Source of the DNA: Rhodospirillaceae bacterium
Lineage (GTDB): Bacteria > Pseudomonadota > Alphaproteobacteria > GCA-2731375
Reading direction: 5' to 3'
DNA length: 64,000 bases
Assembly: GCA_018660265.1 (NCBI GenBank)
Contig: JABJKS010000121.1
Coordinates: 62,001 to 126,000 of the forward strand
Of this stretch, positions 1 through 64,000 are shown piece by piece. Each line of letters begins with the position of its first letter. Positions within the stretch are counted from its first letter, which is position 1. Under the pieces are notes generated by a model, which saw nothing but the letters and a program-made list of their open reading frames with translations, was not told the origin of the DNA and searched no databases. A program made the translations under genes and the position numbers.

Positions 1-227
1 AAGGCCCCGTGGGTAGGCGCGGTTCGCTGGGCGATGCGACACATCTTCCGAGAACCGCCCCAGGTTCCGGGCCGCCACGGGACCTTGGGGGGCGGCCTTC
101 GGTGGTGACCCTAAGCCATTCGGATGTGTTGCGCCGCTTGCCCGATGAACCACATCGCGCTGCGCGACGCGCCTACCCGAATGACGTATGGACGCCATCA
201 AATTGGTCACAATACCTCGGAAACGCT
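1..227. other. window-edge stretch, no supported gene
   Basis: I find no convincing gene here. A plus-strand frame is open from the window edge to a TGA at 106-108, and a minus-strand frame is open from about 200 to the edge, but neither translation resembles a family I know. There is an imperfect hairpin at about 58-98, with arms CCCCAGGTTCCG and CGGGACCTTGGGG around a short loop. That may mean a structured RNA or the end of a gene lying outside the window. I looked for tRNA, tmRNA, SRP RNA and RNase P signatures and did not see them. Confidence 0.3.
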
Positions 228-1073
228 CTAGCCCTTACCCTGCTGGTAGTAAGGATTGCTGCCACCCGCATGGTCCGTCACATCCAAAACGTGAACGATA
301 GATGGTACCAGAGCGCGAATTTCCGTCGCCACGCCTTGTTTCAAGGTCACATCCGCCATGCCGCAACCCTGGCACCCGCCTTCCAGGCGTAAATAGACCG
401 TATCATCGGCAACATCCACCAAGGCAATGTGTCCACCATGGCCCGCGACCTGGGGATTGATATGTTCATCGAGCAGCTTTTTGACCGCCCGGCCCTCTTC
501 CGTATCCAAGCCTGGCTTTGGCGTCATGTCATCAAAATCGACAACGCCTTCAATCTCGTGCAGGTAATGGCGCATCATGTGTTCGATATTCATGCGAAAG
601 TCCCGCGCCGCGCCACGCAATTCCATGATCACCATGCCATTCTTAAAACCGCGATAGATCGCCTCTCCATCAGTGTCGGCCAGCGCGGGTCTGACATGGC
701 TTTCCATCAAATCCTTAATATTGGCAATCACTTCAGGGTCTACGTCCGGGTCCGTCAGATCGGCTTCGGTTTGCACCTTTTCCTCTTCCAGCAGGACCAC
801 GGCTTCACCGGTCGTGAAGTGGTTCATGATCGCCGCCAGGGCGAAGGTCTTGAGAACCTGCCAGTCCCAGTCATCTGCCTTCGAAAGGGTAATAGAATCC
901 CCATCCAGGGAGACACCGGTTACGCCTTCAACCGCGAACAAACGCTTTGCCAGGGGCGACCGGTCAGAGGTCGTCACATTAGGGAAATGCGCTGTGCCTG
1001 ACGGCATCACCTGCTGTCCCGGCAGAAATTTCATCTGATCAGGGTTTGGTGTCGGCTCTGTCTGGATAAACAT
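228..1073 (-). CDS. nfuA: NfuA-type Fe-S scaffold with tandem NifU domains
   Basis: This is a carrier/scaffold that would hold a 4Fe-4S cluster and pass it to apoproteins in the cytoplasm. Three parts are visible: an Nfu N-terminal domain (about residues 1-90, starting MFIQTEPTPNPDQMKF), a NifU-like domain without cysteines (about 112-185, with RGAARD where the ligands should be), and a canonical NifU domain (about 195-265) with GGCQGCGMADVTL carrying the CxxC pair at C234 and C237. The start is the ATG at 1071-1073, with AAGGGA upstream. The overlapping TTG one codon earlier is less likely. It is transcribed leftward and is divergent from the Nudix genes. The middle degenerate domain recurs in the fusion protein at 44689-46395. 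The family assignment is firm; the cluster type is inferred from the family. Confidence 0.93.
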   Translation of the reverse strand: MFIQTEPTPNPDQMKFLPGQQVMPSGTAHFPNVTTSDRSPLAKRLFAVEGVTGVSLDGDSITLSKADDWDWQVLKTFALAAIMNHFTTGEAVVLLEEEKVQTEADLTDPDVDPEVIANIKDLMESHVRPALADTDGEAIYRGFKNGMVIMELRGAARDFRMNIEHMMRHYLHEIEGVVDFDDMTPKPGLDTEEGRAVKKLLDEHINPQVAGHGGHIALVDVADDTVYLRLEGGCQGCGMADVTLKQGVATEIRALVPSIVHVLDVTDHAGGSNPYYQQGKG

Positions 1074-1243
1074 CAAATCAATCCCTTATTTGGCTACCTG
1101 CCTCACTACAGTGAAGTTAATAACCCTTCGCAACGATTGGAACAAGGTCAATGCGTTAATCCAGGATAAAACTATCCGCACTGGACACGGAGGCAGCTGC
1201 CATGCGATTTTAGGGCTTCCTGTAATCCTGCCTATAGAGTGAT

Positions 1244-1963
1244 ATGTCCGAAAAATCCAAACCTCCCCGGCCTGATGTACCTCGGCGCGCTGTACGCCCG
1301 CGCGACGCCGCCACGCTGGTGCTATTGCGCCAAGTAAGGGGCAAGACAAACGTGCTTATGGGTCTGCGCCACGGCAAGCACAAATTCATGCCGGATCAAT
1401 GGGTTTTCCCGGGCGGTCGCGTGGATCGTGCGGATGGTTATGCCCATGCGGCAACGGAACTGCGCCCGCATGTCTCCAATTTCCTGGCCAAGACCTCCTC
1501 TCCCCATCGCGGGCGGGCCCTGGCCATGGCGGCGGTACGGGAGTTGTACGAGGAAACCGGCATGATCCTGGGCAAACGCCTGGATAAGACCTCACGCCAG
1601 GCACCTCAAAATGCCGCACCATCCTGGGCCCCGTTTTATGAGGCCGGCTTTGCCCCCACTTTGGACGGTCTGGAATATGTTTATCGTGCGGTCACACCGC
1701 CTTTTAGGCCCATTCGTTTCAATGCCCGGTTTTTCCTGGCGGATGGTTCCAACCTGCATGGCAAATTACAGGGTGATGGGGAATTGCTGGATCTAAGTTG
1801 GATCCCGATCCCGAAAGCCATTGAACTACAAACGCCGCCGATCCAACAGATCGTGCTGGAGGCCATACCCGGCTTTGTGGATGAGACCGGCAAAATTCGC
1901 CGGCAACGTAAGGTTCCGGTACGGATTATGCGACATGGTACACGACGGATTGAATACGAATGA
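1244..1963 (+). CDS. Nudix hydrolase, NUDT19-like
   Basis: Predicted Nudix diphosphatase of 239 residues. The fold signature is split: FPGGRVDRAD near residue 52 is separated from RELYEETGM near residue 101 by roughly 40 extra residues, so the canonical GX5EX7REUXEEXGU spacing is broken. A long insertion inside the Nudix box is characteristic of the NUDT19/RP2 type, some of which cleave CoA or acyl-CoA; applying that here is inference. The ATG at 1244 follows a 170-bp gap upstream of nfuA. The stop codon overlaps the next gene's start (ATGA), so the two are translationally coupled. The neighbour is a paralogue with the same split box. Confidence 0.85.
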   Translation: MSEKSKPPRPDVPRRAVRPRDAATLVLLRQVRGKTNVLMGLRHGKHKFMPDQWVFPGGRVDRADGYAHAATELRPHVSNFLAKTSSPHRGRALAMAAVRELYEETGMILGKRLDKTSRQAPQNAAPSWAPFYEAGFAPTLDGLEYVYRAVTPPFRPIRFNARFFLADGSNLHGKLQGDGELLDLSWIPIPKAIELQTPPIQQIVLEAIPGFVDETGKIRRQRKVPVRIMRHGTRRIEYE

Positions 1964-2631
1964 GTGCTCTTGATGAAGCCCTGAATGGGCCGGCGCGGGA
2001 CTATGTCCGGCCCGAAAACCCTGTACGCCCCCGCGATGCCGCATCGTTGGTTATTCTGCGCCAACGCAAGGGCGGAACGGAAGTGCTGTTAGGCCGACGG
2101 GCCTCTCGCCATCGCTTTATGCCGAATGTTTTCGTCTTTCCCGGCGGACGGGTGGATAACGCAGATCGCAACGCCGATATTAATGGCACGTTGTCGAAAC
2201 CCGTGGCGCAAAAGCTTGAAACTAAGTGGTCGCCGGTCATGGCCCAGGCACTGGCAGTCGCCGCTGTGCGCGAAACGTTCGAAGAAACCGGCCTTATCAT
2301 CGGTGAAAAGCAGAAAAAGGGCGGTGTCCTGCCGAATTTAACCGGTCTGGACTATGTCGCGCGGGCCATAACGCCGCCTGACAATCCAATGCGCTTTCAT
2401 GCTCGGTTTTTCTGTATTGACGCCGAACATACCTCCGGTCAGGTGCGTGACAGCGAAGAATTGCAGGCCTTGAAGTGGTTTACCCTGGCCGAAGCGTTGG
2501 CCATGCCTCTGGTTGATGTGACCGAGTTCGTATTGCGTGAAGTTGAACGCCGCCAGGGCGGCTGGAAACCGCCGGGGGTACCATTATTCAGCTATCGCGG
2601 CGGCCGGGCCGTCATTCGCTACGAAGGTTGA
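1960..2631 (+). CDS. Nudix hydrolase, NUDT19-like, second copy
   Basis: Paralogue of the preceding Nudix gene (223 residues), starting on the ATG inside the upstream gene's ATGA overlap. It shares VRPRDAASLVILRQ near the N-terminus, FPGGRVDNAD, and RETFEETGL after a similar insertion of about 40 residues. The closing segment LKWFTLAEALAMPL is also typical of the subfamily. The two probably act on related nucleotide-diphosphate substrates such as CoA species, but nothing in the sequence fixes the substrate. The pair looks like an old tandem duplication: the proteins clearly align but differ at many positions. Confidence 0.85.
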   Translation: MSALDEALNGPARDYVRPENPVRPRDAASLVILRQRKGGTEVLLGRRASRHRFMPNVFVFPGGRVDNADRNADINGTLSKPVAQKLETKWSPVMAQALAVAAVRETFEETGLIIGEKQKKGGVLPNLTGLDYVARAITPPDNPMRFHARFFCIDAEHTSGQVRDSEELQALKWFTLAEALAMPLVDVTEFVLREVERRQGGWKPPGVPLFSYRGGRAVIRYEG

Positions 2632-2788
2632 TCGCAAACAAAATTGCGGCCATTTTAGGACGATCTAGACTTGACAGATCAGCCGGGAAGATTATGTTCC
2701 CAGCCTTGAATTGGCCCTGAGATGGCCCTGACATGACCTGGAAACGGGTGCTGGATATTGTGGCACTCTGAATATTGGAGTTTTGGTG

Positions 2789-2956
2789 ATGGCGAAACCG
2801 TCAACCGTTAAAATCAGGCTGGTGAGCAGCGCTGACACTGGTTACTACTATGTGACCAAGAAAAATCCGCGCACCCAAACGGAAAAAATGGTGGTCAAGA
2901 AATACGACCCCATCGTCCGCAAGCATGTTGAATTCAAGGAAGGCAAGATCAAATAA
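2789..2956 (+). CDS. rpmG: 50S ribosomal protein L33
   Basis: A 55-residue basic protein beginning [20 protein letters not shown] and ending [10 protein letters not shown], with the typical L33 core [20 protein letters not shown]. It lacks the CxxC zinc pairs, so it is the C- (zinc-independent) form. It binds 23S rRNA in the large ribosomal subunit near the E site. The start is the ATG at 2789, with GGAG at 2777-2780 as a well-spaced Shine-Dalgarno; a GTG three bases upstream is in another frame. It stands alone, with a 157-bp leader and its own terminator downstream. Confidence 0.97.
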
Positions 2957-3037
2957 AATCTTGCCACGGCAGAACCGATACATGATGTCGGACTGCTTAC
3001 GCTCTCTGACTTTTTGACGAATTTATCTACCCTAACG

Positions 3038-3068
3038 CGACTGGCGGTAACGCCGGTCGTTTTCGTTT
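3038..3068 (+). terminator. rho-independent terminator of rpmG
   Basis: Nine-base stem CGACTGGCG (3038-3046) / CGCCGGTCG (3051-3059), with one G-T pair, a GTAA tetraloop, and then TTTTCGTTT. It lies about 80 bp past the rpmG stop codon and before the convergent pleD gene. Confidence 0.8.
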
Positions 3069-3082
3069 GTCAGCAATCGGAT

Positions 3083-3118
3083 ACGCCGGAGAGGTGCCTT
3101 ATCACGGCACGTCGGCGT
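3083..3118 (-). terminator. possible hairpin terminator behind pleD
   Basis: Nested inverted repeat: outer arms ACGCCG / CGGCGT, and inner arms GTGCC / GGCAC around a seven-base loop. It sits immediately past the pleD stop codon on the minus strand. There is no T-run after it, so it may end transcription poorly or serve as an RNA-stabilising hairpin. Confidence 0.4.
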
Positions 3119-4515
3119 TACATCGCCGTGGCGATAGGTGCTTCTACTTCTTCGCTGACGACTTTATTACGGCCAGTGTTCTTGGCGGCATAAAGTGCTT
3201 CGTCCCCACGTTTCATCAGGCTTGCCATGGAATCGTCGGCACCACGCGAAATGGAGACACCAATACTGACCGTGACGGAAATTTCCAGGTCCTGGTCCGG
3301 CATTTTAACAGCGGCTTCTTCAATGGCCTCACGCAACCGTTCGGCGACGCCCAAGCAGGTATCGAGAGACGAATCGGGCATTATAACGACAAATTCCTCA
3401 CCGCCCGTGCGTGCTGCCAGATCGATGAAACGGACACAGCGTTTGATCCGGGTGGAAAATTCTTTCAAGACCTCATCGCCTGCCGCATGACCGTGGGTAT
3501 CATTTACCGCCTTGAAATGATCAATATCCATCGCCAACAGACCAACAGTTTTGTTTTCCACGGCGGACCGCTGCAACAGGTTTTCCAGATGGGATTCCAG
3601 ATATCGGCGATTGTATAGCCCGGTCAGAGGATCGGTCACCGCAAGGCTCATGCTCAAATGATAATTGGCTCGCAGCCGATCTTCATAACTTTTCCGCCGC
3701 AATTGGGTCCGGGTGCGGGCCAGCAACTCGTTCAGATCAACGGGACGGATCAAATAATCATTAACCCCAAGATCAAGGCCGCGAACCAGCCGCTCCATCT
3801 GGTCGGGGGTATCATCAACCAGTATCAATATGGGAATTTGACGGCTTTCGTCCATGGATCGCAGATGCGAACACAAGCGCAGTCCGTCTGCATCCTGCAG
3901 CGATAGTGATACAATGATCAAATCCACGTTGCCCGAGCGGGCCGCCACAATTGCATCGTCCGAGGTCGTCGCCATGTTTACTTCGTGGCGATCCTGCAGG
4001 GCCTGATTGATATTGCGAGCATAAATTTCCCGGTCCTCTACGACAAGGATACGCCCGCCTACGATCTCTTCCGCGGCTTCTTCGTTCTCCGAAACGCCGA
4101 AACTGTTTGATGTTGCCTCACGCAGGCGCAATTCGTCCATCATGATTTTAAGGCGGATCAATGATCGCACCCGTGCGAACAGGGCAATGTCGTTGACTGG
4201 TTTTGTCAGGAAATCATCGGCCCCCGCCTCCAAACCGCGAACCCGATCAGAGGTATCGGACAGGGCCGTCACCATAACAACAGGGATATGCATCAAATTC
4301 GGATTGGCTTTTATTCGTTCACAAACTTCAAAGCCGTCCATGCCGGGCATCATCACATCCAACAGGACAATGTCGGGTACTTCACGTTCAACAATTTCGA
4401 GCGCATCCTGCCCGTTCATTGCGGTGAGGACGTCATAATATTCTCTGGAGAGTTTCGCCTCCAAAAGTTTGACGTTCGGTAGAACATCGTCAACGACCAG
4501 AATACGTGCTGTCAT
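3118..4515 (-). CDS. pleD: PleD-like diguanylate cyclase response regulator
   Basis: Makes cyclic di-GMP when phosphorylated. In Caulobacter, PleD controls the swarmer-to-stalked transition. The 465 residues show REC1 (about 1-120, phospho-acceptor D53 in VLLDVMMPGMDG), a second degenerate REC (about 150-275), and a GGDEF domain (about 300-450). The active-site loop is GGEEF at 371-375, the variant found in PleD itself. An RxxD inhibitory site (RFID, 362-365) lies five residues upstream, so product inhibition is likely. The length and domain order match PleD. It lies 72 bp downstream of divK on the same strand, the classical alphaproteobacterial operon. Confidence 0.96.
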   Translation of the reverse strand: MTARILVVDDVLPNVKLLEAKLSREYYDVLTAMNGQDALEIVEREVPDIVLLDVMMPGMDGFEVCERIKANPNLMHIPVVMVTALSDTSDRVRGLEAGADDFLTKPVNDIALFARVRSLIRLKIMMDELRLREATSNSFGVSENEEAAEEIVGGRILVVEDREIYARNINQALQDRHEVNMATTSDDAIVAARSGNVDLIIVSLSLQDADGLRLCSHLRSMDESRQIPILILVDDTPDQMERLVRGLDLGVNDYLIRPVDLNELLARTRTQLRRKSYEDRLRANYHLSMSLAVTDPLTGLYNRRYLESHLENLLQRSAVENKTVGLLAMDIDHFKAVNDTHGHAAGDEVLKEFSTRIKRCVRFIDLAARTGGEEFVVIMPDSSLDTCLGVAERLREAIEEAAVKMPDQDLEISVTVSIGVSISRGADDSMASLMKRGDEALYAAKNTGRNKVVSEEVEAPIATAM

Positions 4516-4587
4516 TGTCTAACCTATACTTCCAACACTGCGCCCCAAGACGACCAAGCCATTCAGGGCAATAGAGGTGCATGGCAC

Positions 4588-4953
4588 CTATTCAAGAAAC
4601 CGCTTTACCGTATCCAGAAATAACTGCACCGAAATTGGCTTGGCGATATACGCCTCGCAACCGCCAACGCGGATCTTCTCTTCATCGCCCTTCATTGCGA
4701 ATGCTGTAACCGCGATCACGGGAATGGACCGTAGTTCGTCATCTTCCTTAATCCATTTTGTAACCTCCAGTCCGGAGACTTCCGGCAACTGGATGTCCAT
4801 CAAAATCAAATCGGGGCGCTTTTCTCGCGCAATCGCCAGCGCCTCCATGCCGTCCTTGGTTTGCAGGGTATCGTAACCATGCGCATCCAACAGGTCATGA
4901 AAGAGCTTCATATTCAGCTCGTTGTCTTCGACAATCAGTACAGTTTTCGACAT
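4588..4953 (-). CDS. divK: DivK-like single-domain response regulator
   Basis: A 121-residue stand-alone receiver domain. Starting at the ATG at 4951-4953 ([15 protein letters not shown]) puts the phospho-acceptor in [13 protein letters not shown] at D53, the same number as in Caulobacter DivK; the upstream in-frame TTG would shift it. The conserved T/A and K residues are visible in [11 protein letters not shown] and AYIAKPIS. DivK transmits the state of the PleC/DivJ kinases to DivL-CckA and so to CtrA. It is the first gene of the divK-pleD unit. A CtrA-like half-site pair lies in the upstream region. Confidence 0.95.
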
Positions 4954-5015
4954 TTCAGCCAAGTCCCCCAGGCGCCAGGTAAAGGCATGTTATAAGACAA
5001 TATCTAGAGCGACCG

Positions 5016-5030
5016 TTAACATCTGGTTTA
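5016..5030. promoter_or_regulatory. possible CtrA box upstream of divK
   Basis: TTAA-CATCTGG-TTTA fits the CtrA consensus TTAA-N7-TTAA with one mismatch and exact spacing, 63 bp upstream of the divK start. Other TTAAC half-sites occur at about 5058 and 5109. In Caulobacter, CtrA binds such paired sites at cell-cycle promoters. A chance match in this AT-rich gap cannot be excluded. Confidence 0.35.
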
Positions 5031-5114
5031 GGTAATGCAAATCTTGCACAAAACATGGTTAACAAAGCATGAAAACTTGCACTCGGTCGATGATTAATAA
5101 GTGGGGATATTAAC

Positions 5115-5393
5115 ATGAATGAGGAGCAGGCGAAAATTGTTGCTTTGCAGGCGCTTGCATATCTGGTCGGGGATGAAGACACATTGCAGCGCTTCATGGA
5201 CTTGAGCGGCATGGATGGCGCAGATTTGCGGGCGCGGGCCGATGACCCTGCTATGCTGGCCGGAGTGTTGGATTTCTTCCTTGGCAACGAGGCCCAACTG
5301 CTGGAAATGTGTGCGGCTACACAGATGGCGGGGGAAGATCCCGGTCTGGCCCGGCACGCCCTGTTGGGAAATAAATATGATGAATGGAGCTAA
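5115..5393 (+). CDS. DUF3572 family protein
   Basis: A 92-residue acidic protein starting MNEEQAKIVALQALAYLVGD. The pattern of an N-terminal ALxxLxxD helix followed by RFMDLSGMDGADLRARA and LxFFLGNEAQLLEMC matches DUF3572, a small family found mainly in Alphaproteobacteria and often next to divK/pleD. It appears to be an all-helical cytosolic protein with no transmembrane segment and no catalytic motif. The function is unknown. It is divergent from divK and overlaps the next gene by 10 bp, so the two are probably co-transcribed. Confidence 0.85.
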   Translation: MNEEQAKIVALQALAYLVGDEDTLQRFMDLSGMDGADLRARADDPAMLAGVLDFFLGNEAQLLEMCAATQMAGEDPGLARHALLGNKYDEWS

Positions 5394-6070
5394 TCTTGGA
5401 AGACGATAGTTTACACGATGATGTTCTGAGCCAACTTGAACGACTGGAATTGACGCCGGACCGGCCCTTGATCGTAAGCGACGCGGACGAAGTGATCTTT
5501 GCATTTGTCCGAAGTTTAGAAGGTTTCTTGCTCGACAATGGCCATTTCATGGACCTGCAGTCCTTTGCCTTGAGTGGCAATATTCGGGATTCAGAAACGC
5601 GTGAGCCTGTCTCGGCTAATATGGTGAAAAAGCTGATCGGCGAATTTTTTGCCGAACGGACGGAAGATATTGAACCCGTGGAAGACGCCATCGATACCTT
5701 GGCCGCCCTGTCGGAACAAGCCCAGATCCTGGTGCTATCGAACGTACCCCTGGATCAACAGGATGCCCGGCGTCGGGCCCTGGTCAAGAACCGCATGGAT
5801 TATCCACTTGTGGCGAATATTGGCCGCAAAGGCGGTGCCATGGCCTATTTGGCGGAACGGCACGAGGCGCCGATTTTCTTCCTCGACGACATCCCCCACA
5901 ACATATCCTCCGTCGCGCGGGCAGCTGGCTCCGTAACCCGCATTCATTTCATTGCCGATCATCGCCTGCGCAATTTACTGGGCCAGGCGGATGATGCCCA
6001 CGCGCGCATCGATGATTGGCCCGGCGTACAACAATTCATCGAAACACGCTTACGAGAAGACGGATTTTAG
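5384..6070 (+). CDS. HAD-superfamily hydrolase-like protein
   Basis: A 228-residue protein with the four HAD signatures in order: motif I VSDADEVIF (the two Asp of DxD near residues 32-34), motif II VLSNVP, a Lys in GRKGGAM, and motif IV FFLDDIPHN. It is probably a small phosphatase; the substrate cannot be read from the sequence. A helical cap would lie between motifs I and II (about 45-115). The ATG at 5384 overlaps the DUF3572 gene. A TTG at 5396, closer to a GGAGC, is an alternative start. The gene ends 3 bp before the ROK kinase. Confidence 0.75.
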   Translation: MELILEDDSLHDDVLSQLERLELTPDRPLIVSDADEVIFAFVRSLEGFLLDNGHFMDLQSFALSGNIRDSETREPVSANMVKKLIGEFFAERTEDIEPVEDAIDTLAALSEQAQILVLSNVPLDQQDARRRALVKNRMDYPLVANIGRKGGAMAYLAERHEAPIFFLDDIPHNISSVARAAGSVTRIHFIADHRLRNLLGQADDAHARIDDWPGVQQFIETRLREDGF

Positions 6071-6073
6071 ATC

Positions 6074-7003
6074 ATGCGTTTGGGCGTGGATCTGGGCGGT
6101 ACGAAGATCGAGGCGTTGATCCTCGGCGATGACGGTACAGAGGTTGCCCGCCAACGGATGCCCACACCCCAAGGCGATTACGACGGCATCGTCGCTGCCA
6201 TCAGGGATTTGCTGGCGGCTGTTTTATCGGGTGTGGGGCAGGAACAGGCCGCAGATAGGATCCCCGTGGGGATTGCCATACCCGGTGCCGTATCCCCCCT
6301 GACCGGTCTGGTCAAAAACGCAAACTCCACCTGCCTGATCGGCAAACCCTTTGATAAAGACCTCGCAGAGGCCCTGGACCGACCTGTTCGTCTGGCCAAC
6401 GATGCCAATTGCTTTGCCCTGTCGGAAGCCAGTGATGGCGCGGCGCGGGATGCCAACTCTGTTTTCGGCGTCATCATCGGCACCGGCACGGGCGCCGGCA
6501 TTGTTCTGGGCGGACGCCTGCATGAGGGAGCGAACCTGATTGCCGGGGAATGGGGGCACGCCCCCCTGCCCTGGGCTGATGATGACGAACGCCCTGGGCC
6601 GGATTGTTATTGTGGCCGGCAGGGCTGTATCGAAACATTTTTATCGGGCCCTGGGTTAAGCCGCAGCTATAAAATGGCCGCTGGTGGGGACCTGAAAGCC
6701 CATGAAGTTGCCGAATTGGCCGCAACCGGCGATGCACAGGCCGAAGATTGCATGCGCCGCTATGAACGGCGCCTGGCGAAATCTCTGGGCATGGTCATCT
6801 CAATCCTGGATCCGGAGGTCATCGTGATGGGCGGCGGTGTTTCCAACATCGACCGGCTATATACCAACGTGCCAAAACTGTGGGGGGAGTTTGCCTTTTC
6901 CGATCAACTGACCACGAAATTGCTTCGGGCCGAACATGGGGATTCCTCCGGCGTGCGGGGTGCTGCCCGGCTGTGGCCGGTGCTAGAGACGGGCGGTGCC
7001 TAG
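6074..7003 (+). CDS. ROK-family sugar kinase (fructokinase-like)
   Basis: ATP-dependent hexose kinase of the ROK family, 309 residues. It opens with the phosphate-binding motif GVDLGGTKIEALI and has a second ATP loop, GVIIGTGTGAGIVLGG. The ROK zinc site CYCGRQGCIETF (CxCGxxGC) follows a His in GEWGHAPLP. This combination fits the Mak/NagK group (fructose, mannose or N-acetylglucosamine), and the exact sugar is not determinable. It is tightly packed between the HAD-like gene and dinB and is presumably co-transcribed from 5115 onward. Confidence 0.88.
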   Translation: MRLGVDLGGTKIEALILGDDGTEVARQRMPTPQGDYDGIVAAIRDLLAAVLSGVGQEQAADRIPVGIAIPGAVSPLTGLVKNANSTCLIGKPFDKDLAEALDRPVRLANDANCFALSEASDGAARDANSVFGVIIGTGTGAGIVLGGRLHEGANLIAGEWGHAPLPWADDDERPGPDCYCGRQGCIETFLSGPGLSRSYKMAAGGDLKAHEVAELAATGDAQAEDCMRRYERRLAKSLGMVISILDPEVIVMGGGVSNIDRLYTNVPKLWGEFAFSDQLTTKLLRAEHGDSSGVRGAARLWPVLETGGA

Positions 7004-7016
7004 GCGTGCCCGCGCC

Positions 7017-8270
7017 ATGACCGGGCTCTGCCGCGATTGCCTTCAAACGGCATCTGACGCCGGTGCACGCTGCGGCAAATGCGGCTCTCCCCGCTTGCTG
7101 CGCCATTCCGAGTTACTACAGTTGAGCATTGCGCATCTGGACTGCGATGCCTTTTACGCCAGCGTTGAAAAACGTGATGATCCGTCCCTGGCTGACAAAC
7201 CGGTGATCGTCGGCGGCGGCCATCGGGGTGTCGTCAGCGCGGCTTGTTATATCGCACGTACCTTTGGTGTGCGGTCCGCCATGCCCATGTTCAAGGCGCT
7301 TAAGGCCTGCCCCCATGCCACGGTAATCAAACCGGACATGGCGAAATATACCGTCGTGGGCCGCCAGATCAGGGCCATCATGAAAGACTACACCCCGTTG
7401 GTGGAGCCCTTATCCCTGGACGAGGCTTTCATGGATTTGACCGGAACGGAACGCCTGCACGGCCAGTCACCCGCCGCCACAGCCGCCGCCATCGTCAACC
7501 GCATCGCGCGGGAGGCGGGCGTCAATACCTCCATCGGGCTGTCTTATAACAAATCCCTGGCCAAGGTAGCGTCAGATCTGGACAAGCCCCGGGGCTTTGC
7601 CGTCATTGGCCGGGCCGAAGCAGTGGAATTTTTGGCCGGGCAACCTGTATCGATCATCTGGGGTGCGGGCAAGGCCTTGCAAACCAAACTGGCCAAGGCG
7701 GGCATTACAACGATTGCCCAGCTGCAGAGCATGGAAGAAAATGATCTGATGGCGCAATACGGTGCCATGGGCCGGCGCATGGCGCAGTTCGTGCGTGGCG
7801 AAGATCCACGCAGTATTTCCGCCAATCGGCCGACCAAAAGCATCTCGTCGGAAACAACGTTCCATCACGATATCTCGGATGGCGAAGAATTAAAGAAAAT
7901 CCTCTGGCGACAGGCGGACCGCGTGGCCCGGCGCATGAAAGCAGCGGAGCTGGCAGGCAGCACCGTGAACTTGAAATTGCGCCGCGCCGATTTCCGCATT
8001 CTAAGCCGCAGCCGTCGACTGCCCGATCCAACGCAATTGGCCGATACCATCTATCATCATTGCGTGGAGCTGCTGGCAGGGGAAGTCAACGGCACCGCCT
8101 ACCGCCTGCTTGGCGTCGGTCTTAGCGGCCTGGTTGATGGCGGGGAGGCCGATCCCCTAAGCCTGGCCGATCCCGAGGGCGGGCGCAGGGCGGATGCCGA
8201 GCGCGCCCTGGACAAAGTCCGTGAACGCTTCGGCACAGAAGCCATCGGCAAGGGCCGGGGTTTGCGCTGA
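7017..8270 (+). CDS. dinB: DNA polymerase IV with N-terminal zinc-ribbon-like extension
   Basis: Y-family translesion polymerase. The catalytic core begins at IAHLDCDAFYASVEKRDD, and the second acidic motif is SLDEAFMDLTG. The helix-hairpin-helix and little-finger regions follow, for about 417 residues in all. Before the core there are about 38 extra residues containing CRDC and CGKC, a possible zinc ribbon that many alphaproteobacterial DinB proteins share. I chose the ATG at 7017; the in-frame ATG at 6996 would overlap the kinase gene by 8 bp. I saw no clear LexA box nearby, and any promoter would lie inside or upstream of the kinase gene. Confidence 0.94.
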   Translation: MTGLCRDCLQTASDAGARCGKCGSPRLLRHSELLQLSIAHLDCDAFYASVEKRDDPSLADKPVIVGGGHRGVVSAACYIARTFGVRSAMPMFKALKACPHATVIKPDMAKYTVVGRQIRAIMKDYTPLVEPLSLDEAFMDLTGTERLHGQSPAATAAAIVNRIAREAGVNTSIGLSYNKSLAKVASDLDKPRGFAVIGRAEAVEFLAGQPVSIIWGAGKALQTKLAKAGITTIAQLQSMEENDLMAQYGAMGRRMAQFVRGEDPRSISANRPTKSISSETTFHHDISDGEELKKILWRQADRVARRMKAAELAGSTVNLKLRRADFRILSRSRRLPDPTQLADTIYHHCVELLAGEVNGTAYRLLGVGLSGLVDGGEADPLSLADPEGGRRADAERALDKVRERFGTEAIGKGRGLR

Positions 8271-8345
8271 GGCTGGCTTATGCCGCGTCAACGGAGGCGA
8301 TCAACCTTCGCAGACTCATTCAGATCGGTGCCAAAACCTGGACGC

Positions 8346-8424
8346 CCTATTATGGGGACACAATACTTATATCCGGTTTACTGAGTTCAAGGGTTGGATA
8401 TAAGTATTGTGTCCCCATAATAGG
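8346..8424. repeat. long perfect inverted repeat (REP/MITE-like hairpin)
   Basis: Arms at 8346-8374 and 8396-8424 are perfect 29-base inverted copies around a 21-base loop. The outer part of the left arm reads CCTATTATGGGGACACAATA. It lies between the convergent dinB and EipB-like genes and ends flush against the latter's stop codon (8425). It could stop transcription from both sides. The right end GTCCCCATAAT recurs in the hairpin at 39893-39924, which suggests a dispersed element family rather than a simple terminator. Confidence 0.85.
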
Positions 8425-9252
8425 CTACTCACAGCTGGGCTGGTCCAGATATTCCAATTCCACCAAACGTCCCTTCAAACCGAACTCGGGATAATCCAAT
8501 GTCAGGCCGTCGGTGACGCCGTCACCGTAAAGCGTGTAGCCGATTTCGAATTCCGGGACGCCGCCACGATTGGGTTGGTCCTGGCGGCTGTAATAGGCCA
8601 TGCGGATGGGCCAGCGGGGTAAGGTTTTGGCCAGGAGTTTGTGGTGACCGGCGGCATCCGGGGCGAGCTTGTCGCCGATGAAGATGGAGACAAGGTAATA
8701 GCCCGCTTCGTGGCTGCCATCGAACAGGGGGGTTTCGAAACCGCGGCTGCCCTTGATCGCGTGGGCCAGGACTTTGCGGGAGAAGACGGCCGGAAAAGCG
8801 GTGCCTTTGGGCAGTTCCAGATGCAATGCCTTTGGCTTGTCCCAGGTGGCGTTTCCGGCACCGCCCGGTCCCAGTTCGGCGCGGCCCTGTTCCTGCTCCA
8901 CCGACTTACCGTCGATGGTGGAGGTGAGGTTAAAGCGGATGATATCGCCATCCCGGCTTTCCCAGTGGGAGGCTTGCAGATCGTTAACGAAATCCAGGCC
9001 GCTGCTGCCTGAAAACCGAAGGATGAAGCCTTGGTTGAGGATGAAGCCGCTGCAATCCTCAATATATTCAGCCACCATGCGGCCTTTGACACCCAAAATG
9101 CCGGCGCTTTCCCGGTCCTTGTTCAGGTGCAGATCGTAAATGGCCCGCGCCGGGCGCAAGCTGGATGTCTGGGCAAAGACAACGCTGCTACTGAACAGAA
9201 AGACAGATAGCAAAAGAAAAGAAGCCGCGAACCGGCCGACCGATCTGATCAT
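8425..9252 (-). CDS. EipB-like periplasmic cell-envelope protein (DUF1849)
   Basis: Secreted beta-rich protein of the DUF1849 family, whose Brucella member EipB is a periplasmic spiral-shaped protein needed for envelope integrity. The best start is the ATG at 9250-9252, which gives a clean signal peptide (MIRSVGRFAASFLLLSVFLF, cleavage after VFA). Longer upstream starts would bury it. Family hallmarks include RAIYDLHL, the segment DCSGFILNQ with a Cys, and a second Cys at the C-terminus (DQPSCE), compatible with the disulfide known in EipB. It is a single gene on the minus strand, convergent with dinB. Confidence 0.87.
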   Translation of the reverse strand: MIRSVGRFAASFLLLSVFLFSSSVVFAQTSSLRPARAIYDLHLNKDRESAGILGVKGRMVAEYIEDCSGFILNQGFILRFSGSSGLDFVNDLQASHWESRDGDIIRFNLTSTIDGKSVEQEQGRAELGPGGAGNATWDKPKALHLELPKGTAFPAVFSRKVLAHAIKGSRGFETPLFDGSHEAGYYLVSIFIGDKLAPDAAGHHKLLAKTLPRWPIRMAYYSRQDQPNRGGVPEFEIGYTLYGDGVTDGLTLDYPEFGLKGRLVELEYLDQPSCE

Positions 9253-9375
9253 ATTGGTTACATTCCCCACACCGCCCAACGCCTGATGTGGCCACAATAT
9301 AACATACATCCAAAATGTTGACCCCTGTTGATCAGTTGCTACATTGATCACCCTCACAATTCAGGAGACGCAACC

Positions 9376-10458
9376 ATGAGCCTGCTGCCCAAATCCGTGA
9401 TCATCACCGATGACACCATGCGCGAAGGTCTACAGATCGAAAGCGCCGAAATTCCTGTTGATGAGAAACTCCGCCTGCTGGATGCCTTGGGCGAGACGGG
9501 GGCAAAGGTGATCTCGATCGGATCGTTTGCGCATCCAAAATGGACGCCGTCCATGGCCTGTATCGATGAAATCGCCGAACGCTTCGTCCCCAAGCCAGGA
9601 GTGAAATATACCGCCGCCGTCTTTAACAAACGGGGTTTTGATCGGGCGGATGCCTATTATCCGAAAATCGATGTACGGGGCAAACTGCACCGTATCAGTG
9701 TTGAATTATGCGACACCTTTGCGCGGCGCAACTATAACCGCACCCAGGCCGAACAGATCGCGGGCGTGGATGCCGCCGTTGCCACCGCAAGGGAGGCAGG
9801 TGCCGAATTCGGTGCCGTGGGCCTGGGCAATCCCTTCGGCTCCAACTACGAAGGTCCGTTCAGCATGGCCCAACGGATGGAAATGCTGGATCTGTTAATC
9901 GGCAAATGGCACAACGCCGGGATCAAAGTGAGCAAAGTCTCGTTCCTGGATGCCATGGGCTGGAACATGCCCCACGAGGTGCGGGAGACATTGCTTGCGA
10001 TCAAGGAACGTTATCCGGAGGTCACGGATTTCCACATGCACCTGCACGACAGCCGGGGCGTCACCCTGACCAGCTATTACGAAGCCCTGCAACTTGGTGT
10101 GCGGGAATTTGATACATCCATCGGCGGCATGGGCGGCTGCCCCTATTGCGGCAATGGCCGGGCCGCAGGCCACGTGCCCACGGAGGATTTCGTCAACCTG
10201 TGTCATGAACTGGGGATCGAGACCGGCTATGACCTGGACAAGTTGATCGAGGCTGCGGCAATAGCCGAGGAAGTCGTCGGCCATTCCCTGTGGGGCCATG
10301 TTTCGAAATCCGGGGCTCGGCCACGGGGCGCGCAACTATATCCCGCCAACATGCCCTTCGTGGAAACCTTGGAAGAGGCGGCCCATTTCCGTAAGGGACC
10401 CCAGGTTTACGCGGGACAGCTATCTCCCTGGAAAGATGGCGATGCCCTAAGTAGGTAA
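9376..10458 (+). CDS. HMG-CoA lyase-like DRE-TIM metallolyase
   Basis: Acyl-CoA lyase or condensing enzyme of the HMGL-like TIM-barrel family, 360 residues from the ATG at 9376 (AGGAG 10 bp upstream). Motifs are DDTMREGLQIES (metal and substrate loop, replacing the usual DGLQ start), DFHMHLHDSRG with the HxH metal ligands, and GGMGGCPYCGNGRAAGHVPTEDF, matching the HMG-CoA lyase signature GGCPYA..GN..TED with Cys in place. The true substrate may be HMG-CoA (leucine breakdown) or a related 3-hydroxyacyl-CoA. The neighbours give no leucine pathway, so the name is kept generic. Confidence 0.8.
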   Translation: MSLLPKSVIITDDTMREGLQIESAEIPVDEKLRLLDALGETGAKVISIGSFAHPKWTPSMACIDEIAERFVPKPGVKYTAAVFNKRGFDRADAYYPKIDVRGKLHRISVELCDTFARRNYNRTQAEQIAGVDAAVATAREAGAEFGAVGLGNPFGSNYEGPFSMAQRMEMLDLLIGKWHNAGIKVSKVSFLDAMGWNMPHEVRETLLAIKERYPEVTDFHMHLHDSRGVTLTSYYEALQLGVREFDTSIGGMGGCPYCGNGRAAGHVPTEDFVNLCHELGIETGYDLDKLIEAAAIAEEVVGHSLWGHVSKSGARPRGAQLYPANMPFVETLEEAAHFRKGPQVYAGQLSPWKDGDALSR

Positions 10459-10519
10459 GAAAACCAGTCGGTGAGAAAACGCCGTTGAGTAATTTCGGCG
10501 TACGTCCTAAACAACGGCC

Positions 10520-12193
10520 ATGATGAATGAATTGAAAATAGCCCTGGCGCAGATCAATCCCACGGTCGGCGATATTGCGGGGAATGCTGAACTGATCCGC
10601 ACGGCCCGGCGCGAGGCGGCAGCGCAGGGCGCGGACCTTGTAACCTTCGGCGAACTGGTCCTGTGCGGCTATCCCCCCGAAGACCTGGTCCTGAAAAGCG
10701 CGTTCCAGGATGCAGTGGCGGACACCGTGCATGAATTGGCGGCGGAAACCGCAGATGGCGGCCCCGGCCTGTTGGTCACGGCACCGTGGCGGGAAGATGG
10801 CCTGTTATATAACGCCGTGCTGTTGCTGGACGGCGGCGAGGTGGTGGCAGCGCGCTACAAACATGACCTGCCAAATTATGGCGTCTTTGATGAAAAGCGC
10901 GTGTTCGCGGCCGGACCTTTGCCCGGCCCGGTTAATTTTCGCGGCATCCGCCTGGGCGTTCCCATTTGCGAAGATATCTGGACCCCGGATGTCTGCGAAT
11001 GTCTGGAGGAAACCGGCGCGGAAATTCTGATCGTGCCCAACGGATCCCCGTTCGAAGATGGCAAATTCGATGTTCGATTGAACCACGCTGTGGCGCGGGT
11101 GACGGAAACCCACCTCCCCCTGGTCTATGTCAATCAGGTCGGCGGGCAGGACGAACTGGTGTTCGATGGGGGCAGTTTTGTCATCAACGGAAACTATGCC
11201 CTGGCCGTGCAGATGCCGACCTTCGACAGCGGCATCCTGGTCACGACCTGGCGCCGGGTGGACGACACACAAGGTGATGGTTGGGTCTGCGATGAAGGCC
11301 CGCGCAGTGCGCCGCATGAGGGCCTGGGTGCCCTGTACCGGACCATGACCCTGGGCCTGCGGGACTATGTGAACAAGAACCGTTTCCCCGGCGTGGTGCT
11401 GGGCCTTTCAGGCGGCATTGATTCGGCACTAAGTGCCGCAGTCGCCGTGGATGCCCTGGGCCCCGACCGGGTCTGGTGCATCATGCTGCCGTCGAAATAT
11501 TCTTCCGACCACAGCCTCGCTGACGCCATCGCCTGCGCCGATCTGTTGCAGTGCAAGTTGGACAAGGTGACCATAGAACCGGCAGTTGACGCCTATGAGA
11601 CGATGTTGGCGGAATTGTTCGAGGGGCGGGCGCCTGACATCACGGAAGAGAACGTCCAATCCCGGGCACGCGGCATGACGCTGATGGCGATCTCCAACAA
11701 ATTCGGCCATATGGTTCTGACCACGGGCAATAAGTCAGAGATGTCGGTGGGCTATGCCACCATCTATGGCGATATGTGCGGCGGCTTTTCCGTCCTCAAG
11801 GATGTCTATAAAATCACCGCCTTCAATCTATCCCGCTGGCGCAATCAACAGCGGCCCGAAGGGGCCTTGGGTCCGGAGGGCCGGGTTATTCCGGAAAACA
11901 CCATCACCAAGCCACCATCGGCGGAGTTGCGCCCGGATCAAAAGGATGAAGATAGCCTGCCCCCTTACGAAGCCCTGGATGATATCCTGCGCTGTCTGGT
12001 GGAGGAGGAAATGTCGTTCGCGGATATCGTCGCCCGCGGGCACGAGATGGATGTGGTTAAGCGCATTGAGCATCTGTTGTATCTGGCGGAATATAAGCGT
12101 CGTCAGGCCCCACCAGGGGTAAAATTGACGGCCCGGAACTTTGGCCGTGACCGCCGCTATCCGATCACCAACGGCTTTCGCAATGCACGTTAA
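10520..12193 (+). CDS. nadE: glutamine-dependent NAD+ synthetase
   Basis: Final step of NAD biosynthesis, amidating nicotinate adenine dinucleotide with ATP. The 557-residue protein has an N-terminal nitrilase-type glutaminase domain (about 1-265, catalytic Cys150 in GVPICEDIW, and KHDLPNYGVFDEKR) that makes ammonia from glutamine. A C-terminal synthetase domain (about 270-557) carries the PP-loop GLSGGIDSALSAAVA. The length matches the bacterial two-domain type. The start may be either of two adjacent ATGs (10520 or 10523). It is probably a single-gene unit, with 61 bp upstream and 171 bp downstream. Confidence 0.96.
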   Translation: MMNELKIALAQINPTVGDIAGNAELIRTARREAAAQGADLVTFGELVLCGYPPEDLVLKSAFQDAVADTVHELAAETADGGPGLLVTAPWREDGLLYNAVLLLDGGEVVAARYKHDLPNYGVFDEKRVFAAGPLPGPVNFRGIRLGVPICEDIWTPDVCECLEETGAEILIVPNGSPFEDGKFDVRLNHAVARVTETHLPLVYVNQVGGQDELVFDGGSFVINGNYALAVQMPTFDSGILVTTWRRVDDTQGDGWVCDEGPRSAPHEGLGALYRTMTLGLRDYVNKNRFPGVVLGLSGGIDSALSAAVAVDALGPDRVWCIMLPSKYSSDHSLADAIACADLLQCKLDKVTIEPAVDAYETMLAELFEGRAPDITEENVQSRARGMTLMAISNKFGHMVLTTGNKSEMSVGYATIYGDMCGGFSVLKDVYKITAFNLSRWRNQQRPEGALGPEGRVIPENTITKPPSAELRPDQKDEDSLPPYEALDDILRCLVEEEMSFADIVARGHEMDVVKRIEHLLYLAEYKRRQAPPGVKLTARNFGRDRRYPITNGFRNAR

Positions 12194-12364
12194 GGGGCGA
12201 AATTGAAACAGATGATTGTGTCGAATGGTCTTTTGTGGATATGCTGCGGGCAAGTGGCTTGGCCAGGGTATTTTCTGCCAAGCTTCGCGTAAAGAAACGA
12301 CACGATTAAGACCGGAAAAACCTAAATAACCCAAATAAAATTGTCTATCAGGGAGATAATGACA

Positions 12365-13960
12365 ATGCGATGGAAATCGACTGTTATCGCCGGTGCGTTG
12401 GCTGCGGCCACGGCACTGGCAGCACCCAGCGTCGGTGCGAAAGAATTTAAATGGGCCTTTCAGGGCAACCTGAACTCGTTGGACCCACACGGCCTGTTTG
12501 AAACATTCACCATTGGTTTTCACGGCAATATGTACGAGCCGTTGATTGCCTATGATGACAAAATGAATGTTGTGCCGGCCCTGGCGGAAAGCTTCACACA
12601 GACCGGGCCAAATACCTGGCGGGTGAAGATGCGCCCCGGTGTGAAATTCCACAACGGCAATGATTTGACGGCTGATGATTTCATCTTTAGCTGGAAGCGT
12701 GCCTTGACCGAAGGCTCGGACATGAAAGTGCCGGCTGGTAAGATCAAGGAAATCAAAAAGATCGACGAGATGACTTTTGATATCATCACGCCGAACCCGA
12801 ACCCGATACTGCCGCGCGACCTGTTGATCCTGTACGTCATGGACAAGGAGTGGTCCATAGAACACAAGACAACCGCCGCAACCAACCTCAAAGGCGGGGA
12901 AGAAGGCAACTACGCCAACCTGAATGCCAATGGCACAGGGCCTTTCATGGTGACTTCGCATGCCGCTGGCGTCAAAACCACCCTGAAGCGTTTCGATGGC
13001 TATTGGAAGAATATTCCCTCCAACGTCTCGAAAGCGACCTTCACACCGGTTTCTCAGGACGCGACCCGCGTGGCGGCTCTATTGTCGGGTGAGATGGACC
13101 TATCCTATCCGGTTCCGGTTCAGGATTGGCAACGTCTGAAAGATGCCCCTGGTGTCCAGCCTTTGGCCGGGCCAGAGGCCCGCACGATTTTCCTGGGCTT
13201 TGATCAAGTGCGTGATGAATTGCTGTACTCCAACATCAAGGGTAAAAACCCCTTCAAGGATGTTCGTGTGCGCAAGGCATTTGCCCATGCGATCAATGTA
13301 GAAGCCATCAAGAAAAAGGTGATGCGCGGTTCTTCGGTTCCCGCCGGCCTGATGGTGGCACCGCAGATCGGCGGTTTCGCGTCCGAGCTGAATGCACATT
13401 GGAAATATGACACGGCCATGTCGAAAAAGCTTTTGGCCGATGCGGGTTATCCCGACGGCTTTGAAGTAACCATGGATTGCCCCAATGACCGCTATGTCAA
13501 TGACGAGAAAATTTGTCAGGCAGCGGCTTCCATGCTGGCTCGTGTTGGCGTCAAGGTGAAGGTATTGGCGCAGACCAAGTCGAAGTATTTCGGTAAGGTT
13601 CTTTCGCAAAACAACTATGACACCTCGTTCTACCTGTTGGGCTGGACGCCGGGTACCATGGACAGCCACCAGGCAATTGAGCCTTTGATCGCTTGCCGGA
13701 CCAAGGAAAAAGGCCGTGGCCTGTTCAATCTGGGAGGCTATTGCAACGAGCGCATTCACGCGCTGGCCCCGATGATTGAATCGGAATCTGACCAGACCAA
13801 GCGTGCGAACATGATCAAGGAAGTGTTCAAGATCCATCAGGATGAAGTGGGTCACATCCCCTTGCATCAACAACCCCTGTCTTGGGGCGTGTCTGATCGG
13901 GTCACCGTTAACCAACGGCCCGACAACGTGCTTGATTTACGCTACGTCGTCGTCAAATAG
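12365..13960 (+). CDS. ABC transporter peptide-binding protein (DppA/OppA-like)
   Basis: Periplasmic solute-binding protein of family 5 (SBP_bac_5), about 531 residues, capturing di- or oligopeptides or similar solutes for the importer encoded by the next four genes. It has a signal peptide (MRWKSTVIAGALAAATALAA, cleavage near VGA-KEF), then the family core with LAESFTQTGPNTWRVKMRPG and VRKAFAHAINVEAIKK. The ATG at 12365 is placed 8 bp after GGAGA; an ATG two codons earlier is too close to it. An imperfect 7-bp hairpin lies upstream at 12257-12283. A terminator-like hairpin follows the gene. Confidence 0.92.
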   Translation: MRWKSTVIAGALAAATALAAPSVGAKEFKWAFQGNLNSLDPHGLFETFTIGFHGNMYEPLIAYDDKMNVVPALAESFTQTGPNTWRVKMRPGVKFHNGNDLTADDFIFSWKRALTEGSDMKVPAGKIKEIKKIDEMTFDIITPNPNPILPRDLLILYVMDKEWSIEHKTTAATNLKGGEEGNYANLNANGTGPFMVTSHAAGVKTTLKRFDGYWKNIPSNVSKATFTPVSQDATRVAALLSGEMDLSYPVPVQDWQRLKDAPGVQPLAGPEARTIFLGFDQVRDELLYSNIKGKNPFKDVRVRKAFAHAINVEAIKKKVMRGSSVPAGLMVAPQIGGFASELNAHWKYDTAMSKKLLADAGYPDGFEVTMDCPNDRYVNDEKICQAAASMLARVGVKVKVLAQTKSKYFGKVLSQNNYDTSFYLLGWTPGTMDSHQAIEPLIACRTKEKGRGLFNLGGYCNERIHALAPMIESESDQTKRANMIKEVFKIHQDEVGHIPLHQQPLSWGVSDRVTVNQRPDNVLDLRYVVVK

Positions 13961-13979
13961 AGCGATGATGTAAAAATTT

Positions 13980-14020
13980 GGGGCGGCTCAATCAACAGGT
14001 TGGGCCGCTCCATTCTTTTT
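13980..14020 (+). terminator. attenuating hairpin between binding protein and permease genes
   Basis: Stem GGGGCGGCTCAA (13980-13991) / TTGGGCCGCTCC (14000-14011), with two G-T pairs, followed by ATTCTTTTT. It lies between the solute-binding gene and the permease genes. Partial termination here would give more binding protein than membrane components, a common arrangement. Confidence 0.75.
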
Positions 14021-14041
14021 CCAAATTGAAATAAAACTTAT

Positions 14042-15031
14042 ATGTTTGCCTTTATAATCCGGCGATTGCTGCAATCAGTTCTGGTCATGTTGACTGTGGC
14101 GTTGATCGCGTTCGGGCTGTTCCGATTTGTGGGTGATCCCATCAATAATTTGGTGGGCCAGGATACAACCTTGCAAGACCGGGAAAAGCTGCGCGAGACA
14201 CTTGGTCTAAATGATTCCTTCATCGTTCAATTCGGACGTTATGTGATCAATACCGCCAAGGGTGATTTCGGCTATTCATACATGCATCGTCGGCCTGTTA
14301 AGGACATGCTGGTGGAACGCATGCCCGCAACGTTGGAGCTATCGATCATCTCGGTACTCATGGCCCTGTTCATCGGCGTCCCCATGGGGGTCTATACGGG
14401 CCTCCACCGCAACGGCCTGCTCGCCAAGATATTCATGAGTATGTCTTTGATAGGTATCTCCTTGCCGACTTTCCTGATCGGTATCATGTTGATATTGTTA
14501 TTCGGCGTCATGTTGCGCTGGCTGCCCACGTTCGGGCGTGGTGAGGTGGTAGCTCTTGGCACTTGGACGACAGGGTTGCTCACGGTTTCGGGCCTGAAGG
14601 CGCTGATTATGCCCTCGATTACCCTGGCATTGTTCCAAATGACCTTGATCATGCGCCTGGTCAGATCCGAAATGCTGGAAGTTCTGCGCACGGATTACAT
14701 AAAATTTGCCAGGGCCCGGGGCTTGAGCAACCGGGCCGTCAATTTTGGCCATGCCCTCAAAAACACCCTGGTTCCCGTGATCACCATTACCGGACTGCAG
14801 CTCGGCTCCGTTATCGCTTTTGCCATTATTACCGAAAGCGTCTTTCAATGGCCGGGCATGGGCAAGATGTTCATCGAGGCGGTGGCAGATGTGGATATCC
14901 CCGTCATGGCGGCCTATCTATGCCTAATCGCCTTATTCTTTGTGGTCATCAATCTGGTCGTGGATCTGCTCTATTATGCGGTCGATCCCCGCCTGCGCAT
15001 AGATCAGGGCGCCGGGGGCGGTCATGGTTGA
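14042..15031 (+). CDS. ABC transporter permease (DppB-like)
   Basis: Inner-membrane permease of the dipeptide/oligopeptide/nickel type, 329 residues, six predicted membrane helices. It begins with MFAFIIRRLLQSVLVMLTVA, typical of DppB-class proteins. The EAA loop that contacts the ATPase is seen in DYIKFARARGLSNRAVNFGHALKNTLVPV. It overlaps the next permease by 8 bp, so translation is coupled. It forms the channel with the downstream DppC-like subunit. Confidence 0.93.
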   Translation: MFAFIIRRLLQSVLVMLTVALIAFGLFRFVGDPINNLVGQDTTLQDREKLRETLGLNDSFIVQFGRYVINTAKGDFGYSYMHRRPVKDMLVERMPATLELSIISVLMALFIGVPMGVYTGLHRNGLLAKIFMSMSLIGISLPTFLIGIMLILLFGVMLRWLPTFGRGEVVALGTWTTGLLTVSGLKALIMPSITLALFQMTLIMRLVRSEMLEVLRTDYIKFARARGLSNRAVNFGHALKNTLVPVITITGLQLGSVIAFAIITESVFQWPGMGKMFIEAVADVDIPVMAAYLCLIALFFVVINLVVDLLYYAVDPRLRIDQGAGGGHG

Positions 15032-15989
15032 TCGTCAGGGCAGCACTGTCCACGACTTGAGCCTGAAGGACAAATTCGTGGATCTGATCCTTCGCGCCCG
15101 GGACAGCGATATTTGGTATAGCTTCACCCGTTCCCCCACCACCATGATTGCCGCCCTGGTCACGGCGATTATCATGCTGTCGGCCCTGTTCGCACCCTGG
15201 GTCGCGCCTCATAACCCCTTTGATCTGGCCACCATCGATTTAATGGATGCCTCTATGCCGCCTGCCTGGATGGCGGAAGGTGACAGCCGTTTCCTCCTCG
15301 GCACCGATGATCAGGGGCGGGGCATTCTGTCCACCATCATATTTGGTGCCCGCATATCCCTGGGCGTCGGCCTGGCCTCTGTGGTATTCGCATTGATCCT
15401 GGGCGTCGGGTTGGGACTGTTATCGGGCTATGTGGGTGGCACCACCGATGCGGTGATTATGCGGATCGCCGATATTCAATTGAGTTTTCCCGCCATTCTG
15501 TTGGCGCTATTGGTGGATGGCGTGGCACGCGGATTGCTGCCGCGTGATACCCATGACGAACTGGCGATCTATGTCCTGGTATTTTCCATCGGCATATCCG
15601 GTTGGGTGCAATATGCCCGCACCGTGCGCGGCTCTACCCTGGTGGAAAAGAACAAGGAATACGTCCAGGCAGCGCGCGTCATAGGCCGGCCTGCAGTTCT
15701 TATCATGCTGCGCCATGTGCTGCCCAATGTCATGGGCCCGGTACTGGTTATTGCCACCATTCATCTGGCCCTGGCCATCATTACCGAGGCAACGTTGAGC
15801 TTCCTGGGCGTTGGCGTCTCGCCGACCGAGCCATCCTTGGGAACCTTAATCAACGTGGGGCAGGATTATTTGTTCTCCGGCGAATGGTGGATCACCGTAT
15901 TCCCCGGCGCCGTGCTGGCTATTTTGGTTTTGGCCGTCAACCTGTTGGGCGATTGGTTACGTGACGCCTTGAACCCAAGGCTTCGTTGA
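15024..15989 (+). CDS. ABC transporter permease (DppC-like)
   Basis: Second inner-membrane subunit of the peptide importer, 321 residues. The cytoplasmic N-terminal tail (about 1-35) is followed by six helices, beginning TTMIAALVTAIIMLSALFAP. The periplasmic loop FLLGTDDQGRGILSTIIFGARISL is the DppC hallmark. The EAA motif lies around EYVQAARVIGRPAVLIMLRH. It starts inside the preceding permease gene and ends 7 bp before the first ATPase gene. Confidence 0.93.
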   Translation: MVDRQGSTVHDLSLKDKFVDLILRARDSDIWYSFTRSPTTMIAALVTAIIMLSALFAPWVAPHNPFDLATIDLMDASMPPAWMAEGDSRFLLGTDDQGRGILSTIIFGARISLGVGLASVVFALILGVGLGLLSGYVGGTTDAVIMRIADIQLSFPAILLALLVDGVARGLLPRDTHDELAIYVLVFSIGISGWVQYARTVRGSTLVEKNKEYVQAARVIGRPAVLIMLRHVLPNVMGPVLVIATIHLALAIITEATLSFLGVGVSPTEPSLGTLINVGQDYLFSGEWWITVFPGAVLAILVLAVNLLGDWLRDALNPRLR

Positions 15990-15996
15990 GGCCGCC

Positions 15997-16986
15997 ATGC
16001 TGAAAAAAGTAGAAACCTCACCCCTGTTGTCGGTCCGCAATTTGCGGATTGAGTTCCCCACCCGACGGGGCACCTTGGTGGCTGTCGATGACATTTCGTT
16101 TGATATCGCGCCGGGTGAAATCCTTGGCGTTGTCGGTGAATCCGGTGCCGGCAAATCCCTGACCGGTGCAGCGATCATCGGCCTGTTGGAACCACCTGGA
16201 CGTATCGCCCAAGGTGAGATTACCTTGGAAGGGCAGCGGATTGATAATCTGCCCTACGAGGAGATCCGCCGTATTCGCGGACGCCGCATTGGCGCGATCT
16301 TCCAAGATCCGCTGACATCCCTTAACCCACTCTATTCCGTCTCCCGGCAATTGGTGGAAACGATCCAGACCCATCTGCCCCTGAACGACAAAGAGGCCCG
16401 GGCAAGAGCCTTGGAGCTGTTGGACGAGGTCGGTATTCCAGGTGCTGGCGAACGTATAGACCATTACCCCCATCAATTTTCAGGCGGCATGCGCCAACGG
16501 GTTGTCATCGCCCTGGCTCTGTGCGCCGAGCCGCGCCTGATCATCGCGGATGAACCGACGACGGCGCTGGATGTCTCCATCCAGGCACAGATTATCACCT
16601 TACTAAAACGCCTGTGTCACGACCACGGAACGGCGGTGATGCTGGTAACCCATGATATGGGCGTAATTGCCGAGGCAGCAGACCGCGTCGCGGTGATGTA
16701 TTCAGGCCGCATCGCAGAGATCGGCCCGGTACAGGAAGTGGTGCGTGCCGCCAAACACCCCTACACCCACGGCCTGATGGGCTCTATCCCGCATATCGGT
16801 CATCACGTAGACCAATTAACCCAGATCGAAGGTTCCATGCCACGGCTACAGGAAATACCCCCAGGCTGTCCTTTCAATCCCAGATGTGAGGAAGCGACGG
16901 ATCGCTGCCGGGTGGAGCGGCCAAATCTACAAAGCGTGAACGCGACGGAAGTCGCCTGCCATCTGTTTGATAAGGCGGGGGCTTGA
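15997..16986 (+). CDS. ABC transporter ATPase (DppD-like)
   Basis: Cytoplasmic ATPase that powers the peptide importer, 329 residues. It has Walker [10 protein letters not shown], signature [12 protein letters not shown], Walker [13 protein letters not shown], and the switch His in VTHDMG. The C-terminal oligopeptide/dipeptide extension includes [15 protein letters not shown], a cysteine-rich segment that in some family members holds a 4Fe-4S cluster. It ends one base before the ATG of the partner ATPase. Confidence 0.94.
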
Positions 16987-16987
16987 T

Positions 16988-18004
16988 ATGAACAACGGCA
17001 CGAATACTGAAGCACCTTTGTTGTCGGTCGATGGCCTGGTCCGGTATTTCGACGTCTCAGCACCGCTTTTAAACCGCTTGATTGAGCGTTTGGACCGCTC
17101 GTTCGTCAAGGCCGTGGACGGCATCAGCTTTGATATTGGCCGGGGAGAAACATTCAGTCTGGTGGGTGAATCGGGCTGTGGTAAATCCACCGTGGCCCGC
17201 CTGATCGTTGGTTTGTACCAACCCACGGCGGGATCTATCGAATACGAGGGGGTGGAGATCGGGCCCCGCAGTGCGGCCGCTGACCGCAAGCGTATGCAGC
17301 CCCATATGCAAATGATCTTCCAAGACCCCTATGCCTCCCTCAACCCCCGCTGGCGGGTGGTGGACATCATTGCCGAACCTATCCGGGTGCGGCGATTGTT
17401 GAGCAATAAACATGAGATCTTGGCCAGGGTCGGCGAATTGTTAAGCCAGGTGGGCCTCTCGCCGGCCGATGGCGAACGTTACCCCCACGAATTTTCCGGT
17501 GGCCAGCGACAGCGTATATCCATCGCCCGGGCCCTGGCGGGAGAGCCCGAGTTCCTGGTCTGTGATGAACCCACATCGGCCCTGGATGTCTCCGTACAGG
17601 CGCAAATCCTGAACCTGATGAAGGAGCTGCAGGACCGCCTTGGCCTAACCTATCTGTTTATCAGCCATGATCTGGCCGTGGTCTATCATGTCTCCACCAA
17701 AGTCGGGGTGATGTATCTGGGCCGCTTGGTGGAGTGGGCCGAGACCCAGACATTGTTCGAAAATCCCCGCCACCCCTATACCCGCATGCTGTTGGATGCG
17801 ATCCCCGATCTGGAGATGTCGGGGCGGCAACGCATTCCCGTCGCCGGTGAGGTCCCCAGCCCTATCAATCCCCCCTCGGGCTGTGCCTTTCACCCCCGCT
17901 GCCCCCATGCCGAAGACCGCTGCCGGGCGGAAGCCCCCCTGGCGCAAAACTATGACGGTGTCTATGTCGCCTGCCATGGCGTCGCTGAGGGGCGCATCAC
18001 GTAG
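16988..18004 (+). CDS. ABC transporter ATPase (DppF-like)
   Basis: Second ATPase of the peptide importer, 338 residues from the ATG at 16988, which follows the stop of the preceding gene by one base; an upstream in-frame start at 16967 would overlap it. It has Walker A GESGCGKST, signature FSGGQRQRISIA, Walker B FLVCDEPTSALD, and SHDLA as the His switch. The C-terminal extension GCAFHPRCPHAEDRC is the same cysteine-rich module as in the partner. It is the last transporter gene; the MFS gene follows after 11 bp. Confidence 0.94.
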   Translation: MNNGTNTEAPLLSVDGLVRYFDVSAPLLNRLIERLDRSFVKAVDGISFDIGRGETFSLVGESGCGKSTVARLIVGLYQPTAGSIEYEGVEIGPRSAAADRKRMQPHMQMIFQDPYASLNPRWRVVDIIAEPIRVRRLLSNKHEILARVGELLSQVGLSPADGERYPHEFSGGQRQRISIARALAGEPEFLVCDEPTSALDVSVQAQILNLMKELQDRLGLTYLFISHDLAVVYHVSTKVGVMYLGRLVEWAETQTLFENPRHPYTRMLLDAIPDLEMSGRQRIPVAGEVPSPINPPSGCAFHPRCPHAEDRCRAEAPLAQNYDGVYVACHGVAEGRIT

Positions 18005-18015
18005 CGAAATACGCC

Positions 18016-19209
18016 ATGCCCCTGCTTTTCGTTGCCGTCATCGCCATGCTTGTGCAGCAGACCATGGCGACCGTATCGAAAACCGTAATCCCCGTTTTGT
18101 TCCCTGTCATTGCGCCTGAACTTGGTGTTCCGTCTGAAAGCGTTCTTGGCTTTACCTGGATCTTCGCCTGTGCCGGGATGTTTGTCATGGCCGGGTGCGG
18201 TACATTCATCATTCGCTACGGTGCCATTCGGATAAGCCAGGTGGGCGGTATCCTTATGGCAGCGGGCCTGGGCCTGGCCGCCCTGGCCGGGCTTGATCAG
18301 CCAATTGGCTTTGCGGCGTTGGCACTGGGTGCTGTTTTGGTCAGTGCGGGCTCCACCTCATCGACACCGGCAAGCTCCGACATTCTGGCCCGCTATTCGC
18401 CCGTCAAATTTGCCCCCTTGATATTCTCCATTAAGCAGACCGGCGTGCCGGCGGGGATTGCCATTGCCGGGGCTTTGGTGCTGCCGCTGTCGGTCTGGCT
18501 GGGCTGGCAGAACGCGATATTGGCCGTCGCCGGGCTTTGCCTGGCTATCGCGCTGGGACTGCAGCCCTGCCGCCGGGCCTTCGATGGCAATCGACAACCG
18601 GGGCAAAAACTTGCCTTTGGTGACCTGAAGGAAACCGTACGTAACGTTCTGGCTGATCCCACCCTGCGTACAATGGCATTGGCGGCCTTCATCTTTGTCG
18701 GATTGCAATCGATTTTTACGAATTTCACTGTCGTCTACCTATACGAAGAACTGCACTATTCCCTTGTTGAAGCTGGGGCCATACTGGGCCTGAGCACTTT
18801 GGTCGCGGTGCCCGCGCGGATATTTTGGGGCGTCGTCGCCGCCACCCTGGTACCGGCGCGGCCCTTATTGGGCATCCTGGCCGGGGTGATGGCTATCAGC
18901 GCAGGCACGATGGGTGCCTTTAGCCCAGGCTGGAGCACCTGGCAGACCACAACGGTCTGTGTTGTGGTTTCAATGACGGCGCTGTCATGGCACGGCGTTT
19001 TATTGTCGGAAGTGGCGCGGGCAGCGCCCAAAGACGGCGTGGGGCGCGCAACGGGCGGCGTATTGGCATTTGGAACAGCGGGACAACTCGCCTCACCCTT
19101 GCTTTTTGGTGCGGTGTATTTCGCCCTTGGTTATCAGGCAGCCTATGTGGCGGTTGCCTTGCCGGCATTGACGGTGGCGGTTTTGATGTTGCGCCGTCCC
19201 GGGCGTTAA
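18016..19209 (+). CDS. MFS transporter
   Basis: Major facilitator superfamily permease of 397 residues with about 12 hydrophobic segments. Features include the central basic loop CRRAFDGNRQPG between the two six-helix halves and the conserved glycine-rich stretch in the second half. It starts 11 bp after the ABC ATPase gene, so it may share the operon. The substrate is unknown. It may export or import a metabolite related to the peptide uptake system, but nothing in the sequence proves that. Confidence 0.8.
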   Translation: MPLLFVAVIAMLVQQTMATVSKTVIPVLFPVIAPELGVPSESVLGFTWIFACAGMFVMAGCGTFIIRYGAIRISQVGGILMAAGLGLAALAGLDQPIGFAALALGAVLVSAGSTSSTPASSDILARYSPVKFAPLIFSIKQTGVPAGIAIAGALVLPLSVWLGWQNAILAVAGLCLAIALGLQPCRRAFDGNRQPGQKLAFGDLKETVRNVLADPTLRTMALAAFIFVGLQSIFTNFTVVYLYEELHYSLVEAGAILGLSTLVAVPARIFWGVVAATLVPARPLLGILAGVMAISAGTMGAFSPGWSTWQTTTVCVVVSMTALSWHGVLLSEVARAAPKDGVGRATGGVLAFGTAGQLASPLLFGAVYFALGYQAAYVAVALPALTVAVLMLRRPGR

Positions 19210-19276
19210 GGATTTTTTCAGTGCCCAAATGCTAATCGGTCAGTTGATAGCAATCCAAACCAGGTAAAATTCAGAA

Positions 19277-19699
19277 ATGGCGGATACATTGTTTGATGAT
19301 CTTGGCGGCATGCCGGGCATCGCGAAGGTACATACAATTCTATACGACAAACTTCTCAGCCATCCATGGCTGAAAGGTTTCTTCAAAGGCGTTCCCAGGC
19401 CGCACCTGGAAGGGCAGCAGAACGAATTCATGGCCGGCCTTTTCGGCGGACCCAAGATCTATGGCGGCAGGCCACCGGCGACCGCCCACGTGCATATGTT
19501 CATCACCGAAGAGATTTTTCTGACCCGCCACATCCTGCTCGAACAATCCTTAAACGAAGCCAAGGTGCGACCGGATCTTATTGAGCGCTGGCTTAAGCAT
19601 GACATGGGCATGCAAAACGCCCTGGTCAAAAAGTCGATCTCCGAATGCGAAGGCCGCTACAAGAACGAAGCCGTCATCGTGGTTGAAAAACCGAGATAA
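19277..19699 (+). CDS. truncated-globin-family protein
   Basis: A 140-residue haem-globin-like protein beginning MADTLFDDLGGMPGIAKVH, the usual opening of group 1 truncated haemoglobins (LYDxLGG). The core has YDKLLSHPWLKGFF (B/C helices), FMAGLFGGPKIYGGRP (E/EF region), and HVHMFITEEIFLTRHILL, where one His is the likely proximal haem ligand. Family roles include O2 or NO binding and NO detoxification. The long C-terminal helix and tail are slightly unusual. It is a single gene between the MFS gene and the convergent GFA gene. Confidence 0.8.
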   Translation: MADTLFDDLGGMPGIAKVHTILYDKLLSHPWLKGFFKGVPRPHLEGQQNEFMAGLFGGPKIYGGRPPATAHVHMFITEEIFLTRHILLEQSLNEAKVRPDLIERWLKHDMGMQNALVKKSISECEGRYKNEAVIVVEKPR

Positions 19700-19709
19700 A
19701 TCCTCCGCC

Positions 19710-20120
19710 CTAACCTGGATTGCGGCCAACGACCATGCAATCTGGAATTTCCGGCATCCAGGTCTGGGCACTGTCGGCCCAAATATTGACCTTGGGTTTG
19801 AACCAGGACGTATCGTCGAAACTACCTACCTTGATAGAGACGATATCGGGCTTGTTGCGCATATTCAGCAATACCGGTGAACCGCAATTGGGACAGAAAT
19901 TGATCTCCAGCTTATTGCCGCTGTCGCCGGCGTATTCATAGCCCTTAAGCTCCCCCTCAACCTTCAAGGCATCACGGGCGACCAGGGCGATGGTTGATAG
20001 CGCGCTGCCACTACTGTGCTGGCAAATGGTACAACTGCAAATCATCGTTGTTATGGGTTCAGCCGTTAATTCATAGCGGACTGCGCCACACAAGCAGCCC
20101 CCGGTTTTGCTCTCCGACAT
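19710..20120 (-). CDS. GFA-family (Mss4-like) zinc protein
   Basis: A 136-residue protein of the glutathione-dependent formaldehyde-activating (GFA) fold. Zinc-ligand cysteines appear as GGCLCGAVRYEL, ICSCTICQHSSGS and FCPNCGSPV, the complete family pattern. The founding member condenses formaldehyde with glutathione, but most GFA-fold proteins have no proven activity, so only the fold is claimed. It lies convergent with the globin gene (10 bp apart) and divergent from the EthD gene. Confidence 0.88.
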   Translation of the reverse strand: MSESKTGGCLCGAVRYELTAEPITTMICSCTICQHSSGSALSTIALVARDALKVEGELKGYEYAGDSGNKLEINFCPNCGSPVLLNMRNKPDIVSIKVGSFDDTSWFKPKVNIWADSAQTWMPEIPDCMVVGRNPG

Positions 20121-20247
20121 CTTTCCTCACTCCATTTTTATCTTTTTCCGGCATTCAGCTTAGCGCCGCATGTGCCTGAAATACAAACCATTGTATTGCG
20201 CCATGATCCCTCCTAGCCTGTAGATCAGGAAATTGCAGGTAGAAAAA

Positions 20248-20919
20248 ATGATCAAGATTTGCGAGTTGGCCTATCGAAATCCCGGCATGAGCGTTGAAGA
20301 TTTTCAAGCTCATTGGCTGAACAAACACGGTCCCATCGTGGCCCGCATTCCCGGCATCCGCCGTTATGTGCAATGCCACCCAAAGCTGGCTGGTTACAAA
20401 AAAGGCGAATTAGCCTGCGACGGCGTGGCCGAAATCTGGGTCGATGACAAGGAGGCCCTACGCGCCATGAGTCAGACGGCGGAATTCGCTGCGGCCAAAA
20501 AGGATGAACCGAACTTCATTGACGGCAACCGGTTGGTGGAATTGCTGACCACGGAAACCGTGATCAAGGATGCCCCGATGCCCAGGGACGGCGTCAAAAG
20601 TATCTCCTTATTGAAATTCAAGGTCGGCATGGATCCAGCGGAGGCACAGGCCTATTGGCGTGACCCACATGGTCTGATCGCCAAGAAAACAGAAACCATG
20701 CGCCGGTATGTCCAATGTCACGTGCGATTGGGGGCCTATGGCAAGGCGGAACCACCAGTGGTGGATGGTTTGGCTATGGCCTGGTTCGATAGCATTGATG
20801 ATATGCGTCTGTCAGCCGGAACCGAGACATACGCCCGTATTAAGGCGGATGAGATCAATTTCCTGGAACCGGGCCGGATCGGAACTATCCTGACCGAGGA
20901 GCATGTCATCGTCGGATAA
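20248..20919 (+). CDS. tandem EthD-domain protein
   Basis: A 223-residue protein made of two ferredoxin-like EthD domains (about 1-105 and 112-220). Both repeats contain the motif pattern F-x-x-H/Y-W, with HWLNKHGPIVARI and YWRDPHGLIAKKT, followed by RRYVQCH in each, so this is an internal duplication. EthD-type proteins occur with degradation of ethers and aromatics and fold like dimeric alpha+beta barrel monooxygenases. Here the two halves probably form an intramolecular barrel. The ATG at 20248 follows AGGTAG. The substrate is unknown. Confidence 0.82.
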   Translation: MIKICELAYRNPGMSVEDFQAHWLNKHGPIVARIPGIRRYVQCHPKLAGYKKGELACDGVAEIWVDDKEALRAMSQTAEFAAAKKDEPNFIDGNRLVELLTTETVIKDAPMPRDGVKSISLLKFKVGMDPAEAQAYWRDPHGLIAKKTETMRRYVQCHVRLGAYGKAEPPVVDGLAMAWFDSIDDMRLSAGTETYARIKADEINFLEPGRIGTILTEEHVIVG

Positions 20920-21024
20920 CGATGGCAATGACGCCCGGGACCTCCGCCTGATCATCGGCTGCCGGATCATGCAGCTTACCGCATCGGAGGGTAGCGAACT
21001 CGTCGTCGGACCTTAGCGTCGCGC

Positions 21025-21819
21025 TTATGTCCCCGTAAAATTCGGTTTGCGCTTTTCGTTGAAGGCGGCCAGGCCTTCCAGGCGATCATTGCAGGCTGCG
21101 TGCTGGGCGTTGAGGGATAATTCATAACGCAGGGCGGCGCCTAGGGATTGTTCCTGGCCATCGTCCACCATGCGCTTCATACGCCGCAGGCCAATGGGAC
21201 TTTTGTTCGACAGCTTGGCGATCAACTCATCCAGACCACTCTCAAGTTCGCCGTCAGGCACCACCATGTTGACCAGACCCCAATCCATTAATTGGCGGGC
21301 AGGTAAAAATTCGCCGGTATAGATCAGTTGTTTGGCCCGGGTCGGGCCGATCTTACGCGGCAGACGGACGGAGTTACCGCCGCCCGGTACCAAACCGTAA
21401 TTGGCATGGGCATCGCCCAACTTGGCGCTTTCCACTGCGATGACCAGATCACAGGCCATGACCAATTCCAGTCCACCAGCCAGTGCCAGGCCGTTGACGG
21501 CGGCAATTACAGGGCTGGGGAAATCTTCCAGGCGTAACAATACCCGGCGTAATCCATCTAGAAAATTGCTGTTAACAGTCGCTGCATCGGCACCCACCAT
21601 ACGCGATTGCGCGGCCTTTAAATCCGCACCGGCGCAAAAGGCCCGGCCATTGCCGGTGATAGACAGGGCACACAGGGTCCGCCGTCCTTCAATTTCGTCC
21701 AGGGCGGCGTTCAGATCGTCGATCATGTCTGGCGAGATGGAATTCAAGGCATCCGGCCGGTTGAGGGTAATGGCGACATGCTGGTCGTGGTCGACAACGC
21801 TGATGGTATCGTGTGACAT
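21025..21819 (-). CDS. enoyl-CoA hydratase/isomerase family protein
   Basis: Crotonase-fold enzyme of 264 residues. The oxyanion-hole motifs are AFCAGADLK and NGLALAGGLELVMACD. In place of the two catalytic Glu of the short-chain hydratase there is GLVPGGGNSVRLPR, so at least one position is Gly and the reaction may be hydration, isomerisation or another crotonase reaction. The C-terminus ends AFNEKRKPNFTGT, as is usual. It is a single gene, convergent with the EthD gene and divergent from the amidohydrolase. The acyl-CoA substrate is not identifiable. Confidence 0.88.
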   Translation of the reverse strand: MSHDTISVVDHDQHVAITLNRPDALNSISPDMIDDLNAALDEIEGRRTLCALSITGNGRAFCAGADLKAAQSRMVGADAATVNSNFLDGLRRVLLRLEDFPSPVIAAVNGLALAGGLELVMACDLVIAVESAKLGDAHANYGLVPGGGNSVRLPRKIGPTRAKQLIYTGEFLPARQLMDWGLVNMVVPDGELESGLDELIAKLSNKSPIGLRRMKRMVDDGQEQSLGAALRYELSLNAQHAACNDRLEGLAAFNEKRKPNFTGT

Positions 21820-21897
21820 TTCCGTACTCCCGTTTTCGGTGCTTGATTATTTCATGACCCGTGGCCTAATACCACGTAGCGGAGAGGAAATTATTTC

Positions 21898-23142
21898 ATG
21901 AGGTCGACAATGCAGAATATGGCAATTGACGGTGATCGTTTATGGGCCTCGTTGGTGGAGATGGCGCAAATCGGTGCCACGGAAAAAGGCGGGGTCAATC
22001 GCCAGGCCTTAACGGAACTGGATGGCCAGGGCCGTGATTTATTCGTGCGCTGGTGCGAGGCTGCGGGCTGTACGATCCGGGTTGATGCGGTTGGCAACAT
22101 CTACGCCCGCCGCGCTGGCAAGGATAATGCCCTGGCCCCCGTGATGACCGGCAGCCATCTTGATACCCAGCCCACGGGGGGCAAGTACGACGGCGTCTTT
22201 GGCGTGCTGTCGGGGTTAGAGGTTATTCGCACCCTGAACGATCTTGGTGTGGAGACCGAACGCCCGGTTGAGGTCACGGTCTGGACCAACGAAGAAGGCT
22301 GCCGCTTTGCCCCCGCCATGATGGGTTCCGGCGTGGCCATTGGTAAATTCGACCTGGACGAGGTTTATGCCATGACCGACAGCGCCGGGAAAAACTTTCG
22401 CGACGAATTGGAAGCCATTGGCTACCTGGGTGATCAGGCTGCAACGGTCGGCGATGTCGCGGCATTTTTCGAAGTCCATATCGAACAGGGCCCCATATTG
22501 GAGGACGAGGACAAGACAATCGGCATCGTCCAGGGCGCACAAGGTCAGCGCTGGTTCGATATATCGGTAACAGGGCAAGAGGCCCACGCCGGCCCAACGC
22601 CCATGAAGACCCGGCGCGATGCCCTGGTGGGCGCAGCCGAACTGGTCGCAGCCGTAAACCGTATCGGCCTGGATTTTCAACCCGGTGCCTGCGCCACCGT
22701 CGGGCAGTTCGATGTCAGCCCAAATTCCCGCAACACTATTCCGGGCCACGTAGCCTTCAGCGTTGATTTCCGCCATCCCGATGATAACCGCCTGAGCGAG
22801 ATGAAGGCCGCCCTGGAACAGGCCTGCGAAACGGTTACCGGCCGCGGCCTGGATCTGGAGGTTGCGGAGATTTGGTACCAACCGCCCATTGTTTTTAACC
22901 CGGACTGTGTGGCCGCCGTGCAATCAGGGGCGGAGGCAGCGGGTTTGGACGCCATGAAAATCGTCTCGGGTGCCGGCCACGACGCCTGTCATATTTCCAC
23001 CCTGGCGCCGACCGGCATGATCTTCGTGCCCTGCAAGGACGGCATCTCTCACAACGAAGTGGAAAGTGCCACCCAGGATCATTGCACCGCCGGTTGCAAC
23101 GTCCTCCTCCACGCCATGATAGACCGGGCCAACGCCGTTTAA
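21898..23142 (+). CDS. M20-family N-carbamoyl amino acid / ureidoglycolate-type amidohydrolase
   Basis: Zinc-dependent hydrolase of 414 residues in the allantoate amidohydrolase/N-carbamoyl-L-amino acid hydrolase group. Metal ligands are visible in GSHLDTQPTGGKYDGVFG, NEEGCRF, HIEQGP and a late GISHNE. The dimerisation domain with GQEAHAGPTPMKTR lies in the middle (about 215-325). The ATG at 21898 is 10 bp after GGAGAGG. It likely removes a carbamoyl or ureido group; a role with the hydantoinase genes 30 kb away is conceivable but not supported by location. It overlaps the rnr stop by 4 bp, tail to tail. Confidence 0.88.
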   Translation: MRSTMQNMAIDGDRLWASLVEMAQIGATEKGGVNRQALTELDGQGRDLFVRWCEAAGCTIRVDAVGNIYARRAGKDNALAPVMTGSHLDTQPTGGKYDGVFGVLSGLEVIRTLNDLGVETERPVEVTVWTNEEGCRFAPAMMGSGVAIGKFDLDEVYAMTDSAGKNFRDELEAIGYLGDQAATVGDVAAFFEVHIEQGPILEDEDKTIGIVQGAQGQRWFDISVTGQEAHAGPTPMKTRRDALVGAAELVAAVNRIGLDFQPGACATVGQFDVSPNSRNTIPGHVAFSVDFRHPDDNRLSEMKAALEQACETVTGRGLDLEVAEIWYQPPIVFNPDCVAAVQSGAEAAGLDAMKIVSGAGHDACHISTLAPTGMIFVPCKDGISHNEVESATQDHCTAGCNVLLHAMIDRANAV

Positions 23143-25439
23143 TGCCGCCGACGGCCTTTGCGTTTGCCGTGTTTGCTGGACGCGCTGCGTTTCGGACGTT
23201 CCTTGCGGGGCTTGCCGAAACGTGGCCCGCCGCGGGCACCTTCCGTAGTTTCCAGGCTGGCGGACGGCAATTCGAATATCAGCCCGCCGGTCAAGGTGTT
23301 CACCTCCAGCAACTGAACAATGATGCTGTCGCCCAGGCGATAGCGCGCGCCGGAGCGTTCGCCGATCAGGGCCTTTTGCGCCTCATCGACCTGATAATAA
23401 TCATCGTGCAGGTTACGCATGGGCAACAAACCGTCCGCCCCTGTCTCGGTCAGGGTAATGAATAATCCGGCCCGTGTGACACCATTGATCCGGGCCAGGA
23501 ATTCCGCGCCGGTCTTCTCTGCCATGAAGGCCGCCATATAGCGGTCATTTGCATCACGCTCAGCCATCATGGCGCGGCGTTCGGTGGTGGAGATATGTTC
23601 GGCTGTTGCGGCCAAACTTTCGGCCTCGCCATCCGTCAACCCGTCGCGACCGAAACCACCGCCCCGGATCAGTGCCCGGTGCACCAACAAATCGGAATAG
23701 CGCCGGATGGGCGAGGTAAAATGCGCATACCGTGACCGGGCCAGACCAAAATGGCCAATATTTTCCGGGTCGTAACGGGCCTGGGATTGCGACCGCAGGA
23801 TCGATTGATTGACCGCTTCCCATTGTTCCGTGTCCTTGGCCTTGGCCAGAATGCGATTGAACAATTCCGGGCGCAGCCGATCCCCCATGGCAAAGGACAA
23901 ATTCATGCTGGCCAGAAAATCTTTCAGGCCCAACAGTTTCTCGCGGTTCGGCTGATCGTGCACCCGGTAGACGCAGGGCATCTTCTGCGCTTCCAAGGTT
24001 TCGGCGGCGGCCACATTGGCCTCAATCATGAATTCTTCGATGACCCGATGGGCATCGAGGCGTTGGCGTTGTTGGATGTCTGAAATATGGCCGTCATCCC
24101 CCAACGTTACTTTCATTTCGGGCAGATCCAGATCCAACGGTGCGCGTTTATCCCGCGCCCGCATTAAGGCACCCCAGGCTCCGTACAGGGGCTTGGTCAC
24201 ATCATCCAGTATCGCTGCCGTCTGATCGTTGGGTTCGCCGTCGAAGGCAGCTTGCAGGTCTTCATAGATCACCCTGGCGGCGGAACGGATCATGGCCCGG
24301 TGGAATTTATGCTCCAAGCGTTGGCCATTGGCATCCAGGCGCATGGTCACCGCCATGACGGGGCGGTCTTCATCCGGGCGCAGGGAACATAGATTGTTCG
24401 ACAGGGCCTCGGGCAACATGGGCACAACGCGGTCCGGGAAATAGACGGAATTGCCCCGCTTTCGCGCCTCCCGGTCAAGGGCGTTACCAGGCGTTACGTA
24501 ATGGGCCACATCGGCAATGGCGACGATGACCTGCCAACCGCCCTTGTTCTTTGGATCATCATCGGGTGCTGCCCAGATAGCATCGTCAAAATCGCGGGCA
24601 TCAGCGCCATCAACAGTGATAAGGGGCAAATGGCGCAGATCCTCCCGCACCCCGGATGACGTCATGACGACGGGCTTCGCAGCCTCTGCCTCCGCCACCA
24701 CTTCGTCAGGAAAAACATCGGGGATATCGTTGGCATGAATGGCAATCAGGGAAATGGCCTGGCGATCTTCCATATCCCCAATGACCTCAACCACCCTGGC
24801 TTCGGGTAAACCGTTGCGGCGACCAATCAGCACATCCGCGACCACCAGATCACCCCTGCGGGCACCGCCGTTCTGGTCCTTGGCAACGCCAAAGTCGGAT
24901 TTCTGCCGCCGGTCCGTGGGGCGTATCCTGGCACCCTGACCGGGCACCTCCGTATAGACGCCAATTACCCGGTCAGGCCCCTTTGGCAGGACCCGAATGA
25001 TGGATGCTTCGTAACCGCCGCCCTCACCCTTCGATCGGGTCATACGGGCCAGGATGCGATCGCCGACGCCCAGGCTGCCGCCATCCCGACGGTCGGGTTT
25101 CACGACAATGCGCGGGGAGGGAATATTACTCTCGTGGTCCGTGGCATCGAGCTTTTTCATAGGCTCCGCCAACAGAACCGCGTCATCATCAACACCGGAA
25201 ATGCGCAACACCGTGACCGAGGGCAAAGTGCCCGCCTTGTCATAGCGCTTGCCTTTTGCCCGCCCGATAACGCCTTCCTCCGCCAATTCTTTCAGGATCG
25301 CGCGCAGTTCCACCCGCTCCGCCCCCTTGATACCAAAGGCGCGGGCAATTTCCCGCCGCCCGACGGTGCCGGGGGCTTCCGTAATGAATTTTTTGACAGC
25401 CGCCTTGTCAGGCAAACCCGGTTTCTTGGGCGCGCTCAA
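23139..25439 (-). CDS. rnr: ribonuclease R
   Basis: 3'-to-5' exoribonuclease that degrades structured RNA. In order: an N-terminal winged-helix (about 10-75, FITEAPGTVGRREIARAFGI), OB/cold-shock domains, the RNB catalytic domain with the four acidic residues in TVDGADARDFDDAIWA, an S1 domain near residues 635-720, and a basic tail rich in Arg/Lys (GKRKGRRRH). The start is a TTG overlapping the topA TGA (TTGA), with no better upstream option. It is co-transcribed with topA and probably dprA, an order common in Alphaproteobacteria. Confidence 0.95.
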   Translation of the reverse strand: MSAPKKPGLPDKAAVKKFITEAPGTVGRREIARAFGIKGAERVELRAILKELAEEGVIGRAKGKRYDKAGTLPSVTVLRISGVDDDAVLLAEPMKKLDATDHESNIPSPRIVVKPDRRDGGSLGVGDRILARMTRSKGEGGGYEASIIRVLPKGPDRVIGVYTEVPGQGARIRPTDRRQKSDFGVAKDQNGGARRGDLVVADVLIGRRNGLPEARVVEVIGDMEDRQAISLIAIHANDIPDVFPDEVVAEAEAAKPVVMTSSGVREDLRHLPLITVDGADARDFDDAIWAAPDDDPKNKGGWQVIVAIADVAHYVTPGNALDREARKRGNSVYFPDRVVPMLPEALSNNLCSLRPDEDRPVMAVTMRLDANGQRLEHKFHRAMIRSAARVIYEDLQAAFDGEPNDQTAAILDDVTKPLYGAWGALMRARDKRAPLDLDLPEMKVTLGDDGHISDIQQRQRLDAHRVIEEFMIEANVAAAETLEAQKMPCVYRVHDQPNREKLLGLKDFLASMNLSFAMGDRLRPELFNRILAKAKDTEQWEAVNQSILRSQSQARYDPENIGHFGLARSRYAHFTSPIRRYSDLLVHRALIRGGGFGRDGLTDGEAESLAATAEHISTTERRAMMAERDANDRYMAAFMAEKTGAEFLARINGVTRAGLFITLTETGADGLLPMRNLHDDYYQVDEAQKALIGERSGARYRLGDSIIVQLLEVNTLTGGLIFELPSASLETTEGARGGPRFGKPRKERPKRSASSKHGKRKGRRRH

Positions 25440-28141
25440 TCGGAGGACCCAGCCACCACTTCTTCAGCGGCGGGGGTTGCTTTCTTCGCATTTGGCTTCG
25501 CATTTGGCTTCGCTTTTGGCTTGGCCTTGGCTTTTGCCTTTGGCTTAGCTTTCGCCTTTGGTTTGGCTTTTGCCTTCGTTTCCGCCTTTGCCTTTGCTGG
25601 TTTCTTACCCGTCGCTTCTGCCCGGGCGGCAAGCAGTTGAAGGCCCTCTTCCAGAGTCATTTTCTCCGGATCTGCAGTTTTCGGCAAAGTCGCGTTCAGC
25701 TTTTTGTATTTCACGTAAGGGCCAAAGCGGCCATCCAGAACCTTGACGTCGCCGCCATCGGGATGTTCACCCAGGGTCTTAATCGTGTTCGCACCGCGCC
25801 GTCCACCGCCCTTGGCCATGCCGTCGGCAATGACGGCAACCGCGTGGTTCAGCCCGATGCTGATAGCATCCGCCGTGCTCTCCAGCTTGAAATAGCGCGC
25901 CTCGGTCATCACATAGGGGCCGAAACGGCCGACGCCTGCAAAGATACTTTTGCCGGTCTCCGGATGATCGCCCACAAGGCGCGGCAATTTGATCAGCTTT
26001 TGCGCCAGCTCCAGGTCCAGCTCATCGATGGAAATATCTTCGGGCAGACCGGAACGCTTTGGCTTCTTCGACTTTTTCTTTTTGTCTTCCTCGGCCACCT
26101 CACCCAACTGAATGTAAAGACCATATGGTCCTTTACGCAGGGTCAGGGGCATCGCACTTTCAGGATCATCGCCCAGGGCAATGGGGCCGGCGGCGAATTT
26201 CTCGTCCATGTCGCCTTCTTCGGCCTGCTTCATGGCGCGGGTGTATTGGCATTCCGGATAAGCATCACAGCCAAGGAAAAAGCCATTGCGCCCGCCGCGC
26301 AGGTTCAGGGTACCTTTTTTACAGGCTGGGCAGATACGATCCGCGCCACCGTCGGGATACAGATGGGGCGCCAACATATCGTTGACCTTGTCCAAGACCT
26401 CACGCACCCGCAATTCAGAGGTGCCATCGACGGCATTGGAAAAATCGCGCCAGAAATCGCGCAAGACAACTTTCCAATCCACCTCACCGGCAGAGACGGC
26501 ATCCAACCGCCCCTCCAAATCCGCCGTGAAGTCGTATTCCACATAGCGATGGAAATAGCTTTCCAGAAACGCAGTAACGAGACGTCCCTTGTCCTCCGGC
26601 ACAAAGCGTTTACGGTCCAAAACCACATAACTGCGATCCTGCAAAACCGTCAGGATGGAGGCATAGGTGGAAGGGCGGCCAATGCCGAGCTCCTCCATTT
26701 TCTTGACCAAAGTCGCTTCTGAAAAACGCGGCGGCGGCTCTGTGAAATGCTGCTCGGGCCGAACTTTTTCGTTGGTCAGTGCCTCGCCTTCGGAGACCTT
26801 TGGCAGACGGCGGTCTTCATCCCCATCTCCTTTGCCATCCTGTTTTTCGTCCTTACCTTCCTCGTACAGCTTCAAAAAGCCGGGAAAATCCACCACGGTG
26901 CCCGTGGTACGCAGGTTGGAGGAATTGTCCTTTGCGGCGATCTCGATAGTGGTGCGGGACAAACGCGCCTGCTCCATCTGCGAGGCCATGGCCCGTTTCC
27001 AGATCAGTTCATAAAGCCGCTGTTGTTCCGTATCCAGATAGGCCGACATGTCCTTTGGCAGGCGGGAGAAATCCGTAGGCCGGATCGCTTCATGGGCTTC
27101 CTGGGCATTTTTCGCCTTGGACTTATAAACCCGCGCCTCACCCGGCACATATTCGGGGCCGAACTCCTGCCCGATGACATCGCGGCAACCGGCAATGGCT
27201 TCATTTGCCATCGATACACCGTCGGTACGCATATAGGTGATCAGGCCGACGGTTTCGCCGCCGATATCGAAACCTTCGTACAGACGCTGGGCCACTTGCA
27301 TGGTGCGTTTGGCACCAAATCCCAGCTTGCGGGAGGCTTCCTGTTGCAGGGTTGATGTGGTGAAGGGCGGGGACGGATTACGCCGGGTCGGCTTCGTCTC
27401 CACCTTCGCAATTGTAAAATCCCCTGCTTCCAGGGTGCGTTTGGCGGCCTCGGCGGTCGCCCCATCAGCAATGGAAAAGCGGTCCAGCTTAACGCCATTC
27501 AAATGAGTTAAGCGGCCGATCAGGGCTGCATTGGCGGCGGTCTTAAAATCGACTTCTACAGACCAATATTCCCGGGCGATAAACGCCTCAATCTCTATTT
27601 CCCGTTCGCAAATCAGGCGCAGGGCAACCGATTGCACCCGACCGGCAGACTTCGCACCTGGCAATTTGCGCCACAAAACCGGGGAAAGTGTAAAACCAAC
27701 CAGATAATCCAGGGCCCGGCGTGCCTGTTGGGCGTTAATCAGGTCCATGTCCAGATCACGTGGATTATTGATACCTTCCAGCACCGCGCGTTTGGTAATT
27801 TCGTTAAAGACCACGCGTTTGGCGTAGATATCATGCATCCCGTAGTCATCGGCCAGGGCCTTTAAGACATGCCAGGATATCGCCTCCCCCTCACGATCAG
27901 GGTCAGTGGCCAGATACAGCTTATCGCTGCCCTTCATGGCATTGGCGATGGCCTTTACGTGCTTGGCCGCCTTTTCGTCCGTCATATAAGTCATGGCGAA
28001 ATCATCGTCGGGCTGGACGGAGCCATCCTTGGACGGCAGGTCGCGCACGTGGCCATAGCTGGCCAGGACGATATAATCGTCGCCAAGATACTTATTAATA
28101 GTCTTGGCCTTAGCTGGGGATTCGACGACCACAACGTCCAT
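25436..28141 (-). CDS. topA: DNA topoisomerase I
   Basis: Relaxes negative supercoils. The 901 residues start at the ATG at 28139-28141 (MDVVVVESPAKAKTINKYLG), the normal family start; a GTG 15 bp upstream is an alternative. The TOPRIM acidic motif is ATDPDREGEAISWH. The catalytic tyrosine is Y303 in GLITYMRTDG. One C4 zinc finger (CPACKKGTLNLRGG...CDAYPEC) is followed by zinc-less repeats with GRFGPYVKYKK. The last 55 residues are an extreme Lys/Ala/Pro low-complexity tail, probably binding DNA or RNA polymerase. It lies between dprA and rnr. Confidence 0.97.
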   Translation of the reverse strand: MDVVVVESPAKAKTINKYLGDDYIVLASYGHVRDLPSKDGSVQPDDDFAMTYMTDEKAAKHVKAIANAMKGSDKLYLATDPDREGEAISWHVLKALADDYGMHDIYAKRVVFNEITKRAVLEGINNPRDLDMDLINAQQARRALDYLVGFTLSPVLWRKLPGAKSAGRVQSVALRLICEREIEIEAFIAREYWSVEVDFKTAANAALIGRLTHLNGVKLDRFSIADGATAEAAKRTLEAGDFTIAKVETKPTRRNPSPPFTTSTLQQEASRKLGFGAKRTMQVAQRLYEGFDIGGETVGLITYMRTDGVSMANEAIAGCRDVIGQEFGPEYVPGEARVYKSKAKNAQEAHEAIRPTDFSRLPKDMSAYLDTEQQRLYELIWKRAMASQMEQARLSRTTIEIAAKDNSSNLRTTGTVVDFPGFLKLYEEGKDEKQDGKGDGDEDRRLPKVSEGEALTNEKVRPEQHFTEPPPRFSEATLVKKMEELGIGRPSTYASILTVLQDRSYVVLDRKRFVPEDKGRLVTAFLESYFHRYVEYDFTADLEGRLDAVSAGEVDWKVVLRDFWRDFSNAVDGTSELRVREVLDKVNDMLAPHLYPDGGADRICPACKKGTLNLRGGRNGFFLGCDAYPECQYTRAMKQAEEGDMDEKFAAGPIALGDDPESAMPLTLRKGPYGLYIQLGEVAEEDKKKKSKKPKRSGLPEDISIDELDLELAQKLIKLPRLVGDHPETGKSIFAGVGRFGPYVMTEARYFKLESTADAISIGLNHAVAVIADGMAKGGGRRGANTIKTLGEHPDGGDVKVLDGRFGPYVKYKKLNATLPKTADPEKMTLEEGLQLLAARAEATGKKPAKAKAETKAKAKPKAKAKPKAKAKAKPKAKPNAKPNAKKATPAAEEVVAGSSD
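25484..25602 (-). repeat. low-complexity Lys-Ala-Pro tail of topA
   Basis: Inside topA, near-periodic short repeats encode KAKPKAKAKPKAKAKAKPK-type sequence (DNA GCNAAR units). It is a positively charged, disordered C-terminal tail. The length probably varies between strains through replication slippage. Confidence 0.8.
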
Positions 28142-28215
28142 GATGGGGACACTCACCTAATCTGCTGCAAAAATGGTAACCAAACGATACTTAATTCATA
28201 CAGGCTGAGTAATGG

Positions 28216-29397
28216 TTAAGATATCGATACTCGATTACCGGCATGACGGTCTATACGACCTGCTAGCTCAAGTTCAAGCAAAATGGTGATGACATGGGCC
28301 GGTGTCAACTCGGACAAGCGAATTAGATCGTCAATCCCCACCGGTGTTGAACCCAAAAGATCTGTCAACCGGCGGCGGTCTATTTGCGATTCGTTATCAA
28401 TAGCATTCCCGGCAGCGCCGATATCATCAGCCAAATACAACGATTGGCGCAGATCCTGCGCCCCGTCCCACAGGCTGGGTTGCTGCAGCATGGGGCCAAT
28501 CGTTTCAACCACCTCATCAGCGGACTGAATGAGTGTGGCACCCTGACGGATCAGGCGGTTCGAGCCTCGACATCGCGGATCCATCGGAGAACCCGGCACG
28601 GCAAAGACCTCCCGCCCCTGTTCCAACGCAAAGCGCGCCGTAATCAATGAGCCCGAGCGTTCGGCAGCCTCGACCACCACAACACCCATGGACAGGCCTG
28701 AGATCAGACGGTTGCGCCGGGGGAAGTGCCGCGCCTGGGGCCGCGTGCCGGGAGGCATTTCCGAAATAACGGCCCCCTGGTCCACAATCGCCTCGTACAA
28801 AGTTTGATTTTCCGCTGGATAAACCACATCCACGCCACCGGCGACGACGGCAATCGTCCCTTTTTCCAGCGCCCCGCCATGCGCCGCCGTATCTATCCCC
28901 CGCGCCAGGCCGGAGGCAACCAACAAACCTTCCCGTCCCAGATCATTAGCCAATTGCCGGGTATAACGGATAGCCGAGGCAGAGGCGTTGCGCGCGCCAA
29001 CGATCCCCACTGTCGGGTTTTGCAGGCAGGCCACATGGCCCAGCACATAAATAAGCGGCGGCGGATCGGGCAATGCGGCCAAACGCCGGGGGTAAGCCGC
29101 CTCGCAACTGGCCAGGGGCAGGGCACCAATGGCAGCGGCAGCCTCCAATTCGGCCTCTGCCGCGGCAACCGTACACAGCCTAATTCGCCTGCGCCCACCC
29201 CGGCGGGCCAATTCCGGCAAAGCATCCAACGCTGCACCGGCAGAGCCATACCGGGCCAGCAACTGCTGAAAAATAATCGGACCCACATTGTCACTTCGGA
29301 TCAAACGCAACCAGTCAAGCCGCGCCTCGGGCGTCAGGTCGGCGAATTGTTCTTCATCTTGCATGGCATGATCCGTCAACTGTTCAACCATTACCAT
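28216..29397 (-). CDS. dprA: DNA-processing protein DprA
   Basis: Loads RecA onto incoming single-stranded DNA during transformation. The 393-residue protein has an N-terminal helical region (LDWLRLIRSDNVGPIIF), a Rossmann-like core (IVGARNASASAIRYT, GLARGIDTAAHGGAL, RHFPRRNRLISGLS, AVPGSPMDP), and a C-terminal winged helix (about 325-390, LLGSTPVGIDDLIRLSEL). It lies 75 bp upstream of topA on the same strand. The presence of dprA alone does not prove competence. Confidence 0.95.
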   Translation of the reverse strand: MVMVEQLTDHAMQDEEQFADLTPEARLDWLRLIRSDNVGPIIFQQLLARYGSAGAALDALPELARRGGRRRIRLCTVAAAEAELEAAAAIGALPLASCEAAYPRRLAALPDPPPLIYVLGHVACLQNPTVGIVGARNASASAIRYTRQLANDLGREGLLVASGLARGIDTAAHGGALEKGTIAVVAGGVDVVYPAENQTLYEAIVDQGAVISEMPPGTRPQARHFPRRNRLISGLSMGVVVVEAAERSGSLITARFALEQGREVFAVPGSPMDPRCRGSNRLIRQGATLIQSADEVVETIGPMLQQPSLWDGAQDLRQSLYLADDIGAAGNAIDNESQIDRRRLTDLLGSTPVGIDDLIRLSELTPAHVITILLELELAGRIDRHAGNRVSIS

Positions 29398-29562
29398 ATC
29401 TTATGCTGGCCTGAGAGCCTGCTTTTAATTACGCCTAAATATTTTGCACAGTCCGGAATATTGCCTAATTTATATACACACTCGGCTGCCACAAGAAACA
29501 TCCAAACATCTAATTTCATATTTTACCATTATATATCAAATGGTTAACACATTTTTTCAAAA

Positions 29563-29579
29563 CCGGCACGGTTCTTGGA
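29563..29579 (+). promoter_or_regulatory. sigma-54-type promoter of glnK-amtB
   Basis: CGGCAC-GGTTC-TTGG matches the -24/-12 consensus TGGCAC-N5-TTGC. The spacing is exact: ten bases separate the GG (29565-29566) from the -12 dinucleotide (29577-29578), which is GG instead of GC. It lies about 70 bp upstream of the PII gene, in an otherwise AT-rich gap. RpoN/NtrC control of PII-amtB operons is well established in Proteobacteria. I did not find a clear NtrC enhancer. Confidence 0.65.
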
Positions 29580-29646
29580 TGGAAGACAGTAGCTGCAGGA
29601 CCTGAGGGATCTGTATTGCTGATTTTATAGCCGGGAGCTAACCAAA

Positions 29647-29985
29647 ATGAAGATGGTGATGGCGGTAATCAAGCCGTTCAAATTAGACGAAGTACGCGAT
29701 GCTCTGACCGAATTGGGTGTCCAGGGCGTAACGGTGACCGAAGTACGGGGATTTGGCCGCCAGAAAGGCCATACGGAAATCTATCGCGGTGCCGAATACG
29801 AAGTGAATTATCTGCCAAAGCTGAAACTGGAACTGGCGGTCAACGACGACTTGTTTGATCGCGTAATTGAAACCATCGCCAACACCGCAAAAACCGGCCA
29901 AATCGGCGACGGCAAGCTTTTTGCTTGGGACCTTCCCACAGCGGTACGCATCCGTACCGGCGAGAGCGGTTCCGATGCCCTCTAA
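29647..29985 (+). CDS. glnK: PII nitrogen-regulatory protein (GlnK/GlnB)
   Basis: A 112-residue trimeric signal protein reporting nitrogen status. The T-loop RGAEYEVNYLPK carries Tyr51, the uridylylation site. The PII signatures GFGRQKGHTEIY and GKLFAWDLPTAVRIRTGE (B- and C-loops, ATP/2-oxoglutarate binding) are intact. Family knowledge: when nitrogen is plentiful the unmodified trimer plugs AmtB. It is the first gene of a two-gene operon with amtB, 25 bp apart, so GlnK is the more likely name than GlnB. Confidence 0.95.
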   Translation: MKMVMAVIKPFKLDEVRDALTELGVQGVTVTEVRGFGRQKGHTEIYRGAEYEVNYLPKLKLELAVNDDLFDRVIETIANTAKTGQIGDGKLFAWDLPTAVRIRTGESGSDAL

Positions 29986-30010
29986 TTCTGATCCAACGAG
30001 GAGAACACGA

Positions 30011-31321
30011 ATGTCTGAAGTTTCACGGCGTCCCAACAAGGTCGCCAAATTTGCTACAACACTGGCCGTGGCCGGCGCATTTTTAGGCTTGGCGGAACCC
30101 GCCATGGCGGCGGAAGAATTAAACTCCGGCGATACGGCCTGGATGCTGACATCATCCCTATTGGTGTTGTTGATGACCGTACCGGGCGTGGCGTTGTTTT
30201 ATGGCGGCATGGTGCGAAAAAAGAATGTGTTGGCGACTTTAATGCAAAGTTTCGCCGTTTGCTGCATGGCGACAATCATCTGGATGGTCATCGGCTATAG
30301 CCTGGCATTTTCCGGCGAAGGGCCGTTTGTCGGTGATCTGGGCCAGGTATTCCTGATGGGAATTGGCGTTGATTCTATGAGCGGGACAATTCCCGAGTCC
30401 GTTTTCATGATGTTTCAGATGACATTTGCCATTATCACCCCGGCCTTAATTACCGGCGCAGTGGCGGAGCGGATCAAGTTCTCCTCTCTGATGGTCTTCC
30501 TCGGTCTGTGGCTGGTAGTTGTCTATGCGCCGATCTGTCATTGGGTCTGGGGCGGTGGCGGCTTCCTCGGCGGGGCGGGCGTATTGGATTTCGCCGGTGG
30601 TACGGTGGTCCATATCAATAGTGGTGTCGCAGCCTTGGTACTGTGTCTGGTTCTGGGCAAGCGTATTGGTTATGGCCGTGAGAACCTGGCCCCCCACAAC
30701 CTGGTATTGACCATCATTGGTGCCTCGTTGCTGTGGGTCGGTTGGTTCGGCTTTAACGCCGGTTCTGAACTGGCAGCCGATGGCAATGCGGGTATGGCCA
30801 TGGCCGTAACGCAAATTGCCGCCGCTGCCGCCGCCCTGGCCTGGATGTTCGCGGAATGGTTCACCCGCGGCAAACCATCGGTCCTGGGCATCGCCTCGGG
30901 CGCTGTCGCAGGTCTGGTTGCCATTACGCCCGCAGCCGGCTTCGTACTGCCAAGCGGCGCACTCGCGTTGGGGCTGCTGGCTGGATTTGGCTGTTTCTTT
31001 GCGGTTATGTGGTTGAAGCACAAGCTGGGCTACGACGATGCCCTCGACGTCTTTGGCGTCCATGGCATTGGCGGCATCATCGGCGCGGTTTTGACCGGTG
31101 TCTTCGCCGTCGAAGCGGTCGGCGGCACGCCCGGCCTGTTGGAGGGTAATGGGGCCCAGGTTGGCCTGCAGCTTTATGGTATCGGCGTCACAATCGCCTA
31201 TAGCGCCATCGTTACCTTCATCTTGATCAAACTGGTCGGCGCCGTCATGGGCCTGCGGGTTGAGGAGGACGAGGAGCGCGAAGGCTTGGATGTCAGCCTG
31301 CACGGTGAAAGCATCAGCTGA
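30011..31321 (+). CDS. amtB: ammonium transporter
   Basis: Trimeric ammonium channel of the inner membrane, 436 residues. The ATG at 30011 follows GAGGAGA; longer upstream frames only read through glnK. A signal-peptide-like segment (VAKFATTLAVAGAFLGLAEP, ending AMAAEE) precedes eleven helices. Conserved elements include GVALFYGGMVRKKN, the ammonium family signature in FAGGTVVHINSGVAALVLC with the first pore His, and DVFGVHGIGGIIG with the second. The cytosolic tail binds PII. Tandem short repeats and a strong terminator follow. Confidence 0.96.
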   Translation: MSEVSRRPNKVAKFATTLAVAGAFLGLAEPAMAAEELNSGDTAWMLTSSLLVLLMTVPGVALFYGGMVRKKNVLATLMQSFAVCCMATIIWMVIGYSLAFSGEGPFVGDLGQVFLMGIGVDSMSGTIPESVFMMFQMTFAIITPALITGAVAERIKFSSLMVFLGLWLVVVYAPICHWVWGGGGFLGGAGVLDFAGGTVVHINSGVAALVLCLVLGKRIGYGRENLAPHNLVLTIIGASLLWVGWFGFNAGSELAADGNAGMAMAVTQIAAAAAALAWMFAEWFTRGKPSVLGIASGAVAGLVAITPAAGFVLPSGALALGLLAGFGCFFAVMWLKHKLGYDDALDVFGVHGIGGIIGAVLTGVFAVEAVGGTPGLLEGNGAQVGLQLYGIGVTIAYSAIVTFILIKLVGAVMGLRVEEDEEREGLDVSLHGESIS

Positions 31322-31364
31322 TCCGGGCATTCGCTGATCCGGGCATCAGGTGATCCGGCAAGGT
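31317..31364 (+). repeat. short tandem repeat at amtB 3' end
   Basis: A 16-base unit GCTGATCCGGGCATTC is followed by a second near-copy and a third degenerate one (GGTGATCCGGCAAGGT). It starts within the last codons of amtB and includes its stop. It is probably a slippage product. Confidence 0.6.
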
Positions 31365-31681
31365 AATATATCAGACGATCACAACCCAGGGCCCGGCGGT
31401 GGCAACATTTTGCAGCCGCCGGGCCTTTCCTTTTGCAACAATCCGCCGCCTGCAAAAACAGGAACAAAAAGGGAAAGCTGATTCAATGCCTGAATTGCGT
31501 TGTGTTCAGATGATAAGTTATCGACGCAAGTCCTTGTATATGCTCTAAAAGATGGCTACATTATCTATTGTTCGTTTGTGTTATGTTCTCGATTCGCGAA
31601 TCACCCTGCGATTCGGGAATTGATTCGTTTGCGAACACCAATTTGTGACCAGATTAGTGACCATGAACAGGCGACGGCACC
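31322..31681. other. 360-bp intergenic region between amtB and aminotransferase
   Basis: No gene seen. From left to right it holds the tandem 16-mers, the amtB terminator (31390-31433), and an AT-rich stretch that presumably contains the promoter of the next operon. A palindrome GATTCGCGAATC lies at 31591-31602, with several ATTCG repeats after it. I could not match these to a known operator. Confidence 0.5.
31390..31433 (+). terminator. rho-independent terminator of glnK-amtB
   Basis: Perfect ten-base stem GGCCCGGCGG (31390-31399) / CCGCCGGGCC (31416-31425), extended by GCA/TGC pairing inside the loop, and followed by TTTCCTTTT. Confidence 0.92.
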
Positions 31682-32932
31682 TTGACAACACAGAGCAGTA
31701 TTACCCATCTGGGTAACCAAATCAGCCCCCCGCGTAATATTATCAACCCGCGCCTTGACGCCTTGCCCGACTACCCGTTTGAGCGTCTGCGCACCTTGCT
31801 GGACCCCTTGGCAGCGCCGGCCAATTTGCCGCCCATCGCTCTCAGCCTTGGCGAACCGCAACATCCCTATCCCGATTTCGTAGGTGATATCCTGCATGCG
31901 AACCGCCATCTCTATGGCAAATATCCCCCGGTTGCCGGGACGCCGGAATTTCGTCGCGCCGTGGCTGACTGGCTGACCCGGCGCTATGATCTGCCCGAAG
32001 GCATGCTTGATCCGGACCGCCACATTGCGCCTTGCGCCGGCACACGAGAAGCACTATTTCGCACCGCGTTCATGGCCGTACCGCCGGAAAAATCCGGCCA
32101 ACAGCCGGTCGTTTTGATGCCCAACCCATTTTATCAATGCTACGCAGGCGCTGCCATTGCCGCCGGGGCGGAACCGGTGTTCGTCCCCGCCCTGTCGGAA
32201 AATGGCTTCCTGCCTGACTTTTCGGGTCTGGATGAAGATATCCTGGCGCGCACCGCATTGGTGTATTTTTGCACTCCTGGCAATCCCCAAGGCGCGGTTG
32301 CGGATCTGGCTTATCTGGAAAATCTAGTAGCCCTATCGCGCAAATACGATTTCACCCTGGTGGTTGATGAATGCTACGCCGAAATCTACAACGGCGATCC
32401 ACCGCCTGGGACTTTGCAGGTCTGCGCCGCGCAAAACGACGATATGTCTGGCATTCTGGTCTTTCATTCCCTCTCAAAACGCTCCAACGTGGCGGGACTA
32501 CGATCCGGTTTTGTGGCCGGTGACGGGGAAATGCTGATGCTGTTTCGACGGCTGAGCGAATATGGTGGCAGCCCCTCCCCGTTGCCCGTTTACGCCGCCG
32601 CGACCGCGCTTTGGCAGGATGAAGACCACGTCATAGCCAACCGGGCACTTTATGGGGAGAAATTTGATCTCGCGGAACGGATACTGTCCAATCGGTTTGG
32701 CTTTTATCGCCCCCAGGGTGGGTTTTTCCTGTGGCTGGATGTTGGCGATGGCGAGGCTGCGACAAAGGAATTATGGGCCCGTGCTGCCATTCGCGTATTG
32801 CCTGGCAGTTATTTGAGTGCCGATGATGGAATTCATGACAACCCAGGCCGGCGCTATATCCGGGTCGCCATGGTACATGATAAAGCAGTTATGGAAGACG
32901 CCTTGGCCCGCATATCAGACACATTGTCATGA
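31682..32932 (+). CDS. class I/II aminotransferase, DapC-like
   Basis: PLP-dependent aminotransferase of 416 residues. It resembles the proteobacterial N-succinyl-diaminopimelate aminotransferase (DapC) group, with NPRLDALPDYPFERLRTLL, ALSLGEPQHPYPDFV and the PLP-lysine region VFHSLSKRSNVAGLRSGF. DapC works in lysine and peptidoglycan precursor synthesis; that role is inferred. The start is the TTG at 31682; no ATG or GTG in a suitable place precedes the conserved N-terminus, so a TTG or some other rare start is needed. ftsK follows 46 bp downstream. Confidence 0.83.
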   Translation: MTTQSSITHLGNQISPPRNIINPRLDALPDYPFERLRTLLDPLAAPANLPPIALSLGEPQHPYPDFVGDILHANRHLYGKYPPVAGTPEFRRAVADWLTRRYDLPEGMLDPDRHIAPCAGTREALFRTAFMAVPPEKSGQQPVVLMPNPFYQCYAGAAIAAGAEPVFVPALSENGFLPDFSGLDEDILARTALVYFCTPGNPQGAVADLAYLENLVALSRKYDFTLVVDECYAEIYNGDPPPGTLQVCAAQNDDMSGILVFHSLSKRSNVAGLRSGFVAGDGEMLMLFRRLSEYGGSPSPLPVYAAATALWQDEDHVIANRALYGEKFDLAERILSNRFGFYRPQGGFFLWLDVGDGEAATKELWARAAIRVLPGSYLSADDGIHDNPGRRYIRVAMVHDKAVMEDALARISDTLS

Positions 32933-32978
32933 TATTTGGGCCGGATGGATATTGACGGATATTTGAGGGAATCCCGCC

Positions 32979-35390
32979 ATGTCACAGCATAGTGGATCAA
33001 CGCGCAAAATAGTCTTGTTGCCACCCGCAGCAGTTATATTTATGCGCCGACGGTTCATAGAAGGCGTGGGCCTCATCATGTTTGCCCTTGCCACCGCCAT
33101 GGCCCTGGCTTTGGCCAGTTATCACCCTGATGACGCCTCGATCAATGTTGCAACAACCAGCCCCGCCGCGAATTGGCTGGGGACGCCGGGTGCCTATGGG
33201 GCGGATTTATTGCTTCAGAGCCTCGGCCTGGCAAGTATCGCCGTGGTCGTCATATTGGCATGCTGGGCTTGGCGGATTGCCTCCCATCGCGGTCTGCCTT
33301 GGTATGGCCTGCGCCTGGCACTGATATTGCCCTGCCTGGTTATGCTGGCCGCCGTTGCCGCCGCCATAAAGGCACCGGAACAATGGCCCCAGGTTGCAGG
33401 CCTGGGAGGTTTTGCCGGTGACTGGCTGTTGCGGACGGGGGCGGAACCCCTTGCTCTAATAGGGCTGGCATCGCACTCACCCCTGGTCATCACCACATTG
33501 GCCCTGATCGCCACGTTGATGCTGTTGTATCTACTGGGTATCCGCTTGGCGGAATGGCTGGCCATGGCGCGGGCCGGCCTAGCCGGGTTGATGGGCACCT
33601 TGGGTGCTGCCCGCCTGGCAGCGGCCACCGCCGAGAGGTTGGGGCGGCAGGCCGCGACCCACCCCTTGTTCCGCCGCGAACCCGAAATGATCGCCGATCC
33701 CAGCAACAGGGCACCTGTCCCCGTCGCGATCCAGGTCGGAGAACCCCTTGATCCCACACGGGGACGGGAACAGACGACGGGCCGGGTCAGCAAGCCGAAG
33801 CGTAAGATGCGAAAAAGCCGCCGGGCCCAAAAAGAACAACAGCCCGCTTTGGATTTATCGGAGGCTGATGATTATCAACTGCCTGCCCTGCACCTACTCG
33901 CCACGCCAGAGCGGCAACAACACCACCGTACCATCAATGAAAGCGCCCTGGAACAAAACGCCCGCATGTTGGAAGGTGTTTTGGATGACTATGGCGTTCA
34001 CGGTCGTATCGTCCAGGTTCGCCCCGGCCCCGTGGTGACGTTGTACGAGTTGGAACCCGCACCGGGGACCAAGACATCCCGCGTCGTCGGCCTGTCTGAT
34101 GACATTGCCCGCTCCATGTCAGCCCGCAGCGTCCGTATCGCCGTTGTACCAGGCCGCAACGCCATTGGCATTGAGCTGCCTAACCAGGACCGGGAAACGG
34201 TTTACCTGCGCGAACTGCTCTCCACAGCCGATTACGAAAAATCGAAATTGAGCCTGCCCCTGGCCCTGGGCAAGGATATCTCCGGCGCGCCGGTCCTGGT
34301 GGATCTGGCGAAAATGCCCCATCTGCTGATCGCGGGCACCACGGGTTCGGGCAAGTCGGTCGCAATTAACACCATGATCCTGTCATTGCTGTACTGCCTG
34401 CCGCCCGAACGTTGCCGCATGATCATGATCGACCCGAAGATGCTGGAACTCAGCGTCTATGACGACATCCCCCATCTGCTAACCCCCGTGGTGACCGACC
34501 CTGGTAAAGCGATCATGGCCCTGAAATGGGCCGTGCGAGAGATGGAGAACCGCTATCGCGCCATGGCCAATCTGGGCGTTCGCAATATCGACGGCTATAA
34601 CCAGCGCCTTGCCGATGCGGCCAAGCGGGGGGAAACCCTGAACCGTACGGTCCAGACGGGCTTTGATGCCGATACCGGCCAGCCGGTATTTGAGGACAGG
34701 GAAATCGACACAGTGCCCATGCCCTATATCGTCGTCATCGTCGATGAAATGGCCGACCTGATGATGGTAGCGGGCAAGGAAATTGATGCCGCCGTGCAAC
34801 GTTTGGCGCAGATGGCCAGGGCCGCGGGCATTCACGTGATGATGGCCACGCAACGGCCTTCCGTGGATGTCATCACCGGGACAATCAAGGCCAACTTCCC
34901 GACCCGGGTCAGCTTCCAGGTCACTGCCAAGGTCGATAGCCGGACCATCCTGGGCCAGCAGGGGGCAGAGCAACTGCTGGGCATGGGCGATATGCTGTAT
35001 ATGGCGGGTGGCAGCCGGATCAGCCGCGTGCATGGCCCCTTCGTGGGGGATGACGAGGTTGAGGCGGTGGTCAACCACCTGAAGAAACAAGGCCGGCCGG
35101 AATATCTCGATGCGGTGACGGAGGAGATTGAGGCCGGGGCCGAAATGGACCTATCACAAGGCGGCGGCATGGGCGATGCCGGGTCCGGCAATGCATTGTT
35201 TGATCAAGCCGTTGAGGTCGTGGCACGGAACCAAAAAGCCTCGACATCGTTTTTGCAGCGGCAATTGAAAATCGGTTATAACCGCGCCGCTGATCTGATT
35301 GATCGCATGGAAACAGAGGGCGTCATTGGTCGTGCCAACCATGTGGGCAAGCGCGAAATCCTGGTACGCAATCCGGACGAGGACCATTAA
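32979..35390 (+). CDS. ftsK: DNA translocase FtsK
   Basis: Septal motor that pumps DNA during chromosome segregation and activates XerCD. The 803 residues have four N-terminal membrane helices (to about residue 195), a short basic linker (KPKRKMRKSRR), then the alpha/beta motor with Walker A AGTTGSGKSVAIN (about 451-462) and Walker B VVIVDEMADLM. The C-terminal gamma winged helix (AVEVVARNQKASTSFLQRQL onward) reads KOPS sites. The linker is shorter than in E. coli, normal for this class. It is followed immediately by lolA. Confidence 0.97.
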   Translation: MSQHSGSTRKIVLLPPAAVIFMRRRFIEGVGLIMFALATAMALALASYHPDDASINVATTSPAANWLGTPGAYGADLLLQSLGLASIAVVVILACWAWRIASHRGLPWYGLRLALILPCLVMLAAVAAAIKAPEQWPQVAGLGGFAGDWLLRTGAEPLALIGLASHSPLVITTLALIATLMLLYLLGIRLAEWLAMARAGLAGLMGTLGAARLAAATAERLGRQAATHPLFRREPEMIADPSNRAPVPVAIQVGEPLDPTRGREQTTGRVSKPKRKMRKSRRAQKEQQPALDLSEADDYQLPALHLLATPERQQHHRTINESALEQNARMLEGVLDDYGVHGRIVQVRPGPVVTLYELEPAPGTKTSRVVGLSDDIARSMSARSVRIAVVPGRNAIGIELPNQDRETVYLRELLSTADYEKSKLSLPLALGKDISGAPVLVDLAKMPHLLIAGTTGSGKSVAINTMILSLLYCLPPERCRMIMIDPKMLELSVYDDIPHLLTPVVTDPGKAIMALKWAVREMENRYRAMANLGVRNIDGYNQRLADAAKRGETLNRTVQTGFDADTGQPVFEDREIDTVPMPYIVVIVDEMADLMMVAGKEIDAAVQRLAQMARAAGIHVMMATQRPSVDVITGTIKANFPTRVSFQVTAKVDSRTILGQQGAEQLLGMGDMLYMAGGSRISRVHGPFVGDDEVEAVVNHLKKQGRPEYLDAVTEEIEAGAEMDLSQGGGMGDAGSGNALFDQAVEVVARNQKASTSFLQRQLKIGYNRAADLIDRMETEGVIGRANHVGKREILVRNPDEDH

Positions 35391-35391
35391 A

Positions 35392-36042
35392 TTGGGCAAA
35401 GGGCCTGGCTTTCACCGTCGCGATTTATTGACCACCGGCATCGCCCTTGCCGCACTACCTTTTGGTCTGCAATTGAGTTCGCCTGTCGCCGCTGCCACAG
35501 ACAACGTGCGGTCGAAAACTGTCGATAGGGTCGAAGCATATTTGAACACGATCAAAACCCTGTCTGCCCGCTTTCTGCAGGTCGATAACGCGGGCAATGT
35601 CGTTCACGGCCAACTGTACATGCGCCGGCCTGGGCGTCTGCGTTTCGAATATGATGCGCCCTCCCCCCTTTTGCTGGTGGCGGATGGAACATGGTTGATC
35701 CTGCACGACAAAGAGCTGGGTCAGGTCAACCGCTTCCCACTTTACGAGACCCCCATGGGCGTTCTGGTCGATGATCCCGTCAACCTGCGTGACAAGGTAG
35801 AGGTGATTGAGGCAGAGGAAGACCTTGGCATAGTGCGGATCAAACTTGTTGATCGGGAAGTCCCCGACGAAGGTTGGCTGGGCATAACCTTCACAGAGCC
35901 ACCAATGATGTTGCGCCAATGGCGGATCAAGGACGCTCAAGGTGGCATCACCGCCCTGTCCTTGACCGATATACGAATAAACAGGAAACTCGACCCGAAA
36001 CTATTTGTCTTCCTCGATCCAGAGCCATTTAGCGAAAACTAG
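35392..36042 (+). CDS. lolA: outer-membrane lipoprotein carrier LolA-like protein
   Basis: Periplasmic chaperone that takes lipoproteins from LolCDE to the outer membrane. It has 216 residues from a TTG start one base after the ftsK stop; no ATG suits. The signal region GFHRRDLLTTGIALAALP has two arginines and might use Tat or Sec. The family core is visible: VEAYLNTIKTLSARFLQ, LYMRRPGRLRFEYDAPSP, and WRIKDAQGGITALSLTDI. The ftsK-lolA order is frequent in Alphaproteobacteria. The P450 gene begins only 23 bp later. Confidence 0.9.
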   Translation: MGKGPGFHRRDLLTTGIALAALPFGLQLSSPVAAATDNVRSKTVDRVEAYLNTIKTLSARFLQVDNAGNVVHGQLYMRRPGRLRFEYDAPSPLLLVADGTWLILHDKELGQVNRFPLYETPMGVLVDDPVNLRDKVEVIEAEEDLGIVRIKLVDREVPDEGWLGITFTEPPMMLRQWRIKDAQGGITALSLTDIRINRKLDPKLFVFLDPEPFSEN

Positions 36043-36065
36043 CAGCGTATGTGAGGTAACTTGCC

Positions 36066-37343
36066 ATGCCACAGACACAAACCCAAAGTAACACACCGGG
36101 CCAAAACCTGGCCATGTCCCAAGCCGAAGTCGCGGCTCTGCCTTTGGACAAGATCGATGTCAGTGATCCGGCGATCTATCAAACCGACGCCTTCCGCCCT
36201 TATTTCGAACGCCTGCGACGGGAAGACCCCGTGCATTATTGCGCCGATAGCCCCTATGGCCCCTATTGGTCCGTCACCAAATATGACGACATCATGCAGG
36301 TGGAACTGGATCATGCCACCTATTCATCGGCCGCCCATCTGGGCGGCATTGCCGTGCGGGACAATCCTTTTGGCAAGGAAATGGCCAGCTTCATTGGTAT
36401 GGATCCACCGAACCACACGGGCCAGCGCAAGGCGGTTGCCCCCTCTGTTTCGCCAGGCAACCTTCGCAACATGGAGGCCTTGATCCGGGAACGCACGATT
36501 TCGGTCCTCGACAGCCTGCCCCATAACGAAACCTTTGATTGGGTTGAGAAGGTCTCGGTTGAATTGACGACCATGATGCTGGCAACCCTGTTCGATTTTC
36601 CCTTCGAAGATCGCCATCTGCTGACCTATTGGTCAGATGTGTCCACCGCCGATTATGATGCGCCGGGCGCCTTGGTAAAATCTGACGACGAACGGATCGT
36701 CGTATTGAAGGAAATGGGTGCCTATATTGGCCGACTGTGGCAGGAACGGGCAACCGGCGAACCCGGCTTTGACATGATCACCATGCTGGCCCAGGGCAAA
36801 GACACCAAAGATATGAGCCATATGGACCTGATCGCCAACATGGCCCTGTTGATCGTTGGCGGCAATGACACCACGCGGAACTCTATGTCCGGAGGCCTCA
36901 TGGCGCTGTGCGCAAATCCCGACCAGTTTGCTGCATTGCGTGCCGATCACGGTTTGATCAAGACCCTGATACCGGAGATCATCCGCTATCAATCCGCCAT
37001 CATTCATATGCGCCGCACGGCCCTGAACGATGCCGAGCTTGGCGGTAAAAAAATAGCCAAGGGAGACAAAGTCGTGATGTGGTACGTCTCAGGCAACTGG
37101 GATGATGAGGCGATTGAACATCCGGATACTTTCGACATCCAGCGGACAAAATCCCGTCGCCATCTGTCATTCGGGGCTGGCATTCATCGCTGTGTCGGTG
37201 ACCGCGTGGCCGAGCTGCAACTACAGATCCTGTGGGAAGAAATCCTAAAGCGGGATATGCAGATTGAGATCGTCGGCACGCCGGAGCGGATCTATTCCAA
37301 CTTCATCCGCGGCATCAAGCATTTGCCCGTGCGCATTACCTAA
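36066..37343 (+). CDS. cytochrome P450, CYP153-like (copy 1)
   Basis: Soluble bacterial P450 of 425 residues. It has I-helix motif LLIVGGNDTTRNSMSGG (oxygen activation, GxDTT), ExxR-type K-helix EIIRYQSAIIHMRR, and haem loop FGAGIHRCVGDR with the axial ligand at C376. The tail LQILWEEILKR...SNFIRGIKHLPVRI resembles CYP153, the alkane/fatty-acid omega-hydroxylases, though terpene-alcohol hydroxylases are also close. No ferredoxin or ferredoxin reductase lies nearby, so electrons must come from elsewhere. It is the first of two tandem copies. Confidence 0.88.
   Translation: MPQTQTQSNTPGQNLAMSQAEVAALPLDKIDVSDPAIYQTDAFRPYFERLRREDPVHYCADSPYGPYWSVTKYDDIMQVELDHATYSSAAHLGGIAVRDNPFGKEMASFIGMDPPNHTGQRKAVAPSVSPGNLRNMEALIRERTISVLDSLPHNETFDWVEKVSVELTTMMLATLFDFPFEDRHLLTYWSDVSTADYDAPGALVKSDDERIVVLKEMGAYIGRLWQERATGEPGFDMITMLAQGKDTKDMSHMDLIANMALLIVGGNDTTRNSMSGGLMALCANPDQFAALRADHGLIKTLIPEIIRYQSAIIHMRRTALNDAELGGKKIAKGDKVVMWYVSGNWDDEAIEHPDTFDIQRTKSRRHLSFGAGIHRCVGDRVAELQLQILWEEILKRDMQIEIVGTPERIYSNFIRGIKHLPVRIT
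37224..37338 (+). repeat. near-identical 3' tract, P450 copy 1
   Basis: These 115 bases match 38557-38671 with a single difference (ATCGTC versus GTCGTC at the valine/isoleucine codon). The rest of the two genes differs at many synonymous positions. It looks like recent gene conversion or recombination between the copies. Confidence 0.85.
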
Positions 37344-37428
37344 CGCACCACCTAATGCGTTTGGACAAAGTAAAATAGGCTGCCAAATTAATGCTGCAAA
37401 TCAACGAGATACGCCGAGGCCCCATAAA

Positions 37429-38676
37429 ATGACACAAAACCAATTGCTATCTGAAGCCGAAATCGGTGCGCTGGATCTGGACAAGATCGATGTCAGTGAC
37501 CCGGCGATCTATCAGACCGACGCCTTCCGTCCCTATTTCGAACGCTTGCGGCGTGAAGACCCCGTTCATTACTGCGCCGATAGCCCCTATGGCGCTTATT
37601 GGTCGGTCACCAAATATGACGACATCATGCAGGTGGAGTTGGACCATAAGAACTATTCGTCTGCGGCCCAGGAAGGGGGCATCACCATACGGGACAATCC
37701 CTACGGCGATCAGATGTCCAGTTTCATCACCATGGATCAGCCAACCCATACAGGCCAACGCAAGGCTGTGGCCCCCTCGGTCTCGCCGGCCAATTTGCGT
37801 AATATGGAAGCTTTGATCCGGGAACGCACTGTCACCGTCCTCGACAGTCTGCCACGTAACGAAACTTTTGATTGGGTCGACAAAGTCTCGGTCGAACTGA
37901 CGACCATGATGTTGGCCACACTGTTCGATTTCCCTTTCGAGGATCGCCATCTATTGACCTATTGGTCCGATGTGGCCACTGCCAATTTCGATGCGCCCGG
38001 CGCGCCGGTGACCTCTGACGAGGAACGCATGGAGGTCCTAAAGGAAATGGGGGCCTACATCGTCAAGCTATGGCAGGAACGCGCTGCTGGCGAACCCGGC
38101 TTCGATATGATCACCATGCTGGCCCAGGGCAAAGACACCAAGGATATGGCCCATATGGACCTGATCGCCAACATGGTGCTGTTGATCGTTGGCGGCAACG
38201 ATACGACGCGAAATTCCATGTCCGGCGGCCTGATGGCGCTTTGTGCGAACCCGGATCAGTTCGCCGCCCTGCGCGCCGATCATGGCCTGATCAAAACCCT
38301 GGTGCCCGAGATCATTCGTTATCAATCCGCCATCATTCATATGCGCCGCAACGCCTTGAATGACGTTGAATTGGGCGGCAAGAAGATCTCCAAAGGTGAT
38401 CGGGTCATTATGTGGTACGTCTCGGGTAATTGGGATGAGGATGCGATTGAGGATCCGGATACCTTTGATATCCAGCGGACAAAATCCCGCCGTCACCTCG
38501 CCTTCGGGGCCGGCATCCACCGTTGCGTCGGTGACCGCCTGGCCGAGCTGCAATTGCAGATCCTGTGGGAAGAAATCCTAAAGCGGGATATGCAGATTGA
38601 GGTCGTCGGCACGCCGGAGCGGATCTATTCCAACTTCATCCGCGGCATCAAGCATTTGCCCGTGCGCATTAGCTGA
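37429..38676 (+). CDS. cytochrome P450, CYP153-like (copy 2)
   Basis: Paralogue of the previous P450, 415 residues from the ATG at 37429; upstream in-frame sequence only reads through the tail of copy 1. It shares long blocks such as DKIDVSDPAIYQTDAFRPYF, the I-helix GGNDTTRNSMSGG and the haem loop FGAGIHRCVGDR with C366. Differences cluster in substrate-facing segments (ATANFDAPGAPVTSDEERM versus STADYDAPGALVKSDDERI), which may shift substrate range. The separation is 85 bp. It lies upstream of the TetR gene, whose operator follows 35 bp after the stop. Confidence 0.88.
   Translation: MTQNQLLSEAEIGALDLDKIDVSDPAIYQTDAFRPYFERLRREDPVHYCADSPYGAYWSVTKYDDIMQVELDHKNYSSAAQEGGITIRDNPYGDQMSSFITMDQPTHTGQRKAVAPSVSPANLRNMEALIRERTVTVLDSLPRNETFDWVDKVSVELTTMMLATLFDFPFEDRHLLTYWSDVATANFDAPGAPVTSDEERMEVLKEMGAYIVKLWQERAAGEPGFDMITMLAQGKDTKDMAHMDLIANMVLLIVGGNDTTRNSMSGGLMALCANPDQFAALRADHGLIKTLVPEIIRYQSAIIHMRRNALNDVELGGKKISKGDRVIMWYVSGNWDEDAIEDPDTFDIQRTKSRRHLAFGAGIHRCVGDRLAELQLQILWEEILKRDMQIEVVGTPERIYSNFIRGIKHLPVRIS
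38557..38671 (+). repeat. near-identical 3' tract, P450 copy 2
   Basis: Partner of 37224-37338, with one mismatch in 115 bases. It stops sharply at the last two codons, ACC TAA versus AGC TGA. Confidence 0.85.
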
Positions 38677-38711
38677 CGCATCAGATAAACGTGCGGTGAA
38701 TGCCGCAATGA

Positions 38712-38728
38712 TGTAATAACTGTTTACA
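38712..38728. promoter_or_regulatory. TetR-type operator, copy 1
   Basis: TGTAATAACTGTTTACA: half-sites TGTAA and TTACA separated by seven bases. It matches the element at 39418-39434. The last base is the A of the tetR start codon, so binding would block initiation: autoregulation. Confidence 0.75.
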
Positions 38729-39363
38729 TGAGCGGATTAAAACGAGGCGGCAGCCGGCGCGGCTATCACCATGGCAATTTGAGCGAGGCGCTGGTTCAGG
38801 CCGCCCTCGATCTTATTGCCAAACATGGCCCGGCCGGCTTTAGCTTTGCCGAAGTGACCCGTGCGGTCGGCGTCTCTCCCGCCGCACCCTATCGCCATTA
38901 CAAAGACCGCGACGCCCTTATGGCAGACATCGCCCGGCGCGGTTTTGAGATGTTTTCCGTGCGTCTTTTGCAGGGCTGGAATGAGGGACAACCCGATGCA
39001 CTCTCCGCGTTCAAGGCGGTCGGGCAGGCCTATCTGGCCTTCGCCAGAGAGGAACCCGCCTACTTTGCCGCCATGTTCGAGGCTCGATTGCCAAAAGATG
39101 CCAGCCGGGAGCTGTCCCAGGCCACGGACAACGCATTTGCAGTCCTGCGCCAGGCCTGCGAGGCCCTGATCGCTCAATTGCCTGCGGGCAAGCGCCCGCC
39201 CGCCCTGATGATGGCCTTGCATGTCTGGGCCATGGCCCACGGCATCGCCGCTTTGTTCGGACGCAGTGATAGTGCCCGGCGCAATGTACCGATGTCGCCG
39301 GAAGATCTGTTGGAGGCGAATATGCTGATCTATCTGGATGGCTTGGGTCTAGGCCCCAATTAA
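38728..39363 (+). CDS. TetR/AcrR family regulator
   Basis: A 211-residue repressor-type regulator. The N-terminal HTH (about 12-60) reads GYHHGNLSEALVQAALDLIA then FSFAEVTRAVGVSPAAPYRHYKDRDAL. The C-terminal part is a helical ligand-binding domain of the kind ending in a WHG-like segment (HVWAMAHGIAALFG). The 17-bp dyad at its own start and an equal dyad before the DUF2852 gene are the probable binding sites. Neighbouring P450 genes may be targets too, but I see no such dyad upstream of either. The ligand is unknown. Confidence 0.88.
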   Translation: MSGLKRGGSRRGYHHGNLSEALVQAALDLIAKHGPAGFSFAEVTRAVGVSPAAPYRHYKDRDALMADIARRGFEMFSVRLLQGWNEGQPDALSAFKAVGQAYLAFAREEPAYFAAMFEARLPKDASRELSQATDNAFAVLRQACEALIAQLPAGKRPPALMMALHVWAMAHGIAALFGRSDSARRNVPMSPEDLLEANMLIYLDGLGLGPN

Positions 39364-39417
39364 ATTTTTTTTGCCTCCAACCCTTGAAAGCCAATTTGCA
39401 GCCCTTATGTCCATTAA

Positions 39418-39434
39418 TGTAAACACTATTTACA
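39418..39434. promoter_or_regulatory. TetR-type operator, copy 2
   Basis: TGTAAACACTATTTACA: same half-sites and spacing as 38712-38728. Taking the better half from each copy gives the perfect dyad TGTAAACA-N-TGTTTACA. It lies 10 bp before the DUF2852 start codon. Confidence 0.75.
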
Positions 39435-39444
39435 TGAGGCTGAA

Positions 39445-39870
39445 ATGGAACTCGCAAGAAAACTGGACGAACACGGCAAGGGCGCCTGGATTGGCGTTAT
39501 GGTCCTTAGCTTTATTCTTTTCTGGCCGGTCGGACTGGCAATTCTGGCTTATTTGATATGGAGTGGACGCATGCAATGTTGGAAACGAGGCGGACCGGGG
39601 CGTTGGCATAATGCGCGCCGCCGGGGGAGCCGCCGTCACGAACCTGAATATGAGGCAAGCAGCGGCAATTCAGCTTTCGATGCCTACAGGGAAGAAACCC
39701 TGAAACGGCTGGAGGATGAACAAAGCGAATTCGAAGGCTTCCTGGAGCAACTACGCCACGCCAAGGATAAGGCGGAATTCGACCAGTTCATGGATGATCG
39801 TCGCCCAGGACCGACGGCAGCGAATGAGCCGCCCAAGAACGACGGCGAAGCGGGACATCCCAGCGCCTAA
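39445..39870 (+). CDS. DUF2852 membrane protein
   Basis: A 141-residue protein of the alphaproteobacterial DUF2852 family. One transmembrane segment (about 14-38, WIGVMVLSFILFWPVGLAIL) is followed by a basic stretch (RRRGSRRH) and an acidic coiled-coil-like part (AYREETLKRLEDEQSEFEGFLEQLRHAKDKAEFDQFM). The tail is Pro-rich and disordered. The function is unknown. It is probably an inner-membrane protein with the coiled coil in the cytoplasm. The shared operator places it under the adjacent TetR regulator. Confidence 0.85.
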   Translation: MELARKLDEHGKGAWIGVMVLSFILFWPVGLAILAYLIWSGRMQCWKRGGPGRWHNARRRGSRRHEPEYEASSGNSAFDAYREETLKRLEDEQSEFEGFLEQLRHAKDKAEFDQFMDDRRPGPTAANEPPKNDGEAGHPSA

Positions 39871-39892
39871 ATCAAACAATGTCACATTGAAT

Positions 39893-39924
39893 TGGGGACG
39901 CATGAAGCCATGCGTCCCCATAAT
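39893..39924. repeat. hairpin with GTCCCC end, related to 8346-8424
   Basis: Perfect 12-base stem TGGGGACGCATG (39893-39904) / CATGCGTCCCCA (39909-39920) with an AAGC loop. It is followed by TAATTG instead of a T-run. Its right end GTCCCCATAAT equals that of the larger inverted repeat at 8346-8424. It lies between convergent genes, so it may also end transcription. Confidence 0.7.
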
Positions 39925-39987
39925 TGTATAACCGCGTCAAACCTCTGTCTTGGTAAACATCGGCGTTTCAACAGAGTGTCGCAAGAA

Positions 39988-40887
39988 CTAGCGCGCGGGC
40001 GGCCAGGGGATTTTCAGGGTTTCGGATTGTGCCCTGACAAAATCCGGGATCGCCGTTGCCCGCCTGGCCTTTAGGTCGAACAAAACGCCAAGGACATCGT
40101 AGGTCGCCGCCAGCGTTCCGTCGGTATCATTGTGGAAAGCATGGCCGAAACGGAAGGTTTTGTCGCCCAGGTCCAGAATGCCCGATCGAAGGGTATAAAG
40201 GTTGCCGGCCCGCATGGGGGCATAGACGCGGACATCATATTCCAAGGCCGCACCGCCCAGATTACCTGCCTCATTCACCTCGCGCGTGAAGCCCATGCGA
40301 TGGCGCACATTGAGGACACCGTCGGTACCAACGGCATAATATCGTTGCGGTGCCATAACCCCATCGTTATCACAATCCCAGGCGGCGATTGAGCCTCGGC
40401 CCGAAACGAATGGATCTGACAATTGCCCCGCATGCACTGGCACCGGGCCACCAACAGTGGGCGGGCGCGGTTGATCCGTGCGCGTGACCACCTTTGCCGA
40501 CATCTTTTGCCGAATGTCTTCAGGCCACGGGGCCGGCTGTTGTGTTTTGTTGTCGAAACCATCGCACCATAATTCGAAACTGGCTGACATATCGTCCGTC
40601 TCGCCATTCATGATTTCCGCCAGAATATGTACCCGGTCGGCCTCAACTGCCAATACGCCGGCCCGAATATCGACAATATCGCCTGCATGCAGTTCGCCTT
40701 GATAGCGGCTGAGAAGGTGGTTCGCCTGCCAGGTCATATTTTGCGCCGGGTCAAGGCCCAGCTGTGACTTCAGATGATTCAGGCCTTCAAACATCTTGGC
40801 GGCATAAAACTGCACATTGAAATGCCCCATGATGTCGCATTCCCAGGCATTCACGCTGCCCCGAAAGATCGGTACAAACTCACTCAC
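39988..40887 (-). CDS. double-hotdog acyl-CoA thioesterase-like protein
   Basis: A 299-residue protein with two 4HBT hotdog repeats (about 1-135 and 155-290). The first has the YbgC-type active-site pattern WECDIMGHFNVQFYAA. The second has WDCDNDGVMAPQRYYAV, where GH is replaced by GV, so the second half may be structural. It likely hydrolyses acyl-CoA or forms a pseudo-dimer with one active pocket. In the same direction, the zinc-ribbon gene precedes it by 19 bp, so the two form an operon. The acyl substrate is unknown. Confidence 0.8.
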   Translation of the reverse strand: MSEFVPIFRGSVNAWECDIMGHFNVQFYAAKMFEGLNHLKSQLGLDPAQNMTWQANHLLSRYQGELHAGDIVDIRAGVLAVEADRVHILAEIMNGETDDMSASFELWCDGFDNKTQQPAPWPEDIRQKMSAKVVTRTDQPRPPTVGGPVPVHAGQLSDPFVSGRGSIAAWDCDNDGVMAPQRYYAVGTDGVLNVRHRMGFTREVNEAGNLGGAALEYDVRVYAPMRAGNLYTLRSGILDLGDKTFRFGHAFHNDTDGTLAATYDVLGVLFDLKARRATAIPDFVRAQSETLKIPWPPAR

Positions 40888-40906
40888 GATACTCGTTCCT
40901 GGTTGA

Positions 40907-41149
40907 TTATGTGTCCAAATTCAGGCCAAGGGCACCCAAGGCATGGGCGGTAACCGCACCGCAATTGCTGCAGGCAACGCTGACAACGGGAACCGACGGG
41001 CCATCCATCTCGACGCCCTGCCGAAAGCTCTGTTGTAATAACAGTTTTGTAAAGCCATCGAGAACCGTAAAGTTTACATGGTCACACCTATGGCAGGGTT
41101 TGTGCGCACCTTTTTGTGCCAGGATTTCGGCGACCCTATTTGTGTCCAT
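40907..41149 (-). CDS. small zinc-ribbon protein
   Basis: An 80-residue protein with two CxxC pairs: C19-x2-C22 (KPCHRCDH) and C60-x2-C63 (VACSNCGAV), probably one zinc site. Between them is VLDGFTKLLLQQSF. I do not recognise a named family. It precedes the thioesterase gene by 19 bp on the same strand and is probably co-transcribed. It could be a small regulator or an accessory protein; no DNA-binding motif is apparent beyond the ribbon. The start is the ATG at 41147-41149. Confidence 0.65.
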   Translation of the reverse strand: MDTNRVAEILAQKGAHKPCHRCDHVNFTVLDGFTKLLLQQSFRQGVEMDGPSVPVVSVACSNCGAVTAHALGALGLNLDT

Positions 41150-41327
41150 TGACGCCCCCAGATTGAGAATCGATCACAACGGTTTTCAGGATACCTTTTG
41201 TTGGATTGGAACACACCATTTTGCCTTCCCATATGGGGATTAGATACGGCCTCGTCTCAACGGCCCCCATGGGTTACAGTCTGCCTCTCTTCCATTAACA
41301 TCCCATACAGCACGAGATTATTTCCAG

Positions 41328-43013
41328 ATGCCCAACAGCTCGAACATGCGCACAGGCGGCCAGATCCTGGTCGATCAACTAAAAATTCATGGGGTCGACA
41401 CGGCCTTTTGCGTCCCTGGCGAAAGCTACCTCGCCGCCCTTGATGCCTTGCACGACGCCCCCGAAATCCGTCTGTTGACCTGCCGCCACGAGGCCAATGC
41501 CGCCAATATGGCCGAAGCCCACGGCAAACTGACTGGCCGCCCCGGTATTTGTTTCGTCACCCGCGGGCCAGGTGCCTGCCATGCTGTGGTGGGGCTGCAT
41601 ACAGCGTTTCAGGATAGCTCTCCCATGATCCTGTTCGTCGGCCAGGTGGGCCGTTCCATGATGGAGCGGGAGGCGTTTCAGGAAATGGACTTTCGCCGTT
41701 TCTTTGGCCAGGTCAGCAAATGGTCAGCCGAAATTCAGGATCCCGCCCGGGTTCCCGAACTGGTCAGTCAGGCTTTTCATGTCGCCACCTCCGGGCGTCC
41801 GGGGCCCGTGGTGCTGTCCTTGCCCGAAGACATGTTGGTTGAAATGGCGGGCGTCGGCGATGCCAAGGCCTATCGTGCGGTGCAGGCCCATCCCGGCCCC
41901 GACGATATGGCAGAACTGCGCGCCAAACTGGCGGCGGCGAAGCGGCCGGTGCTGATGTTGGGCGGCGGCACCTGGACGCCGGGGGCAGTTGCCGACATTA
42001 CGGCGTTTGCAGAGGCGAACAGCCTGCCGGTCAGTTGCGCCTTTCGTAATCAGGACCGCTTTGACAATTACCATCCGCAATATATTGGCGAGATCGGCAT
42101 CGGCTCCAACCCCGCCTTGATCGCCCGCTTGCAGGAGACGGATTTGTTGATTGCGGTCGGTCCCCGTCTTGGAGAGATGACGACACAAGGTTATTCGCTG
42201 TTGGATATTCCAAACCCGAAACAGCCCCTGGTCCATATTCATCCTGACCCGGAGGAACTGGGTAAAGTCTATCGTGCCGAGTTGCCGATCAATTCCGGCA
42301 TGGTTGGTTTTGCCGCAGCGGCAAAGGCCATGACGCCGGTGGATAGCAGTGCCTGGGCCGACAGCGTGGAAGAGGCCCGTCAGGAATATCTCAGCTATAT
42401 CGAGATTGAAGCCACGGTGGGTGATCTGGACATGGCGGATGTGCTGCGCGTCCTGCGCGAGCGCTTGCCGAAAGACAGCCTGGTGGCCAACGATGCGGGC
42501 AATTTTGCCGGTTGGGCGCATCGTTATCTGCCGTTTTCCACCTATCCCAGCCAGGTCGGGCCCACCAACGGTGCCATGGGTTATGGTGTGCCGGCGGCCT
42601 TGGCTGCTGCCTTGATTTATCCCAGCCGGACCACGGTCTGCTTCGTCGGTGACGGTGGTTTCCTGATGGCGGCGAATGAGCTGGCGACAGCCTTGCAATA
42701 TGATCTGAAGCCGATCTATCTGGTTATCAACAACGGCATGTTCGGCACCATTCGCATGCATCAGGAGCGTGAGTATCCAGGCCGGGAAGTCGCAACGGAA
42801 CTGCGCAATCCCGATTTTGCAGCCTATGCCCAATCTTTCGGGGCATTTGGCGAGATTGTGGAGCGCAGCGAGGATTTCGCGGGCGCATTGGATCGCGCCC
42901 TGGCCGCCGATAAAGTGGCGGTCCTGGAACTGCGCACGGACAAGGAAGCGATTAATCCGAGGACAACCCTGACAGCCGTCCGCGAGGCAGCGCTGGCAAG
43001 ACAGAAGAGTTAG
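41328..43013 (+). CDS. thiamine diphosphate enzyme (acetolactate-synthase-like)
   Basis: ThDP-dependent decarboxylase/ligase of 561 residues in three domains: PYR (about 1-175, with the activating Glu in CRHEANAANMAE), central (190-325), and PP (365-540). The ThDP/Mg2+ motif is VGDGGFLMAANELATAL...NN. The family includes acetolactate synthase, benzoylformate decarboxylase, 2-hydroxyacyl-CoA lyase and sulfoacetaldehyde acetyltransferase, and I cannot choose among them. There is no small regulatory subunit nearby, which argues against a biosynthetic ALS. It is followed after 22 bp by the SDR gene. Confidence 0.87.
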   Translation: MPNSSNMRTGGQILVDQLKIHGVDTAFCVPGESYLAALDALHDAPEIRLLTCRHEANAANMAEAHGKLTGRPGICFVTRGPGACHAVVGLHTAFQDSSPMILFVGQVGRSMMEREAFQEMDFRRFFGQVSKWSAEIQDPARVPELVSQAFHVATSGRPGPVVLSLPEDMLVEMAGVGDAKAYRAVQAHPGPDDMAELRAKLAAAKRPVLMLGGGTWTPGAVADITAFAEANSLPVSCAFRNQDRFDNYHPQYIGEIGIGSNPALIARLQETDLLIAVGPRLGEMTTQGYSLLDIPNPKQPLVHIHPDPEELGKVYRAELPINSGMVGFAAAAKAMTPVDSSAWADSVEEARQEYLSYIEIEATVGDLDMADVLRVLRERLPKDSLVANDAGNFAGWAHRYLPFSTYPSQVGPTNGAMGYGVPAALAAALIYPSRTTVCFVGDGGFLMAANELATALQYDLKPIYLVINNGMFGTIRMHQEREYPGREVATELRNPDFAAYAQSFGAFGEIVERSEDFAGALDRALAADKVAVLELRTDKEAINPRTTLTAVREAALARQKS

Positions 43014-43035
43014 CGTATGAGGAGGAGAGGTTGAA

Positions 43036-43869
43036 ATGAGCGTGCAAGGTGTATTGGCAGGTAAAGTCGCCATTGTTACCGGGTCAGGTCGGGGCATCGG
43101 CCGTCAAATCGCCCTAAAGCTGGCCAGTGCCGGCGCATCCGTGGTGGTCAATGACCTCGATGATGGGCCGGCAGCAGAGACCATTGGCCTGATCGAAGCG
43201 GCAGGCGGGCGGGCGATCCCATGCAATGGCGATGTGGCGGCACCTGATTTTGGTGACCGGGTGGTCAATACTGCCCTGGAAGGGCTGGGCGGCCTGGAAA
43301 TTATCGTCAACAATGCCGGCTATATCTGGAATACCACGATCCAACGCAATACGGACGAGCAATGGCAGGCCATGTTGGATGTTCATGCCACGGCACCGTT
43401 TCGAATTTTGCGAGCGGCGGCGGAACATTTTCGCACCACCGCCAAGCGCGAGATTGCACAAGGTAATCTGGTGCAGCGCAAGGTGGTCAATATCTCCTCG
43501 GTCTCCGGCACCCACGGCTCCGCCACCCAAGTGGCATATTCCGCAGGTAAAGCAGCGATTGTGGGCGTAACCCATACCATGTCCAAGGAATGGGGCCGCT
43601 ATGGCGTCAACGTGAATGCGGTGGCCTTTGGCTTTATCGAAACCCGCCTGACCCAGGAATTCGAGGGGCAACCGGCAGAAATTGAAGTCCACGGCCGGCA
43701 GTTCAAGGTGGGTTTTCCCGCCGATATGGCAAAGGTGAAATATGAAGGCATATCCCTGGGCCGACCGGGCCGCCCGGAGGAAGCAGCAGGTGCGGTTTAT
43801 TTGCTGTGTCTGCCGGAATCTGATTTTGTAACCGGACAGGTATTGATTTGTGATGGCGGAAAAATTTAG
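43036..43869 (+). CDS. short-chain dehydrogenase/reductase
   Basis: NAD(P)-dependent Rossmann enzyme of 277 residues. It has cofactor motif TGSGRGIG, then NNAGY, the catalytic Ser in NISSVSG and Tyr-Lys in YSAGK. The acidic Asp in VNDLDDG after strand 2 suggests NAD preference. A small insertion (EGQPAEIEVHGRQFKVGFPADM) near the substrate loop distinguishes it from FabG. It probably oxidises or reduces a hydroxyl in the same pathway as the ThDP enzyme. The start follows GGAGAGG. It overlaps the methyltransferase gene by about 20 bp. Confidence 0.88.
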   Translation: MSVQGVLAGKVAIVTGSGRGIGRQIALKLASAGASVVVNDLDDGPAAETIGLIEAAGGRAIPCNGDVAAPDFGDRVVNTALEGLGGLEIIVNNAGYIWNTTIQRNTDEQWQAMLDVHATAPFRILRAAAEHFRTTAKREIAQGNLVQRKVVNISSVSGTHGSATQVAYSAGKAAIVGVTHTMSKEWGRYGVNVNAVAFGFIETRLTQEFEGQPAEIEVHGRQFKVGFPADMAKVKYEGISLGRPGRPEEAAGAVYLLCLPESDFVTGQVLICDGGKI

Positions 43870-44479
43870 TAACTACCGCCATTCGCCCTCGGCGGAGCGT
43901 AATCGCGGCCCGATACTTGAGGTTTTGCGTACGGTGATGCCGCCGCCCGGCGTGATATTGGATGTGGGGGCGGGCGGTGGTCATCACTGCGCCTGGTACG
44001 CGCCAGAGTTCCCAGCCCATACCTGGGCCCCGTCTGACGCGGATGGGGACGCTTTGGCGGGGATCGATGCCTGGGCAGGACAGGCGGAGGCGGACAATAT
44101 TCTGCCCGCCAGGCTTTTGGATGCCCAATTGGACAGCTGGCCCATAGACGATATTGCCGATCAACTGGTTGCCTTTTTCACCGTCAATATGATCCATATC
44201 GCGCCGTGGCAAGCGACCGTCGGTATGATGGCCGCAGCCGGGCGCTATTTGCCTGCGAATGGCATCGTGTTTCTGTACGGCCCCTTTATGCGGGATGGCC
44301 GGCCCTTGACGGACAGCGATGCAGCCTTTGATCGGTCCATACGAAACCGACATCCAGCTTCAGGCCTGCGGGACCTTGATGCGGTCAGGCAAGAGGCGGA
44401 AAAAAATGGCCTGGAATCGTCACAACAGGTGGATATGCCGGCGGGTAATTTGTCTTTGATTTTCCGCCCACAAACTTAA
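43850..44479 (+). CDS. DUF938 methyltransferase-like protein
   Basis: Rossmann-type protein of 209 residues in the DUF938 family. Family marks are SPSAERNRGPILEVL at the N-terminus and the SAM-binding-like loop ILDVGAGGGHH. NMIHIAPW and FLYGPF are further conserved blocks. The substrate and even activity are unproven for the family. It starts inside the SDR gene (ATGATGGCGGAA; either ATG at 43850 or 43853), so it is translationally coupled and probably part of the same operon. A 209-bp leader for the fusion gene follows. Confidence 0.82.
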   Translation: MMAEKFSNYRHSPSAERNRGPILEVLRTVMPPPGVILDVGAGGGHHCAWYAPEFPAHTWAPSDADGDALAGIDAWAGQAEADNILPARLLDAQLDSWPIDDIADQLVAFFTVNMIHIAPWQATVGMMAAAGRYLPANGIVFLYGPFMRDGRPLTDSDAAFDRSIRNRHPASGLRDLDAVRQEAEKNGLESSQQVDMPAGNLSLIFRPQT

Positions 44480-44558
44480 AGTGCCGGGCTAAGATTTCTG
44501 AGGCACCAACTTCCAGACCTTGCCCGTTTTGCCAACGGTCGAGAATGCCGGTTTGATG

Positions 44559-44602
44559 CCCCGAATAGACGTCGTCGTTGCCGTCTCTGAATTCTATTCG
44601 GG
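44559..44602 (+). promoter_or_regulatory. inverted repeat in leader of the PLP-NifU gene
   Basis: Ten-base perfect arms CCCGAATAGA (44560-44569) and TCTATTCGGG (44593-44602), spacer 23 bases. They lie about 87 bp upstream of the fusion gene. The same 209-bp gap has smaller dyads, GTGCC/GGCAC near 44481-44506 and CGGCC-ACG-GGCCG near 44655. It could be an operator or a structured RNA leader. I could not match it to a known riboswitch class. Confidence 0.45.
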
Positions 44603-44688
44603 AAGATCAAGCCCGGTCTGCCTATGGCGCGCGGGCGCTGCTCGGGATAAGGTTCGGCCACGGGCCGTACAATCAGTAGGACGCTAAT

Positions 44689-46395
44689 ATGAGTGGCGAT
44701 GAGAGCAACCGGGACAGCAACTGGAACTATGGCAATCTGTCGCCTGAAACCTTAAGCGCGCAAGCACTGGGACGGGTTGATCCAGTGACCAAGGCGCTGG
44801 TCCCGTCCCTGCATCCATCGACCACGTTTGAGCGTGATGTGGATGGCGGCTATAGCTCTGGTCGTGGTTATGCCCGCCCTCATAACCCTACCTATGACGA
44901 GGCTGAAGATCTGTTGCAGGCGCTGGAAGGCGGCAGCGATTGTCTGTTGTTCGCCTCTGGCATGGCGGCAGCTAACGCAGTCTTTCAGTCCCTGTTGCCC
45001 GGCGATCATGTGGTCGCGCCGAAGGTTATGTACTGGGCCCTGCGCAAATGGCTGGTGGATTTCGCCGTTTCCTGGGGGTTGGAGGTCGAATTTGTCAATA
45101 CTTCGGACCTGGAGGCTGTGCGCGCAGCCATGCGGCCCGGCAGGACCCAACTGGTCTGGGTCGAAACACCGGCCAATCCGATGTGGAACATTACCGATAT
45201 TCGGGCCATCGCCGATATTGCCCATGCGGCCGGTGCCCGCCTGGCGGTAGACAGCACCATCGCCTCGCCGGTGTTGAGCCGGCCTATTGAATATGGTGCG
45301 GATATTGTGATGCATTCGGCCACGAAATACCTCAACGGCCATGGCGACGCCCTAGCGGGCGCCCTGGTCAGCGCCCGTGATGATGGATTTTGGCAGCGCA
45401 TCCGGGCCTGGCGTCGGGACGGCGGGGCCATTTTGGGTACGTTGGAGGCATGGCTGCTGCAACGGGGTATGCGCACCTTATTCGTGCGTGTGGCGCGCTG
45501 TTCGGAAAGCGCCATGGCCATTGCCAAACATTTTTCCAGCCATCCACGTATTTCCCATGTTCTTTACCCTGGCCTGCCGGATCATCCGGGCCATGACGTC
45601 GCAGCCCGGCAGATGGCGGGTGGTTTCGGCGGTATGATGTCGTTGCGCATCAGGGGGGGTGAGACGGCTGCCATGGCCACAGCAGCCCAGATGAGGGTCT
45701 TCAAACGGGCGACGTCCCTGGGCGGAGTAGAAAGTTTGATCGAACATCGGGCCAGTATCGAAGGCCCGGCAACGCCTGTGCCGTCAGACTTGTTGCGCCT
45801 GTCCATCGGCCTGGAAAATGTTGCTGATCTAATTACCGATATAGAACAAGCCCTGGCCGCCATTCCGGGGCCAATCCCAGACGATGAAGCCAAGGTCGCC
45901 GACGATGTGGAGCGAACACCCATAGAGGCCGTGCTGGAGAAACATATTTCGGCCATGGTCCGGGAAAGAGGCGGCGATCTGGCGGTTGGTGATTTCACCG
46001 ACGGCGTCTTGCAGCTGAATATGCTCGGCTCCCCGGGTGCGACTGTGCCCCTGCAAACGACGATCCAAAACACCATCCGCCATTATTTGCCGGAAGTGCG
46101 CGAGGTTCGTATCATGGCGAGAGAAACTGTAGCTGACCCCCAGGCGCTTTTTGACCAGGTGATCAATCCCACCATCGCGACACACGGCGGCAAAATTGTC
46201 CTAAATCGTGTCGAGGGTGACAGCCTGTTCCTGTCATTTGAGGGCGGTTGCCAGGGCTGCGCCATGGCGGAGCTGACCCTGCGTCAGGGAATTGAACCAA
46301 TCCTGGCGCAGCAGATCCCGGCTATTAAAACCGTGATTGACGAGACCGAGCATGCGTTGGGAACAGCGCCGTTTTTCAAGACGAAAAAATCCTAA
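44689..46395 (+). CDS. PLP trans-sulfuration enzyme fused to two NifU domains
   Basis: One 568-residue frame with three parts. Residues 1 to about 400 are a Cys/Met-metabolism PLP enzyme (cystathionine gamma-synthase/lyase fold), with YARPHNPTYDEAE, LLFASGMAAANAV and SATKYLNGHGD, where K213 should bind PLP. About 405-478 is a NifU-like domain without cysteines (MLGSPGATV at the ligand site, IRHYLPEV at its end). About 482-560 is a canonical NifU domain with GGCQGCAMAELTL (C521, C524). Inference: the PLP part frees sulfur from cysteine or another thiol amino acid and the NifU part builds or carries an Fe-S cluster. The Rieske gene lies 43 bp downstream, a natural client. I saw no frameshift or stop between the parts. 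Confidence 0.9.
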   Translation: MSGDESNRDSNWNYGNLSPETLSAQALGRVDPVTKALVPSLHPSTTFERDVDGGYSSGRGYARPHNPTYDEAEDLLQALEGGSDCLLFASGMAAANAVFQSLLPGDHVVAPKVMYWALRKWLVDFAVSWGLEVEFVNTSDLEAVRAAMRPGRTQLVWVETPANPMWNITDIRAIADIAHAAGARLAVDSTIASPVLSRPIEYGADIVMHSATKYLNGHGDALAGALVSARDDGFWQRIRAWRRDGGAILGTLEAWLLQRGMRTLFVRVARCSESAMAIAKHFSSHPRISHVLYPGLPDHPGHDVAARQMAGGFGGMMSLRIRGGETAAMATAAQMRVFKRATSLGGVESLIEHRASIEGPATPVPSDLLRLSIGLENVADLITDIEQALAAIPGPIPDDEAKVADDVERTPIEAVLEKHISAMVRERGGDLAVGDFTDGVLQLNMLGSPGATVPLQTTIQNTIRHYLPEVREVRIMARETVADPQALFDQVINPTIATHGGKIVLNRVEGDSLFLSFEGGCQGCAMAELTLRQGIEPILAQQIPAIKTVIDETEHALGTAPFFKTKKS

Positions 46396-46438
46396 TGTAA
46401 CGTATTATAGTTGTATTGGCGTAAAGGAGACCCGCGAT

Positions 46439-47695
46439 ATGTCGTTGTCGAGCGTAGATGATTTGAAACAACCCATGACCTGGCCGACAGGTGGAGCCAC
46501 GCGCATTCCCTATCGGCTGTATTCCGACCCGGAGATTTATGCCCTGGAACAGGAGCGCATTTTTAAGGGGCCGGTTTGGAATTTCCTATGCCTTGAAATC
46601 GATATCCCCAATGCGGGCGATTATAAGACCTCCACGGTAGGCGAAACCCCCATCATCGCGACCCGTGATGAAAATGGCGGCGTGCATGCCATGGTCAATC
46701 GCTGTAGCCACAAAGGTGCACTGGTCTGTCTCAAGGAAAAAGGCAATGCCAAGATGCTGACCTGCATCTACCATTCCTGGTCATTTGACCTGGCGGGTAA
46801 CCTGAAGGGTGTGGCCTTTCGCAATGGTTTACAGGGCAAGGGTGGCCTGCCGGACGATTTTGATACCTCGAAACACGGCCTGGAAACCCTACGGGTGGAA
46901 ACATTCTGTGGTCTGGTTTTCGGTACTTTTTCGGATGAGACGCCATCCGTGGAAAGCTATCTGGGCCAGCCCATGTCGAAATTTCTGCGCCGCAATCTGG
47001 GCAAGCCGCTAAAGCCGTTAGGGATGCACAGCCAGATCATCCACAATAATTGGAAGCTGTATGCGGAGAACGTGCGGGATTCCTACCATGCCACCTTGCT
47101 GCATACATTCTATACCACCTTCAAGATCAACCGCCTGGATATGGACGGCGGCATCGTCCTGGCAGAGGACAAATGGCACCATATTAGCTATGCCAAGCGG
47201 GAGACGTTCGACGAGGCGGAGGAGTATAAGCGGAGCAACATCCACGCCGCGCAATATGACTCGCAACTGGACGGCCCACAGTTGCTGAATGCCTGGAACG
47301 AATTCGACGATGGTATCACGCATTCTATTCAGGCGATTTTTCCCAACCTGGCAATCCAGTTCACCTTGAATTCCTTGTGCGTGCGCTTCTTCGTCCCCCG
47401 CGGCATCGATAAGACGGAGCTGTTTTGGTTCTATGTGGGCTATGAGGACGATACGGAGGAACAAACGGCCATGCGGGTGATGCAGGGCAATCTGACCGGG
47501 GCGGCAGGTTTGGTCTCGTTGGAAGACGGCTGTATCAACGAGTTCGTGCAGCGCGGCACCCACGGTAGCGAGGGGAAGGCTGGCCTGGCGGAAATGGGTG
47601 GGCGTGATGTGGAAAGCTCCGATGCCTCCCGCGCGACGGAAACCGCCATTCGCGGCTTCTGGACCGGCTATCGCAAGATTATGGGTATTGCCTAA
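46439..47695 (+). CDS. Rieske ring-hydroxylating dioxygenase, alpha subunit
   Basis: Large oxygenase subunit, 418 residues from the ATG at 46439 (AAGGAGA upstream). The Rieske [2Fe-2S] ligands are C89-x-H91 (RCSHKGALVC) and C109-x2-H112 (CIYHSW). The mononuclear iron facial triad is in ENVRDSYHATLLH: H217, H222 and a later acid, with D214 likely bridging to the Rieske centre. It resembles the benzoate/anthranilate-type oxygenases that work with a beta subunit. No ferredoxin or reductase gene lies in the window. The beta subunit gene starts one base after the stop. Confidence 0.93.
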   Translation: MSLSSVDDLKQPMTWPTGGATRIPYRLYSDPEIYALEQERIFKGPVWNFLCLEIDIPNAGDYKTSTVGETPIIATRDENGGVHAMVNRCSHKGALVCLKEKGNAKMLTCIYHSWSFDLAGNLKGVAFRNGLQGKGGLPDDFDTSKHGLETLRVETFCGLVFGTFSDETPSVESYLGQPMSKFLRRNLGKPLKPLGMHSQIIHNNWKLYAENVRDSYHATLLHTFYTTFKINRLDMDGGIVLAEDKWHHISYAKRETFDEAEEYKRSNIHAAQYDSQLDGPQLLNAWNEFDDGITHSIQAIFPNLAIQFTLNSLCVRFFVPRGIDKTELFWFYVGYEDDTEEQTAMRVMQGNLTGAAGLVSLEDGCINEFVQRGTHGSEGKAGLAEMGGRDVESSDASRATETAIRGFWTGYRKIMGIA

Positions 47696-47696
47696 G

Positions 47697-48167
47697 ATGA
47701 ACACCGCCATTGAAGATTTCATCATCGCCTATGCCCACGATATTGACGACGTCCGCCTGGACGGCTGGCCGGACTATTTCACCGAGGACGGCACCTACAC
47801 TATTTTGACGCGGGAGAATTTGGCAGCGGGCCTACCCATGGGCATCATGTATTGCCAGGGCCGGGGCATGATGTCGGACCGCATCAAGGCTATGAAGGAA
47901 GCGAATATTTACGAGGCGCACACTTATTGCCACCTGCTGGGCCGCAGCCAGATCGAAGAGAATTCTGACGGCAGCTATCAGGCCCGCACGAACTTCAACA
48001 TTATTCGCACCATGCAGGATGGCGCTTCCGAGATGTTCGCGGTGGGTAAATATCTCGACGTGATCGAAATGCGGGACGGCCAGCCTCAACCCCAACCACT
48101 ATTCAAGGAACGCAAAGTCGTGCTGGAATCCCGCCGGGTCGATATCCTGTTGGTTTATCCTTTGTAG
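47697..48167 (+). CDS. ring-hydroxylating dioxygenase, beta subunit
   Basis: Small SnoaL/NTF2-fold subunit, 156 residues from the ATG at 47697, directly after the alpha stop. It begins MNTAIEDFIIAYAHDIDDVR. Family segments are WPDYFTEDGTYTIL, NIYEAHTYCHLLGRSQIEE and KERKVVLESRRVDILLVYPL. It forms the structural core of the alpha3-beta3 hexamer and has no cofactor. Its length is normal (150-180). The adenylate cyclase gene follows 15 bp later. Confidence 0.9.
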   Translation: MNTAIEDFIIAYAHDIDDVRLDGWPDYFTEDGTYTILTRENLAAGLPMGIMYCQGRGMMSDRIKAMKEANIYEAHTYCHLLGRSQIEENSDGSYQARTNFNIIRTMQDGASEMFAVGKYLDVIEMRDGQPQPQPLFKERKVVLESRRVDILLVYPL

Positions 48168-48182
48168 AAAGCATTTTCCAGT

Positions 48183-49889
48183 ATGGAACGACGCCTCGCC
48201 GCCATTCTGATTTCCGATATCGTCGGCTATTCCAAGCTTATGGGCGCGGACGAGGCTGGCACCCTGGCGGCCTTGCGGCAATTGCGCGGTGAGCTGTTCG
48301 AACCTGTCGTGGCAGCCCATCGGGGGACAGTGATCAAGCGTATGGGTGATGGCTGGCTGGTGGAATTCGCCTCCGCCGTTGATGCGGTTGGTAACGCCAT
48401 CGCGGTGCAGGAAGGCCTGGCGCAGCACGCGAATATCAAACTTCGCATCGGCATTCATGTCGGCGATATTATGCACGAAGACGAAGATATCTTCGGCGAC
48501 GGCGTGAACATTGCCGCCCGTTTGCAGGAGATCGCAGTGCCCGGCGGTATTGCCCTGTCGGAAATGGCCCGCAACAGCCTGGACGGCAAAATCGCGGCGG
48601 CATTTGCGGATCAGGGAGAGCGACAACTTAAGAATATCACAGAGGCCGTGCGGGTCTTCGCCTCTGGTGGCGGACTTGAAGGAACTCCGGTCAAATCCGA
48701 CAGCCAGCCCTCCATCGCCGTAATGCCGTTTGAGAACCGCTCCGCCGATCCGGAACAGGAATATTTCGCCGACGGCATAACAGAAGATGTCATCACCGAA
48801 CTAGCCCGCTTTCGCGATTTTAAGATCATCGCACCGAATACGGTTTTTTCCTACAAAGGGCAGAGAATTGACGTCGCTAAGGTCGCCGCCGAACTGGATG
48901 TTCGCTACATCATCCAGGGTAGCGTCCACAAGGCGGGGGAGCGAGTGCGCGTTAGTGCACAATTGCTTGAGGCCGCCACGAACGAAAATCTGTGGGCTGA
49001 ACGCTATGACCGGGACCTGGTGGATATTTTCGATCTGCAGGACGAAATAACCCAGGCCATTGTCCGCGCCGTGGCACCGCGATCGGGCGAGGCTGAATTT
49101 CGCCGCGCGGCCACCCTGACCTCACGTGATCTGGGCCTGTGGGATACCATCGCAAAGGTTCGCTATCTGCTGTATCAGTTTTCCAAGGAACCGTGGGAGG
49201 AGGCACTTTCGATGCTGCAATTAGCCATTCAGGATTATCCTGAAGAGGCCACTTTGCATAGTATGCTGTGCAACCTTCTTTTTTTGCAGTTGCCGCTTGG
49301 CTGGGCCGGCGACCATGAAGAATCATTGGAACAGGCTAATGCTGCCGCCAGAGAGGCTTTGCGTTTAGATAGTCAGGACGCTTATTCCCATCGCGCGATG
49401 TCGCTTATTCGGATGTTTCAGGGCCGCTTTGATGAAGCAATTACGTCGATAGAGATAGCTCTGAAATTAAACCCTAACTCCGCAGAAGTTCTGGGCTCTG
49501 CCGCGGGTGTTTACGGCGTTTTCAATGATTATGACCGCTCATCGGAGCTGTTGCGACGCGCGGTGGATTTGAGCCCGAATGACCCTGCGCGGCCCATATG
49601 GAATTTGGGTCTAGTGTTAAGTGCGTTTATGGCCGCTCGTTATGATGACGCTATTGCGACGTGTACCATAAGCATCGAAATGAATCCGAACTTTCCCTCT
49701 GCCTATCGGCAAAGAGCGGCTGTTCTGGCTCTATCCGACCGGTTAGACGAGGCGCGGCGGGACGTTGCGAAATTGCTGGAGCTGGAGCCTAATACGAATT
49801 TGCGGGAAACCGCCCAACGGGTGCCCCTGCGTGGCGAACATATGGAAATTTTTCTCGATGGCCTGCGGGCTGCCGGGCTACCGGAATAG
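48183..49889 (+). CDS. class III adenylate/guanylate cyclase with TolB-like and TPR domains
   Basis: A 568-residue soluble signalling protein. The cyclase domain (about 1-165) has both metal-binding acids, D12 in ISDIVGYS and D56 in RMGDGWLVEF, and the dimer-active-site loop DIFGDGVNIAARLQ. Next is a TolB-N-like segment (about 180-300, SIAVMPFENRSADPEQEYFADGITEDVITEL), then tetratricopeptide repeats to the end (AIEIALKLNPNSAEVLG...). This CyaB-like layout is abundant in Rhizobiales and Rhodospirillales. The nucleotide product is likely cAMP. Its tight coupling to the dioxygenase genes is unusual. Confidence 0.88.
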   Translation: MERRLAAILISDIVGYSKLMGADEAGTLAALRQLRGELFEPVVAAHRGTVIKRMGDGWLVEFASAVDAVGNAIAVQEGLAQHANIKLRIGIHVGDIMHEDEDIFGDGVNIAARLQEIAVPGGIALSEMARNSLDGKIAAAFADQGERQLKNITEAVRVFASGGGLEGTPVKSDSQPSIAVMPFENRSADPEQEYFADGITEDVITELARFRDFKIIAPNTVFSYKGQRIDVAKVAAELDVRYIIQGSVHKAGERVRVSAQLLEAATNENLWAERYDRDLVDIFDLQDEITQAIVRAVAPRSGEAEFRRAATLTSRDLGLWDTIAKVRYLLYQFSKEPWEEALSMLQLAIQDYPEEATLHSMLCNLLFLQLPLGWAGDHEESLEQANAAAREALRLDSQDAYSHRAMSLIRMFQGRFDEAITSIEIALKLNPNSAEVLGSAAGVYGVFNDYDRSSELLRRAVDLSPNDPARPIWNLGLVLSAFMAARYDDAIATCTISIEMNPNFPSAYRQRAAVLALSDRLDEARRDVAKLLELEPNTNLRETAQRVPLRGEHMEIFLDGLRAAGLPE

Positions 49890-49898
49890 GGAGTAAAC

Positions 49899-50690
49899 AT
49901 GTCCAAGGACACCTACTACAAAGATCATTGGGTGGAGATCGAGCCTGATCGATTGGAGCGTTACGAGGCGCAGTTCGTTTGGGGTGCGCGTGGCAACCGG
50001 TTGATTGAGGGGGCGGATATCGCCGAGGGCCAGGCCGTGGCTGATTATGGCTGCGGGCCTGGTTATTTGTCGGTCGAGCTGGCCAAGCGCGTGGGCGCGG
50101 GCGGCCATGTGCATGCCTTTGATGTAAACGCGGAATTCGTCAGGAAAACCCAAGACAGATTGGCAGCTGAAGGTCTGGCGGACCGCGCCACCGTGACACA
50201 TCTACAGGCCGATGTGTTGCCTCTGGAGGCCGACAGCCTGGACCGGGTCATCGTCAAGAACGTCATGGTTTATGTGGATGATCCGCTTTCAAGTTTCCGG
50301 GAATTCCGCCGGGTTGTGAAGCCAGGCGGCAAGGTGCATGCCATCGATAGTGATTTCTACATGGCCGCCTTTGATCCCATTGATGTGCACGATTGGCGGC
50401 ATGTGCTGGACGCCGGTATCCACGCTTTCCGCACGCCCACGATTGGCCGCAAAATGTACGGCATCGCGCTCGAAGCAGGCTTTACGGATGTCGCGGTGGA
50501 GGTTATCGCCGCACCGGATTTCTCCGGTCGCATGCTCAGCTTTATCAAGAACACCGCCGGCTATGCGCGGGAGGGCGGCAAACATGATGAGGCGATCGTT
50601 GCGCGCGTTGTTGATGTCGCCAGCAAAGCGGTGGAGGACGGCACCTTCTTTGCCCTGAACCCACAGTTCCTGGTTACGGCAACAGTCTAG
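49899..50690 (+). CDS. class I SAM-dependent methyltransferase
   Basis: A 263-residue methyltransferase of the UbiE/Methyltransf_11 type. It has motif I VADYGCGPGYLSVELA, motif II near VHAFDVN, and motif post-II LEADSLDRVIVKNVMVYVDD, with KPGGKVHAIDSD as motif III. It starts 9 bp after the cyclase gene and ends 11 bp before the MBL-fold gene, so it belongs to the same transcription unit. The methyl acceptor is unknown; a small catabolic intermediate is plausible but not shown. Confidence 0.88.
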   Translation: MSKDTYYKDHWVEIEPDRLERYEAQFVWGARGNRLIEGADIAEGQAVADYGCGPGYLSVELAKRVGAGGHVHAFDVNAEFVRKTQDRLAAEGLADRATVTHLQADVLPLEADSLDRVIVKNVMVYVDDPLSSFREFRRVVKPGGKVHAIDSDFYMAAFDPIDVHDWRHVLDAGIHAFRTPTIGRKMYGIALEAGFTDVAVEVIAAPDFSGRMLSFIKNTAGYAREGGKHDEAIVARVVDVASKAVEDGTFFALNPQFLVTATV

Positions 50691-50701
50691 GAGTCTAAAC
50701 C

Positions 50702-51442
50702 ATGGCAGTCTCTGTCACATTCGTTGGCGCGGGGGATGCCTTCGGCAGTGGCGGTCGGTTTAATACTTGCATCATGGTGGACGGCGCGGACCTGCGTTTC
50801 ACGATAGATTTCGGGGCCTCGTCCCTGGTGGCGTTGAACAAACTGGGTATCGACCATAACTCAATCGATGCCGTCCTGTTGACCCATATGCACGGCGATC
50901 ATTTCGGCGGCCTGCCTTTTATGCTGCTGGACGCGATGTTAGGCGCGCGCCGGAACCGCCCCCTGACCATTGCAGGGCCGAAGAACCTTGAGGCGCGGGT
51001 CGTCGCGGCGGTCGAGGCTTTATTTCCAGGCTCGGGCGTTATGAAGCCGAAGTTCCCCCTGCATTTCATCGAGTTGGAAGTTGGTGCCGTCAACAATATT
51101 CTGGGCCTGGAGGTGACACCCTATCCGGCCCGGCACACACCCCAGGCTGACCCCACCGCATTGCGTGTTGCGGTTGATGATAAAGTTGTGACCTATTCAG
51201 GTGACGGTGAATATACCGAGGCACTGACCCAGGCCAGCCGGGATGCCGATTTGTTTATCGCGGAATGTTATTTTCATGACAGGCCGGTTCAGGGCCACAT
51301 GAATTACACCGACATCGCCGCCCACCGCGATGACTTCGCCGCCCGGCGCCTGATCCTGACCCATCTTGGCCCGGAAATGCTGGCCAAGTCCACCGAACTG
51401 CCCGAGGAATGCGCCGAGGATGGCCTGGTGGTGAGGCTTTAA
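50702..51442 (+). CDS. MBL-fold metal-dependent hydrolase
   Basis: Metallo-beta-lactamase-fold protein of 246 residues. The metal motif is THMHGDHFGG (HxHxDH), with later ligand Asp in YSGDGEYTEA and His in LILTHLGPEM. It resembles RNase Z/PhnP-type phosphodiesterases and ring-opening lactonases, and I cannot choose between them. It is the last gene of the presumed Rieske operon, 11 bp after the methyltransferase. A 101-bp gap follows before the sensor kinase. Confidence 0.87.
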   Translation: MAVSVTFVGAGDAFGSGGRFNTCIMVDGADLRFTIDFGASSLVALNKLGIDHNSIDAVLLTHMHGDHFGGLPFMLLDAMLGARRNRPLTIAGPKNLEARVVAAVEALFPGSGVMKPKFPLHFIELEVGAVNNILGLEVTPYPARHTPQADPTALRVAVDDKVVTYSGDGEYTEALTQASRDADLFIAECYFHDRPVQGHMNYTDIAAHRDDFAARRLILTHLGPEMLAKSTELPEECAEDGLVVRL

Positions 51443-51543
51443 GTCCAGTGGCCGGCCAGGCCGGGAGCGGACGATTAATATTAACTTAATATACGCCCGT
51501 CATAGTTGGGCCGCACGGTGCGGCAATTGGCGGGCGCTATCAT

Positions 51544-53337
51544 ATGTCTTTGAAACTTCGCAACATTCTGGTCGTCTCTTTTACGCTGGTGGCGATCATT
51601 CCGGTCGTTTTCCTGGCCCTCTGGGTGCAGAGGACCGCTCTCGAAACCGAGATCGCGGCGGTCGAGGAAAAGCATCTGATCATCGCCCGCAATTTGACCA
51701 CGGCACTCGACCGTTATGCGCGGGACACGCGTGCGGTGTTTGATCTGTTCACCGGCATGGTGGCGGCCAACGGCCTGTCCAAAGGCGTGCCCTGGGCCGA
51801 GCATTCGGGTCTGTCCCGGCAATTGGGCTTCCGCTATTTTGCCCTGGCGGGCAAGGGCGGACGGTTGACAATGCTGTTGAATAACGGCGACCGGGCCATC
51901 GATACGATGGCTCCGGGCGTGTTTGAAAAAGTCCGCGCTCAGGCAGCCGGTGCGCCCAGCTTCACCGGCGTCATGCACGATACCCTGGGGCGGCCGACGA
52001 TTTTTTTGGTACAGCGACTGGCATCGGGCCGAATAGCGGTCGGCGCCATCAATACCGACTATATGCAGCAACTGCAAAAAGCCATTAGCTTTGGCGAACG
52101 CGGGCATTCGGCAATCGTTGACCGGTATGGCAATACCATCGCCCACCCCAGCGCGGAATGGCAGGGCAATCTGACTAATATCACCAAACTCGACGCCGTG
52201 GCGCGGATGACGCGGGGGGAAAGCGGTGTCTCGCGGTTTTATTCGCCGGTGATGAAGGGCGACATGATCGCCGGCTTCAATACGGTGCCGGGCACTGGCT
52301 GGGGCGTCATGGTGCCCCAACCGGTGGCGGAGCTGGAGGAACGCGCCGGCCAAACACAAAACTTCGCGTTGGCGTTGGCCTTTGGCGGGCTGGCGGTCGC
52401 GGTTCTGCTGGGCTGGTTCATCGCCGGTGTGCTGACCGGCCCCGTGTCGGCGGTGGTGGGGGCGGCCCGCCAATTCACGGGCGGCAATCTGGCGGCCCGC
52501 GTGCCCCTGCCCGAAGGGACGGCAACCGCCGAATTCCGCGAATTGTCCGGCGCCTTCAACCGGATGGCGGAAAGCATTGAGGAATCGCAAAAGCAACTTG
52601 CCGCGGCATTGACCAGCGCACGGGTGGCGGATCGGGCAAAATCCGAGTTTCTGGCCAATACCGGCCACGAACTGCGCACCCCCCTGAACGCCATTATCGG
52701 CTTTTCCGAGATCATGGAGAGCAAGCTTTATGGCCCGCTGGGCGATCCCAGATACGATGAACAGATCGGCCATATCCACGATAGCGGCAAGCATTTGCTG
52801 GATATCGTCAATGACCTGCTGGATATCTCGCGGATCAACTCGGGCAATCTAGAGCTATCCCAGGGCAAAGCTGATCCATGGAAGGTTATCGACACCTGTG
52901 TCGGCATGATCACCGAACGGGCCGAGGCGGCCGACGTGGGATTGCATGTCGATCTCGATCCCGGAATTCCCATGGCCTGGGCCGACGAGCGGGCGCTGAA
53001 GCAGATTGTCCTTAATCTTCTCTCGAACGCCGTGAAGTTCACGCCACCCGGCGGCAGCCTGACGGTGACCGCCCATCAGACGCCTGACGGGTCATTCGAA
53101 ATACAGGTCAGCGACACCGGCATCGGCATGGATATGTCGGACCTGGACCGGGTTTTCGAACCCTTTGGCCAAATCGATGCCTCCCTAAGCCGCAATTACG
53201 AGGGCATGGGCCTTGGTTTGCCGCTCGCCAAGGCGTTGGCCGAAGGCCATGGCGGCTCACTGCACATCGACAGCGCGCCGGGTAAAGGCACCACGGTAAC
53301 GCTTTCCCTGCCCCCCGAACCGGCGCTGGCGGCATAG
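51544..53337 (+). CDS. membrane sensor histidine kinase (Cache-HAMP-HisKA-HATPase)
   Basis: A 597-residue two-component sensor. TM1 (about 8-28), a periplasmic Cache-like sensory domain (about 30-270), TM2 (about 274-296), HAMP (about 297-350, with EFRELSGAFNRMAESIE), HisKA with phospho-acceptor H375 in NTGHELRTPLNAI, and HATPase with N-box NLLSNAVKFTPPGG and G-box DTGIGM. No response regulator gene is adjacent, so it is an orphan. A link with the DivK/PleD proteins is possible since its HisKA is of the PleC/DivJ kind (GHELRTPLNAIIGFSE). The ligand is unknown. Confidence 0.92.
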   Translation: MSLKLRNILVVSFTLVAIIPVVFLALWVQRTALETEIAAVEEKHLIIARNLTTALDRYARDTRAVFDLFTGMVAANGLSKGVPWAEHSGLSRQLGFRYFALAGKGGRLTMLLNNGDRAIDTMAPGVFEKVRAQAAGAPSFTGVMHDTLGRPTIFLVQRLASGRIAVGAINTDYMQQLQKAISFGERGHSAIVDRYGNTIAHPSAEWQGNLTNITKLDAVARMTRGESGVSRFYSPVMKGDMIAGFNTVPGTGWGVMVPQPVAELEERAGQTQNFALALAFGGLAVAVLLGWFIAGVLTGPVSAVVGAARQFTGGNLAARVPLPEGTATAEFRELSGAFNRMAESIEESQKQLAAALTSARVADRAKSEFLANTGHELRTPLNAIIGFSEIMESKLYGPLGDPRYDEQIGHIHDSGKHLLDIVNDLLDISRINSGNLELSQGKADPWKVIDTCVGMITERAEAADVGLHVDLDPGIPMAWADERALKQIVLNLLSNAVKFTPPGGSLTVTAHQTPDGSFEIQVSDTGIGMDMSDLDRVFEPFGQIDASLSRNYEGMGLGLPLAKALAEGHGGSLHIDSAPGKGTTVTLSLPPEPALAA

Positions 53338-53367
53338 CCGAGGCGTCCCGGCAATATCCGGGGCCGG

Positions 53368-55095
53368 TCAGCGTATGCCGGAATCCGGATCCTCGATCCC
53401 GTAATCACGTTTCGCTGATTCTGCGCTGACATAACCGTTTTTCAGGTCGTCGGCCAGGGCATCCGCATCCCGCTTTGCCGGCGGGCCATAGCCGCCCGAA
53501 CCGGGCACTTCAAAGATGATGCGGCCATCTTCAGGCACGGTAAAAGCACCTTTGGAGAGGGGATGGCGCTGGCTGCCGTCCGGGTCTTCCAGGACGATCC
53601 GCATGGGCGAACCTGCCAGTCCACCAGCCAGACCAAAGGGAGGTGATTTGCTGCGTTCGCTACAGACCGCACCGCGGGCGGTGTTGCCCAATACCTGCCA
53701 GACCCGGCGGGCACCGCAACCACCACGGAATTCACCGGCACCGCCACTATCGGGCAGCACGGAATATTCTTCCACCCTGACGGGGAAGCTCATCTCCAGC
53801 ACCTCGATCGGGGTGTTCATCATGTTGGAAATCCCGGCAGCGACTACGTTGATGCCGTCTTTGTTATGGCGGGCACCAAAGCCGCCCTTGATGGATTCAT
53901 AGCTGACATACCGCTCACCGCTGCGATAGTCGATACCGCCCAGGGTCAGCACGCTCGAGGTACCTTGCGAACAGGCCATAACCCGTTCCGGTAAAAAGCC
54001 GTACATCGCCCCGAACAACATGTCGGCGACCCGGTGGGACATCTCGTGATTGGCATAAACTACAGGAGCTGGGAAAGCTGCATTGACGACGGAGGCCTCG
54101 GGCGCTGTGACCGTGATGGCCCGCCAACAACCGGAATTGGGCGGGATCATGCCGTTCGGGTCCGCGATCATTTTGACGGCTGTATAGATCCCCGATGCGG
54201 TCACCGACAGGGGCGCATTCATGGGACCGGCGACCTGAGGGTCGGAGCCCGTGAAATCCACGCTTAAGGTATCGCCTGTTTTGACCGCGTGCATACGGAC
54301 GGTGAAAGTGTCGTCCTCTGTGGCGCCTGGTTCCAACACCCCGTCGCCGTCGCAAAAATCTTCGAACCGGCCTTCGCCATCTGGCAATTCCGCTAGAAAT
54401 TTTCGCATCATGGTTTCGGAATAATCCATTACCTCATCCATAATCCGGCGCAAGGTATCAACGCCGTATTTCTCCGCCAGCTCCGACAGCCGCGCACTGC
54501 CCCGTCGGTTGGCGGCGATCTGGGCGTTCATATCACCCCGGCGTTCATCGGGCGTGCGGACATTGGTGAAAATGATCGCGTCCACGCCCTGGTTCAAAAC
54601 GCCCGCTTCATACAGGCGGATGGGCGGCAGGCGTAGGCCCTCGCCAAAAACTTCCGTCACCGCGCCATAACTGCCCGGTGTCGCACTGCCGATATCCGGC
54701 CAATGGGCCCGCACACAGGCAAAACCCAGTAGATCGCCTTTGTGGAATGACGGCGAGACGATGTTGACATCGGGCAGGTGGGAACCACCAAAATAAGGAT
54801 CATTGTGAATGAAAACATCCCCATCCTCGAACGCGCCAAATGCCTGGATCACGGCCTTCACAGCATCGGGCATGGAGCCCAGATGGATCGGCAGATCCGG
54901 TCCTTGGGCGATCATCTCGCCCTTGGCATCAAACAAACCGCAGGAATAATCGCCCGCCACTTTTAACAAAGGCGAATAGGCGGTTTTCGCCAGGACGATT
55001 TTCATCTCCTCCGCCGCTGCATACAGGCTGTTCTTCACCACTTCGAACGTGGCGGCATCTGTTCTTACGGAATTTGCGCTACTATTTAACATCAT
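53368..55095 (-). CDS. hyuB: hydantoinase B / oxoprolinase family protein
   Basis: A 575-residue subunit of the ATP-dependent hydantoinase/5-oxoprolinase/acetone-carboxylase type. Family blocks are LFDAKGEMIAQGPDLPIHLGSM, FIHNDPYFGGSHLPDVNIV, SQGTSSVLTLGGIDYRSGERY and GGAGEFRGGCG. It begins within the last 14 bp of hyuA, so translation is coupled. With HyuA it hydrolyses an amide ring (hydantoin, N-methylhydantoin or 5-oxoproline) at the cost of ATP. The substrate is not determinable from the sequence. Confidence 0.92.
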   Translation of the reverse strand: MMLNSSANSVRTDAATFEVVKNSLYAAAEEMKIVLAKTAYSPLLKVAGDYSCGLFDAKGEMIAQGPDLPIHLGSMPDAVKAVIQAFGAFEDGDVFIHNDPYFGGSHLPDVNIVSPSFHKGDLLGFACVRAHWPDIGSATPGSYGAVTEVFGEGLRLPPIRLYEAGVLNQGVDAIIFTNVRTPDERRGDMNAQIAANRRGSARLSELAEKYGVDTLRRIMDEVMDYSETMMRKFLAELPDGEGRFEDFCDGDGVLEPGATEDDTFTVRMHAVKTGDTLSVDFTGSDPQVAGPMNAPLSVTASGIYTAVKMIADPNGMIPPNSGCWRAITVTAPEASVVNAAFPAPVVYANHEMSHRVADMLFGAMYGFLPERVMACSQGTSSVLTLGGIDYRSGERYVSYESIKGGFGARHNKDGINVVAAGISNMMNTPIEVLEMSFPVRVEEYSVLPDSGGAGEFRGGCGARRVWQVLGNTARGAVCSERSKSPPFGLAGGLAGSPMRIVLEDPDGSQRHPLSKGAFTVPEDGRIIFEVPGSGGYGPPAKRDADALADDLKNGYVSAESAKRDYGIEDPDSGIR

Positions 55096-57166
55096 CGTTC
55101 TCCATGAGAATATGCCCTGTTTCTTTAAGGCGGGCTTGCCAGCCGGGCGGAACGACGATTGTGGTGTCCACCGCCTCGATCACCGCCGGGCCGGAAATTT
55201 CGATGCCCACGGCCAGTTTGGCGCAATCGTATATGGCGCAGTCACATCGCCCACCTTGCCTGAACCAAACAGATCGGTTGCCCTTCAAGGCGTCGTCCGC
55301 CGCACCGGCAGCATGGCTTAATTCGATATTCTCGAACTGCCCGATGGCGCTCAGACGCAGGTTGACCATTTGGATGGTTTCATCCGGGTTGTCATGGCCA
55401 TAGGTTTGCCGATGTTTGTCATGGAACAACTGGGCCAATTCCACCAGGGTGTCCGCCGTAATCGGCCCGGATGCAGCCGGGATCGTCAGCTCATAGGCCT
55501 GCCGGCCATAGCGCAGATCCGCAGAACGTTCCATCAACCAGTCTTTCTCGGGGATTTTGGCAGCTTGTAACATCTGCCGGGCGGAGACTTCCATTTCTCC
55601 ATAGGCCGCATCTATCGCGGCTGGATCGGCTTTATCCAGATGAATGAAATGGGTTTTCACATAGTCCCGCTTCAGATCCGTGGCAACCAGACCCAGGGCC
55701 GAAAAGCCACCTGGAATGGGCGGGATGATGACCTCCCGTATGCCAAGTTCGGCCGCCAGTTCCGTCGCATGCATGGGCCCTGCCCCGCCAAAGGCGACCA
55801 GGCTGAATTCCCGGGCATCATGGCCTCGTTCGACCGAGACGATGCGCAGTGCCTCCGCCATGGAGGCATTGACCACATTCAGCACTCCGGCCGCCGCCTC
55901 ATCTGTGCTGATACCAAGGGGCGCGCCAAGGTGTTCATCGATGGCGGCTGTCGCCTTGTCTCCGCGAATGGCCAGTCGGCCTGCCAGCAGGGCGTTCTGA
56001 TCCAGATAACCCAGGGCCAGATTGCAATCGGTCACCGTAGGCTCCGTACCGCCCGCGTCATAGCAGACGGGGCCCGGTTCGGCACCGGCACTTTTGGGGC
56101 CAACTTTTAATGACCCGCCTGGGTCGATCCAGGCGATGGAGCCGCCACCTGCGCTGACCTCTGCCAGATCGATCACCGGCACCCGGATGGGATGGCCGGT
56201 TCCGTTCATCCAGCGATTGACGTTGCCGTCGCCGCCCACCTCGTACTCGGACGTGGTTTCGACCACGCCGTCCTTGATCAGGCTGGCCTTGGCCGTGGTG
56301 CCACCCATGTCGAAGGACAGCAGGTTAGGTTTTTCCAGTTGCCGACCAATCATGGCGGCGGCGATGACACCGGCGGCAGGTCCGGATTCAATGGCCATCG
56401 CGGGCATCTTCAGACCTTCGGCGACATCAAAAACGCCGCCCGATGATCCCATGACGTAGAGGTCCGGCAGACCCATATCCCCCGTCGCGCCCGCCAGGCG
56501 TTGCAGATAGCTTTCCAGGATCGGCCCCACATAGGCGCAGACGGCGGTGGTGGAGGCGCGCTCAAACTCCCGGATTTCCGGCAGGACTTCGGACGAAAGA
56601 AAAACCGGTATGTCCGGCAGGGCAGCGCGCAGCTTTTCACCAATACGTTTTTCATGCGCATCGTTCAGGAACGAGAACATCAATGATACCGCAATAGCCT
56701 CGATATCGTTCTCTTTGGCGAAAGAGATAACCGCGTCGATATCGCTCTCATCCAGGGGGGTGACCACTTCGCCCGCTGCATCCACCCGCTCGTCAACCTC
56801 CAGGCGGCAATAGCGCGGGATCAAAAGCCCCGGGGCATCCTGAAACATATCGTAGAGGGAAGAGCGGGAAGACCGCCGCAATTCCAGCACATCGCGGAAG
56901 CCTTTGGTGGAAACCAACATGGCATGGGCACCCTTACCCTCTAAAATGGCGTTGGTCACAACAGTGGTGGCGTGAGAAAGCAGCGAGACCGAACTTGCCG
57001 CGATGCCGTGTTCTTCCAGGGCGATAGAGAGGCCCTGGACGACGCCTTGGCCAAAATCCTTTGGTGTCGTCGACACCTTGGCGATGCCGATCCGGCCCGT
57101 ATCCTCATCCACCAAGGCGACATCCGTAAATGTGCCGCCAATATCCACACCAACACGCCAACTCAT
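55082..57166 (-). CDS. hyuA: hydantoinase A / oxoprolinase family protein
   Basis: A 694-residue partner of HyuB. The N-terminal domain starts VGVDIGGTFTDVALVDEDTG, the nucleotide-binding loop of the family. Other blocks are GLEV-type SHATTVVTNAILEGKGA, DMGGTTAKASLI and AFGGAGPMHA. It is an actin-like ATPase that activates the ring carbonyl. It is middle gene of phyH-hyuA-hyuB. The gap to phyH is 34 bp and carries GGAGGAGGCGG just before the start codon. Spacing and direction make one operon likely. Confidence 0.92.
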   Translation of the reverse strand: MSWRVGVDIGGTFTDVALVDEDTGRIGIAKVSTTPKDFGQGVVQGLSIALEEHGIAASSVSLLSHATTVVTNAILEGKGAHAMLVSTKGFRDVLELRRSSRSSLYDMFQDAPGLLIPRYCRLEVDERVDAAGEVVTPLDESDIDAVISFAKENDIEAIAVSLMFSFLNDAHEKRIGEKLRAALPDIPVFLSSEVLPEIREFERASTTAVCAYVGPILESYLQRLAGATGDMGLPDLYVMGSSGGVFDVAEGLKMPAMAIESGPAAGVIAAAMIGRQLEKPNLLSFDMGGTTAKASLIKDGVVETTSEYEVGGDGNVNRWMNGTGHPIRVPVIDLAEVSAGGGSIAWIDPGGSLKVGPKSAGAEPGPVCYDAGGTEPTVTDCNLALGYLDQNALLAGRLAIRGDKATAAIDEHLGAPLGISTDEAAAGVLNVVNASMAEALRIVSVERGHDAREFSLVAFGGAGPMHATELAAELGIREVIIPPIPGGFSALGLVATDLKRDYVKTHFIHLDKADPAAIDAAYGEMEVSARQMLQAAKIPEKDWLMERSADLRYGRQAYELTIPAASGPITADTLVELAQLFHDKHRQTYGHDNPDETIQMVNLRLSAIGQFENIELSHAAGAADDALKGNRSVWFRQGGRCDCAIYDCAKLAVGIEISGPAVIEAVDTTIVVPPGWQARLKETGHILMENDDVK

Positions 57167-57200
57167 ACGCCGCCTCCTCCAATGAAACTATCCGGGGAGT

Positions 57201-58040
57201 CTAGCCGTTACCTCTCGAGGCGGCAACTTGCGGCACGTAGGCTTGTTTGGTGAAATGTTCCTGGTCATCCGCAGAGAAACTCAAACCCGCAGCCATGACG
57301 GCGGCGTCTTCAACCCTGTCCAACGGAACGTAGTAGCGATCATCGCCCGCAACATAGGCGTCATTGCTGGCGGCGTTGTAACAAATAATCAGGGTCCAAC
57401 GGCGGTTGTCGGACAAATTCTTGTCAGAACGATGCAGCATGTTGGAATGGAACACCAGAACATCGCCTGGGTCCAATTCCGCATGCACCAATTCATGGGA
57501 TTTCAAAATATGGGTCATGCGTTCGGGGTCCGCCTCGTTCTGTTTATCGGTCAAAGGAACATGATCGATCCGCCCCAGTTTATGAGAGCCTTTGACCAAT
57601 TGCAGACAACCGTTTTCCGGTGTGGTCTTGTCCAAGGCGATCATGCAGCTCAACATATCCGGGCGCAGGCAGCCATTATAGTACCAATAGCCATAGTCCT
57701 GATGCCATTCCCAGGCACCGCCCATCTGCGGTTCCTTAGCCGTCAGTTTCGATTGGAAATGGTAGACTTCTTCGCCAATCAGTGTTGTCGCCGTATCGAC
57801 CATGCGGGCGCAGCGGGCCGCCATGCCATAGACACTGTCGCCGGCCCGGTTCCAAAAGGCGATGCGGGTGCCAAAGCCTTCCTGATCGGGGCGCAGCAGG
57901 GAATGGGCGGCTATCGCAGGGTCCTCTTCCATGGCACGACGAAGGAGATCTGTTTCCGCCCCATCGAACAATTGAGGCAGGATGACATAGCCATCCCTCT
58001 CATAGTCTGCCTGTTGGTCTTTGGATAATTGAAAAGTCAT
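57201..58040 (-). CDS. phytanoyl-CoA dioxygenase (PhyH) family oxygenase
   Basis: Fe(II)/2-oxoglutarate oxygenase of 279 residues. The iron triad is HxD in WEWHQDYGYWY and the distal His in VFHSNMLHRSDKN, with Arg in NRRWTLIICYN for 2-oxoglutarate. The family includes ectoine hydroxylase and many enzymes hydroxylating small metabolites and N-methyl groups. It leads the phyH-hyuA-hyuB operon and is divergent from a methyltransferase of betaine type. A hydroxylation preparing an N-methylated substrate for HyuAB is an inference. Confidence 0.88.
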   Translation of the reverse strand: MTFQLSKDQQADYERDGYVILPQLFDGAETDLLRRAMEEDPAIAAHSLLRPDQEGFGTRIAFWNRAGDSVYGMAARCARMVDTATTLIGEEVYHFQSKLTAKEPQMGGAWEWHQDYGYWYYNGCLRPDMLSCMIALDKTTPENGCLQLVKGSHKLGRIDHVPLTDKQNEADPERMTHILKSHELVHAELDPGDVLVFHSNMLHRSDKNLSDNRRWTLIICYNAASNDAYVAGDDRYYVPLDRVEDAAVMAAGLSFSADDQEHFTKQAYVPQVAASRGNG

Positions 58041-58175
58041 ATCTTGGCACCAATTGTGTTGAAAACAGAGATTGGATTATGACAGAAATTCAGCTTTCGC
58101 ACTTTAGAAAATTCTGCCACAGTCCTCGCCGGTTGTTTGTATCGCGATGTCTTTTTTTAGCCGGAGGCTGTGCTA

Positions 58176-59228
58176 ATGAACTCGTCCACTTCGAATAAAG
58201 GCTTAATGGAACGCCTGGCCGACGGCCCGGTCATTTGTGCTGAGGGTTACCTGTTTGAGCTTGAACGCCGGGGCTACTTGCAGGCGGGTGCGTTCGTGCC
58301 GGAGGCGGTATTGGATCATCCTGACGAGGTGCGCCAGTTACATCGCGAATTCGTTCATGCGGGTTCTGATGTGGTGGAGGCGTTCACATATTATGGCCAC
58401 CGGGAAAAACTGCGCCTGATCGGTAAGGAACATTTGCTGGAAGACCTCAATCGGGAAGCCCTGCGCATCGCGAGCGAAGTTGCACAGGAAAGCGGTACAT
58501 TGCTGGCCGGCAATATCTGCAACACAAATTTATTTGAGCCTGATAGCGCCGAAAGCGAAAAACAGGTGCGTGCCATGTTTGAAGAGCAGGTCGCCTGGGC
58601 GGTGGAGGCGAATGCGGAACTTATTATCGGTGAAACCTTTTCCTATACGGCAGAAGCGTTGATCGCCTTGGATGTGATCAAACAGACAAAGCTGCCGGCG
58701 GTTATCACCATGGCCTTTCATCGCACGGATACCACACGGGAAGGGCATACGGCAGGGGAATCCTGCAAGCGCATCGCCGATGGCGGCGCGGATGTGGCCG
58801 GCCTGAACTGTTGCCGTGGGCCCTGGACCATGCTGCCTCTGTTGGCGGATGTCTGCGCCAGCATCGATATCCCCGTGGCCGCCCTACCGGTGCCCTATCG
58901 CACCCACGCGGATGAGCCAACGTTCCAATCCCTGCGGGACCCCGGTTGTAGCTGTCTGCCGACGGAAATGCCGTTTCCCACAGCCTTGGACCCGTTCACC
59001 TGTAACCGGTTCGAAATCGCCGACTTTACGAAACAGGCGCTGGATATGGGTGTCAGTTATTTCGGGGTTTGTTGCGGCGGTGCGCCCCATCATGTGCGCG
59101 CCATTGCAGAGGCCCTGGGCCGCACGCCGCCTGCCTCCCGCTATTCACCGGATATGTCGAAGCATGCGTTTTTCGGCACCAATGCCATGTTGCAGGATCA
59201 CAACACGAATGCCAGCGACCAGATTTAA
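58176..59228 (+). CDS. homocysteine S-methyltransferase / BHMT-like protein
   Basis: TIM-barrel zinc methyltransferase of 350 residues. Zinc cysteines appear as GLNCCRGP and FGVCCGGAPHH, the family triad. FELERRGYLQAGAFVPE and EAFTYYGHREKL recall betaine-homocysteine methyltransferase. The usual reaction moves a methyl from betaine (or a methyl-thio compound) to homocysteine. The ATG at 58176 follows GGAGG with proper spacing. It is convergent with the dimethylglycine-dehydrogenase-like gene, the enzyme of the next betaine step, with a 4-bp overlap. Confidence 0.85.
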   Translation: MNSSTSNKGLMERLADGPVICAEGYLFELERRGYLQAGAFVPEAVLDHPDEVRQLHREFVHAGSDVVEAFTYYGHREKLRLIGKEHLLEDLNREALRIASEVAQESGTLLAGNICNTNLFEPDSAESEKQVRAMFEEQVAWAVEANAELIIGETFSYTAEALIALDVIKQTKLPAVITMAFHRTDTTREGHTAGESCKRIADGGADVAGLNCCRGPWTMLPLLADVCASIDIPVAALPVPYRTHADEPTFQSLRDPGCSCLPTEMPFPTALDPFTCNRFEIADFTKQALDMGVSYFGVCCGGAPHHVRAIAEALGRTPPASRYSPDMSKHAFFGTNAMLQDHNTNASDQI

Positions 59229-61639
59229 CCCCGCAGGCGCTCTCCCTTTGGATCAAACAGCGGCTCGGTGATCAGGATTGCCGGGCGCAGTTCGCCCAGA
59301 ATCTCGATCTCGAATGCGGCACCCGGGGCGATCATCTCCACGGGTACAAAACCAAGGGCGACGCTTTTGCCTACGTAGTGGGCATAGCCGCCTGATGTGA
59401 CCAATCCAACCACGGCGTCGTCTTTCCAGATCGGCTCATCGGCCCAGACATCGGCATCGCCCGCCTCCACCACCAGGGCGACAAGGCGGCGATTGGGTGG
59501 ATTGTCGCGCTCCGCCAGGGCGGCCTCCCGCCCGATGAAGTCGCCCTTGTCAAAATTGATAAAGCGGTCCAGGCCGGTCTCCATGGCCGTGTAGTCGGGT
59601 TTGTATTCCCGCAGCCAGGAGCCGAAATTCTTTTCCAACCGTAGGGACATCATGGCCCGCATCCCAAAGGGGCGCAGGTTATATTCCACACCCGCATCGC
59701 TCAGAATACCAAAAAGCGCTGCCTGATTTTCGCGCAGCACATAGATTTCATATCCCAGATCCCCGGTGTAGGAAATCCGGGATACGATGGCTTGTAACTC
59801 GCCTACCGCCATTTCCCGAACGCTCAAGAACGGGAAGTTGGCTGTCGACAGATCCTGGTTGGTGACCCGGGCGAGTAGGTCGCGGGCCAACGGGCCGGCG
59901 ATCTGAAAGCCGATGCGTTCATCGGAAACATTCCGAATGGCAACGCCGGGGCTGGGCAATTGCCCTTCGAACCAGCGCATATGATAAGCCTGGGCCGCAT
60001 AAGATCCCGTGACCTGGAAGTGATCTTCGCCGATGTGGGAGACGGTCAGATCACCGATCAATTTACCTAAGGGGTTCAACATCGGGCTCAGGGTAATGCG
60101 GCCGATCTTCGGCATACGGTTGGCCAGAACCCTGTTCAACCAGGCCTCTGCGCCGGGACCGGTCACATCAAATTTCGAAAAATTGTGGATCTCGTTCAGG
60201 CCGACCCCTGTGCGCACAGCGTGGCATTCGGCCCCAACAATGTCATGCGCGTTGGAGCGCCGGAAACTGGGGGTCTCGTACGGCTCCTCTCCTGCCGGGG
60301 CGAAATAGTTCACGACCTCCATGCCATAAGCGGCACCAAAGACCGCGTTCTGCGGCTTCCACAGATCATAGGCGGGGGTGGTGTGCAGGGGCCGCGCGGC
60401 GGGTAGTTCTTCGTTCGGATAGGTAATGGCAAAACGCCGCTGGTAATTTTCCATCACCTTCACACGGGTGAAATCCGGCGTGGTGTAATCGCCATAGCGG
60501 GCCACATCCATGGCGAAAACATCTGATGACGGCTCCCCCTCAATCATCCACTCGGCCACTGTCCGGCCGACGCCGCCGCCCTGACTGAACCCGGCCATAA
60601 CAGCGCAGGCGGACCAATAACCGGGCAGTCCCGGCACGGGCCCCACCAATGGATTGCCGTCGGGGGCAAAGGTAAAGGGGCCATTGATAACCCGCTTGAT
60701 CCCGGCCTCCGCCAGGCAGGGATATCTGTGGTAGGCCTCTGCCAAGGGTGCCTCAATACGATCCAGATTATCGGGCAGCAATTCGGCCCCGAAATCCCAC
60801 GATGTGCCGCCCACCGCCCAGGGTTCGCAGGCCTGTTCATAAATACCGATAACCAGGCCGCGGCCTTCCTGTCGGAAATAGCTTTCCCCCGCCGGGTCCA
60901 TAATATGTGGCAGTTCGGTGTCCCGCTCGTACACTTCGGCAATATCGTCTGTGACCAGATATTGATGCTCCATGGGGTGGAGGGGCAGATAGACGCCGGC
61001 CATGGCACCGACCTCGCGGGCCCAAAGACCGGCGGCGTTGATCACGTATTCGCAATTGATCGTGCCCTGTTCCGTTACCACGTCCCAACTGTCATCGGGC
61101 TTTCGGTTCAACTCCAACACCCGATTGCGCAGATAAATCTCCGCCCCGCCCATACGCGCGGCCTTGGCATAGGCTTGGGTGGTGCCCGATGGGTCGAGGT
61201 GGCCGTCCAGTGGATCGTACAGGCCGCCCAGAATGTCATCGATATTCAGTACCGGGCATAATTCCTTGATCTCGGCGGGCGATATGATTTCCGTATCGAG
61301 ATCCATATTGCGATGCTTGGCGCGTTCTGCCTTGAGGAAATCCAAGCGATCAGGGTCCGTCGCGATTGTTACCCCGCCGACGTGATGCAGGCCGCAGGAT
61401 TGCCCGGTAATCTCCTCCAACTCCCGATACAGGCGAATGGTATAGCCCTGCAGGGCGGCAATATTCGGGTCTGCGTTGAGGGTATGGAAGCCGCCTGCGG
61501 CATGCCAGGTGGAGCCTGATGTCAGCTCCGCCCGTTCGACCAGGACAACATCGTCCCAGCCGAACTTGGTCAGATGATACAGAACACTACAACCGACGAC
61601 GCCGCCACCGATGACAACAACACGCGCATGAGATTTCAT
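59225..61639 (-). CDS. FAD-dependent dimethylglycine/sarcosine dehydrogenase-like protein
   Basis: An 804-residue two-part flavoenzyme. The N-terminal DAO domain (about 1-395) starts VVVIGGGVVGCSVLYHL and has the flavin-linking region SGSTWHAAGG, where a His is the typical covalent FAD attachment site in the dimethylglycine dehydrogenase family. The C-terminal half (about 400-800) is a GcvT-like aminomethyltransferase that passes the one-carbon unit to tetrahydrofolate. It oxidatively demethylates dimethylglycine, sarcosine or similar N-methyl compounds. The length matches this family. Confidence 0.9.
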   Translation of the reverse strand: MKSHARVVVIGGGVVGCSVLYHLTKFGWDDVVLVERAELTSGSTWHAAGGFHTLNADPNIAALQGYTIRLYRELEEITGQSCGLHHVGGVTIATDPDRLDFLKAERAKHRNMDLDTEIISPAEIKELCPVLNIDDILGGLYDPLDGHLDPSGTTQAYAKAARMGGAEIYLRNRVLELNRKPDDSWDVVTEQGTINCEYVINAAGLWAREVGAMAGVYLPLHPMEHQYLVTDDIAEVYERDTELPHIMDPAGESYFRQEGRGLVIGIYEQACEPWAVGGTSWDFGAELLPDNLDRIEAPLAEAYHRYPCLAEAGIKRVINGPFTFAPDGNPLVGPVPGLPGYWSACAVMAGFSQGGGVGRTVAEWMIEGEPSSDVFAMDVARYGDYTTPDFTRVKVMENYQRRFAITYPNEELPAARPLHTTPAYDLWKPQNAVFGAAYGMEVVNYFAPAGEEPYETPSFRRSNAHDIVGAECHAVRTGVGLNEIHNFSKFDVTGPGAEAWLNRVLANRMPKIGRITLSPMLNPLGKLIGDLTVSHIGEDHFQVTGSYAAQAYHMRWFEGQLPSPGVAIRNVSDERIGFQIAGPLARDLLARVTNQDLSTANFPFLSVREMAVGELQAIVSRISYTGDLGYEIYVLRENQAALFGILSDAGVEYNLRPFGMRAMMSLRLEKNFGSWLREYKPDYTAMETGLDRFINFDKGDFIGREAALAERDNPPNRRLVALVVEAGDADVWADEPIWKDDAVVGLVTSGGYAHYVGKSVALGFVPVEMIAPGAAFEIEILGELRPAILITEPLFDPKGERLRG

Positions 61640-61716
61640 GGCAGATCTCTCTTTTTTCCAAGGTTCTTTATCTCGGGTCCTTTGGCATTATCTCTCAATT
61701 ACGCTAGAAGGGAACC

Positions 61717-62448
61717 ATGTTGGTGAATGGGTTGGTGAACATGTTGGTCAATGGGGCTGCCTTGGTTGCGCATCATTCCGGTGCCTTATTCTGGCCGGAG
61801 CAATCACTGTTGATGGTCGCCGATCTGCATTTGGAAAAAGGCTCCGCCCGTGCCGCGACCCATCATTTCCTTCCCCCCTACGACACAGCGGCGACCTTGC
61901 GCCGGCTAGGGGCTGTTATCGCGGAATTCGATCCGGCAACCGTTGTCTGCCTGGGTGACAGTTTTCATGACCGCGCAGCGGAGGCGCGATTGGGCGAAGA
62001 AGATATTGATGCCATCAAGGCCCTGACCGATGGACGGGAATGGCTGTGGCTTCTCGGCAATCACGATCCACAACCGCCATTGTATTTGGGCGGCAACGGG
62101 GTGGCGGCATTACATCGCGGGGCATTGACCCTGCAGCATCAGGCCAAAGGTGTAGTGGCGGGAGAGGTGGCTGGGCATCTGCATCCAAAGGCCAGTGTCC
62201 GGCTGCGGGGCCGGCGGTTGACGCGGCGCTGCTTCATTACCGACGATTTGCGTTTGGTCTTGCCCGCGTTCGGGGCCTATGCCGGTGGTCTGGATGTGGC
62301 CGACCCGGCTTTTGCCGCTATATTTCCAGGCCCATTCAAGGTCTATCTATTGGGCCAGGACAAGGTACATGTATTTCCGTCCAATCGCCTTGCCCTGCCG
62401 TCCGGCGAAGACGGTGTCATGCACCGGCTAGCCGCCAAACAGCCGTGA
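61717..62448 (+). CDS. pdeM: PdeM-like metallophosphoesterase
   Basis: A 243-residue calcineurin-type phosphoesterase of the ligase-associated DNA damage response group. Metal motifs are VADLHLEKGSA, CLGDSFHDR, LLGNHDP and AGHLHPKAS. In many genomes it sits with a helicase, an ATP-dependent ligase and a nuclease; none are in view here. The gene starts with a 24-bp near-repeat coding MLVNGLVN-MLVNG, so a second ATG at 61741 is an alternative start. AGAAGGGA before 61717 favours the first. It overlaps the tail of the convergent gene by 21 bp. Confidence 0.82.
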   Translation: MLVNGLVNMLVNGAALVAHHSGALFWPEQSLLMVADLHLEKGSARAATHHFLPPYDTAATLRRLGAVIAEFDPATVVCLGDSFHDRAAEARLGEEDIDAIKALTDGREWLWLLGNHDPQPPLYLGGNGVAALHRGALTLQHQAKGVVAGEVAGHLHPKASVRLRGRRLTRRCFITDDLRLVLPAFGAYAGGLDVADPAFAAIFPGPFKVYLLGQDKVHVFPSNRLALPSGEDGVMHRLAAKQP

Positions 62449-63060
62449 GAGCAGACCCCCGCGTCGGCGCGGTGCCGGCGTTTCCTGTGCGCCCGCCTCC
62501 CGCCTTTCGATATCCTGCGCCATGCGCATGACCTTGCGTTCCAATGGTGCGAGGGCCAGGTTGGCGCGATCTGCCTTGGCCTCCGCTTCCTGCATCCGTG
62601 CCTGAATTGGGCCAATGTCTATGTCACCGGCGGCTTCCGCGCTCAAATTGATATTTTCCTGCAGCGCCTCGATCTTGGCTTCGAATTCTTCCTCTAATTG
62701 CTTGACGCTTTCCATGACCGGGGCCACGGTTTCCTCCACCTCGGCCCGGCCCATTCCGTTGCTGCCGCCACCGCCACCGCCATTCATCTGGCGCTGATTT
62801 TGTTGTTGAATATGTTCAGACAGCGTCTCAATCGCGTCAGTCAATTCATGCAAAGGCTGGGCTGGCAATTGCTGTTGCGCTGTTGTTGCAACTTCCTGGC
62901 CTTGAATTGATTGTTTTGCGGCATCCATGATGGCGCGGTTCAACCATTCACCAATCGTCAAACCGGAACGGCGTGCTGCAACCTTTGCTGCAACACGGCA
63001 TTCAGGGCGAACCCCTTTAACGCTCCATGGTGATTGCTGCGCCATTATATCTAAGCCCAT
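62428..63060 (-). CDS. coiled-coil protein with PodJ-like N-terminal segment
   Basis: About 210 residues. The N-terminal region (PWSVKGVRPECRVAAKVAARRSGLTIGEWLNRAI) is a short helix-turn motif resembling the start of polar-organising PodJ/SPOR-type proteins of Alphaproteobacteria. Then comes a Gln-rich stretch, a poly-Gly spacer (GGGGGGSNGMG), a long coiled coil (about 125-205, EEEFEAKIEALQENINL) and a basic GLLSRLFGG end. I do not know the function; a scaffold role near the pole or envelope is a guess. The start could be the ATG at 63058-63060 or 63043-63045. The frame upstream is not conserved-looking. Confidence 0.65.
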   Translation of the reverse strand: MGLDIMAQQSPWSVKGVRPECRVAAKVAARRSGLTIGEWLNRAIMDAAKQSIQGQEVATTAQQQLPAQPLHELTDAIETLSEHIQQQNQRQMNGGGGGGSNGMGRAEVEETVAPVMESVKQLEEEFEAKIEALQENINLSAEAAGDIDIGPIQARMQEAEAKADRANLALAPLERKVMRMAQDIERREAGAQETPAPRRRGGLLSRLFGG

Positions 63061-63212
63061 ATTGTCCAAATTTTTAGCACTACCACGCCAAACTAACCCG
63101 AAAACAAAGGTGACGCAATGCAGCCTCGAAATCACCAATTTCCTTGATAATAAAAAGGGTTAGCGGAATTCCATTTGCGGTAGTGCCATGTTGGCCGTGA
63201 GGCATACCGGCC

Positions 63213-64000
63213 TTAAACGGCCATTTGCTCACTGGCCAGGGCGACAATCTTCTCCGGCGTGATGCGAAGCAGATCTTCCAACGGTTTGGCATAGGAAATG
63301 GGCGCGCGCGGGGCGCCTAATCGGCGAATGGGCGCGACCAGGACGTGGGCCATATGCTCTGCCACCGTTGCCGCGATTTCTGCGCCGAAACCACCCACCT
63401 GCACCGCTTCATGCACAACCATCAGCCGCTTGGTTTTTGCTACGGATGCGAAGACCATTTCCTGGTCCCAGGGCCATAAAGTGCGCAGATCAATGATTTC
63501 AATATCGATGCCCTGTTCAGCCGCCAACAGGGCGGCCTGTTCAGCCTCACCGACCATTTTTGACCATGTTACAAGGGTAATATCAGCCCCCTCGCGGGCC
63601 AGTCGGGCCGGGCCCAGGGGGACCAGATAATCGTCATCATCAGGCACCTCACCTTCCAAGTCCCAGTTTGCTTTATGTTCAATATAGATCACCGGGTCGT
63701 CACAGCGGATGGCCGATTTTAACAGGCCCTTATTGTCGGCCGGCGTGTAGGGGGCGGCCACGACCAGACCTGGAATATGGGTGTACCAGGCCTCCAACGA
63801 TTGGGAATGTTGTGCGGCTGATGATCGCCACATACCACTGGGTTGCCGGATCACCATGGGCACCCGGGCCTGGCCGCCAAACATAAAGCGCGCTTTGGCG
63901 GCCTGATTGACCATTTCATCCACGGCGCACAGGGCAAAATCGGCAAAGCGCATCTCCACCACCGGGCGGGTACCAACCAAGGCCGCACCCACCGATGCGC
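63213..64000 (-). CDS. 2-oxoacid dehydrogenase E1 beta subunit (partial)
   Basis: C-terminal part of a transketolase-like beta subunit, cut by the window end; at least 262 residues are visible and the true start lies outside. Blocks are GAALVGTRPVVEMRFADF, PMVIRQPSGMWRSSAAQHSQSLEAWY, VAAPYTPADNKGLLKSAI and IDLRTLWPWD. It is like the PdhB/AcoB or branched-chain E1 beta; the E1 alpha partner would be beyond 64000. It would decarboxylate a 2-oxoacid for acyl-CoA formation. There is no promoter in the visible part. Confidence 0.9.
   Translation of the reverse strand, partial: ASVGAALVGTRPVVEMRFADFALCAVDEMVNQAAKARFMFGGQARVPMVIRQPSGMWRSSAAQHSQSLEAWYTHIPGLVVAAPYTPADNKGLLKSAIRCDDPVIYIEHKANWDLEGEVPDDDDYLVPLGPARLAREGADITLVTWSKMVGEAEQAALLAAEQGIDIEIIDLRTLWPWDQEMVFASVAKTKRLMVVHEAVQVGGFGAEIAATVAEHMAHVLVAPIRRLGAPRAPISYAKPLEDLLRITPEKIVALASEQMAV

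Follow-up and report, generated by a model that had tools for sequence, protein, structure and literature searches.

Between two convergent genes of an alphaproteobacterium lies a perfect inverted repeat, and the question is what kind of element it is and how its two arms come to match. The window, by which we mean the whole stretch of 64,000 nucleotides that was analysed, is part of contig C47 in an assembly of 5.55 Mb and 121 contigs. An initial annotation had described arms of 29 bp around a 21-base loop, and these were found as described, with 29 of 29 positions complementary at the same coordinates (Table 1). When arms of at least 18 nt and at most 200 nt apart were searched for in the 64-kb window, seven inverted repeats were obtained. 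The present one is the best among them; the other six are 72–79% complementary.

Table 1 Features at the inverted repeat, in window positions
Feature	Positions	Strand	Remarks
Left arm, one TIR unit	8346–8374	+	Outer arm 8346–8353 (8 nt), core GGGGACACAATACTTA 8354–8369, inner arm to 8374
Spacer (loop), 21 nt	8375–8395		Sequence varies from copy to copy
Right arm, perfect reverse complement of the left arm	8396–8424	−	Minus-strand core 8401–8416
dinB-type translesion polymerase, left neighbour	6996–8270	+	Pfam IMS and IMS_C; context only
EipB-like gene, right neighbour	8425–9357	−	Stop codon 8425–8427 abuts the right arm; context only

Folded as single-stranded DNA, a 95-nt region containing the repeat reaches −29.7 kcal/mol, compared with a mean of −7.7 (s.d. 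2.0) for shuffled sequences (z = −10.9), and none of 200 shuffles folds as well. The remark in the initial annotation that neither strand has a T-run after the stem holds on direct reading of the window sequence, and the repeat was rejected as an intrinsic terminator, for which a stem and a T-run are expected together. Rfam gave two microRNA models far under their gathering scores (36.3 against 100 bits and 21.3 against 75 bits), which for a hairpin of this length we attribute to chance, rejecting a microRNA identity. A 91-base query had no match in plasmid and phage collections.

Copies were counted in the own genome with the 16-mer ATGGGGACACAATACT. With up to two mismatches allowed, it has 14 matches, while a reversed control has 0. 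The copies are seven dimers of the core GGGGACACAATACTTA, some of them imperfect, and one degenerate copy on C1. The dimers lie on C7, C13, C47 (the window copy), C113 and C118, and two are on C78. Of the three Y1_Tnp genes found in this genome, the one on C78 has the window-type repeat on both sides in inverted orientation, since it is bracketed by the two dimers of that contig, whose starts lie 738 bp from each other. With multiple copies and a Y1 gene that carries the same repeat, the genome therefore does not hold a single copy without any related element, the outcome that the initial annotation had set against its own reading.

The C78 gene is an open frame of 222 amino acids with the motifs NHVH (HUH) and YVELNP (catalytic Tyr). 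Its only Pfam match at E ≤ 0.001 is Y1_Tnp, over residues 14–121 and with 54 bits at a cut-off of 23; for the C-terminal HTH-like domain of TnpAY1 subclass 2.1, discussed below, Pfam gave no match at that threshold. A sequence search of the PDB at the same threshold also returned a single match, E. coli TnpAREP (4er8). Against the NCBIfam model of the REP-associated tyrosine transposase (NF047646, cut-off 80), the three genes of this genome score 77.7, 74.1 and 78 bits, all of them just below the cut-off; the C78 protein is the one with 77.7. An insertion sequence of the IS200/IS605 kind was rejected, the transposase scoring 21.2 bits against a model cut-off of 55. The two paralogues (L016 on C26 and L017 on C64) are TIRYT-like and have flanking repeats of the GGTGACAG type, of which there are 15 matches in the genome. 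Incidentally, at five other transposase loci (L335, L337, L338, L341 and L342) the 3′ repeat begins at the stop codon of the transposase (TAAGTATTGTGTCCCC or similar), so that the repeat appears to supply that stop.

Di Nocera et al. (2013, PMC3733652) gave RAYT-like proteins of this sort the name TIRYT and called the loci TIRtrons. We consider it very probable, from sequence comparison, that the window repeat is a non-autonomous, hairpin-forming mobile element, namely an inverted dimer of the terminal inverted repeat (TIR) of a TIRtron. TIRYT, of a class of HUH/tyrosine single-strand nucleases, would recognise the folded repeat and, acting in trans, would copy or move the dimer to sites between genes, often immediately past stop codons. 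The match between arms would be kept either through recognition, for which the stem has to be paired, or through copying of each arm from the other. Both the function of the hairpin and the movement in trans are inferred; the evidence on mobilisation by TIRYT is indirect and consists of an empty site and a dimer copied as a unit, described below.

From one species to another, repeat types track the transposases. In a comparison of 11 genomes of the genus, the own genome included, GGGGACACAATAC has 33 matches in G010, 12 in the own genome and 0–3 in the other nine; the count spanned 61 genomes altogether, six of which had a match. Transposases related to that of C78 are 77% identical in G001 and 72% in G009, and both are flanked by GGYGACGTARTA. 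This repeat has 49 matches in G001, 20 in G009 and 0–3 per genome in the other nine (reversed control 0–6). Beside the single transposase match of G008 the repeat type is GGTGACAGTKYA, which has 46 matches in G008, 15 in the own genome (where two paralogues are of this type) and 0–10 in the other nine (control 0–2). In five genomes of the genus, the repeat present in high number is also the repeat found beside that genome's own transposase.

On the other hand, there are counter-examples. G003 has seven matches of the GGTGACAG type and no transposase match, and G007 has ten such matches with two full-length transposase matches that, on inspection, lack a repeat of this type. G025, from another family and 77% complete, has nine matches of GGGGACACAATAC and no transposase match.

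When repeat type is mapped on a tree with 38 labelled transposases, 8 changes suffice, and all of 1000 shuffles need at least 15, although such shuffles do not remove relatedness. The tree holds an additional four sequences without a repeat; labels were given by hand, some of them one-sided, and support is below 80 at 17 of the 39 inner branches. Left out were short rows (L071, L073, L346 and L347, for example), L328, whose gene is already represented by L051, and L063, L349 and L352, which are distant and have a one-sided motif each.

The family extends beyond the genus. A scan for exact dimers gave at least 113 stretches, 80 of them given as loci, and these 80 loci are from 33 assemblies. 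Titles of dimer-bearing metagenome-assembled genomes (MAGs) among the matches listed name Omnitrophota, Elusimicrobia, Clostridia, Alpha-, Gamma- and Deltaproteobacteria, Desulfofustis, Myxococcales, Actinomycetes and others, and contamination of MAGs may be behind some of these phylum labels. One MAG with dimers, of about 1.7 Mb (L229, L262), is titled Bordetella parapertussis, which is probably a misassignment.

Among the matches listed, the core is present in all 33 dimer-bearing assemblies and a relative of the transposase in 27, compared with 18 of 61 in a kinship sample (Fisher p about 1e-6, for samples that differ in make-up and share G010). In 15 of the 33, again among the matches listed, the relative has an adjacent repeat of the GGGGACAC type; a sixteenth, G407, where a distantly related transposase has a variant of the repeat on one side, was left out of these. 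Evidence against the link also comes from the six dimer-bearing assemblies with no transposase match, which include G410 with 26 core matches and G415 with 21. In G398, which has 27 core matches, the sole transposase match is flanked by a GGGGACAG repeat.

Did these copies move? The initial annotation had offered recent arrival as one reason for the perfection of the arms, and this is supported for the copy on C113 but not for the window copy. At the C113 locus G006 has an empty site, both flanking genes being joined there across a short spacer in which the element is missing; the flanks are 81% identical in DNA on the right and 69% on the left, and the boundary is approximate. The window locus has no clean empty site, as G006 aligns up to the stop of the EipB-like gene and then continues into another neighbourhood. 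For the C118 copy, both flanks occur together at one place in none of the genomes compared. Incidentally, G006 itself has one degenerate, element-like match (G006:C280:7037-7093, 74% identical) and no TIRYT match; this is perhaps a remnant.

An Omnitrophica MAG has two dimers 1.9 kb apart, which are identical at 64 of 65 positions over core and spacer. Their flanks match at 17 and 19 of 60 positions, that is, they are unrelated, and therefore the dimer was copied as a unit. In the own genome, the spacers of the window copy and the C13 copy align with a score that was reached by 14 of 500 forward shuffles and 0 of 500 reversed ones; most of the remaining pairs are not above shuffles.

The other reason offered for the perfect arms was active maintenance. 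Outside the core, bases vary from one copy to the next but tend to match within any one copy, although not in all genomes. Pairing was tested with at most one element per locus, using five of the seven dimers of the own genome (the C78 pair excluded), 15 elements from 16 loci in G010, 18 from 20 in G008, 13 from 15 in G001 and 5 from 5 in G009. At the outer six positions, 89 of 90 are paired in G010 when shuffles give a mean of 69.2 (reached by 0 of 5000), 106 of 108 in G008 against 97.4 (7 of 5000) and 29 of 30 in the own genome against 23.4 (77 of 5000). There is no excess at these positions in G001 (64 of 78 against 65.1) or in G009 (20 of 30 against 20.8). In the inner arms, the values are 140 of 144 against 110.5 for G008 (0 of 5000), 88 of 104 against 70.1 for G001 (1 of 5000) and 115 of 120 against 108.2 for G010 (38 of 5000), and neither the own genome nor G009 has an excess.

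The same tendency was seen across assemblies. The dimer scan listed 82 elements, of which four were dropped for being repeated or for lying too close to the end of a locus, leaving 78 from 32 assemblies among the matches listed; seven of the 78 are from an assembly that matches G010. As this set was picked by the exact, symmetrical 16-nt core, only positions outside the core are informative. With shuffles kept within assemblies, 61 of these elements from 15 assemblies have 368 of 488 positions paired, compared with a mean of 327.2, and 0 of 5000 shuffles reach that. Pairing inside copies thus supports active maintenance for some of the genomes and not for all.

Within-copy matching could also arise as a by-product of mutation. 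In quasi-palindromes, hairpin-templated correction can occur during replication, and such correction would yield matching at variable bases without any selection for pairing. We regard this as a possible but less probable account. It bears on the perfection of the arms alone and is compatible with the TIRtron explanation; dispersal and the link with a transposase are left unexplained by it. Outer pairing is wholly absent in 20 of 99 elements, and any such correction would therefore have to be incomplete.

The position of the copies relative to genes bears on another alternative, in which the repeat arose in situ as a long bidirectional terminator, or as a stabiliser of mRNA 3′ ends, for the convergent pair. 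In G010, 12 of the 16 dimers lie between convergent genes, four between tandem ones and none between divergent ones. Five of the seven dimers of the own genome were scored, and two are convergent, two tandem and one overlaps a called gene end; gene calls for both genomes were from a simple caller of our own. For the other assemblies, 12 of the 82 elements were too near locus ends to be scored and 12 were inside a called ORF (by a crude caller). The remaining 58 intergenic copies, among the matches listed, are divided into 19 convergent, 34 tandem and 5 divergent, compared with 93, 294 and 95 among 482 neighbour pairs as background. The convergent excess has a p-value of 0.016 and the divergent deficit one of 0.024.

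This bias is what a terminator would give, but it also fits selection against insertion into promoters; either promoter avoidance or a role at transcript ends is consistent with it. A scan for terminators over 8200–8600 found 0 sites, which also favours the terminator, although the scan was restricted to loops of 3–8 and therefore could not score the window stem with its 21-nt loop. An origin in situ is nevertheless improbable, given the identical core at unrelated loci, in unrelated bacteria and beside a transposase gene, the empty site for the C113 copy, and the missing T-run. The window repeat, as a mobile element, may at the same time end transcripts from both directions, those of the dinB-type and the EipB-like gene.

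The initial annotation had placed the repeat with REP/MITE elements moved by a REP-associated transposase. A mobile family tied to a gene of the RAYT class was indeed found, but the family is of the TIR/TIRYT kind and not REP. In TIRtrons, part of the repeats share GGGGWSAS and form moderately abundant dispersed families, many of them dimeric (PMC3733652). The core here starts with GGGGACAC in both arms, which agrees with GGGGWSAS, and there are also a Y1 RAYT-like gene between inverted repeats and dispersed copies, many of them dimers, as in the part of that paper we draw on. The GGGGACACAATACTTA family, the fit to transposase phylogeny, the empty site and the arm covariation are absent from that part of its text, and the repeats of its Figure 9 stand outside this comparison. 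Likewise, a text search of the literature gave neither 12-letter core string among the matches listed, and the titles were unrelated.

In a survey of TnpAREP-like proteins (Quentin et al. 2018, PMC6006769; statements here are from parts of it), subclass 2.1 is the largest subclass and holds 20 of the 26 TIRYT examples, as well as 291 of the 292 sequences of Bertels group 1. Its authors suggest that subclass 2.1 is probably the same as TIRYT. The C78 protein has the motifs NHVH, WQ and Y--LNP, in agreement with Table 1 of that paper for TnpAY1 subclass 2.1, and its length of 222 aa compares with a median of 238. That survey found no REP-like sequences for subclass 2.1, whereas dispersed repeats of the flanking type are present here.

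Likeness to MITEs lies in a short non-coding element having inverted repeats in common with a coding one; on the other hand, the partner here is a Y1 HUH protein, and a target duplication was not established. The REPIN/REP systems of RAYT groups 2–3 likewise have short inverted dimers that are dispersed and mostly intergenic, with matching repeats at a Y1 gene, but a classical REPIN, in which a RAYT of group 2 or 3 moves a pair of GTAG-tagged REPs, is very improbable, because GT[AG]G within 16 nt outside the core occurs in 10 of 198 arms compared with 47 of 639 control stretches, and single arms of the window copy remain unfolded as single-stranded DNA (−0.1 and 0.0 kcal/mol). In place of a GTAG foot and self-folding arms, the stem forms from arm to arm. 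With neither a GTAG/GTGG foot nor self-folding arms, and with the GGGGWSAS match, the repeat is therefore assigned to TIR/TIRYT rather than REP/RAYT. The window repeat is a TIRYT-associated TIR dimer, of a known kind and with relatives in other bacteria.

More tentatively, and with a good chance of being wrong, group 1 RAYTs (TIRYTs) of several phyla may drive populations of arm-to-arm hairpins that resemble those of REPINs, in which the arms would be rewritten at each copying so as to match one another, their symmetry would be a product of transposition, and the hairpin would be the single-stranded substrate. If so, group 1 RAYTs, which have no REP-like partners in the part of the PMC6006769 survey used here, would gain such populations. 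A dispersed hairpin repeat family at subclass 2.1-like genes would offer a testable substrate for that group, and would allow a comparison of REPIN-like dynamics across two dissimilar types of repeat.

Some minor observations concern dimer geometry and neighbouring repeats. Dimer lengths in G008 (L159–L178) cluster at 44, 63, 73–75, 85 and 94–95 bp with spacers that look unrelated; by inspection, the steps are roughly 10, close to helical, with 49 as an exception, and lengths in other assemblies differ. Very long outer arms at L227, L281 and L276 resemble, by eye, adjacent nested repeats and were not taken as longer elements. At L013:834-950 (G000:C113) there is an unrelated repeat of about 115 bp with the complementary ends TAGAGCAATT...AATTGCTCTA. 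It has no copy in the window (blastn, E 1e-3), and dozens of copies, about 80–96% identical, occur across the genomes of the genus.
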